Origin: Anaerolineae bacterium
Lineage (GTDB): Bacteria > Chloroflexota > Anaerolineae > UBA4142 > SHND01
Length of the DNA: 37,626 bases
Reading direction: 5' to 3'
NCBI GenBank assembly: GCA_020851635.1
Contig: JADZCJ010000027.1
Location: 1 to 37,626 of the forward strand
Within the stretch, counting starts at the first letter, position 1, and every line of letters begins with the position of its first letter. Made by a program: the position numbers and the translations under genes. Below are positions 1 to 37,626 of the stretch, one piece after another. The notes beneath the pieces were generated by a model. The model did not search any database, was not told the origin of the DNA, and worked only from the letters and a program-made list of their open reading frames with translations.

Positions 1-317
1 AGAATGCCATGACGGCAAATCCCGATGTCACGGGCATCTTGTCGCTCGAATGCTGCTCGACGCCGGCAGCGGGGGACTGGGTTTCACGGAACGGCAAGAC
101 GGGGCAAGTGACGATTGTCGGCTTTGATCTCTTGCCCAAGACCTTGCAATACATCAAAGAAGGTGTAATTCTGCAGACCATCGGACAGGGTCCCGAAAAG
201 CAGGGTTATGAGGCGGTGGCGTTGTTGGTCAAAGCGCTCAAAGGGGAAGCGGTCCAGGGTGTGGACACGGGCGCAGAGATCGTGGACAAAACGAACATAG
301 ACAAGTATATCAAGTAA
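1..317 (+). CDS. Sugar ABC transporter substrate-binding protein, C-terminal part
   Basis: Only the last 104 or so residues are present; the frame is open to the left edge (first full codon at base 3, TAA at 315-317). The protein would bind a sugar in the periplasm or cell-wall space and deliver it to the permease. The tail fits the RbsB-like (Peripla_BP_4) family: a stretch around VGFDLLPKTLQYIKEG, then IGQGPEKQGYEAVALLVKAL, the usual 'sends in a name, reads back from a ligand pocket, then docks' C-terminal lobe, ending in an Asp/Lys-rich tail. Its neighbours (RbsA-type ATPase, ribokinase, RbsD) support a ribose-like pentose as ligand, but the ligand-contacting N-lobe is outside the window. 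The family is fairly sure; the substrate is inferred. Confidence 0.85.
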   Translation, partial: NAMTANPDVTGILSLECCSTPAAGDWVSRNGKTGQVTIVGFDLLPKTLQYIKEGVILQTIGQGPEKQGYEAVALLVKALKGEAVQGVDTGAEIVDKTNIDKYIK

Positions 318-324
318 ATAAAGG

Positions 325-355
325 CGGGATGGGCTGGAGGGTCCAGTCCATCCCG
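325..355 (+). promoter_or_regulatory. Intercistronic stem-loop between binding protein and ATPase genes
   Basis: Bases 326-338 pair with 342-354 (13 pairs, one of them G-T) around a 3-base loop, and 325/355 add a further C-G pair. No T-run follows, so a full terminator is unlikely. Such a stem-loop 8 bases after a binding-protein stop is the usual arrangement for protecting the upstream message end or partly attenuating read-through, so that binding protein exceeds ATPase. The function here is inferred from position. Confidence 0.6.
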
Positions 356-365
356 TACTGCCGCC

Positions 366-1898
366 ATGGTAGAGCCGCTTATTGAACTGCAAGACATCAA
401 AAAGCAATTTCCCGGAGTGCTCGCGCTTGACGGGATAAGTCTCAAAATTCAACCCGGCGAGATTCACGCCATTATTGGCGAGAACGGCGCGGGTAAAAGC
501 ACGCTGATCAATATTCTCGCCGGAGAGCTCCAGCCGGACAGCGGCGTCATTTTGTATCAAGGCAAGCCGCAAAGCATCCCCAATGCGCGGGCGTCTCAGG
601 CAATGGGCATTCGCGTGGTCTATCAAGAGCTCGCGCTTTGCCCCAATCTCACCGTTGCGGAAAATATTTCGCTCAGTCAGGCGGCGACACGCTATGCCTT
701 TACCCCACTCAACCGGGCAGGCATCACGGCGCAGGCGCAGCACGCACTCGCGCGATTGGGGATGGCACAGGTCAACGTCCAAACACAGGTCAGCCATCTT
801 TCAGTGTCGCTCCAACAACTCGTCGAAATCGCCAAAGCTCTTTCGGGCGAATGTCGCGTGCTGGTACTCGACGAACCCAACTCGGCGCTGACCAGCGAAG
901 AGACCGAACACCTCTTTCAGGTGCTTTATCAACTGCGTTCGCAAGGCGTGGCAATTTTGTATGTGTCGCATCGTTTGGAAGAAGTGATGCGTCTCGCGGA
1001 CCGCATCACTGTCCTACGCGATGGCAAATATATCGAGACGTTGGACGCCTCCCAAGCGACGGTGGACCAGCTGATCGAAAAAATGGTCGGACGCGCGATT
1101 GATGCCTTGTACGAGCGTCATCAAAAGCCGCAGATTCGTCCCGAGGTTGCTCTTGAGGTGAGTCATCTGACGAGCGGAAACAGCGTGCGCGATGTCTCGC
1201 TCGATATTCACAGCGGCGAAGTGGTCGGCATTGCGGGACTGCCCGATTCGGGCAAAGATGAATTAGTGAGCTGTCTGTTTGGCTTGCAGTCCTATGAGCG
1301 AGGACAGGTGCGCGTGAATGGACAGGTCATCACGCTCAAATCACCTTCGCAGGCAATCGGGCAGGGGCTTGTCTTGATTCCCGCCGACCGTCGAGGCGCC
1401 GGCGCGCTGCTCATCATGAATGTGATAGACAACATTTCCGCGTCAACTTTGAAAACGGTCAGTCGCGGCGGATTCTTGCAGCGCGGCGACATGCGCAAGA
1501 TCGCGCAAAAATATGTCCGCGATATGGAAATCCGCACATCCAAATTAACACAGCAGATGGCGACCTTGAGCGGGGGCAACCAACAAAAAGTAATCTTGTC
1601 ACGCGGGCTGGCGACCAAGCCGCAAGTCTTGCTGCTGCACGAACCCACGCGCGGGATTGATGTCGGCGCAAAAGCGGAAATCTATGGCATCCTTCAAGCG
1701 CTGGCTGCGGAAGGCGCCGCCATCGGAATCATTTCTTCCGAGCTGCCGGAACTCATCAGCCAATGTGACCGAATCCTCGTTATGCACGCAGGAGAAATCC
1801 GCGGCGAATTCTCAAGCGCCGAAGCGCGCGAAGAGCCGATTTTGGCGTGCGCGATGGGACAACTGACGCATCTGCCGCGGGCAGAACAACAAGCATAA
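366..1898 (+). CDS. RbsA-type sugar ABC transporter ATP-binding protein (two ABC domains)
   Basis: A 510-residue cytoplasmic ATPase with two fused ABC domains that powers uptake of a monosaccharide; the length is normal for RbsA/MglA/XylG. Domain 1 has Walker A GENGAGKST (residues 38-46), Q-loop Gln87 and Walker B VLVLDEP (D169, E170). Its signature reads LSVSLQQ (145-151) instead of a canonical LSGGQ. Domain 2 has a degenerate Walker A (GLPDSGKDEL, 291-300), a perfect LSGGNQQK signature (401-408) and LLLHEPTRGIDVGAK, with His425 where Asp is usual. Such asymmetry is typical of the family: one composite ATP site works and the other is degenerate. The ATG at 366 has no close Shine-Dalgarno, and translation may follow from the upstream gene. 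Ribokinase starts 2 bases after the stop. No permease gene is seen downstream. Confidence 0.93.
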   Translation: MVEPLIELQDIKKQFPGVLALDGISLKIQPGEIHAIIGENGAGKSTLINILAGELQPDSGVILYQGKPQSIPNARASQAMGIRVVYQELALCPNLTVAENISLSQAATRYAFTPLNRAGITAQAQHALARLGMAQVNVQTQVSHLSVSLQQLVEIAKALSGECRVLVLDEPNSALTSEETEHLFQVLYQLRSQGVAILYVSHRLEEVMRLADRITVLRDGKYIETLDASQATVDQLIEKMVGRAIDALYERHQKPQIRPEVALEVSHLTSGNSVRDVSLDIHSGEVVGIAGLPDSGKDELVSCLFGLQSYERGQVRVNGQVITLKSPSQAIGQGLVLIPADRRGAGALLIMNVIDNISASTLKTVSRGGFLQRGDMRKIAQKYVRDMEIRTSKLTQQMATLSGGNQQKVILSRGLATKPQVLLLHEPTRGIDVGAKAEIYGILQALAAEGAAIGIISSELPELISQCDRILVMHAGEIRGEFSSAEAREEPILACAMGQLTHLPRAEQQA

Positions 1899-1899
1899 T

Positions 1900-2829
1900 A
1901 TGACCAAACCGATTATCACAGTCGTTGGCAGTTTTGCGGTCGGCATGACGATCCGCACGAGTCGTATGCCCATTTTTGGGGAAACGCTGGTCGGGGCTGA
2001 TTTTGACATGGGTCCCGGCGGCAAGGGCTCGAATCAAGCAGTTGGCGCGGCGCGTCTCGGCGCGGAGGCGTATCTGGCGGGCATTGTGGGTCAAGACAAG
2101 CTGGCGGATATTGCCATTGAACTGTATGCGCGGGAAGGGGTCAACACGCGCTATCTCAAGCAAACCGCTGAAAAAGCGACCGGTGTGGGTTTTATCATTC
2201 TCAATCCGGCGGGTCAAAATGGCATCATCCTCGACATGGCTGCAAATGAATTGTTGGATGCGCGCTTTGTAGATGATATCGAGACGCAAATTGCTCAGAG
2301 CGCCATGGTCATGGCTGTGCTGGAAATCCCCGTTGTGGCGGCTGCGCGCGCGATGGAACTGGCGCGCAAGCACGGCGTCCGCTGTCTTTTGAATCCGGCG
2401 CCTGCCACCCGACTGGACGCCGAGGTAATTCGCAATTTGGATTTTATCACGCCAAATGAGACCGAACTGCGTATACTGCTTGGGCTTGCGCCGGATGACG
2501 CCACGCCCACACCCACTTTGGCAGAACGACTGCTCGCCGTGGGCGCCCAAAATGTGATTGTGACGATGGGGGAACAAGGCGCACTCGTCTTGAACCGGGC
2601 GGGCATGACCCACGTGCCGGCTGTCCCCGTCCAGGTAATTGACACAACGGGCGCGGGTGATGCGTTCAACGCCGCACTCGCCGTCGCATTGGCGGAAGGG
2701 CGTGAACTCGCGGATGCGGTCAAGTGGGCAAACTGTGCGGGCGCTCTCGAATGCACCCGTCTGGGTGTCATTCCCGGACTGCCGCAGCGCGAGAGCGTTG
2801 CCGAATTGTACAAGCAGCGGTATTCCTGA
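1900..2829 (+). CDS. rbsK: Ribokinase (PfkB family)
   Basis: A 309-residue sugar kinase of the PfkB fold that would phosphorylate D-ribose at O5 with ATP in the cytoplasm. Visible signatures are the N-terminal substrate loop with MGPGGKGSNQAVGAARLG (about residues 37-54) and the C-terminal PfkB signature DTTGAGDAFNAALA, with catalytic-base Asp254 in the GAGD anion hole. ITPNETE, the usual metal/ATP motif, is also present. The ATG lies 2 bases after the stop of the transporter ATPase, so the two are translationally coupled. The RbsD gene next door makes ribose the likeliest substrate. A related pentose or nucleoside kinase activity cannot be excluded from sequence alone. Confidence 0.88.
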   Translation: MTKPIITVVGSFAVGMTIRTSRMPIFGETLVGADFDMGPGGKGSNQAVGAARLGAEAYLAGIVGQDKLADIAIELYAREGVNTRYLKQTAEKATGVGFIILNPAGQNGIILDMAANELLDARFVDDIETQIAQSAMVMAVLEIPVVAAARAMELARKHGVRCLLNPAPATRLDAEVIRNLDFITPNETELRILLGLAPDDATPTPTLAERLLAVGAQNVIVTMGEQGALVLNRAGMTHVPAVPVQVIDTTGAGDAFNAALAVALAEGRELADAVKWANCAGALECTRLGVIPGLPQRESVAELYKQRYS

Positions 2830-2851
2830 GACAGCACAAGGAGCAGAGATT

Positions 2852-3313
2852 ATGAATCGTGGACCATTACTAAACAGCGACCTCTTGCATGCGATTGGCA
2901 AAATGGGGCACGGCGATTTGATGATTGTGTGTGACGCGGGGTTCCCAATTCCCAACGACGCCTGGCGGATTGACCTGGCAATCGTCCAGGATGTGCCTGA
3001 CCTCGAAACCGTGCTCACGGCGATCAGCGGCTCGTTCATTGCCGAAAAAGTCGGCTATGCGACAGAGATGGGGCAAAACAATCCCGTGCTGCTGGATAAA
3101 GTCAAGCGGCTCTTTGCCGATAGCGAATTTGTGACCGTGCCGCATACAGAGCTTCTTGGCGGCATTGCCAAAAACGCCAAGGTCATTGTGCGGACAGGGG
3201 CGTATGATCCCTGGGGCAATATTCTGCTGTACTCGGGGGTGGACGTGCCAAAATGGTTTGCGAAACCCGGCACCATCGCGCCCGATTATTACGCAGCCAA
3301 GTTGAACAAGTAA
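2852..3313 (+). CDS. rbsD: D-ribose pyranase (RbsD/FucU family)
   Basis: A 153-residue cytoplasmic mutarotase that converts beta-pyranose to beta-furanose ribose, the form ribokinase uses. The N-terminus MNRGPLLNSDLLHAIGKMGH aligns position by position with E. coli RbsD, including His20 and Asp28 (VCDAGFPIP). The later segment VIVRTGAYDPWGNILLYSGV carries the conserved Tyr/Asn pocket residues. I chose the ATG at 2852 because AAGGAG lies 8 bases before it and the family N-terminus begins there; the frame stays open upstream, but that extension runs through the rbsK coding sequence. About 20 extra residues extend the C-terminus beyond E. coli RbsD. It is cotranscribed with rbsK, 22 bases after its stop. 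Confidence 0.92.
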   Translation: MNRGPLLNSDLLHAIGKMGHGDLMIVCDAGFPIPNDAWRIDLAIVQDVPDLETVLTAISGSFIAEKVGYATEMGQNNPVLLDKVKRLFADSEFVTVPHTELLGGIAKNAKVIVRTGAYDPWGNILLYSGVDVPKWFAKPGTIAPDYYAAKLNK

Positions 3314-3348
3314 GCAAGCGGCGCCAACAAGTTCAAAACGAATTGAAA

Positions 3349-3376
3349 TTGCAAGTGTCGGCGCGCGAGTTATAAA
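3349..3376 (+). promoter_or_regulatory. Candidate sigma70-type promoter before the URO-D-like gene
   Basis: TTGCAA at 3349-3354 and TATAAA at 3371-3376 are 16 bases apart. Transcription would start near 3383, leaving a leader of about 50 bases with AGGAG before the ATG at 3432. It would let the last gene of the sugar operon be expressed alone. Assigned by consensus only. Confidence 0.45.
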
Positions 3377-3431
3377 ACCCGACAGCCGATTGTGCAATCC
3401 CATGTTGGCGCACCATCAGGAGATGCAAAGA

Positions 3432-4661
3432 ATGTCAGCAGTTTCTACCGTGCCTGCCGTTTCGTCCATACCCGAGACGGCGAGCACTTTGCGCGAGCGC
3501 GTGCGAACGGCAATGCGTCACGTCGAGCCGGACCGCGTGCCCGTGGATTTGTTAATGACACCCGAAGTGTGGCACAAGCTCATCAAACACCTGGGGTTGG
3601 AATGGACCAAGCCCTCTGACGACCTGTTTTTCGATCCCGTGTGGGAGCAGGTCGCCGCCCACATGCAAAGCGATTTGCGCCTGCTCTCGTATGATCAATT
3701 CTGTAAACCACCCGAATCTATCCTGCGCCCCGGCGCGCGCATCGAATGGTGGGACGCGCTCAGCCGTTCGACGCCAAATCGCATGTGGCGTCAGTGGATG
3801 CCTGACGGAGATTCGTACGACATCTGGGGACATCATTATCGCATCGTGGACAACCCGACCGGCTCGTATGAAGAATTTGCTTCATGGCCCCTGCAAAATG
3901 TGACCTCGGTGGACGAGTTAAAAGAGTTTCAATGGCCCGACCCGGATTGGTGGGATTTTTCTACGCTGCCTGAAGCGATTCGTCAGCTGGACCCCGAGCG
4001 CAAATTATATTTGCGGTTTCGCATCGGCTCGGTGTTTGAGCTGGCTTGGCAGATTCGCGGGATGCAGGAATTCCTGGTAGACCTGGCGGCACAGCCGGAA
4101 ATTCCGCAATACATCATGGAGCGCATCACCGATGTGCATGTCGAAAATCTGCGGCGCGTCCTCGAGTTGACGGGCGATGAACTCGACATGGTGTACTATT
4201 ATGACGACGTGTCCACCGCGCGCTCGCTCATGATTTCGCCCACCATGTATCGCGAGCTGGTGCGACCGTGTCACGAGCGCATCATCCGGGTCGCAAAAAA
4301 ATACAACAAACCCGTGATGTATCACTGTGACGGCGCGATTTCCTATCTCATTCCCGATTTGATCGAAATGGGAGTTGACTTGCTCAATCCGATCCAACCC
4401 GATTCACCGGGCATGGAATGTGAACGGTTGAAACGCGATTTTGGCGACCGCATAGCGTTTCACGGCGGGATTGATATTATCAAGACCCTGCCGCGCGGCA
4501 CGGTTGAGGATGTGCGGGCAGAGGTGCGCGACCGTGTGCAAATTCTGGGCGCAAACGGCGGCTATGTGATGTGCAGTTCGCATCATATCCAATCCGATAC
4601 GCCGCTCGAAAATATTTTTGCAATGTACGACCCGGAGCTGCGTTACCGCACATCGTCATAG
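3432..4661 (+). CDS. URO-D/MtaA-like (uroporphyrinogen decarboxylase superfamily) protein
   Basis: A 409-residue TIM-barrel protein of the uroporphyrinogen decarboxylase superfamily. It is not heme-pathway HemE, because the N-terminal R-Q-A-G-R-Y substrate motif is missing. It resembles the cobamide/CoM methyltransferase branch (MtaA, CmuA): MYHCDGAISYLIPDL with His298-Cys299-Asp300 near the C-terminal barrel strands, and Cys381 in YVMCSSHHIQ. These sites could bind zinc and activate a thiol, though the first reads H-C-D rather than H-x-C. Start: the ATG at 3432 has AGGAG 9 bases upstream; the earlier in-frame ATGs at 3390, 3402 and 3423 lack good spacing. Its place behind rbsK-rbsD suggests a role in handling a methylated or modified sugar, which is inference. 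A terminator follows about 100 bases later. Confidence 0.8.
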   Translation: MSAVSTVPAVSSIPETASTLRERVRTAMRHVEPDRVPVDLLMTPEVWHKLIKHLGLEWTKPSDDLFFDPVWEQVAAHMQSDLRLLSYDQFCKPPESILRPGARIEWWDALSRSTPNRMWRQWMPDGDSYDIWGHHYRIVDNPTGSYEEFASWPLQNVTSVDELKEFQWPDPDWWDFSTLPEAIRQLDPERKLYLRFRIGSVFELAWQIRGMQEFLVDLAAQPEIPQYIMERITDVHVENLRRVLELTGDELDMVYYYDDVSTARSLMISPTMYRELVRPCHERIIRVAKKYNKPVMYHCDGAISYLIPDLIEMGVDLLNPIQPDSPGMECERLKRDFGDRIAFHGGIDIIKTLPRGTVEDVRAEVRDRVQILGANGGYVMCSSHHIQSDTPLENIFAMYDPELRYRTSS

Positions 4662-4766
4662 CACGACCGGACAAACAGCGCATAACATGCGCGCATCCGG
4701 TGGCGGATTGTGATACACCGCCGCAACCTCCCTCCGGTTCTATTTGAGGCAAGAACCGTCAACATG

Positions 4767-4802
4767 ATTTCAGCGGCGTTCGAGCGAACGCCGCTGAAAT
4801 TT
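4767..4802. terminator. Bidirectional hairpin terminator between convergent genes
   Basis: Bases 4767-4782 pair perfectly with 4785-4800 (16 pairs, two-base apex, GC-rich core flanked by A/T). It sits between the plus-strand URO-D-like gene (stop at 4661) and the minus-strand LCP gene (stop at 4818), as expected for a shared terminator. The T-run is short (TTT at 4800-4802), so efficiency is uncertain. Confidence 0.75.
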
Positions 4803-4817
4803 CAGATCGCCATCCCC

Positions 4818-5960
4818 TCAACACCCGTCCTGACTCTCTTCAATGGGGGGAGCGTTAAAGAGATCTTCTACGGCGGCGCGGACCTTGTCTTTATCAAAGA
4901 CCAGCACCGACTTGCCGTCGGGCGTGGTCCAGAATTCCCACATTGTCTCGTCAATGACGCGTCCGCGAATGTCCCCCGGGTCAATGCTTGTGCCAATCTG
5001 GACCAGACCGGGCAAATCAATCGTGCCGAAATCGGTCTGGACGGTGCTTTGCAATTGTTGAAACAAGGCGGGGATTTTTGGCACAATGTCCGGCGAGAGA
5101 ATTTTTTCGCGCAGAGCATAGACCACGCGCTGCTGGCGTTTGGCGCGCGAGACATCGCCGGTGTTGTGGCGCTGGCGGACAAACATGAGCGCCGTTTCGC
5201 CATCCATGTGATTCATGCCCGCTTGCACGGCAAAGTGACGAAAACCGGTGGGCGAGGACGAATCAATAAAGTCGTCTTCGAGGTCGCATGGCACGTTCAC
5301 GGTGATGCCCCCGAGCGTGTCAATGATGGTTTTGAACCCCTCGAAATCCACGCGCGCGTATTTATCAACACGGATGCCAAAATTTTCGGCGATGACGTGT
5401 TTCATTAAACCGGGTCCGCCGCCCTCATATTTGGTATACTCGCCCCAGAAATCGGCAATGTTGAGCCGGTCCCAGCCGCGTGTGGGGATGTTGACGTATA
5501 AATCGCGCGGCAGACTGAGAATCGCGGCGCGCCCGTTCGTCGTGTCAAGGAACGCAATCATCATGACGTCGGTGCGCCAGACGGGGTCGTCCGGTCGGCG
5601 GTCGCTCCCGAGAAGCAGCACGTTCAAGGTCTTGTCCAGTTTGCCGGTAGAGGATGCAAAGGGAGTGTTTGGCGGCGCGGCGATGGTGGGCTGGTTGAGA
5701 ATGGAACCGTCGCTTTCGTCAGGCGGGGTCGCTGCCCGACGCGTCGGCGGCGGGGAGGTGGGAATCTCCAAAAGCGTTTGCGCGCCCAGGACGCTCTCTG
5801 CCGAATCCTCGGTCTGGGAATTGGCATAAAAGCCGAGCACGCCCAGAACAAGCGAAGCAAAGACCAGACCGACAATGATCTGGGACAGGCGATTCGGCGG
5901 CGCGGGCGGCGGCTCGGGCGCACGGCGCTGTTTTTTTCGTGGTGCCACAAGAACAATCAT
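4818..5960 (-). CDS. LytR-CpsA-Psr (LCP) family cell-envelope transferase
   Basis: A 380-residue membrane-anchored protein. A short basic N-terminus is followed by one membrane segment (about 27-45), a Pro/Thr-rich linker to about residue 105, and the extracellular LCP domain. Known LCP proteins move polyprenyl-pyrophosphate-linked polymers (teichoic acid, capsule, arabinogalactan) onto peptidoglycan. Catalytic-site features present are GSDRRPDD with Asp120 and Arg121, TD (130-131), SLPRDLYV with Arg152-Asp153, and RQRHNTGDVSRAKRQQ with Arg262/264 and Arg272/275, which in the family hold the pyrophosphate and Mg. The start at 5960 has no clear Shine-Dalgarno; a start a few codons later (GTG) is possible. 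It diverges from ppc with 30 bases between starts. It may attach glycans made by the gene cluster further right, which is inference. Confidence 0.9.
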   Translation of the reverse strand: MIVLVAPRKKQRRAPEPPPAPPNRLSQIIVGLVFASLVLGVLGFYANSQTEDSAESVLGAQTLLEIPTSPPPTRRAATPPDESDGSILNQPTIAAPPNTPFASSTGKLDKTLNVLLLGSDRRPDDPVWRTDVMMIAFLDTTNGRAAILSLPRDLYVNIPTRGWDRLNIADFWGEYTKYEGGGPGLMKHVIAENFGIRVDKYARVDFEGFKTIIDTLGGITVNVPCDLEDDFIDSSSPTGFRHFAVQAGMNHMDGETALMFVRQRHNTGDVSRAKRQQRVVYALREKILSPDIVPKIPALFQQLQSTVQTDFGTIDLPGLVQIGTSIDPGDIRGRVIDETMWEFWTTPDGKSVLVFDKDKVRAAVEDLFNAPPIEESQDGC

Positions 5961-5990
5961 ACACCATCGCGCGCGGGAATCAAATCAGAC

Positions 5991-8756
5991 ATGGACCATC
6001 CGACATTCGAAAACGAATCTTCACCTCTTTCACGCGATATTCACTTGCTCGGTGACTTGTTGGGCGAGACCCTGCGCGCCCAGGAGGGCCAAGAACTATT
6101 CCGGTCCGAAGAAATCGTGCGCGCGCTCGCCAAAGCGCGCCGCAGCGGGCAAGCGGAGGTGAGCGCGCAATTGTCGGCGCAAATCGCCATGTATGACGCG
6201 CACACGCTCAACCTGATTGCGCTGGCATTCACGGCATATTTTGACCTGGTGAATCTGGCAGAAGAGCAGCACCGCGTGCGAATTTTGCGCGAACGCGACA
6301 TGGCGGACCCGACGGGGACGCGCGCGGAATCCATCGCTCGCGCGTTCAAAGAAATCAAGGCGCAGGGCGTCTCGCTCGACCAGGTCGCGGCGTTGGTGCG
6401 CGCGTTGAGCATCGAACTGGTCTTTACGGCGCATCCGACCGAAGCGCGGCGGCGCACGCTGCTCTCAAAACTGGCGCGGATGGCGGTGGTGTTGTACGAG
6501 CTGGACCGCCCCGACCTTTTGCCGCGCGAACGCGAGACCTGGCTCAAACATCTGACGGCGGAAATTCATTCTCACTGGCTGACGGAACGGTCGCGCACGA
6601 CAAAACCTCAAGTGACGGACGAAGTCCGCACGGGGCTGTTTTTCCTCGACACGATTTTGTGGGACGTGGCGCCGCGCTTGTGCGACGACATGCGACATGC
6701 GCTGGCGACGTTTTATCCTGAAATTTCTCTGCCAAAGCACTTTATCCGCTTTGGCACCTGGACGGGCGGGGACCGTGACGGGAACCCCTTTGTGACGGCT
6801 GACGTGACCGCCGAATCACTGCGGTTGAACCGCGGTATGGCGGTCGAAAAATATCGTAATGCGGTCCGCGCAGTCGAACGCGAACTTTCGATTTCGGAAT
6901 TTCAAGCCGCGATTACACCCGAGCTGCGCGCCGCGCTCGAGCGCGATTACGCCGCGCCGAGCAAACATCTGGCATACCTGAAAAAGCGCTATCCGAGCGA
7001 ACCTTACCGCTTGAAACTCGCCGCGCTGGCAGAGCAGCTCGACGAAACGACCCGGGACCCGGTCAAAGAACGTTTGCTCGGACAAAGCGACGTCCCGCTT
7101 CCAAAATTGAATCGCGCATCGCAGCTCGCAGAGCAGTTGGAGATTATGGCGGACAGTTTGCGCGCAGACCGCGGCGCGCTGATTGCCGACGATGATCTGC
7201 GGACCTTGCAGGAACAGGTCGAGGTCTTTGGCTTGCATGGGGCGCGGCTCGATCTGAGGCAAGAGTCGTCGCGCCTGATTTCGGATGTGGACGCGCTGTT
7301 GTACGCCTATCGCATCAACCCGCACTTTGCAAAAATGTCGCGCACGGACCAGGCGGATTTATTGACCTACCTGCTCAAACAACCGCCGCACAAACTGCGC
7401 GCCGGTGGGGGCTATTCGGACGAAACGAACGAAACTATCGCGCTGTTTCAATTGCTGCGGCGGACGTTCGAGAATTATGGAGACAAACCGCTCGGCGTCT
7501 TTATCATTTCGATGGCGCAATCCGAGAGCGATGTGCTGGCTGTGCTGCTGCTGGCGCATTGGGCGGGGATTGGCGACAAACTGGACATTGTGCCGCTGTT
7601 TGAAACGATGCAGGCGTTGACGGACGCGGCGCCGATTCTGGGCAGATTATTCGAGAACGAGTCCTATGCTGCGCACCTCAAGGCGCGCGGGATGCACCAG
7701 CAGGTGATGGTGGGTTATTCGGACAGCAACAAGGAGTGTGGTCTGGTCGCGGCGAATTGGGCGTTGTATCAGGGACAAATGGAGATTGCGCGCGTGTGTC
7801 GCGAACGCGGCGTCGCATTTACGCTGTTTCACGGACGCGGTGGCAGCGTGGCGCGCGGCGGCGGTCCGCCCTCGCGTGCGATTCTGGCGCAGCCGCCCGG
7901 CACGCTAAACGGGCGTTTTCGCATGACCGAGCAGGGCGAAGTGCTCTCGGCGCGCTATGGCAATTCACACCTGGCGCATCGCCATCTGGAACAGATTGTG
8001 TACGCCGTGCTGCGCGCCAGCGCGATGCCGGAAATGCCGCTGCGTGAGGACTGGCGCGCAATGATGCAAGAGCTGTCCGATGCGGGACTGCGCGCCTATC
8101 GGGCGCTGGTGTATGACACGCCGCGCTTTGTCGAGTTTTGGGAACACGTGACGCCGATTCACGAAATCGAACAGCTGCGTATCGGTTCGCGCCCCGCGCG
8201 GCGGAGCAGCGCGCCCTCTGTGCAAACGTTGCGCGCGATTCCGTGGGTGTTTTCGTGGATGCAGAACCGTTTCAACCTGCCGGGCTGGTATGGCTTGGGC
8301 AGCGCGCTGGACGCGGTCGCAGGAGAGGACGCCGCGCGCGTGCAGCTCTTGCAGACGATGACAAAAGAATGGCAGTTTTTTGGAACGATGCTTCAGAATG
8401 TGCAGAACGCATTGGGTAAAGCCGACATGGGGATTGCGGCGCAGTACGCCGAGTTGGTGCAGGACGCGGAACTGCGTCAAACGTTGTTTGGCGTAATTCG
8501 AGAGGAATTTGAACGGACGCGCGCATGGATTTTGCGGCTGACGGGGCAAACCGATATTTTGGACAACGAACCGGTGCTCCAGCGCGCGATCATGCTCCGA
8601 AACCCGTATGTGGACCCGTTGAACTTTATCCAAATCGAATTGATGCGGCGGCTGCGCGCGCTGGATGAAAACGACGCCGAGGCGCGCGCCGAGTTGATGG
8701 ACGCGATGGTGGTGACGATCAACGGGATTGCGGCGGGGTTGAGGAATACGGGATGA
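5991..8756 (+). CDS. ppc: Phosphoenolpyruvate carboxylase
   Basis: A 921-residue cytoplasmic enzyme that adds bicarbonate to PEP to give oxaloacetate, refilling the TCA cycle. All bacterial-type PEPC signatures are present: VFTAHPTEARRRT with catalytic His148, GTWTGGDRDGNPFVT (about 255-269), VGYSDSNKECG (about 573-583), the PEP-binding loop FHGRGGSVARGGGP (about 612-625) and the conserved C-terminal RNTG. GRGGSVARGGGP carries Ser and Ala where many homologues have Thr and Gly. I chose the ATG at 5991 because the frame upstream of it runs antisense through the LCP gene and resembles no PEPC. No strong promoter is evident in the 30-base gap; a weak TTTCGT-17-CATACA lies at 5935-5963. A terminator lies about 160 bases after the stop. 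Confidence 0.96.
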   Translation: MDHPTFENESSPLSRDIHLLGDLLGETLRAQEGQELFRSEEIVRALAKARRSGQAEVSAQLSAQIAMYDAHTLNLIALAFTAYFDLVNLAEEQHRVRILRERDMADPTGTRAESIARAFKEIKAQGVSLDQVAALVRALSIELVFTAHPTEARRRTLLSKLARMAVVLYELDRPDLLPRERETWLKHLTAEIHSHWLTERSRTTKPQVTDEVRTGLFFLDTILWDVAPRLCDDMRHALATFYPEISLPKHFIRFGTWTGGDRDGNPFVTADVTAESLRLNRGMAVEKYRNAVRAVERELSISEFQAAITPELRAALERDYAAPSKHLAYLKKRYPSEPYRLKLAALAEQLDETTRDPVKERLLGQSDVPLPKLNRASQLAEQLEIMADSLRADRGALIADDDLRTLQEQVEVFGLHGARLDLRQESSRLISDVDALLYAYRINPHFAKMSRTDQADLLTYLLKQPPHKLRAGGGYSDETNETIALFQLLRRTFENYGDKPLGVFIISMAQSESDVLAVLLLAHWAGIGDKLDIVPLFETMQALTDAAPILGRLFENESYAAHLKARGMHQQVMVGYSDSNKECGLVAANWALYQGQMEIARVCRERGVAFTLFHGRGGSVARGGGPPSRAILAQPPGTLNGRFRMTEQGEVLSARYGNSHLAHRHLEQIVYAVLRASAMPEMPLREDWRAMMQELSDAGLRAYRALVYDTPRFVEFWEHVTPIHEIEQLRIGSRPARRSSAPSVQTLRAIPWVFSWMQNRFNLPGWYGLGSALDAVAGEDAARVQLLQTMTKEWQFFGTMLQNVQNALGKADMGIAAQYAELVQDAELRQTLFGVIREEFERTRAWILRLTGQTDILDNEPVLQRAIMLRNPYVDPLNFIQIELMRRLRALDENDAEARAELMDAMVVTINGIAAGLRNTG

Positions 8757-8914
8757 GCAGATGAAGGGGTGACGTAACGTTCGAGAGTGGGGTAAGGCGA
8801 TATTGATGTCGCCGGACGAGGCGGGGACAGGAGCGGGAGTGTCCATCGCGGTAGAGCGAATGTGGCGAGAGGGCTGAATTAACGCTGAAAGGATACACCC
8901 AACAGGGAGAATTG
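8757..8914. other. Intergenic stretch with no recognised gene
   Basis: This 158-base gap between the ppc stop and the shared terminator contains no convincing ORF, RNA or repeat that I can support. It probably forms the 3' untranslated region of ppc. Confidence 0.5.
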
Positions 8915-8949
8915 AAAAGAGGAGACGACTCGTATCGTCTCCTCTTTTT
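8915..8949. terminator. Bidirectional terminator between ppc and the tRNA operon
   Basis: Bases 8915-8928 pair perfectly with 8935-8948 (14 pairs, six-base loop). The plus side ends in TTTTT (8945-8949) and the minus side in TTTT, so it fits both converging units. It ends only 4 bases from the 3' end of the CAT tRNA, as expected for a tRNA operon terminator. Confidence 0.85.
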
Positions 8950-8952
8950 GGA

Positions 8953-9024
8953 TGGGCCCGGCTGGTCTCGATCCAGCGACCAAAGCGTTATGAGCACTCT
9001 GCTCTACCACTGAGCTACAGGCCC
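8953..9024 (-). tRNA. tRNA with CAT anticodon (Met elongator or Ile2)
   Basis: It folds as a full cloverleaf on the minus strand: acceptor GGGCCTG/CGGGCCC, D stem GCTC/GAGC, anticodon loop CTCATAA, T stem GCTGG/CCAGC, discriminator A, no encoded CCA. It is not the initiator: base 1 pairs with 72 and the anticodon stem lacks three G-C pairs. Met and lysidine-modified Ile2 cannot be separated by eye. Oddities: the anticodon stem has two G-T pairs, and the T-loop reads ATCGAGA with A at position 54 in place of the near-universal T. The last ten bases of the HNH ORF overlap its 5' end. Confidence 0.85.
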
Positions 9025-9455
9025 GGATTTCTGAAATAATTTCGCTCTCGGGCGGTTTTGCGTCGGTGGCAATTGGCGCACCGAACATCACACTTGGAAA
9101 TTTCGTTCAGGATCTTTTCTCGCGAGAGACCGGATCCAATGAGCCTGGAAATGGGACGATCCTTGCCCGAACGGTGATCAAACTCTAAAACAACAATATT
9201 CGTCTCACCACAATCTATGCAAGGATGAGTCCGCAGATACTCGGCAACAAACTCATGGTTCCGCCTGACCGCTTCCTCTTTCTGTCGCGCGGATTTGGCG
9301 ATATACGCTTGCTTGTGTTTTCCGTAATGTGTGCGTTTGTATCCCTTTTGACATTCGCGACAATGTGTCTGCAGTTGGCCCAGCAAGCGAAACTTGAAGT
9401 TGTACTCGCTCACAGGTTTTACTTGTTTGCAGCCGGTGCAGAGTCTGGTTTCCAT
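9015..9455 (-). CDS. Small HNH-endonuclease-like zinc protein inside the tRNA operon
   Basis: A 146-residue basic protein. An N-terminal CxxC pair (LCTGCKQVKP) and a second CxxC (HCRECQKG) form a zinc ribbon; a coiled basic stretch follows, then a compact HNH-like module: CIDCGE, VVLEFDHRSGKDRPI with the His, and CDVRCANCHRRKTARER with Asn-Cys-His. This pattern matches small HNH proteins common in phages and bacterial genomes, and DNA nicking or cutting is the expected activity. The ATG lies 12 bases after the tRNA-Gly 3' end, without a Shine-Dalgarno. The TAG stop is formed by positions 8-10 of the next tRNA. The ORF exactly fills the inter-tRNA gap, suggesting insertion there. Processing of the tRNA operon would cut its message, so expression is uncertain. 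Confidence 0.75.
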   Translation of the reverse strand: METRLCTGCKQVKPVSEYNFKFRLLGQLQTHCRECQKGYKRTHYGKHKQAYIAKSARQKEEAVRRNHEFVAEYLRTHPCIDCGETNIVVLEFDHRSGKDRPISRLIGSGLSREKILNEISKCDVRCANCHRRKTARERNYFRNPGL

Positions 9456-9466
9456 GCAATAAAAAA

Positions 9467-9537
9467 AGCGGGAGACGGGAATCGGACCCGCGTAGCTAGC
9501 TTGGAAGGCTAGAGCATTGCCATTATGCTACTCCCGC
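9467..9537 (-). tRNA. tRNA-Gly (TCC)
   Basis: Minus-strand cloverleaf: acceptor GCGGGAG/CTCCCGC, D stem GCAT/ATGC, anticodon stem CTAGC/GCTAG with loop CTTCCAA (anticodon TCC), T stem GCGGG/CCCGT, discriminator T, and no encoded CCA. A run of seven T follows the 3' end. The T-loop reads TCCGATT, so position 55 is C rather than the almost invariant T (pseudouridine). Confidence 0.92.
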
Positions 9538-9553
9538 GTGCTGCCAAACCTAT

Positions 9554-9630
<77 letters not shown>

Positions 9631-9650
9631 AATTTTGTTAATCCGACCAA

Positions 9651-9680
9651 ATTATAGCCGAGATTTTGGAAATTATGAAA
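9651..9680 (-). promoter_or_regulatory. Promoter of the tRNA operon
   Basis: On the minus strand a perfect TATAAT (9651-9656) lies 20 bases before the tRNA-Pro 5' end, with TTTCAT (9675-9680) 18 bases further upstream as a weak -35 box. The position is right for a short tRNA precursor leader. Confidence 0.65.
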
Positions 9681-9700
9681 TTGCAGCGTGTGGCGCGGTT

Positions 9701-11797
9701 TTACGGGTGAATTTGGACCTGCCCCAGTTCCACAATCGGCGGACCGATGACCTCGCCGGAACGCGGGTCATATAGCTTTACAATGACTCGATACCCTCCC
9801 GGCGTCACGTCGGTGGGGATGTGGAGCCGCATGGGTTGGCGATACGTTTCGCCGACGTTCCAGCGGGTCATGGGAAGCAGATCGCTCAACGGCATTTCAT
9901 CAGACTGCGCGAGGTTGTTGTCACGCCCGTCGAGCAGTTGCAGCGAGACCTGATAATTGTGGTTGACGGTCTGTAACAATTTCCAATAGAGTACCACATC
10001 CAGGTTCGAGCCGCGCTCGAGGTCTTGTTCGCGCAGCTGATAGTGGGTGAGCAGCACGCGGTCGGCAAAGGGCACATCGGCAACCCGGGCGGCTTCGGGG
10101 GCGATTGTCGAGTGCGCCATGAAACCCTGCACGCGCGCCTGTGATTCGCCGCCAAAGGCGCGGTCGTCAAAGAGCGTGCTATTTTGGTCGAAAAAGGCGC
10201 GAATATCGCCGTTCGGGTCAACGACCGTATCATAGATGCGGAGCATCCACACGCGCGGGTGGTCCCGAAGGACACGTTCGAGCGCGGCGCGTGTTTCGTC
10301 GGCGGTGGTCGGATAAAAATCCGAAAGCGGATCGCCCCAGCCCAAATGGTCGCCGCCGCCAATCGAGCCGGTTGTCAAAAGTATCGGCTGCGTCAAAGAT
10401 CCGGAGGAATAGTCGGTCAGTCGCTCGCGCGGCAGCGATTCGGGGAAATAATAGGCAAGCGCCGGATATACATATCCTGCGTTTACGAGGACCGCGTCGC
10501 CCGGTCGCCAGCGCTCGGCAATATATTGGACTGCGCCGCGCAGATCGTCGGATTGATATTGTTCGTTCTCCCAAAAGTTATAAAGCGAATACCCTGTCAG
10601 CGCCAGGAACCCGAGCGCCGCCAACATGAGGACCGCGCCCAAGCCATACACCCGGCGCGCTGTGGTGCGTAGTCGCGCCCGCGCAAATTCCGCCGCGAGA
10701 TTCACGACTGTAAATGCCGCAAGGATATAAAACGCGGGCGAGTAGGTGAACAGGTAACGCACATGATAAAGCGGTTTCCAGAGTGACAAGAGATAGATCG
10801 CGCCGAGCGGCACAAACGTATAGCCCAGGAGAAAGAGAGCGGATGGCGAATCATGGATTGCTGATTGCTGATTGCTGATTGCTGATTGATTCTCATGTGC
10901 TCCGACCAACGATGGGCGCGGCGCGCGCCATTCACGCCAAATGACGATAGCAATCGGGACGAGAAACAGGAGAGCGACAATGCCAAAGACGTTTGGGTCA
11001 ACGGATTGACCAAACGCGAGCGCGCTGGACGATTCCAGGATCACGCGCGGCAAATCAATAAATTCACGCCACGGCGGAACGGGCGGGTCGGTCGCCTGCC
11101 TGAACGCAATGGGGAGCCAGCAGAGATAGAGAAAAGCCACTGTGAGCTGGGAAAAGAAAAACGATTTTAGACTTGGGATTTCTGATTTCTGATTTCTGAT
11201 TGCGGAGTTAGTCGGCAAGGTAGAGAGAGTTCTGAGAATAACCCAGAGCCATTGAAAGACCAGTAAAAAGATAAAGTAATAGAGCGAGTATATTCCCGCG
11301 GCGGTGACCAAAACATAGGCAAAAAAATCGCGCGTCAAGATTTTGTCCCGGGCGACGAGACGGCGCAGAAAATAGACCGAGAGCAAGCCTAGCGTCGCGC
11401 CGAGCGTGTACATGCGGACTTCTTGTGAATACCAGATGTTAAAAGGCGAGAGGGCGACAAACAGCGCGGCGAGCGGAGCGATGAGACGCGCGGGATACCA
11501 ATTCCGTGTGATGCGATAGACGAGCGCGATCAAGAGCACGCCGAACCCGAGCGAGAAAAAAGCGGCGGCAAATTCGAAAAAACCCGCGAGCCGCCCCCAG
11601 GCGGACAAGAGCAGGTAATAAAGCGGCGGATGAATATCACCCGCCGTGTGGCGAATCAACTCAAAGGGGTCGCTTCGGGCGAGATACAAACTGACCGTCT
11701 CGTCATACCAGAGACTATCGGCGCCGAGATGATAGAGCCGCAGACAAAAGCCAAGCAGGAGAATGAGGTATGGCGAAAATTGCAAGGAACGTTTCAC
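9701..11797 (-). CDS. GT39-type (GT-C) membrane glycosyltransferase
   Basis: A 698-residue multispanning protein of the ArnT/PMT-like GT-C superfamily, which transfers sugars from polyprenyl-phosphate donors on the outer face of the membrane. The first loop has the hallmark LWYDETVSL with Asp32-Glu33, followed by [11 protein letters not shown]. About ten hydrophobic segments run to roughly residue 410, and then a soluble extracytoplasmic part. The last 120 or so residues form a beta-rich module also seen in the other two GT39-type proteins. Two heptamer arrays are translated in frame within polar inter-helix loops ([14 protein letters not shown] and [15 protein letters not shown]). The start codon is GTG at 11797 without a Shine-Dalgarno; an extended -10-like TGCTAACAT ends about 10 bases upstream, hinting at a leaderless message. 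Acceptor and donor are unknown. Confidence 0.85.
10841..10890. repeat. Heptanucleotide array (GATTGCT) inside a glycosyltransferase gene
   Basis: Four copies of GATTGCT and one GATTGAT run in phase at 10856-10890, preceded by the related heptamers GGATGGC and GAATCAT at 10841-10854. The array is in frame in the GT39-type gene and encodes the Gln/Ser/Asn-rich loop around [13 protein letters not shown]. Confidence 0.9.
11177..11204. repeat. Heptanucleotide array (GATTTCT) inside a glycosyltransferase gene
   Basis: Three copies of GATTTCT followed by GATTGCG, all in phase. It encodes part of the polar loop [14 protein letters not shown] in the same GT39-type protein as the neighbouring array. 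Confidence 0.85.
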
Positions 11798-11982
11798 AGG
11801 CGAACTATGTTAGCACAGGATAGGGACGCAGAGAAAATGCGCGGAAGCCGGAGGGTGTGCTTGGTTGCGAGTAGGGCACGCTCGTCGCAGCGCGCCGGGA
11901 GGGGAACGAAACAGCGTTCGTTCTTTACCCGTCCAAAATTGTGACGCACATCCGAAACCGGACGGCGGCGCAGTTCGAATGA

Positions 11983-12011
11983 TTGGCGCGAGGGTGCGGA
12001 CAAGCTATAAT
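11983..12011 (+). promoter_or_regulatory. Promoter giving a leaderless phosphoesterase message
   Basis: TTGGCG (11983-11988) and a perfect TATAAT (12006-12011) are 17 bases apart. Transcription starting about 7 bases after the -10 box would begin at or next to the A of the ATG at 12018, and there is no Shine-Dalgarno in between. This fits a leaderless mRNA. Confidence 0.65.
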
Positions 12012-12017
12012 GGACAT

Positions 12018-13094
12018 ATGAAACGATTGTTCCTGTTGATCCTTTTGTGCGTTTTGCCCGCTTGTGGAGACACACAATCTCCAACGCCGCCTCGGACCGT
12101 CGAGCCAACCGCGCTGTCGGCCCCGGGCCTGCCTCCCAACACGGTTGCGCCAGCGCAAACGATACCGGTGACCCCAACCGCAGCGCCAACGATTGGCGTC
12201 CCAACGGCAGTGTTGGAGAGTATATCCACAACCGTGCCGGCAATGGGACCGACGCTCGAACCCACGTCAGAACCCACCGCCGTTCCAATTGCCCAGGCGA
12301 CTGATCCGGTCCTGGTTGGCGCGGGCGATATTGCCGTGTGCAGGGCGACCGGGGACGAAGCGACCGCGCGGATTCTGGACCGCATCGAGGGCACGGTTTT
12401 TACGCTGGGCGACAACGTGTATTTGAATGGAACAGCGGAGGAATTTCAGACCTGTTTTCAAGAATCGTGGGGACGTCACAAGGCGCGCATCCGACCTGTG
12501 CCCGGAAATCACGATTACAACACGCCGAATGCGACCGGGTATTATGCCTACTTTGGGGAGGCGGCGGGCGACCCGACTAAGGGTTACTACTCTTATGACC
12601 TGGGCGCGTGGCACATTGTCGTGCTAAACAGCGAGGTTGATACCGAACTGAATTCGGCTCAGGCGCAGTGGCTGCGCGAGGATTTGGCGGCACATCCCGC
12701 CTTGTGTACGGTCGCAATGATGCACCGCCCATTGTTTAGTTCGGGACCACACGGGCGTGATGGGAGCGGTGAAAAATCGCGACCGCTGTGGGAGGTGCTG
12801 TATGAAAACAATGTTGACCTGATATTGAACGGGCATGAGCACACATATGAACGCTTTGCGCCGCAGAACCCGCAGGGCGAACCGGATGTCGCGCGCGGGA
12901 TACGTCAGATCGTGGTGGGCACGGGCGGCGCGGTGCCATACCCGTTTGGAGAACCCAAGCCCAACAGTGAAAAACGGATTGCAGGTCCGTTTGGCGTTTT
13001 GAAATTGACCCTGCACGAGACCGCGTACGATTGGAATTTTGTTTCCGTTGCGCCGCTGCTCTTTGGCGATCGGGGGACGGGAGAGTGCCACTAG
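12018..13094 (+). CDS. Lipoprotein calcineurin-like metallophosphoesterase
   Basis: A 358-residue secreted phosphoesterase. The N-terminus MKRLFLLILLCVLPAC is a lipoprotein signal with lipobox LPAC (Cys16). A long Thr/Pro/Ser-rich linker (about 17-95) leads to the catalytic domain. Metal-site motifs appear in order: VGAGDI, LGDNVYLNG, PVPGNHDY (the GNHD signature), MMHRP and NGHEHTYER. GHEHTYER and the overall order resemble purple-acid-phosphatase-type enzymes. It would act at the outer membrane face on a phosphomonoester or diester; the substrate is unknown. The ATG at 12018 is chosen because the signal peptide begins there and a promoter abuts it; the frame is open further upstream without any secretion signal. 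The stop is followed at once by a heptamer array. Confidence 0.9.
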   Translation: MKRLFLLILLCVLPACGDTQSPTPPRTVEPTALSAPGLPPNTVAPAQTIPVTPTAAPTIGVPTAVLESISTTVPAMGPTLEPTSEPTAVPIAQATDPVLVGAGDIAVCRATGDEATARILDRIEGTVFTLGDNVYLNGTAEEFQTCFQESWGRHKARIRPVPGNHDYNTPNATGYYAYFGEAAGDPTKGYYSYDLGAWHIVVLNSEVDTELNSAQAQWLREDLAAHPALCTVAMMHRPLFSSGPHGRDGSGEKSRPLWEVLYENNVDLILNGHEHTYERFAPQNPQGEPDVARGIRQIVVGTGGAVPYPFGEPKPNSEKRIAGPFGVLKLTLHETAYDWNFVSVAPLLFGDRGTGECH

Positions 13095-13099
13095 AGGGC

Positions 13100-13225
13100 G
13101 AACGACGAATGACGAATGACGAACGACGAATGACGGATGATGAATGACGAATGACGAATGGCGAACGACGAATGACGGATGATGAATGACGAACGACAAA
13201 CGACGAACGACGAATGACGGATGAG
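13100..13225. repeat. Intergenic heptanucleotide array, 18 units of GAAYGAC
   Basis: Eighteen consecutive 7-base units in uninterrupted phase, consensus GAAYGAC, with variants GGATGAT, GAATGGC and AAACGAC. A block of four units (GAACGAC, GAATGAC, GGATGAT, GAATGAC) occurs at 13121-13148 and again at 13163-13190, a 42-base higher-order period. It fills most of the gap between the convergent phosphoesterase and DUF5996 genes. Both strands read open in some frames, which produces spurious ORFs. Confidence 0.95.
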
Positions 13226-13249
13226 GTTGACAGTGTGTTGGCGCTCTCC

Positions 13250-14101
13250 TCAAGCTACAGCGTTTGTTCTCATCAACTCTGCGCCGCGTTTTTGAGTGAC
13301 GCGCAGGTAATCGAGCAAGAGCGATTCGGGATCGGACGAGGCGGCAAGCGTCTCGTACAAGAGGACCGCGCCGTTCCACCCTTGCGTATGCCAGTACGCG
13401 CCAGTCGGTAACGGCGAGCCAACGAATTTGTCAGGCAGCGGATAGGCGGTGACATAGAAATAGGGTTCGGGGATTCCGTCGTCGCCGGGGGAAAAACCAA
13501 AATTCATCTGCTCGTCCGCATACTCCTCATTTTTGGGGTCCTGTTCCGGCACGAGACGACCCGAAAACCACATCATTGCCAGGTCAAAGTGATGTGACCA
13601 GAATTGGACAGGGCTTGTTTCCTCGCGCAGCTCGCTGCGCAGCTCGCTCTGAAATTGTTTTAACAATAAATCCATTTGCGCGAGCGCGCGCCAATAATTT
13701 TCAATCCGCGGCGCATCGTACGCGGCGGGCGCGTCGGGATAATCGGGTTTAGGAATGTTGAGCGGCAGGTTGAATGCGGCAAATGCGGCGTTCAACTCGC
13801 TCCAGAATTGTGAAAGCGGCTGTCCCCGCAGACGAATTGACCACTGTTCGCCGCGACTCGTGGTGAGCTGGGCACGGTGTGAGGTGAGGTCGAGCGCAAG
13901 TTCGACGGCGACGCCGTTGAGCGGCATGGGCGTGGTCGTCAGTCCCGTGCTGTTGACGCACAAACTCGCGTGATACCAATGCTTTTGGCGCGGCGCCAGC
14001 GCGCGGCGAATTACGCTCAGGGCGCGTGCATAGTGGTGCAGGGGTTCAAAGGAGGGGTGAGAATAGGTCAGGATATCCCGAGGAAATTGAAAAGCCGACA
14101 T
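13250..14101 (-). CDS. DUF5996 family protein
   Basis: A 283-residue soluble protein of unknown function. It matches my memory of DUF5996: an N-terminal part with WYHASLCVNSTGLTTTPMPL, a central VQFWSHHFDLAMMWFSGR, then FGFSPGDDGIPEPYFYVTAYP and GAYWHTQGWNGAVLLYE near the C-terminus. The conserved His/Trp clusters suggest a binding or catalytic site, but no activity is established. It begins 21 bases after the stop of the O-antigen ligase-like gene and is the last gene of that operon. Its connection to glycan synthesis rests only on position. There is no signal peptide, so it is probably cytoplasmic. Confidence 0.7.
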   Translation of the reverse strand: MSAFQFPRDILTYSHPSFEPLHHYARALSVIRRALAPRQKHWYHASLCVNSTGLTTTPMPLNGVAVELALDLTSHRAQLTTSRGEQWSIRLRGQPLSQFWSELNAAFAAFNLPLNIPKPDYPDAPAAYDAPRIENYWRALAQMDLLLKQFQSELRSELREETSPVQFWSHHFDLAMMWFSGRLVPEQDPKNEEYADEQMNFGFSPGDDGIPEPYFYVTAYPLPDKFVGSPLPTGAYWHTQGWNGAVLLYETLAASSDPESLLLDYLRVTQKRGAELMRTNAVA

Positions 14102-14122
14102 AAAAATGGTCCGTTAACCCGC

Positions 14123-15583
14123 TTACTCGGTCGAGGAGGTTTCCTGTGTGTAGAGCAACATGCTCGTCACACCCATCCCCACAAAAACCCAAAATAGCGT
14201 GACCGAGTGCGGAAAGTCGAGATTGAAAAAATAGTGGTCTACCACGCCCGCCGTCATGGCGCCGATGAGCGCGGCGCAGACGCCGAGCAAGATAGGTGAC
14301 AATCGCTCGTCGTTTTTCAATCCGTCCTGCCATGTCAGCAGCGAGCGGACGAAAAAGATGCCCATAGTCAATAAAAAGACGCCGACGCCGACAAGCCCCA
14401 TCTGTTCCGCCATCAACAAATACACCGACGAGACGCCGATATAGGTATCCAGGTCGGGCGAACCCAGAAAGCCGACGCCGAAAATCGGATAGCGCGAGAT
14501 CAGCGTGAACGCATCCTGGTATTCACCGAGCCGCATTTGGGTGGCGCGGTCTGCGCCGAGAAACGCATTGAGCAGATGCGAAACATATTCTTGCGTGAAC
14601 GGAGCGAACCAGAATACCAGCGCGCCAATGGCGAGGATAGGCAGGAGGCGGCGGTATTTGAAAAAGGCAATGACGACGAGCGAAACGGCAAACCCCAACA
14701 ATGCGCCGCGCGAAAACGTGAGCACGAGGCAGAGGAACATTGCGCCGACCATGCTCAAGATCGCCCAGCGCGGGAAAAGGGGTTTGGCGGCGAATATTTG
14801 CGGCGCCGTGAGCGCCGCCATCAAAATCATCAAGCCACCCAGCACGTTCGGGTCAACCGAGGTCGAAACGGCGCGCAGGGTGCCCGCGGTATCGTCGTTG
14901 ATAAAACGCAAAACACCCGCGCCTTCGGGATATTTTACATAGCGCAGCAGCGACAGCGCGCGGATCGTCAGGTCATGCGGCAGGATGTAAAAGACGATGC
15001 CCAAAATCGCCGAGACAGCGCCCGCGACAATGATACAACGCATGACCTTTTCGAGACGTTCGCGCGTATTGACCACGTTCACAATGAGGAAATAGGTCGC
15101 GATGGCGAGCAGGATTTCGGCAAAGCGACGCACGATCTGGGTCTGCAGGCCCGCGTTCGACATGCCCAGCACGAAAGAAAAAATCGCCAGCGCCATAAAC
15201 GCCACAATCGGCGCGCCGAGAAAGGTGAACCGGAATCCCTGATTCACCCCGTCGTCCTGCCGCGTCATGGCGCGCGCAAACCACATGGCAAAGAGCGCAA
15301 TGAGCGCGAGATCAAGAAAGGTCGGGTTGAAACCGAGATTGACAGGGATCGAGGCAAACGGGAGCAGAATCGCCACACCCAAAACGGCATACAAGCCGTA
15401 TTCGATGTTGCTCATGATCACAATGCCCGCCGCGAGACCGATCAGCGCGGCAAAGACATAGACGGGCGAGACAAGCGACACGGCGGCGGCAAAGACAAGC
15501 GCGAGGCCGCAGCCAATCCCCAGCGCGAGCAGGATAGAAAATGTGTTGTTGGTGACGAGGCGTTCGGTAAAGCGCGAGTTCAT
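14123..15583 (-). CDS. O-antigen ligase / Wzy-type membrane polymerase
   Basis: A 486-residue protein with about twelve hydrophobic segments and one large extracytoplasmic loop. Segments such as LTFSRGALLGFAVSLVVIAF and, after the loop, LGEYQDAFTLISRYPIFGVGF (a pattern of Arg near the loop end and 'P-I-F-G-V-G') are characteristic of the Wzy_C/WaaL family. Members polymerise or ligate polyprenyl-linked oligosaccharides at the outer membrane face. The ATG at 15583 is preferred because the open frame upstream only translates a heptamer array (FRHSSFVSRP) and the end of the YfhO-like gene. It lies 61 bases after the stop of the YfhO-like gene, and that gap is mostly repeat. No WaaL/Wzy distinction is possible from sequence. 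Confidence 0.82.
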   Translation of the reverse strand: MNSRFTERLVTNNTFSILLALGIGCGLALVFAAAVSLVSPVYVFAALIGLAAGIVIMSNIEYGLYAVLGVAILLPFASIPVNLGFNPTFLDLALIALFAMWFARAMTRQDDGVNQGFRFTFLGAPIVAFMALAIFSFVLGMSNAGLQTQIVRRFAEILLAIATYFLIVNVVNTRERLEKVMRCIIVAGAVSAILGIVFYILPHDLTIRALSLLRYVKYPEGAGVLRFINDDTAGTLRAVSTSVDPNVLGGLMILMAALTAPQIFAAKPLFPRWAILSMVGAMFLCLVLTFSRGALLGFAVSLVVIAFFKYRRLLPILAIGALVFWFAPFTQEYVSHLLNAFLGADRATQMRLGEYQDAFTLISRYPIFGVGFLGSPDLDTYIGVSSVYLLMAEQMGLVGVGVFLLTMGIFFVRSLLTWQDGLKNDERLSPILLGVCAALIGAMTAGVVDHYFFNLDFPHSVTLFWVFVGMGVTSMLLYTQETSSTE

Positions 15584-15585
15584 GG

Positions 15586-15636
15586 GACGAGAGACGAAAG
15601 ACGAATGACGAAAGGCGAATGACGAAATGACGAAAT
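15586..15636. repeat. Heptanucleotide array in the leader of the O-antigen ligase-like gene
   Basis: Five 7-base units (GACGAGA, GACGAAA, GACGAAT, GACGAAA, GGCGAAT) at 15586-15620, then two 8-base units GACGAAAT at 15621-15636. The array fills the gap between the YfhO-like stop and the ligase start, where a Shine-Dalgarno would be expected; on the minus strand it reads pyrimidine-rich. Confidence 0.9.
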
Positions 15637-15644
15637 CGGACACG

Positions 15645-17921
15645 TCAAGACGAAATTGTGATGCTCTCGCGTTTCGCAAAATGCAAATAGAACAGCGCGG
15701 CGACCGATGCAATCACGGTGAGGAGTGTGATGATGGCGCCGAGTTTGAATGAAAGCGGGTCATACCAAAATTCTATCAGGTGCAGACCCTCACTGACCGG
15801 CACGGCGCGCAGGTTCGAATCCGCGCGAATGATTTCAATGGGTTGCCCATCTACCGCCGCCTGCCAGCCGGGATAATAATTTTCGCTCAGCACAAGCAAG
15901 CTGTCTGCCGGAGCTGTCACATTCAGCGAGGTGTATTCAGCGCTGTGCTCGAGGATAAGAGTGCGCCCGGTGCGCAGAACGGGATCGGGCACGCTCAGTG
16001 CAGCGAGCGCACGCGCGGCTTGGGCGGGCACGACGGCGGTGTTGGCGAAATTCGTTTCCGTGAGCGCGGCGGCATCTTCAGCGCTCACGTTCCCCACCAG
16101 CCATGCGCGCGGACCGGGCGTTTGCAGCTGCCACAATTCCAAATCCCCATCCTCTGCAATCCGTTCTGCCCCCGGGACAGGTTCGCCGCGCGTGATCACA
16201 TATTTGACGTTCAGCAAAGGCAAATAGGTTTCACGCGGCAGGTTTACGAGTGCATCATACCGCGCCAGCCGCAAAGGCGAAATTCCGCCGATTTCCTCTA
16301 GCCCCGTCGGAATGCCAAAATGCCCGGGCAAAATCTGCTCGTCGGCGGCGACACGAAACACCCCGGGGTCGCTTTGCAACTGTTGCGCAAAGGGTATATC
16401 GGCGAAACGGTCCTCGATGCGCCCCTTGTTGGCGGGTTCGTTCACACTCCACAAATCAAACAAAATCAGGACCAGCGCCAGCGGGATGAACCATTTTGTC
16501 GGCAGGATGTCGCGCAAATACAGACCCACGAGCAAACTTGCGAGCGCGAACTGCACGAGCATCAAGCCCGCGCGGTCGCCGAGAAATGCCAGCCGACTGT
16601 TGGGGTCGTCAACGCCCGCGACAAAAAACGCGAGCAGCAGCACGAGCATCAGTCCGGCCCCGATGGGCAGCAGCACAAACAGCTTGCGCGCCCGTTCCGG
16701 ATTCACGCGTTTGACCAAATCCATGATGCCATAACCGGACAGCATCGCCAGCGCAAAACTGACCACAAAGGCGAGACGCTCCTGCTGGCGAAACAGGGAT
16801 GCGCCCGGAACGACCAGATAAAAAATCACATAGGCAAAGACATAAAACCCAAACGAGAGAATCAGCGCCCCGAGCGCCAGCACGCCCCAAAAGATCGTGT
16901 CGTTCCGTTTACGCAAGAGGGCAAACAACGCGAGCCAGAGCGGCAGAATCCCGACATACAACGGCGAAGCGAATGCGCTGGCATAACCCGGCAAGATAAA
17001 CTGCAACACGTCGAGCGTGGGAAAACCCTTGGCGGCATCCGCAAACGAGAGTGCCTCGCGCGTGGACAACTGCTGGTATTCGATGGCGGGCACGAGCTGA
17101 ATCGCCGCGACGCCAAAGGCAATGAGCAGCACGAGCGCGAGGGGCACGACGATACAGCGGAATAGCGCCCGCGGTGTGTGGGTCGTCGTGGATTGCAACA
17201 CGCGCCAAATGAAATAAATGACCGCCACCGAGACGACAAACAAAAAGGTCTGCGGGTGTCCGGCGAGCGCGGCAACTCCGAGGACGAGGGCGGCGAAGAG
17301 GAGTGACGATGGGCGAATGATCAAGGACGAATCCGTCGTCCGCCGCCCGCTGTCCGTTGTCCCTATACTCTGGTCCAAAAAGTAAAGTGCTAACGGCAGC
17401 CAAACAGCGGTTTCGAGGATGGCGAGCTGGAGCGAGGGGTAGGATGTGAGATAGCCGCCAAAAGTGAATACGAGCGCGGCGGTGAATGCGCCGATGCGTG
17501 CGGGAGCGGTATAAGCGCGGCTGAGGGTGCGGCGGGCAAAGAGATAGGTAAAGGCGCCTGCAAGAAAAAAATGGACGAGCGCTTCGAGTTCCAGCGCAAA
17601 AAGCGAGAACGATTGAAACAGCGCGAGGTTCAGCAGGATGTTGACGAGCGCGGGCGGATAAAAAACGGCGCTTTGAATGTCGGCGAGAAACGGATGTCCG
17701 CTGTTGAAATTCTCGGACCAGAGCGGGATTCGTCCTTCGAAAAAGGCGCGCGCTTGATAGAGTCGAAACGCGTAAAACTGGTCGGTAAAATCTCCGGCGG
17801 GAAATTGCGCGCGGTCGGCGGGATTGGGCGAGAGGATGCGCCAGAAAAACAGAGCGACCAGCGCCGCAAGCAAAAGGAGCAGGGCGACATCACGGCGTGT
17901 AAAGGGTGCGGTGGTGGTCAT
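15645..17921 (-). CDS. YfhO-like membrane protein (GT-C fold)
   Basis: A 758-residue polytopic membrane protein resembling the YfhO family, thought to be GT-C-type transferases that decorate wall polymers or lipids. The first extracytoplasmic loop has GDFTDQFYAFRLYQARAF, then IPLWSENFNSGHPFLADIQS, both strong family hallmarks with acidic residues in the presumed active site. A dozen hydrophobic segments follow. The tail has YYPGWQAAVDGQPIEI and a last membrane segment, again typical. The start at 17921 is chosen because it lies 5 bases after the stop of the preceding gene. Eight heptamers (17305-17360) are translated in frame in a polar loop around TTDSGRRTTDSSLIIRPSS. Confidence 0.83.
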   Translation of the reverse strand: MTTTAPFTRRDVALLLLLAALVALFFWRILSPNPADRAQFPAGDFTDQFYAFRLYQARAFFEGRIPLWSENFNSGHPFLADIQSAVFYPPALVNILLNLALFQSFSLFALELEALVHFFLAGAFTYLFARRTLSRAYTAPARIGAFTAALVFTFGGYLTSYPSLQLAILETAVWLPLALYFLDQSIGTTDSGRRTTDSSLIIRPSSLLFAALVLGVAALAGHPQTFLFVVSVAVIYFIWRVLQSTTTHTPRALFRCIVVPLALVLLIAFGVAAIQLVPAIEYQQLSTREALSFADAAKGFPTLDVLQFILPGYASAFASPLYVGILPLWLALFALLRKRNDTIFWGVLALGALILSFGFYVFAYVIFYLVVPGASLFRQQERLAFVVSFALAMLSGYGIMDLVKRVNPERARKLFVLLPIGAGLMLVLLLAFFVAGVDDPNSRLAFLGDRAGLMLVQFALASLLVGLYLRDILPTKWFIPLALVLILFDLWSVNEPANKGRIEDRFADIPFAQQLQSDPGVFRVAADEQILPGHFGIPTGLEEIGGISPLRLARYDALVNLPRETYLPLLNVKYVITRGEPVPGAERIAEDGDLELWQLQTPGPRAWLVGNVSAEDAAALTETNFANTAVVPAQAARALAALSVPDPVLRTGRTLILEHSAEYTSLNVTAPADSLLVLSENYYPGWQAAVDGQPIEIIRADSNLRAVPVSEGLHLIEFWYDPLSFKLGAIITLLTVIASVAALFYLHFAKRESITISS
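17305..17360. repeat. Heptanucleotide array in the YfhO-like gene, two unit types
   Basis: Eight units in one phase: GACGATG, GGCGAAT, GATCAAG, GACGAAT, then CCGTCGT, CCGCCGC, CCGCTGT, CCGTTGT. The first half is purine-rich and the second pyrimidine-rich on the plus strand, so the array is a composite of two orientations. It is in frame with the gene. Confidence 0.8.
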
Positions 17922-17926
17922 GCGCT

Positions 17927-19825
17927 CTAATTTCCAGAGACGACGGGCAAAGGTCCCGAATTGGTGACGCAAACATCGCTCGCGCAGAGGAATACGTTGA
18001 ACGACATCGCGGACGCGCTGTGCGGGAGCAGATGTTGATCTACGATCCGTTCGTTTTTGCGCCAGAGCGACGTGGGATACGCGCCGTCCACAGGCACGCT
18101 CCGCTGCTGCTCGATCGTATTCCCGTTGGCATCCAGTGTTTGCACCATGATGTCATAATCCCGGGCGGGTCGCTCCACCGCGCGCAAATACAGAACGACT
18201 TGCAGCGCCTCATTTTCAACGGATGTGCGATAGCCGGATACCTCGATCCCCTGATCCAGCAAAGCGTCCGATTTGTGCATTGTATTCAAATACGACGATG
18301 GCGTCGCATACAGGCGCAAACGAAAATCGCCCGCGCGCCACTCTTGCAGCAGGTCGGTGCGCCGGTCGAGCCACGACTCGACAAATTGTTCGTGGTCCCA
18401 ATAGTCCTCTGCCGCCGGAATGAACCAGGCGCGTTGATAGTTGGCGTTCATTGCATTCAACTGCTGTTCGGTCTTGCGGTCGGGCAGATACGTTTCGGGA
18501 TAGACCACCAGCGGCAGTCCGGTGGAATCATAGTAGAGCAGAGACATTTCGGGAAAGTTCTGCACAATAATGTCGCCCGGTTTGGCGTTGGCGTTGATAA
18601 CGTCCGCCAATTCGCGCCATGCGGGCGCCTTGGCATAGACGGGGTTGTCCCAGTAATTGGCGAGCGCCAGAAATGCGACGATGAGGATGGCGGCAATCGC
18701 CGCGGCGCGAACAAAGAAATCGGCAGCTCGGGCGTTTGGTTTGGGCACACGTTTTCGCAGCTCTTGGGCGAGCGCGACGATGCCGAACGCTACGAGTAAG
18801 TAAATGACCGGCGCAATGCCGTTCAGGTAACGTTCGAGATAGAGCGGGCGCTGTGTATTGAGACCAAACACGGCGAGGATTGGAATGCCGATATAGAACA
18901 GAAAAAACAAGCCGCGTCGCCAATCGCGGAGCAGGAGGACCAGCAGCCCCGCCAGCGCGATCAACGCAAAGGGGACCCAAAGCCATGCTCGCAAATTGGC
19001 GTCCAGCGTATCGCCCAATACGAACGCGCTGAATGTTTCGCGCGCAACATCCCACAGCGCGACGCCCATGCGTCCGCTGCCCTCACCGTAGGATGAGACG
19101 CGATTCGAAAGAATCAACGGATAGGGCAAGTACAAAAGGGCAAGCACGACTTGTGCGCCAAGCCACTCGAACATTTTCCGTCGCTCGCGCCACAGGGTGG
19201 CAAAGACAAACAGATTGAGCGCAAGCAGGATGAACGCTTCGTAATAATGGGCATACAAGGCGACGAGTTGGGCGAGGGTGAACCAGACAAGCGGCTTGAC
19301 GGCATCGCTGCGACTCTCGCGCGGAGATTGGCGTATGGCAGAGCTTGGTCCGCGCACTGACAATCTGCCGCTTTTGTGCCACTGCCAGAAAAAAACGAGG
19401 GCGGCGAGACCAAAAAAGGGCCAGAGCGTATAGTTGCGGACATCTTGCGAATGCCAAATCTGATAGGGATTGACCGCGAGCAGAAGCGCGGCGATGAGCG
19501 CGACGGACCTCGAATCAAAAATCTCGCGCGAGGCGCGATAGATGAGCGGCACGCTCAAGACGCCGAAAAACAAAGAAAAAAAACGTGTGACAAATTCGCT
19601 GTCGCCCGTGACCTCGATCCACCCGCGCAGCAGAAAATAGAGCAGCGGCGGATTTGGCTCGACGGTCAGCGTTTCCTGCCACATTTGCGCCAGCGGTTTT
19701 TGCACAAACAGAACAGTGAACGCCTCATCCCCGCGCAGGGAAAAGAAATCGAGCCGGTACATCCGCAAGGCAAACGCCAGCAGCGCCAGCAGCACCACGA
19801 CCACGTACGTTTTCGGAAATCGCAT
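17927..19825 (-). CDS. GT39-type (GT-C) membrane glycosyltransferase
   Basis: A 632-residue polytopic protein of the same superfamily as the gene at 9701-11797. The first loop carries FFSLRGDEAFTVLF with Asp33-Glu34, then VEPNPPLLYFLLRGW, a variant of the D-x-H-P-P-L-Y motif in which the acidic/His pair is altered. About ten membrane segments follow, then a soluble part with DIIVQNFPEMSLLYYDSTGLP and a C-terminal beta-rich module. A polar loop SVRGPSSAIRQSPRESRSD looks like a decayed heptamer insertion. The start at 19825 is 10 bases after the methyltransferase stop, and its own stop is 5 bases before the YfhO-like start, so it lies inside a coupled operon. Donor and acceptor are unknown. Confidence 0.83.
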   Translation of the reverse strand: MRFPKTYVVVVLLALLAFALRMYRLDFFSLRGDEAFTVLFVQKPLAQMWQETLTVEPNPPLLYFLLRGWIEVTGDSEFVTRFFSLFFGVLSVPLIYRASREIFDSRSVALIAALLLAVNPYQIWHSQDVRNYTLWPFFGLAALVFFWQWHKSGRLSVRGPSSAIRQSPRESRSDAVKPLVWFTLAQLVALYAHYYEAFILLALNLFVFATLWRERRKMFEWLGAQVVLALLYLPYPLILSNRVSSYGEGSGRMGVALWDVARETFSAFVLGDTLDANLRAWLWVPFALIALAGLLVLLLRDWRRGLFFLFYIGIPILAVFGLNTQRPLYLERYLNGIAPVIYLLVAFGIVALAQELRKRVPKPNARAADFFVRAAAIAAILIVAFLALANYWDNPVYAKAPAWRELADVINANAKPGDIIVQNFPEMSLLYYDSTGLPLVVYPETYLPDRKTEQQLNAMNANYQRAWFIPAAEDYWDHEQFVESWLDRRTDLLQEWRAGDFRLRLYATPSSYLNTMHKSDALLDQGIEVSGYRTSVENEALQVVLYLRAVERPARDYDIMVQTLDANGNTIEQQRSVPVDGAYPTSLWRKNERIVDQHLLPHSASAMSFNVFLCASDVCVTNSGPLPVVSGN

Positions 19826-19835
19826 CGGTCGTTCT

Positions 19836-20612
19836 TCAGTCCACCCGCCGCGCAATGGCGAGCAGCGAAATGCCATACGGCAGCTTGTGGTCCAGCGCGC
19901 GGCGCATTTCCGCGCTAAAAAGGCGCGTCAAGCCCTCGTTCAGCAGGTGCGGCAGGGGCGTGAGGTCAGAGGTGTCGTCGCCGTCCGCGCCCGGGCGACG
20001 CGCAAAGCGCAAGAGCGCAATGAGTGGAAAGAGCGTGGTATTGATAAATGTTAATGTTTCGACCTTGAACCCCGCACGCGTAATCTTGTCGCGCAGCGCG
20101 TGCTCGGTATACCGATACTTGTGCCCGACTGCCACATCGTGCGCGCTCCAGAGCCATTGAAAGGCAGGCATTTGCGCGATGACCAGTCCATTCGGTTTCA
20201 GCGTGCGGCGAATCTCGGCAAAGGCGGCGACGTCGTCCTGGATGTTGCAGATTACATCAAAAGAAAATGCGAGATCGAAAAAGTGATCGGGAAAGGGCAG
20301 ATCTAGAATTGAGGCGACCATCAGACGGTCGGGCGAAATGCCGCGCAGACGGCAAAACCCGATGGCGTTCTCGGAGATATCAACGCCGCGCGCATCGCCG
20401 CGCTCGCAAAAAAGTTCCAGGTTCTTGCCCGTGCCGCAGCCCGCGTCCAATATCCGGGTCGAGCCGTCGCGTCGCGCATAACGCGCAAGCAGCTCTTGAA
20501 CGAGGACGCGCAAGCCGCGATACCACCAATACTCTTGTTCGATTTCAAACATCACGCGATACTCGCGCGGGAGCATCGCCATGCTGGCTGCCGTTTCGCG
20601 CGTGCTGCTCAT
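19836..20612 (-). CDS. Class I SAM-dependent methyltransferase
   Basis: A 258-residue cytoplasmic methyltransferase. Motif I is ILDAGCGTGKNLELF (about 54-68), followed by an acidic turn at GVDISENAI and the motif-IV-like FDLAFSFDVICNIQDD. The N-terminal HE-like segment EIEQEYWWYRGLR and the block MPAFQWLWSAHDVAVGHKYR are typical of methyltransferases found in glycan and lipid-sugar clusters. The ATG overlaps the TGA of the upstream GT39-type gene (ATGA at 20612-20609), fixing the start and showing translational coupling. It probably methylates a sugar or lipid carrier made by the same operon; the substrate is inferred from position only. Confidence 0.88.
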   Translation of the reverse strand: MSSTRETAASMAMLPREYRVMFEIEQEYWWYRGLRVLVQELLARYARRDGSTRILDAGCGTGKNLELFCERGDARGVDISENAIGFCRLRGISPDRLMVASILDLPFPDHFFDLAFSFDVICNIQDDVAAFAEIRRTLKPNGLVIAQMPAFQWLWSAHDVAVGHKYRYTEHALRDKITRAGFKVETLTFINTTLFPLIALLRFARRPGADGDDTSDLTPLPHLLNEGLTRLFSAEMRRALDHKLPYGISLLAIARRVD

Positions 20613-23584
20613 TGCACCCGCATTTCCTCGAATACGAAATGATCGCCGATGGGGTTGCCTTGAGCGTCCGTCACGGGCGAACGCGCAAAATCCGCTTCGC
20701 TGTAGAAACCGATTTCCAGTTGATAGGGTCCCGGCGGCGCGTCGGGCGCAACGTCAAATTCGTACACGTCTGTAAAAATTTCGCCGGGCAGCCAACTCGT
20801 CGTCGGACGCGCGCCGTCGAGCGGAAGTTGGTCGCGCTGCCCATAAATGGTCTTGGCCCCGTCAATCAAGTGAACAAAAACCTTTAACGAGGTCTCTATC
20901 GGCGCCAATGCTCGCCAGTATAACGTCAAACGAACACGGTCGCCCGGCTTGAGTGGGTCGGGCGCGTCGAGCGCATACCCCAGCAGTTCAACACCCCCGC
21001 CAAAACGCGCGCTGACCGGATTGGCAATCGGCGGCATATCCATCGAACGCGCCACCGGATCCACTTGCACGCTGCCAAAGGTATATGCGTTTGTGGGAAG
21101 CGGGGTCTGCGGCGCGAGCTTGTCCAATGCCAGCCGCAGATCAAACGCGCCCGCATTCGCGCTGCCGGGAACGCGCACCAGTACGCGCGCCTGGACAATG
21201 TCGCCGATCTCACGGTCTGACAGGTCGAGTGTGAACAGCGTCGTTGTTCGAGCCGTATTCCAAAACTGCCATCCCGGCGCGACGAGCTCGAGACTGCCGT
21301 TCATCGCTTCCGCGCCGGTCTGTTGGATTTGAAAATAGAGCGTCACGGGCAGGTCGCTGCCGGGATTGACGCTGCTTGCTTCCAAATCATAACCGACAAA
21401 TTCGAGTGCGTCTCCAAAAGACATGCGGCGCGGTTCGTCAATCAAGAGCGTGTCGGGGTCGCGCGGCGCGGCGGGACGGACGACCTCGATGGTGGCGAGC
21501 TCGAGGGGCGTTTCGACACGCGCGCTCCCCCGAAATGCTTTCCAGGGTTCGGCGTCTCGACTCGAGTACATCTCGATCTCTATCTTGTATCGCCCCGGCG
21601 GAGCGCCCGGTTCGATCAACAGGTCGTGCTGGTCGCGATACATCTTGCCGACTTGCCAGCTTGTGATGGGTTGTTCCGTGCCGACAGGCGGCGCGTCCCA
21701 TTGCCCCCAAGAGTTGCCCAGTTCGTCCACCACGCGCAGGGAAACGATGCCGTCTTTTGGCAGTTTGCGGCGCAGACGCCAATAGAGATTGACCACGACG
21801 CGCGTGCCCGCTTCCGCCTGTTCCGGCGTCTCGTAACCGACGAGTTCGAGGTTGCTCGTAAAGCGAATCTGTTCCTCGAGGGGCGTGGACGCGGCGGGGT
21901 CCTTTGGCAATCCGTTGTAAACGTATGCTTGCAGCCGAATCTCGGTGCTGATCCCGCGAAAAACAAATTCCTCGGTGAGCGCGCCCCAACGATTCAGCAG
22001 GTCGGCGATGTGAAAGGTTGGGTCGGCGACCGGCTGATGCAGCTCCAACAGCCAGACGCGCGGGTGATTGCGATAGGCAGCCAAGACCGATTCGCGGTCG
22101 AGAACTTCTTGCCGGTCTCGGGTCTGCCCCAGATGCGGCAGAGATTCCCACTGTAAATTGGGCGGAGCATAGTATTGGACAATTTTCTCTGCCTGGGGCG
22201 CAACGAGCAAGAGATAATCGTCGGGGCGCAGTCGCTCGCGCAAAAATTGCGCCCACGCCTTGTGATCGTCTTTGGCAAATGTCGCATCAAAATACAGGTT
22301 GTTTAGCGAAACCAGCGCGCCGCCGACGACAATGCCCGCGATGACCAACATCACGGCGCCGGTGAGCAACCGTGAAATTTGGCGTTTTGCGTTTGACCTT
22401 TCACTCGCGCGCGCGGCACGCGAACCGACCGCGTGCCCCAGCGCATACACCCCCACCGCCAGCCCGACATAAAAGGCGGGACTGGTCGTAATGAGATGTC
22501 TCGAATTAAGATAGAGCGGGCGAAAGATCGAGCCCAGCTGCAGCGCGAGCGCGGGCAGCAAGAGATAACAAGTCACAAACAAAGCGAGTTTGAAATCGCG
22601 CGGTCTGAGGCGAATCAACGACGAGACGCCGACAAGCCAGAGCGCGAGCAAGAACCAGTCCAAGAGCGCCGCCTGATCGAGGAACATGGATAGTCCGACG
22701 CTGAACGAATTCCATACATCGCGCAGCATGATCCACAGCGGCACCGAGCGCGGTCCTGCCTGGTCCCACGACGTCAAATCGGTCTCGCGCGGCATGAGCG
22801 CCAACACCACAACAAACGCAACGACCAACAGCGCGGCGAGCGCAGTGAGCGGCGAACCGAGGCGGGCGCGCCATGCAGTTTGATGACGCCCTGCCGCGCC
22901 AAAAAGCAACAGCGTCGCGGCAATCAAGGGCAAAAGCACAAATGACAGATAGAGGGTTGCCAGTGACGCCAGAAACGACAAGCCGACCAAGATGCTCCAG
23001 CGTGACACCATGTCCCGCCATGTCTGCGGGTCCGTTTTCAGCCATTTCAAGAGCGCATATACGCTGAACAAGCTGAAGAACAAAACCAACGCATAGGGAC
23101 GCGCTTCTTGCGCGTACCAGACGTAAAATGGCGAAACGGCTGCCATGAGGACCGTGAGCAGCCCGATGGCGCTCCCTCGTTTGCCAAATAGAACGCGTGT
23201 GAATGGCACAAATAGCGCCAGCGTCAAAATGTTGGCGACGGTGGACAAAAAACGGAGCGCAAATTCGGTCGTCCCTGCGACCAGCGTGACGCCGCGCAAG
23301 AGCGCAAAATAGAGCGGGGGATGCAGATCGCGAGTCGCGACCGTTTGAATTTGAATGGTGTTGGCGAGAATGGCGGGGAACGAATTGGTGGCGCGGTCCC
23401 ACGACAGCGCCTCATCCCACCACAAACTCATAGTGCCCAGTTGAAACAGGCGCAGCGCCCATGCGACGAGCAGCAAGAGAACGAGCCAGAACCGTAGAGA
23501 GGTGAGCGGACGGAGGAGCGTCTGAAATGCGGTCCCAAGAGGACCCGACCCAGAGATGTTGGAATTCGAAACAAAAACTTGCAT
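20609..23584 (-). CDS. Large GT39-type membrane glycosyltransferase with three tail modules
   Basis: A 991-residue protein, first gene of the glycan operon. A multispanning GT-C half (about 30-430) has the catalytic loop SLWWDEALSW with Asp57-Glu58 and RDLHPPLYFALL (about 85-96). A linker domain with DDYLLLVAPQAEKIVQYYA follows. The tail then has three consecutive beta-rich modules (about 575-700, 722-845 and 858-990), each starting with an E-L/F-V/L-G-Y motif, followed by V-x-L-Y-(W/F), with modules 1 and 3 ending in PPGxYxxEI and a tyrosine. The tail would sit outside the membrane and may bind or position the glycan. This is longer than ordinary GT39 enzymes (about 500-600 residues). The ATG at 23584 has no clear Shine-Dalgarno; a promoter-like TATAAT lies about 60 bases upstream. 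Confidence 0.83.
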   Translation of the reverse strand: MQVFVSNSNISGSGPLGTAFQTLLRPLTSLRFWLVLLLLVAWALRLFQLGTMSLWWDEALSWDRATNSFPAILANTIQIQTVATRDLHPPLYFALLRGVTLVAGTTEFALRFLSTVANILTLALFVPFTRVLFGKRGSAIGLLTVLMAAVSPFYVWYAQEARPYALVLFFSLFSVYALLKWLKTDPQTWRDMVSRWSILVGLSFLASLATLYLSFVLLPLIAATLLLFGAAGRHQTAWRARLGSPLTALAALLVVAFVVVLALMPRETDLTSWDQAGPRSVPLWIMLRDVWNSFSVGLSMFLDQAALLDWFLLALWLVGVSSLIRLRPRDFKLALFVTCYLLLPALALQLGSIFRPLYLNSRHLITTSPAFYVGLAVGVYALGHAVGSRAARASERSNAKRQISRLLTGAVMLVIAGIVVGGALVSLNNLYFDATFAKDDHKAWAQFLRERLRPDDYLLLVAPQAEKIVQYYAPPNLQWESLPHLGQTRDRQEVLDRESVLAAYRNHPRVWLLELHQPVADPTFHIADLLNRWGALTEEFVFRGISTEIRLQAYVYNGLPKDPAASTPLEEQIRFTSNLELVGYETPEQAEAGTRVVVNLYWRLRRKLPKDGIVSLRVVDELGNSWGQWDAPPVGTEQPITSWQVGKMYRDQHDLLIEPGAPPGRYKIEIEMYSSRDAEPWKAFRGSARVETPLELATIEVVRPAAPRDPDTLLIDEPRRMSFGDALEFVGYDLEASSVNPGSDLPVTLYFQIQQTGAEAMNGSLELVAPGWQFWNTARTTTLFTLDLSDREIGDIVQARVLVRVPGSANAGAFDLRLALDKLAPQTPLPTNAYTFGSVQVDPVARSMDMPPIANPVSARFGGGVELLGYALDAPDPLKPGDRVRLTLYWRALAPIETSLKVFVHLIDGAKTIYGQRDQLPLDGARPTTSWLPGEIFTDVYEFDVAPDAPPGPYQLEIGFYSEADFARSPVTDAQGNPIGDHFVFEEMRVQ

Positions 23585-23644
23585 GAAAAATGCGCGATGG
23601 TGTAGGAGGGCGAGCCAACCTCAGCCCTTGTAACCCGACGTGAG

Positions 23645-23674
23645 ATTATACGTGAGGCGCGGCGAGGGGGAAAA
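23645..23674 (-). promoter_or_regulatory. Candidate promoter of the glycan operon
   Basis: On the minus strand a perfect TATAAT lies at 23645-23650. The -35 region is poor (TTTTCC, 23669-23674, 18 bases upstream). Transcription would start near 23638, giving a leader of about 54 bases before the large GT39-type gene. Confidence 0.4.
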
Positions 23675-23678
23675 TTGC

Positions 23679-23734
23679 TGATAAAACGAGAAATCCAGAA
23701 ATCTTGCAGGATTTCTGGATTTCTCGTTTTATCA
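23679..23734. terminator. Perfect 25-pair hairpin overlapping the kinase stop codon
   Basis: Bases 23679-23703 pair without a mismatch with 23710-23734 around a six-base loop. The stem is A/T-rich and includes the TGA stop of the histidine kinase gene (23732-23734). It lies between that gene and the promoter of the next operon, so termination of the kinase message is the simplest role; no clean T-run follows. A mobile or repeated palindrome is an alternative. Confidence 0.65.
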
Positions 23735-26095
23735 ACGGACCGGCAAAGTGACGCGAATCGTTGTTCCTTTGCCCACATCCGTCTCGATCTCGAATGTCCC
23801 GCCCGCGCGTTCGGTGCGTTCGCGCATTTGTAGAATGCCCACACTCCCGCGTCCGCTGGCGGCATCCAGCGCCTTGATCACGTCGAAACCCTTGCCGTCG
23901 TCGCGCACGACCAGATTGACGCGCGTGTCGTCAAAATCAAATGTGAGCCAAACGTTGGAAGCGTGGGCGTGTTTGCGGACGTTGTTGAGCGATTCTTGCA
24001 CAAGCCGATACAGCGCAGATTGCGACTTGGGCACAAGTCGCGCGGCATCGTCGTTGGCGCTGAGATGGATGTTGATATCGTTTGCGCCGCCAAAGTCCCG
24101 GACGAATTTTTCGAGCGCGGGCATAAAACCGAGCGTTTCAATTTCGACGGGTCGCAAGGCGAAAATCGTCTGCCGCACTTCGCGCACGTCACGACGCAGA
24201 GTCTGGTCGAGCTCTTGCAGCTCTTTGAGCAGGTCAATCTCTCTGCCCCTGCGCGCGGCGACCTGTAGAGTTTGGACGCGCATCAGCATAAAATTTATAT
24301 CCTGCGCCAAGCCGTCATGAATCTCGCGCGCCATGCGGGCACGCTCCTCGCTGATCACTTTTTCTTCAGACCACGCATACAGCTGGGCATTCCGCACGAT
24401 CAGCGCCGCCGAGCTCGAAAGGACCGAGAGCAAATTCAGGTGACGCGGACCAAACATGCGCGAGTCGCGATGTGTCAGGACAATCGCGCCTTCGACGCGG
24501 GTCCCAACGGTGAGAGGCGCCGCAATGATCGAACCGATGCCGCGAGCGGGATCATCGGCAACACTCCGCAGAATGGCATGATTCGCCGCAATCGCCTCGC
24601 GCGCGACATCGGACGGCGCGCCCGCGCCGAGTTCGACCCACGCCGCCGAATCGCCGTTTTCACTGCCGCGAATAAAGATTGCGCCGTTCTGCGCTCCGCA
24701 CGCTTCGGCAATTTGGCGCATCAACCGTTCGAGCACCTGCTGGAGATTCGATTCCCCGCGCAGGGTCAGGTCAATCTCTCGAAACGCAATCGCCTCGTGT
24801 GCGCGCAAACGATGCGACTCGATCACCGCGGCGGCAGTGTGCGCCAGGGTCTTGAGCACGCCGAGCCGGTCGGGACGGAGGCGTTTGCTGGGCGGGAGAT
24901 GCAGCTCGAGCAGACCAAACTTGCGATCGCCGCGCAAAATCGGCAGCCAGACAACCCCCTGTTGTTCGCGTTCGCGCGCATTGACCGAATCGGCGGGCAC
25001 AACAAACGCCGGGGGTTTCAACCGTCGCGCTTCATCCGCATCCAGACCGACTGACTTGAAAAGGGTCAACTGCGAAGAGAGGTCTTCGACCAGCCACAGA
25101 ATCGCGCGTTTTGCGCCTGCGAGTTCAAGCGCGGCTTCGAGCACAATCGTCGCGGCATCGTCCAGATCAAATGCGCCCGCGAGCCGCTGACTCGTCTCGC
25201 TCATGTTGCGCATTACATCAATCAAGCGCGCCTGATCAATGGCGACCGCCGCCTGTCCTGCGAGCACCGCTGCCAATTCCAGGTCGGCGCGCGTAAAAGG
25301 CGCCATGCCGCGCAGGCGCGAGAGATTCAATACGCCGATCAATTCGCCGCGCGTGCGCAGGGGGAGCGAAAGCGCGGACCCGAGCTGCGGCTTGTCCATC
25401 GAGGACTGCACCTTGACATCGAGCGGCACGTCATCGGCAATGATCAAGGGTTCGCCGCGTTCGGCAACAATGCCCGCGATGCTCGCGCCGACCGCGCGGC
25501 GCTGGGTTTCGACAATTTCCGGAGGCAACCCGTCCGCTGCCGCAATCGTGAGTTCGGCATGTTCGTGGTCGAGCAGCATGAGCGACGCGATTTCGGCGCG
25601 AGTTTCCGCGCGCACCGTGGTGACAACCTGATTCAGTACCTGCGACAATTCCGTCGCGCCCATGAACGAATGAGAAAGTTCGTACAGCGGAACGAGCGCG
25701 CGGAGCCGCGCATTTTCGCGGCGCAGGCGCTCCTGTTCCAGCGCGGCGACCACAGAGGAGACGAGCTGTTCGGCGGGAAAAGGTTTGACGAGAAATCCGG
25801 CAAAGCCCGCCTGGATCGCTCGATTGGAGACGTCCCAGCTAGAAAAAGCCGTCATGGCGATGCCGGCGACATCGGGCAGCACCTGACGAATCTGCTGAAA
25901 GGCCTGGATTCCGTCCTGGTCCGGGAGATAAATGTCAGCCAGAATCAAATCAAACGGTTGTTGGCGCGCGCGTTCGATAGCTTGCCGGGTAGCGGATGCC
26001 AAAGTTACCGCATAGCCGGCGTTCGTGAGGGTGGCGGCTGTTTCGAGGCAGAGCGCCTCGTTATCGTCGAGGACGAGAATTCGCTCGGTGGGCAT
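23732..26095 (-). CDS. Hybrid sensor: receiver, GAF domains, NarL-type histidine kinase
   Basis: A 787-residue cytoplasmic signalling protein with no membrane segments. An N-terminal receiver domain (about 4-122) has phospho-acceptor Asp54 in LILADIYLPD, acidic pair Asp10-Asp11 and Lys104 in FLVKPF. About three GAF-like sensor domains follow (roughly 135-290, 300-440, 445-575). The kinase core is of the HisKA_3 type: EERARMAREIHDGLAQDI with His593, then an HATPase with QESLNNVRKHAHA (N box), RDDGKGFD and GSVGILQMRERTERAGG. HisKA_3 kinases usually pair with LuxR-type regulators; none is adjacent. The leading receiver suggests it is itself a phosphorelay target. Its ligand is unknown. The promoter at 26171-26199 would give a leader of about 68 bases. 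Confidence 0.93.
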   Translation of the reverse strand: MPTERILVLDDNEALCLETAATLTNAGYAVTLASATRQAIERARQQPFDLILADIYLPDQDGIQAFQQIRQVLPDVAGIAMTAFSSWDVSNRAIQAGFAGFLVKPFPAEQLVSSVVAALEQERLRRENARLRALVPLYELSHSFMGATELSQVLNQVVTTVRAETRAEIASLMLLDHEHAELTIAAADGLPPEIVETQRRAVGASIAGIVAERGEPLIIADDVPLDVKVQSSMDKPQLGSALSLPLRTRGELIGVLNLSRLRGMAPFTRADLELAAVLAGQAAVAIDQARLIDVMRNMSETSQRLAGAFDLDDAATIVLEAALELAGAKRAILWLVEDLSSQLTLFKSVGLDADEARRLKPPAFVVPADSVNAREREQQGVVWLPILRGDRKFGLLELHLPPSKRLRPDRLGVLKTLAHTAAAVIESHRLRAHEAIAFREIDLTLRGESNLQQVLERLMRQIAEACGAQNGAIFIRGSENGDSAAWVELGAGAPSDVAREAIAANHAILRSVADDPARGIGSIIAAPLTVGTRVEGAIVLTHRDSRMFGPRHLNLLSVLSSSAALIVRNAQLYAWSEEKVISEERARMAREIHDGLAQDINFMLMRVQTLQVAARRGREIDLLKELQELDQTLRRDVREVRQTIFALRPVEIETLGFMPALEKFVRDFGGANDINIHLSANDDAARLVPKSQSALYRLVQESLNNVRKHAHASNVWLTFDFDDTRVNLVVRDDGKGFDVIKALDAASGRGSVGILQMRERTERAGGTFEIETDVGKGTTIRVTLPVR

Positions 26096-26170
26096 ATGTG
26101 AGAATGTGACCGGGAGGACCGTGCGACAAGGCGCGCGTTGGCGTCTGGAGCGCCCACAAACGCCCGCATC

Positions 26171-26199
26171 AGTATAGCCCGATTAAAAGGGTTTGACAA
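26171..26199 (-). promoter_or_regulatory. Promoter of the histidine kinase gene
   Basis: On the minus strand TTGTCA (26194-26199) and TATACT (26171-26176) are 17 bases apart, close to the sigma70 consensus. The -35 box overlaps on the other strand the TTGACA of the divergent pepA promoter. Confidence 0.65.
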
Positions 26200-26227
26200 G
26201 CGAAAATTTGCGCCGGTGTGCTATAAT
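26193..26227 (+). promoter_or_regulatory. Promoter of leucyl aminopeptidase, extended -10
   Basis: A perfect TATAAT (26222-26227) with an upstream TG (TGCTATAAT) forms an extended -10 box that does not need a well-placed -35. A perfect TTGACA at 26193-26198 is 23 bases away, too far for normal pairing. Transcription from near 26234 gives a leader of about 100 bases ending in AAGGGGAG, 7 bases before the ATG. Confidence 0.65.
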
Positions 26228-26333
26228 CGCGGCACAAATGCCAAAGACGCAGCTGCGCGCGAGCCGCCCTCGCGGGCGCGCCGCGCCGACGCGATTGACG
26301 TTCGTATATTTCTGACTTATTCAAGGGGAGCTT

Positions 26334-27866
26334 ATGCAATTCGACGTAGAGATCGGCACATTGTCGCAATGGAGCGGCGATGGGATCATAGTGACAGTCT
26401 TTCAAGATGAACCTCTTTCCGGCGCGGCGGCTCAAGTGGACCATGCGCTCGGCGGTGAAATTCAACGCGCCCTCGACAACAAGGAATTTAGCGCGCGGTA
26501 TACACTGCATTTTGCCTTTTACTCGATGGGGACATTGCCCGCCGCGCGGGTTGCGGTCGTGGGGCTGGGCAAGCGCGACAAGCACAAGTTGGACCGGGCG
26601 CGCCGCGCGGCGGCTGACGGCGTCAAGGACTTGCGTAAATTGGGCGCCAAGCGTGTGGCGCTGACAGTGCCCGCCGAAGGTCTGGACCTTGCCAAAGCAG
26701 CGCAAGCGACTGCGGAAGGCATCGTCATGGGCTTGTTTCGTTTTCAGAAATATTTTACGGCGGCGGCAGACGCGCTGTGGGAAGATGATTTCCGAAACGA
26801 GCTCGAGAGCGTGACAATTCTGGTGAACGACGCGTCCCAGCTAGAGACCGTGCGCGCGGCAGTGGAACGCGGGCGCATCCTGGGCGAGGCGAACAATTTC
26901 GCGCGCACCCTCGCGAACGAGCCCGGGAACAAAATGACGCCGCTGCTTTTGGCGGAACAAGCGCGGGCGATGGCGGACAAGAACGGATTGGAATTTTATG
27001 TGATTGACCGGGACAAAGCTGCGGAACTTGGCATGGGCGCGTTTTTGGGCGTCGCACAAGGGTCCCAGAATCCACCCGCAATGATCGTGATGCGTTATTG
27101 GGGCGACCCGTCAAGCAAGGAGGGCGGGGTGGGGTTGATTGGCAAGGGCATTACCTTTGACAGCGGCGGCATTTCGCTCAAGCCCGCGGACGGCATGGAA
27201 AATATGAAGGGCGACATGTCGGGCGGCGCGGCGACGATTGCGGCGATGCAGGCAATCGCTCAACTGAAACCGCATGTCAATGTGACGGGCATTGTCGCCG
27301 CCGCCGAAAACATGCCCGGCGGAAACGCGTTCAAGCCCGGCGACATTTTGCGCGCCATGAACGGCATGACGATCGAGATCAACAATACGGATGCCGAGGG
27401 TCGCCTGGTGCTGGCGGATGCGGTCGCCTATGCGACCAAAGAATTGAAACTAAGCCCGGTCCTCGACGCCGCAACTCTGACGGGCGCGATCGTCGTCGCG
27501 CTGGGCATATATCGCACGGGTGTTTTTTCCAACGACGATGAACTGGCAGATACGCTGTACGAAATCGGCGAGCGCACGGGCGAAAAGAACTGGCAGATGC
27601 CGATGGACGAAGAATATTTGCTGGCGATCCGCAGTGATTGGGCGGATTTGAAAAACAGCGGCGGACGACCGGGCGGCGCGATCACGGGCGCGTGGTTTAT
27701 TCGCCAATTTGTCGAAAAAGGCGCCAAATGGGCGCATCTCGATATCGCCGGCGCGGCGGGCATCGGCGAAGCCAAAGAGCGCGGGTATATCAACAAATGG
27801 GGCAACGGCACTCCCACGCGGACATTTGTCGAGTTTGTTTTGCAGTCGGCGAATGGCAAAGGATAA
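26334..27866 (+). CDS. pepA: Leucyl aminopeptidase (M17 family)
   Basis: A 510-residue cytoplasmic metallopeptidase that removes N-terminal residues such as Leu from peptides; the family works as a hexamer with two metals per subunit. The metal ligands are visible: Lys271 and Asp276 in IGKGITFDSGG, Asp294 in MKGDMSGG, and Asp353 and Glu355 in NTDAEGRL. Catalytic Lys283 (SLKPADGM) and Arg357 are present too. The N-terminal half is the usual macro-like regulatory domain. The length is normal. The start is fixed by AAGGGGAG before the ATG. It is monocistronic, with its own promoter and a strong terminator. The M17 family also holds cysteinyl-glycinases, but leucyl aminopeptidase is the default call. 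Confidence 0.95.
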   Translation: MQFDVEIGTLSQWSGDGIIVTVFQDEPLSGAAAQVDHALGGEIQRALDNKEFSARYTLHFAFYSMGTLPAARVAVVGLGKRDKHKLDRARRAAADGVKDLRKLGAKRVALTVPAEGLDLAKAAQATAEGIVMGLFRFQKYFTAAADALWEDDFRNELESVTILVNDASQLETVRAAVERGRILGEANNFARTLANEPGNKMTPLLLAEQARAMADKNGLEFYVIDRDKAAELGMGAFLGVAQGSQNPPAMIVMRYWGDPSSKEGGVGLIGKGITFDSGGISLKPADGMENMKGDMSGGAATIAAMQAIAQLKPHVNVTGIVAAAENMPGGNAFKPGDILRAMNGMTIEINNTDAEGRLVLADAVAYATKELKLSPVLDAATLTGAIVVALGIYRTGVFSNDDELADTLYEIGERTGEKNWQMPMDEEYLLAIRSDWADLKNSGGRPGGAITGAWFIRQFVEKGAKWAHLDIAGAAGIGEAKERGYINKWGNGTPTRTFVEFVLQSANGKG

Positions 27867-27879
27867 ACCCATTTTCGGG

Positions 27880-27924
27880 AAACAAAAAGGCGGCGTCGAA
27901 ATTTCGACGCCGCGCTTTTTGTTT
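27880..27924. terminator. Bidirectional terminator between pepA and the chagasin gene
   Basis: Bases 27890-27900 pair with 27903-27913 (11 GC-rich pairs), extended by 27880-27889 with 27915-27924 (10 A/T-rich pairs) across a one-base bulge. The A/T arms give a T-run on each strand, right for two converging genes. Confidence 0.88.
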
Positions 27925-27932
27925 CGAGGTTT

Positions 27933-28968
27933 TTATTCGACCGTCACATCAGCCGTCCAGGTATTTTGTGGGGTGGGTTTTGTGCCCCTTTCCCAGGGAC
28001 GCGAATACAATAGGGTCAACGTGGTCGTGCCTGCGCCCACGGCACGGAACGTAAAGGTCTCGGTTCCGCCTGCACCAGGCATGGGGGTCTTGGAGCCCAA
28101 ATCGAACTGCGGCTCACCGACTTGCTCCAACACCGCTGCATTGTCCGAAATCACTTGCCACGAATAGCCGGTGGAGGGGTTGCTGGCGAGCTGCACGGTC
28201 ATCGTGTCGCCCGCTTTAAGGGAGACAGGCTTGCCATTGTCTTGTTCCGTCAAGGTTTGGTCCACAATGCTTGGTGATGGTTTATTCGAGCTGCCGGTAA
28301 AAACGTTTGGTAGAGAGGTCGGCTGGTAGCGCACAACCTTGCTCAGATCGGTGCCGCGCACGACGCCATTCGCTTTATAAGTCAGCCCCCAGGAATCAAT
28401 GGCTGACATGTCAGCAAAAACGCACATGCCAACGACCTGGAAATTGGTCGCGCTGTCGGGCGCTTCCGTGACCCAGCCGCCGCCTGCGGCATTGGCTGCT
28501 CCACCAAACAGGTCCGTCCCGCCCAGCTTGGAACAATACAAAGAGGAGGGGTTTGCGCCTGTGAATGGCGGCAGGGCAACCGGTTCGAGATAGGCGAGCA
28601 CAGCCAGGGTCGGCTCGTCTGCATAAAGAGTATCCAGCGCAATCGAAATTTGCGATTGGAACCCGGTCGCATCGGCTTCCGAATGGAACGTGCAAAAATC
28701 GCGCGACCCGGCGAGCCGCAGCCAGCGGTCCTGCGGCGCATTCGTTTTGTAGGTCGGATAGCGCGTCGTCACGGTGCCGCCCTGTGCCTCACAATAAGCC
28801 GCAGCGGCCGCAGCCTCGTCCATCTCTTGCGGTTCGGTTGTGGCAACGAGGGTGGCTGTGGCTTGTGCGTTGGGTCGCGCCTGGACGGCATTCGTGCTAA
28901 ACAGCAGGGTTGCCAGGATGGCAAGCACTGCAAAAAAAAAACAAACCGATTTGGATTTTTCTGTGCAT
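27933..28968 (-). CDS. Secreted chagasin-type (I42) protease inhibitor with DUF333-like repeats, frame-split at a poly-T tract
   Basis: The C-terminal domain (last 100 or so residues) is a chagasin/I42 inhibitor of papain-type cysteine proteases: NPSTGYSW, GAGGTETF and YSRPWE match the family's three loops. Before it come two DUF333-like segments (YCEAQGGTV and YCSKLGGTD, then CVFADMSAIDSWGL). The frame opens at 28928 with GTG and only a truncated signal (LAILATLLFSTNAVQA). An ATG at 28968, preceded by AAGGAGAG, begins a proper signal (MHRKIQIGLFFF), but it is out of phase: ten T at 28941-28932 would have to be read as nine. As it stands that frame stops after 23 codons. Sequencing error, transcript slippage or a phase-variable switch are all possible. 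The coordinates include the split N-terminus. Confidence 0.8.
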
Positions 28969-29033
28969 CCGATTCTCTCCTTGATTCTAAAACGATTCGG
29001 CGCCGGATTCCGTTTGATTCGCGTACGAGGGGT

Positions 29034-29879
29034 TTACTGCGCGGGAGGCTCTATGACGGGGAGCGCGTTCAGGTCTGCCTCTGTCGTAATGTACTCGGCG
29101 GCAACCCAACCCTGTTTGCCGATGGATGGCACATTGACGCGCAGCCACACACTGTCGCTCAGCCGTCCGACAATGACGACCTGGGTGTCCAGCTGCAAGC
29201 GGTCAACGATTTCAAAAGTGGTGCCGGGTCCCTGACGCAGGTTGAGGATCTGCGTGTTGACCTTGCCTGTCGCTTGCTGAATGAGCGGCGCGGTGGTGGG
29301 CGCGTTTGCGGGCGCGGGCGTGCCCTGTTCCTGGAGGACCGGCGTCTCTTGTGCCAGCGCGCTCGGCGTTGACGTTCGGGCGGGGGGTCCTGCCAAGAAA
29401 AGAGGATTTCGCAGAACAAACATGATGACCAGCCCGACGATCACCGCCAGTCCGATGCCCAGACAGCCGATGACAGATGGGGATACGAACCCGTCCGGCA
29501 AGAATGAGAGGGGGGTGCGCGGAGCTTTGGTTTCGGGGACCTCGCGGGCGCGTTGATCAAAATCAAAACGGCTCGGGAGCGGGTCTTGCGCCTTTTTTTC
29601 AAAATCAATCAACAGCGGTCCTGCGCTGCCGTTATAGAGGTGAATCCCGTGCCAGTCCTGCACAGCGCCATCCGCGCCAATCGAGCCGACCTGCCGCCCA
29701 TAACGGTCAATCACGTCGCCGCGCGCATTGATGCTGCCGACCTGTTCGCGCTGGGCATTATAGACTGACCCGTCGCGGAAAATCTGCCCGACCTTTTTGT
29801 TGTTTCTGTCCCGCAAGGTGCCATCGCTTTCCTGATAACCGACGATGATGCCATGCGGGTCACGAATGGGGGTGCTCAT
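29034..29879 (-). CDS. Membrane protein with N-terminal G-x-x-V-G-x-I repeats and an SH3-type domain
   Basis: 281 residues. The N-terminal 80 or so are short beta repeats of the form DGxVxDxxGxxVGxI (DGTLRDRNNKKVGQI, DGSVYNAQREQVGSI, ARGDVIDRYGRQVGSI, DGAVQDWHG), like the four-fold 'beta flower' proteins. A linker, one membrane segment (about 133-156), a Pro/Ala/Thr-rich stretch and a bacterial SH3 domain (about 206-266; LNLRQGPGTTFEIVDRL, WLRVNVP, GWVAAEYI) follow. SH3b domains usually bind wall peptides, so the C-terminus is probably outside and the repeats inside. No enzyme motif is seen and the role is unknown. An extended -10 box ends about 10 bases before the ATG, so the message is probably leaderless. 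Confidence 0.72.
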   Translation of the reverse strand: MSTPIRDPHGIIVGYQESDGTLRDRNNKKVGQIFRDGSVYNAQREQVGSINARGDVIDRYGRQVGSIGADGAVQDWHGIHLYNGSAGPLLIDFEKKAQDPLPSRFDFDQRAREVPETKAPRTPLSFLPDGFVSPSVIGCLGIGLAVIVGLVIMFVLRNPLFLAGPPARTSTPSALAQETPVLQEQGTPAPANAPTTAPLIQQATGKVNTQILNLRQGPGTTFEIVDRLQLDTQVVIVGRLSDSVWLRVNVPSIGKQGWVAAEYITTEADLNALPVIEPPAQ

Positions 29880-29888
29880 ACGCGGAAT

Positions 29889-29897
29889 AGTATATCA
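29889..29897 (-). promoter_or_regulatory. Extended -10 promoter of the SH3 protein gene
   Basis: The minus strand reads TGATATACT, an extended -10 box. Transcription about 7 bases further on would begin 3-4 bases before the ATG at 29879. No Shine-Dalgarno or convincing -35 box is present. Confidence 0.5.
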
Positions 29898-29958
29898 CAG
29901 GCGGAGAATAGACGAGCGTAAAGATTGAGACGGGGGGAAAGGATTTGGAGGAACGAGA

Positions 29959-29994
29959 ATGAATTCGTTTGAACCGGTGAGATCAACATGTTGA
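29959..29994 (+). CDS. Possible 11-codon upstream ORF before the GT4 gene
   Basis: An ATG with GGAGG (29947-29951) 7 bases upstream begins an 11-residue reading frame (MNSFEPVRSTC). It ends in TGA at 29992-29994, 4 bases past the first base of the GT4 start codon. The strongest ribosome site in the region therefore serves this small frame, and the GT4 gene would be translated by coupling. There is no sign of conserved leader-peptide residues. It may be accidental. Confidence 0.35.
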   Translation: MNSFEPVRSTC

Positions 29995-31247
29995 CGCCCA
30001 GACGGATTGGGTTGATCTCGACGCGCTTTGCCGGAACGGATGGCGTTTCGCTCGAAAGCCGCAAATGGGTCGAGGTGTTGGAGAAACTGGGACACCACTG
30101 TTTTTATTTTGCGGGGGAATGTGACCGCGGACCGGACTGTGCGCGGGTCGTGCCTGAAGCGCATTTTCGTCATCCCGACGTTTGGGAAATCTACAACACG
30201 GCGTTTTCGCAAGCCGTGCGTCCGCCTGCCACGTCGCGCCGCGTGGCAGAGTTGCAGGGGTTTCTCAAAGAACAGCTCTATGAATTTGTGCGCGCGTTCG
30301 ACATCGAGCTCTTGATCGTTCAGAATGCGCTCTCTATTCCGATGAACGTTCCTTTGGGAATGGCGTTAACCGAGTTTATTGCGGAAACGGAATTTTTGAC
30401 GATCGCGCACCATCACGATTTCTATTGGGAACGCCAGCGGTTTTTGACAAACTGCATCCGCGATTATTTGAATATGGCGTTCCCGCCACATTTTCCGTCC
30501 ATGCGCCATGTCGTCATCAACTCGCTGGCGGCGAATCAACTGAGTTTACGGACGGGCATTTCGAGCTTGCTCATTCCGAATGTGATGGATTTTGATAATC
30601 CACCCGAGCCGCCGGACAGCTATGCCGATGACTTGCGCGCCGAGCTGCGCCTGACGCCTGACCAATATCTCATCCTGCAGCCCACACGCGTCGTCGCCCG
30701 CAAGGGGATCGAACATGCCGTCGAACTGGTCAAACGTCTTGGACTCGACGCGCAGTTGATCGTGTCGCATGAAAGCGGCGACGAAGGCGACGGTTATGCG
30801 GAACATCTGCGAACTTTTGCCGCGCTGCTCGACGTGCCCATTCGATTCGAATCGGAGCGCATCCATTCCGAGCGCGGTCGCACCGGGGACGGGCGCAAGA
30901 TCTATTCACTGCGCGATGTCTATCAACAGGCACAGCTGGTCACGTATCCTTCGACCGTAGAGGGGTTTGGGAACGCGTTTCTGGAAGCGGTGTATTTTCG
31001 ACGCCCGCTTCTGATCAACAATTATTCGATTTTTGCGCTGGACATCAAACCGAAAGGATTTCAAGTCATTGAATTTGACGGCTATATAAATGCGTCCACC
31101 GTCGAGCGCACCCGGCAGGTCTTGTCGGACCCGTTCCGGGCGCGTCAGATGGTCGAAACGAATTATCAACTTGCCAAGCGCCATTATTCATACGCGGTAC
31201 TGGAGCGGCATCTGGAAACCATATTGTCCCAGCACTTTGGGGAGTAG
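29988..31247 (+). CDS. GT4 family glycosyltransferase
   Basis: A 419-residue cytoplasmic GT-B enzyme. The N-terminal lobe begins RIGLISTRFAGTDGVSLES, with the Gly-rich acceptor loop. The C-terminal lobe has ILQPTRVVARKGIEHAVELV (the nucleotide-sugar binding R/K region) and YPSTVEGFGNAFLEAV, the E-x7-E motif that contacts the donor sugar. The N-terminus resembles what I recall of mannosylglucosylglycerate synthases (MggA type), which make compatible solutes, but this is a memory-based suggestion and a glycolipid or glycan role is equally open. The start at 29988 fits the family N-terminus and has a weak GGTGA upstream; an overlapping short ORF has the better ribosome site. It stands alone between a divergent SH3 gene and a convergent operon. 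Confidence 0.82.
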   Translation: MLTPRRIGLISTRFAGTDGVSLESRKWVEVLEKLGHHCFYFAGECDRGPDCARVVPEAHFRHPDVWEIYNTAFSQAVRPPATSRRVAELQGFLKEQLYEFVRAFDIELLIVQNALSIPMNVPLGMALTEFIAETEFLTIAHHHDFYWERQRFLTNCIRDYLNMAFPPHFPSMRHVVINSLAANQLSLRTGISSLLIPNVMDFDNPPEPPDSYADDLRAELRLTPDQYLILQPTRVVARKGIEHAVELVKRLGLDAQLIVSHESGDEGDGYAEHLRTFAALLDVPIRFESERIHSERGRTGDGRKIYSLRDVYQQAQLVTYPSTVEGFGNAFLEAVYFRRPLLINNYSIFALDIKPKGFQVIEFDGYINASTVERTRQVLSDPFRARQMVETNYQLAKRHYSYAVLERHLETILSQHFGE

Positions 31248-31322
31248 GGTTGATCCGCGAACGAAAATTCTGATGCCCGAACACAACCCCACGCAATCGG
31301 GCGAGGTCTCGATGTGAGAGGC

Positions 31323-31357
31323 GCACCGCCCCGGCGTAGAGGATGCAGGGGCGGTGC
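31323..31357. terminator. Hairpin terminator between the GT4 gene and the ceramidase-like operon
   Basis: Bases 31323-31332 pair perfectly with 31348-31357 (10 GC-rich pairs, 15-base loop), followed on the plus strand by TTTGGCTTT. It lies between the converging GT4 stop (31247) and the ceramidase-like stop (31365), so it may serve both. Confidence 0.65.
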
Positions 31358-31364
31358 TTTGGCT

Positions 31365-32753
31365 TTAGGAGCGGAACAATTTCTTTAACCCCTCTGTCGC
31401 GCTCTCGGTCACGCGTTCGAGGCAGCCGGGTTTGTACGGCGACTGCCATTCCTGATAGCGTCCCTGTCCATACGTCTCCTGCGGCGGCATATAACCGACG
31501 GCTCCGTTGGTGAGCGCCAACACAAAAAGGGGCATGTCGGGAAATCTCTGCCGCAGGGTCGTCTGCAAATCGGAATAAGGTTCGTTCTGACTCGCCACCA
31601 GTCCCGCCGGACCGAGCCGCCACACGCGCAGTTCCATGTGGTGCTCGGGATCGGGACCCAGCGCGCGTTGAATCATGATCTGACGCTGCAGCACTTCTTT
31701 TTCGCGGCGGTTGTCGGTCGCATCGTATTTTGCCAAAAGCGCATCGAGCGATGGCGGGTCCTTGCGCGGCAAATCTACCACAAGCGGCTCGCCCTCGATC
31801 CGTTCCACATCCCCCAGTTCCTCTGCCGACGCGGGTTGATACGCCCACGTTCCCAGGTTCGTCCCCGACGCAACAATCCCCGTATAAACAAATTTTTGTC
31901 CCGCAGGCGGAAGCGCTTCAATCGCCGCGGCTGCCGCATAGCCGAGAATTCGCCCGTTGCGGTCCGCCACCGCCGTGTCTCTGACATATTGCTCGCGGGC
32001 TGATATTTCCCCTTCGGCGCCCTGCAAAAAGAGCGCGGGCGCATTGAATGCCCCTTCCAGGACCTCGCGCATTGCGCCCACGTAATCGGGCGATAATAAT
32101 TTATTGTCCCACGCCAGCGTGGTCGGGTGGCACGCATAGTTGACCATCGTGGCGAGGATACGCCCGCCGTCGTCGGTCACGCGCGCCACCATGACGGTAT
32201 CATCCGCTTGCCCTTTTGGATTGTACCCGCACGCATATTTTTGCGCGTCGCTGTCCCAATAATCGCGATTGACCGCCAGCGCGCAGCGCCCATAACCATA
32301 GGCGATCCATGCCGGAACGGCGGAATCGCGCGCTTGCAGGACTGCGTCTGTAATCTGTTTTGTCAGATACGCAAGAAACGGCTTGATAAGGTTGCCGCCG
32401 GGACGGTCCTCGAACAGACTATTGGCGCGCGTGCCGCCGTGCGTGTGCGAATAATTGATGAGCAGCGACGCGTCGTCAAAACCGGTAGCTTGCCGGATTG
32501 CTTGATGCAGGGCGCGTTCGTCCTCGATATTTTGAAACGAGCCGATATCCAGCGCGACCAGCGCCAGACCGCGACTGCCCCCGTCCAACGGCGCAATGAC
32601 CGCCGCTGTTGCGGTCAAAGGTTTGTGAATCCCTTCGGTCAGGTCGTGTTTGGCGGCGCCCCACGAGGCGTGAGAACTGCCGACGGGCGGCGTCGCATCG
32701 CGCACGGCGACGCCAAATTTACAACGGGTAAATGGGTATGTGATTTGGTCCAT
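31365..32753 (-). CDS. Neutral/alkaline ceramidase-like protein, copy 1
   Basis: A 462-residue protein similar to the N-terminal domain of neutral/alkaline non-lysosomal ceramidases, zinc amidases that release fatty acid from ceramide. Seen features: KFGVAVRDATPPVG at the start, INYSHTHGGTRAN with His103 and His105, VNYACHPTTLAWDN with His209, and FLQGAEGEISAREQ; the His clusters are plausible zinc ligands. There is no signal peptide, so the natural substrate may be a cytoplasmic amide or ester and not ceramide. The C-terminal Ig-like half of true ceramidases is missing. The ATG at 32753 follows the stop of copy 2 by 2 bases and matches its N-terminus. It is the last gene of a four-gene operon. 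Confidence 0.72.
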   Translation of the reverse strand: MDQITYPFTRCKFGVAVRDATPPVGSSHASWGAAKHDLTEGIHKPLTATAAVIAPLDGGSRGLALVALDIGSFQNIEDERALHQAIRQATGFDDASLLINYSHTHGGTRANSLFEDRPGGNLIKPFLAYLTKQITDAVLQARDSAVPAWIAYGYGRCALAVNRDYWDSDAQKYACGYNPKGQADDTVMVARVTDDGGRILATMVNYACHPTTLAWDNKLLSPDYVGAMREVLEGAFNAPALFLQGAEGEISAREQYVRDTAVADRNGRILGYAAAAAIEALPPAGQKFVYTGIVASGTNLGTWAYQPASAEELGDVERIEGEPLVVDLPRKDPPSLDALLAKYDATDNRREKEVLQRQIMIQRALGPDPEHHMELRVWRLGPAGLVASQNEPYSDLQTTLRQRFPDMPLFVLALTNGAVGYMPPQETYGQGRYQEWQSPYKPGCLERVTESATEGLKKLFRS

Positions 32754-32755
32754 GG

Positions 32756-34144
32756 TTATTTTTGGAATAGCTCCGTCAATTCCTGTTTTGCAGCCGCCGT
32801 GACTTGTTCGAGACAGCCGGGGGCAAAGGCAGATTGCCAAACTTGATAACGACTGCCTTCATAAAACTCTTGCGGCGGCATATAACCGAGCGTCCCGTTG
32901 GTCACGCCGAGCACCATTACGGGGGTCTCGCCCATGTGTTTGCGGAGCTCGACCTGGAAACGGCTGTACAACTCGTCCGGCACCGCAATGACGCCGATCT
33001 GCCCGAGCCGCCACGCATAGAGCGGCATGTGATGGACCGGGTCTGGTCCGAGCGCTTTTTGAAACAACATTTTGCGGAGCAGGATTTCTTTTTCGCGGCG
33101 GCGTGTTTCGGCGTGATAGAGCGGTTCGAGGTCCTCTGCCGTTGGCATTTCTTTGCGTTTCAAATCCACAATGCGCGAGGTATTTGTCAGCGTCTCACTG
33201 CCTTGTAGCTCGTCGGCGGTCGCCGGTTTATACGCCCACGTGCCCAACGGCGCGCCCGACGGGACCATGCCCGTATATACAAATTTTGTGGCGGCGGGCG
33301 GAAGCGCCTCGATGGCGGCGGCGGCGTCGTGCCCCAGGATGCGCCCGTTGCGGTCGGCGACGGCGGTATCGCCGGTGTATTGTTCGCGCGGCGCGGTCTC
33401 GCCTTGTGCCCCCTGCAAAAAGATGGCGGGCGCATCGAACGATTTTTCCATAATCTCGCGCGTGGCGCCGACAAAATCGGGCGAGAGCATTTTATTTTGC
33501 CATGCCAGCGTGGTGGGATGACAGGAATAGTTGACCATCGTCGCAAGCGTCTTGCCCGTCTCATCGGTCACGCGCGCAACCAGCATCGTGTCGTCCGAGC
33601 CGCCCGCAGGATTAAAACCGCATACATATCTGGATTCTCGAACGTCCCAATAGTCGCGATTAAAAGCCAGCGCCGAATGTCCATAACCGTATGCGATCCA
33701 AACAGGGGTCAGATTTTCCATCGCCGCCAGAATCGCGTCGCCGATTTGTTTGGTCATGTAGGCGAGATGTTCGAGCACAAATTCGCCGCCGGGGCGATCG
33801 GTCAGATAGCTGTTGGCATTGGTCGAAGCGTGCGTGTGCGACATATTGATGAGCAGTTCCGAATCTCCCAGCCCGGTGCGCTCCAGAATATTTGCGCGCA
33901 TGGCGCGCTCGTCATCGGGATTTTGGAACCACCCGTGATCTATGGCGACCAACGCTTGCGGTCTGCCGTCGCCCGCGATGGGGGCAAAGACGGCGGCGGT
34001 GGCGGTGAGCGGACGGTGGATGCCTTCGGCGCGGTCATGCGTTGCCGCGCCCCAGGCGGTGTGATAAATGCCGACGGGCGGCGTCATGTCGCGCACGGCG
34101 ACGCCAAATTTACAACGGGTGTAGGGAAAAGTGAGTTGGTCCAT
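32756..34144 (-). CDS. Neutral/alkaline ceramidase-like protein, copy 2
   Basis: Also exactly 462 residues and a close paralogue of the downstream gene; most of the first 120 positions agree. Shared features are KFGVAVRDMTPPVG, INMSHTHASTNAN, VNYSCHPTTLAWQN, FLQGAQGETAPREQ and GYMPPQEFYEGSRYQVWQS. The Gly-Gly after the His-Thr-His of copy 1 is Ala-Ser here, so the two active sites may differ in preference. The start at 34144 has GAGGT about 8 bases upstream and aligns with copy 1. It lies 38 bases after the CocE-like stop. Tandem duplication followed by divergence is the simplest history; the two could form a heteromer or act on two related substrates. There is no secretion signal. Confidence 0.72.
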   Translation of the reverse strand: MDQLTFPYTRCKFGVAVRDMTPPVGIYHTAWGAATHDRAEGIHRPLTATAAVFAPIAGDGRPQALVAIDHGWFQNPDDERAMRANILERTGLGDSELLINMSHTHASTNANSYLTDRPGGEFVLEHLAYMTKQIGDAILAAMENLTPVWIAYGYGHSALAFNRDYWDVRESRYVCGFNPAGGSDDTMLVARVTDETGKTLATMVNYSCHPTTLAWQNKMLSPDFVGATREIMEKSFDAPAIFLQGAQGETAPREQYTGDTAVADRNGRILGHDAAAAIEALPPAATKFVYTGMVPSGAPLGTWAYKPATADELQGSETLTNTSRIVDLKRKEMPTAEDLEPLYHAETRRREKEILLRKMLFQKALGPDPVHHMPLYAWRLGQIGVIAVPDELYSRFQVELRKHMGETPVMVLGVTNGTLGYMPPQEFYEGSRYQVWQSAFAPGCLEQVTAAAKQELTELFQK

Positions 34145-34182
34145 AGAGATACCTCGATGCAGAATCGGATGGGATAATACAA

Positions 34183-36255
34183 CTAATCCAACAGACGCGG
34201 GCGCGAAACGCGCCAACTTTTTGTCCAGTGCGTTTTGCCGTCCACTGTAATTTCTATGCGCGACATCAAGCGAAAGGATTGAGCGTCGCTCGAAAGATTG
34301 TCGTTTGCTTGAATTCGTATCTCGCCGTCGGGACGCGTGATGGTATAGATATGGTCTGCCTGCATGGTTGTGTCGGCGGGGTTGGCGCGCGAGACGGTAT
34401 AGCGCGAGCGCGCGAGACGGCGGCTGATGTTGCTGCCAAACGGAGGACGCGCCGAACCGCTGTTGGGCAGCAAGCCGCTCACACGTTCCAGTTCAACCGT
34501 CACGGTGTCATTGACCAGGTCGTGCGTGATTCTATGCGACGAGCCGATAAAATCATTCGGCGAGGGTGCGGGGCGCGGCGAAGGACCGTGCGCGGGCAGG
34601 GGCAGCGCTGGTTCCTGCGTGGGCGCGAACGGCAGAATGACGTGCGACGCATGTTCACCACCGCGATAGAGCGTGTGCGTGGCGCGCGCACCTGCAGGCC
34701 AGGCGTTTTGCAGGTCCGCGCTGGCGACTGTAGCGCGCAGGCGATGCCCCGCGGGAAACACGTAGGCGAGGTATTTGAGGCCAATTTTTAATTCATAGAC
34801 CTTGCCCGGCGTGATGGGTTCGGGGTTCGTGTGCGAATTGCGGTGCGAGGTGAGCAGCCCTCCGTCCGTCACCCACTTGGACGTGCCGTCGAGCGCAACG
34901 TCCGTGAGTTTGACGTGAAAATAGCCGCTTGCGGCGGTGGACGAGACATAGAGGACCGCTTGCGGCGCACCCGTCACTTCGGTGTCCGTCTCAAAAGGCG
35001 CAGTCGTAAAGGTGAGGGATTTGGATTCATCGGCGCGCTGGTCGAGCGGCATCCCCCACGGCAGAATGCCGCCGCCCCAGTAAATCCCGGCGGTGACGCC
35101 AACGGTCGGGTCATATTGATACGAGTCCTGCGCCGTCACGGCATCCGGTGATTCGACGAGCTGCCCGTCGTTCCCAAAATACATCGGGACAGCTTGGATC
35201 CGCTGCGGGGGCCATTCGTTTTCGGCGCGCCACACGCCCGCGTCGTCAATGTCCATCATGGCGTGCGGTTCCGAATACGTGCGCACAAAGAGCGTCACCG
35301 GCGGCTCGTCCATCACACCCGTTTCCTTGCCCTTGAGCCACCGGTCAAACCAGCGGAGCATTTCGTGCCGGAACTCGATGCGCGGACCGGGGATTGCCAT
35401 TTCGGGCCAGTCGTGGTTCCAGGGGCCGAGAAACACTTTTTTGGGGACGTTGATTTTTGAAAAAGCGCGCAGAATTTGTGTGGGATAACAGTCCGCCCAA
35501 CCGCTCCACAACATCGTCGGGACCTTGACCCGGCTGTAATCGGGCTGGAGCGATTGCGCTTGATAATACTCGTCGTCCAGCGCGTGCTCGACCCAGCCAT
35601 TGCCCCACGGCACATTTTTTTCCAACCGCTCCTGCCACATTTCGCCCCATCTGTCCCCCACCACTTCGGGGTCGGGCGGCGCGAAATTGTTGGCGTTCAT
35701 CAATGGCGAGAACGTGTCAAACATGTATGGGCGCAGACTGCCGCCGGGATAGACCCAATCGTCATAGACCGTGTCGTTGGAAGAGCCGACGACCAGCGCC
35801 TTGAGATGCGGCGGATTTTGGACGCCTACCTGCCACTGGACGACGCCCCCATACGACATGCCCCACATCCCCACGTTCCCATCACACCACTCTTGCCGGG
35901 CGGCCCACTCGACCATCTCGTATGCGTCCTCCTGCTCATCCGGCGAATAGATATGCTGGGTTGTGCCGCCCGAATTGCCCGTGCCGCGCACGTCGAAATA
36001 AATCACCGCATACCCGCGTTCGGCAAACCAACTGGGACCATCCCACCGATGATTGTATGCCGTGTCGGAATTATCGTCCTTGACCGCCGTGAGCGTCCGA
36101 TACGGGTTGTAGGACATGATGGCGGGAAAACGTCCCGGCGCATCGGGGCGCGCGATCACCATGCCGATTTCGACCCCATCGCGCATTTTTGCGCGCGTGG
36201 TCCGCTCGACGAGGACCTTGAATTGTTTTTCGGATACGTTGCTGTTTGCCGACAT
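34183..36255 (-). CDS. CocE/NonD (S15) family alpha/beta hydrolase
   Basis: A 690-residue serine hydrolase of the X-Pro dipeptidyl-peptidase/cocaine esterase type. The catalytic triad is visible: nucleophile Ser134 in MWGMSYGGVV, Asp255 in WSGWADCYPTQ and His281 in LGPWNHDW. YFDVRGTGNSGG (about 86-97) forms the oxyanion region, and the C-terminal part has the jelly-roll module of the family (for example AVLYVSSTAASGYFHVKLTD). Enzymes of this kind cleave esters, amides or Xaa-Pro peptides. There is no signal peptide. The start at 36255 (MSANSNVSEKQ) is preferred because the extension upstream has no family similarity. It is cotranscribed with the ceramidase-like pair and with the URO-D-like gene 56 bases upstream, which suggests a shared catabolic pathway. 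Confidence 0.9.
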   Translation of the reverse strand: MSANSNVSEKQFKVLVERTTRAKMRDGVEIGMVIARPDAPGRFPAIMSYNPYRTLTAVKDDNSDTAYNHRWDGPSWFAERGYAVIYFDVRGTGNSGGTTQHIYSPDEQEDAYEMVEWAARQEWCDGNVGMWGMSYGGVVQWQVGVQNPPHLKALVVGSSNDTVYDDWVYPGGSLRPYMFDTFSPLMNANNFAPPDPEVVGDRWGEMWQERLEKNVPWGNGWVEHALDDEYYQAQSLQPDYSRVKVPTMLWSGWADCYPTQILRAFSKINVPKKVFLGPWNHDWPEMAIPGPRIEFRHEMLRWFDRWLKGKETGVMDEPPVTLFVRTYSEPHAMMDIDDAGVWRAENEWPPQRIQAVPMYFGNDGQLVESPDAVTAQDSYQYDPTVGVTAGIYWGGGILPWGMPLDQRADESKSLTFTTAPFETDTEVTGAPQAVLYVSSTAASGYFHVKLTDVALDGTSKWVTDGGLLTSHRNSHTNPEPITPGKVYELKIGLKYLAYVFPAGHRLRATVASADLQNAWPAGARATHTLYRGGEHASHVILPFAPTQEPALPLPAHGPSPRPAPSPNDFIGSSHRITHDLVNDTVTVELERVSGLLPNSGSARPPFGSNISRRLARSRYTVSRANPADTTMQADHIYTITRPDGEIRIQANDNLSSDAQSFRLMSRIEITVDGKTHWTKSWRVSRPRLLD

Positions 36256-36311
36256 GACGCTGTAAAAGGTTGTAGGGCGTAGAGACGCAAGATGTTGCGA
36301 GACGCAAAATA

Positions 36312-37472
36312 TCATGCGGGCGCGTATTGTCCATAGCGCGCGACCTCGGCGGTCATGGTTTGAACGTTTTCGAGGCGCGCCTCGAAAATTTGTCCGCCGC
36401 AGCGAATGGCGTATCCGCCGCCCGCCGCCGCCTCGTCAATCACGCGCCGCACTTCGCCGCGCACGTCGTCGAGGTCCTCGCTCATCAAGACGCGCTCGTT
36501 GAATCCGCCATACAGCGCCATGCGTTTGCCGACGCGTGCTTTGGCTTCTGCCAGCGAGGTATTGCCGTTCAAGCTGAGCGGCTGTAATGGTTCGAGCACG
36601 TCCGCGCCGGTGGCTGCCATGCCTTCGAGCACCGACTTGACGCGCCCGCAGTTGTGATAGTCCACCAACACGCCGCGGCTGTGCGCGAGGTCAACGAGCG
36701 CCTTGTCATATGGCAAAATGTATTCTTCAAAAACCGATGACGAGAGACCCACGCCGACCCAGCTCTCGTCGAGCAAGACGACCTCGACGCCCGAATCGAG
36801 GACGCGGTCAAAGAGCTTGAGCAGGTATTCGCCAAGTTCGGTCATGTAGCGTTTGAGCCACTTGGGACGTTCGTACACATCGGTCGAGACCGACACCAGA
36901 TCGCGGACGCTGCATGCTTCGTACCAGACACCCGGAAAATTGTGGATCACGACCGCGCGGTCGCCGACGCGCTTGACCATCTCGGCGAGACCGCTCACAT
37001 CGAGATATTTCGGGTCAGGACGATATTTGAGCAATTCGAGGTCGCTCTCTTGTTTGACAAGATGGTCCATCGCCCATTTTTGATACCGCTCGCGGCGATA
37101 CGCGCTGGTGAGAACACCTTCGGGAGTCGTGATCTTGCGGCGGATGATGGTGGCATCGTCGTCTCGTTCACCGACCTCGATTTCGGCGCGCCAGTTTTCA
37201 AACGCCGCGGGGTTCCAGCGAAAAAAGCGCGCGGGCCAATCAATCACTTCATCCTCAAGCTCGGAAAAGGTCAGGATGATGGGGTCGAGTCCCAAATCTT
37301 CCTGAATTTTGATGACGGAATTGACGGGGTCATCGGCAAAGCGCGAGAGAAATTGTTTCGGCGCTTGTCCCGTGATTTGTTCGAGCAGTTTGAGCGAGAG
37401 CCAACTGGTGACGGGCACGCGATCCGGCGTCCCGCGTCGAAAAGCTGTCATCAAACGTTCCTTGCTATTCAT
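36312..37472 (-). CDS. URO-D/MtaA-like methyltransferase-fold protein
   Basis: A 386-residue TIM-barrel protein of the uroporphyrinogen decarboxylase superfamily. It carries the zinc signature of the cobamide/coenzyme-M methyltransferase branch: His273-x-Cys275 in VDYHNCGRVKS and Cys358 in YAIRCGGQIFEA (H-x-C-Xn-C). The N-terminus MNSKERLMTAFRRGTPDRVP is the standard opening of this branch, and the RQAGRY motif of HemE is absent. The start at 37472 has GGAGG 5 bases upstream. It heads a minus-strand operon with the CocE-like hydrolase and the ceramidase-like pair. A role in moving a methyl group from a substrate handled by those enzymes is a reasonable guess. A corrinoid protein partner is not in view. 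Confidence 0.8.
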   Translation of the reverse strand: MNSKERLMTAFRRGTPDRVPVTSWLSLKLLEQITGQAPKQFLSRFADDPVNSVIKIQEDLGLDPIILTFSELEDEVIDWPARFFRWNPAAFENWRAEIEVGERDDDATIIRRKITTPEGVLTSAYRRERYQKWAMDHLVKQESDLELLKYRPDPKYLDVSGLAEMVKRVGDRAVVIHNFPGVWYEACSVRDLVSVSTDVYERPKWLKRYMTELGEYLLKLFDRVLDSGVEVVLLDESWVGVGLSSSVFEEYILPYDKALVDLAHSRGVLVDYHNCGRVKSVLEGMAATGADVLEPLQPLSLNGNTSLAEAKARVGKRMALYGGFNERVLMSEDLDDVRGEVRRVIDEAAAGGGYAIRCGGQIFEARLENVQTMTAEVARYGQYAPA

Positions 37473-37543
37473 CTTGCCTCCGATACCTTTGTTATCTGAG
37501 CTCATGTCTAGCAAAAGTGCAAATAGCGTAGTATGCTGGGGGC

Positions 37544-37626
37544 ATGGACTTTCCCATGCTTTCGTTACTCGACGCGGTCAGCAGTCTCGAATGGATCCAG
37601 CAGTATTTTCATCCGGAGGGCTTGCA
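37544..37626 (+). CDS. N-terminal fragment, possibly of a transposase
   Basis: An ATG opens a frame of 27 codons running off the right edge (MDFPMLSLLDAVSSLEWIQQ, then YFHPEGL). The opening MDFP, a short Leu-rich helix and an H-P-x-G-L before the expected zinc ribbon resemble transposases I recall from GC-rich bacteria. Only 83 bases are available and no terminal repeat can be judged, so this is tentative. It is transcribed away from the URO-D-like operon. Confidence 0.35.
   Translation, partial: MDFPMLSLLDAVSSLEWIQQYFHPEGL

Follow-up and report, generated by a model that had tools for sequence, protein, structure and literature searches.

A signal peptide split by a ten-base T tract in a chagasin-family inhibitor gene of an uncultured Anaerolineae bacterium, very probably a sporadic one-base change

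In the genome of an uncultured bacterium of the Anaerolineae (Chloroflexota; 5.8 Mb), a gene predicted to encode a secreted inhibitor of the chagasin family is interrupted, within its signal peptide, by a run of ten T residues (T10). We consider it very probable that this interruption is a lone change of one base in the length of the run, in an unremarkable gene for a secreted I42 protein, present either as a real allele or as an assembly error, and not an evolved switch. A stray mutation or assembly error is preferred over a built-in switch because the T run is found in none of the five related species (0/5) and no other run that was checked breaks a gene.

The interrupted frame and its product

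The gene lies on the minus strand of the window, by which we mean the whole stretch of 37,626 nucleotides that was analysed (Table 1). A Shine–Dalgarno (SD) sequence, read directly, stands ahead of an ATG at 28968-28966, with a spacing of 8 bases between AAGGAG and the ATG. The frame MHRKIQIGLFFF enters T10 and loses phase afterwards, and translation from the ATG as assembled gives MHRKIQIGLFFFCSACHPGNPAV before a TAG stop (28899-28897); codons 1-12 encode the n-region of a signal peptide and the beginning of its hydrophobic core. The frame of the mature protein is open from 29033, its first listed start being a GTG (28928-28926). One T fewer (nine) would fuse the ATG frame with the mature frame and, as in a contingency locus, a change of one unit in the tract turns the frame on or off. 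The first-pass annotation had described an ATG with a strong SD and a signal peptide, split by T10 from the mature frame, with a stop after 23 codons; direct reading of the sequence confirmed this layout.

Table 1. Positions of features at the inhibitor locus, numbered along the window
Feature	Position	Strand	Basis
Shine–Dalgarno AAGGAGAG	28975..28982	-	Sequence; SD also before the equivalent ATG in 5/5 orthologs
ATG frame as assembled, 23 codons + TAG	28897..28968	-	Sequence; phase differs from that of the downstream frame
T10 homopolymer breaking the phase	28932..28941	-	Sequence; absent from five orthologs
Mature-protein open frame from GTG 28928, 331 aa, including the remainder of the signal peptide	27933..28928	-	Sequence; ortholog identity 64-74%
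DUF333 domain, residues 125-182	28383..28556	-	Pfam PF03891, 38.9 bits (cut-off 25)
Chagasin-family inhibitor I42 domain, residues 237-318	27975..28220	-	Pfam PF09394, 88 bits (cut-off 27.2)
Terminator-like hairpin between the inhibitor gene and the convergent M17 aminopeptidase gene	27890..27913		Consensus scan only

The predicted product is a genuine chagasin-family (I42) secreted cysteine-protease inhibitor with two DUF333-like stretches, of which the second gives the weaker match. Its I42 domain scores far above the Pfam cut-off. The inhibitory loops of chagasin, namely L2 (NPTTG), L4 (GxGG) and L6 (RPW/F) (PMC2607524), are found in the protein as NPSTG, GAGG and RPW and are kept in the alignment of orthologs, and the nearest solved structures are cysteine peptidase inhibitors, for example 2wgn and chagasin itself (2nnr). 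The Pfam match and the chagasin relatives in the PDB bear out the earlier identification of a chagasin-type secreted inhibitor. A search for papain-family peptidases (PF00112, Peptidase_C1) gave no match in any of the six genomes of the genus and was positive in three control genomes, which makes a foreign target, or one from another peptidase family, probable for the inhibitor. All six genomes (G000-G005) encode a DUF333-I42 inhibitor alongside this lack of a Peptidase_C1 match. The genome of the window encodes another copy, 67% identical (G000:C140:236519-237478; L039:1017-2366, minus strand), in which an in-phase signal peptide of its own and a CopC domain precede the DUF333-I42 portion, and in one congeneric genome (G001:C126:39691-41016) a single open frame of 510 residues contains four tandem I42 matches.

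The adjacent upstream gene on the same strand (window 29034-29879) encodes a bacterial SH3 domain with a weak beta-flower match. A conserved operon context was considered and rejected, as this SH3 gene had no match in the five related loci and as the M17 and GAF/kinase genes occur near the ortholog at one locus only (L124), the other loci having shorter flanks or other neighbours.

Congeneric orthologs and the homopolymers of the genome

The ortholog comparison covered five other genomes of the genus, all Chloroflexota / Anaerolineae MAGs with one genome per species. An ortholog is present in each of the five (identity about 63-74%), and each has the SD and the ATG at the matching place, followed by a signal peptide whose phase agrees with that of the mature protein; for this reason the break in the window is not a chance juxtaposition. 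At the position corresponding to T10, a T run is absent from all five. Counted up to the mature N-terminus, the signal peptide has 33-34 residues in the orthologs and, if nine T are read, 34 in the window, and with nine T the hydrophobic core and the positively charged n-region also match theirs. The residues ahead of the tract (MHRKIQI) resemble those of the closest orthologs (MDRKFQI and MKRKLQL). Because the orthologs keep the SD, the ATG and an in-phase signal peptide of matching length, we judge the ATG frame to be ancestral and the assembled tract to exceed the working phase by one base. The ortholog signal peptides in this way support, as the ancestral phase, the one that nine T had been proposed to restore. 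Outside the tract the gene is undamaged and evolves under purifying selection, with dN/dS values of 0.10-0.17 where dS is unsaturated, which are rough since dS is high; this fits a recent event or an artefact, and disfavours an old pseudogene.

All 56 A/T runs of at least 9 bases in the genome were surveyed together with a large sample of about 35 G/C runs of at least 9, coding status being assigned from open frames and a purpose-made codon-usage score, not from annotation. Eight A/T runs reach at least 10 bases, and T10 of the window is the only one of these found inside a gene. When the window was shuffled 100 times with its dinucleotides preserved, a T10 or A10 appeared in 23 of the shuffled sequences; the tract by itself is not improbable and lies within chance for the composition. 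Among the 56 A/T and about 35 G/C runs, we found no other gene broken at a long run and no other out-of-phase tract close to a clear SD and ATG. Long frames run without interruption across several A/T9 tracts and across about nineteen G/C tracts of 9-11 bases, and the intact state of the latter indicates that the assembly is generally sound. Systematic frameshift errors in the assembly found no support, as the junctions at L065, L102, L127 and L152 proved to be gene ends, gene starts or intact read-through; the candidate junction at L152 is what we take, by eye, to be the start of a MurG-like gene. At the very start of one contig (G000:C77:1-42) there is a run of 42 C residues, probably a two-colour Illumina poly-G artefact, which suggests short reads with few indels.

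Origin of the extra base and rival readings

A sporadic change would have arisen in an otherwise unremarkable gene for a secreted inhibitor, composed of a signal peptide, a DUF333-like region and an I42 domain, with ATG 28968 as its start and with a hydrophobic core partly encoded, by chance, by the T run (Leu-Phe-Phe-Phe); a one-base length change in that run would then end translation from the ATG after 23 codons. The extra T may be spurious, added in the assembled consensus, an origin that we regard as quite possible, if somewhat short of an even chance. Illumina data are known to yield spurious homopolymer indels (PMC8808543; PMC11140927), and with some dozens of long tracts in coding sequence a single miscall would be no surprise; this half of the reading is weakened by the other long tracts, including in-gene G/C tracts of 10-11 bases, that were assembled in phase. 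Alternatively, the extra T may be a real allele produced by replication slippage, recent or in a mixed population, and this we hold to be just as plausible, giving the artefact and the real indel about equal weight. Mutation by slippage is fast at tracts of this kind: for an A-tract in Listeria inlA, variation is about 1,000 times as frequent as point mutation is on average (PMC2831843).

If T10 is real, deletion slippage by RNA polymerase on U10 may restore the phase in a minority of transcripts, so that expression of the inhibitor would be lowered and not lost. The RNA polymerase of Escherichia coli slips on T runs of at least 7, its preferred substrate, where, unlike on A runs, deletions occur too, at about 10% for T8 and increasingly with length (PMC6260861). 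Given such deletions, a T10 allele would probably leak in-phase mRNA. Leaky expression of this kind would be a passive consequence of T10 and would not in itself point to control. Ribosomal -1 slippage on the U run was rejected as a route to the product, since by arithmetic it leads into the third frame; the mature frame requires a net loss of one base, or +1.

Genes that are switched by tract length are usually of the surface-antigen kind, and a contingency locus usually keeps its tract in relatives, a supporting feature and not a strict requirement, and often has companions. The first-pass annotation had seen in the layout a phase-variable or slippage-controlled secreted protein, had named a sequencing error in the homopolymer as the duller possibility, and had pointed to tract length in related strains as a check. 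Evolved phase variation, in which replication slippage in the T tract would turn secretion on at nine T and off at ten or eleven T within a population, fits a tract that is close to the 5' end and leads to an early stop when out of phase, and A/T tracts are enriched towards gene 5' ends and have a high mutation rate (PMC2831843). The claim was nevertheless not upheld, as the five congeneric species examined (one genome each) have no T run in the ortholog, the surveyed runs of the genome include no further frame-breaking tract, and the gene, which bears no other sign of switching, is unlike the surface-antigen kind; we consider such a switch decidedly unlikely. A literature search found no papers devoted to phase variation in Chloroflexi.

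Two further readings are, in our estimation, more improbable still. Programmed transcriptional slippage would leave the DNA fixed at ten T and use slippage on U10 to set a low, constant level of secreted inhibitor, in the manner of mxiE or dnaX, both of which are functional cases (PMC1088944), and the preference of E. coli RNA polymerase for T runs, with its deletion rate at T8, lends this a mechanism (PMC6260861). The slippery run between two frames is, however, not conserved, the orthologs being encoded in one frame without it, and slippage would follow passively from any T10 allele; we think this very improbable. It is likewise highly unlikely that the true start is the GTG at 28928, with a short signal peptide and with the upstream ATG and SD irrelevant. 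This GTG is the first start codon of the mature frame as assembled, but it lacks an SD, the place of which is occupied by the poly-T, and a signal peptide begun there would lack positive charge and be weaker in its hydrophobic core (the best 12-residue mean is 2.15; the phased form reaches 3.02 and the orthologs 2.35-3.11). In all five orthologs, the position that corresponds to 28968 is an ATG with an SD ahead of it. A further proposal, that a species-specific T10 makes secretion of the inhibitor dependent on slippage at the DNA or RNA level and so gives producers and non-producers in a population of this uncultured Chloroflexota bacterium, also seems unlikely.

Likeness to known systems and meaning

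With the chagasin or ICP family (MEROPS I42, PF09394) the protein shares the I42 domain, the three inhibitory loops (NPSTG/GAGG/RPW) and a secreted form, but here the domain is fused behind DUF333-like domains in a putative inhibitor known from sequence, and no papain-family peptidase was found in the inhibitor's own genus. In Listeria inlA an A/T tract close to the 5' end likewise makes translation lose its frame a few codons in (PMC2831843); there the frameshift recurs among strains and has been measured, whereas here it is seen in a single genome whose relatives are without the tract. Thermus dnaX (A9) and Shigella mxiE (a U run) resemble the present locus in having two overlapping frames that meet at a slippage-prone homopolymer (PMC1088944), and differ from it in that the orthologs here have a single frame and no tract; slippage in the present case is a prediction from the DNA sequence.

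The locus is a caution that a textbook-like phase-variation layout in a draft genome can come down, after comparison with relatives, to one isolated change of a single base that is not conserved. Should the length of the tract prove variable within the population, this would offer a first indication that bacteria of this group control the secretion of a protease inhibitor through a homopolymer.
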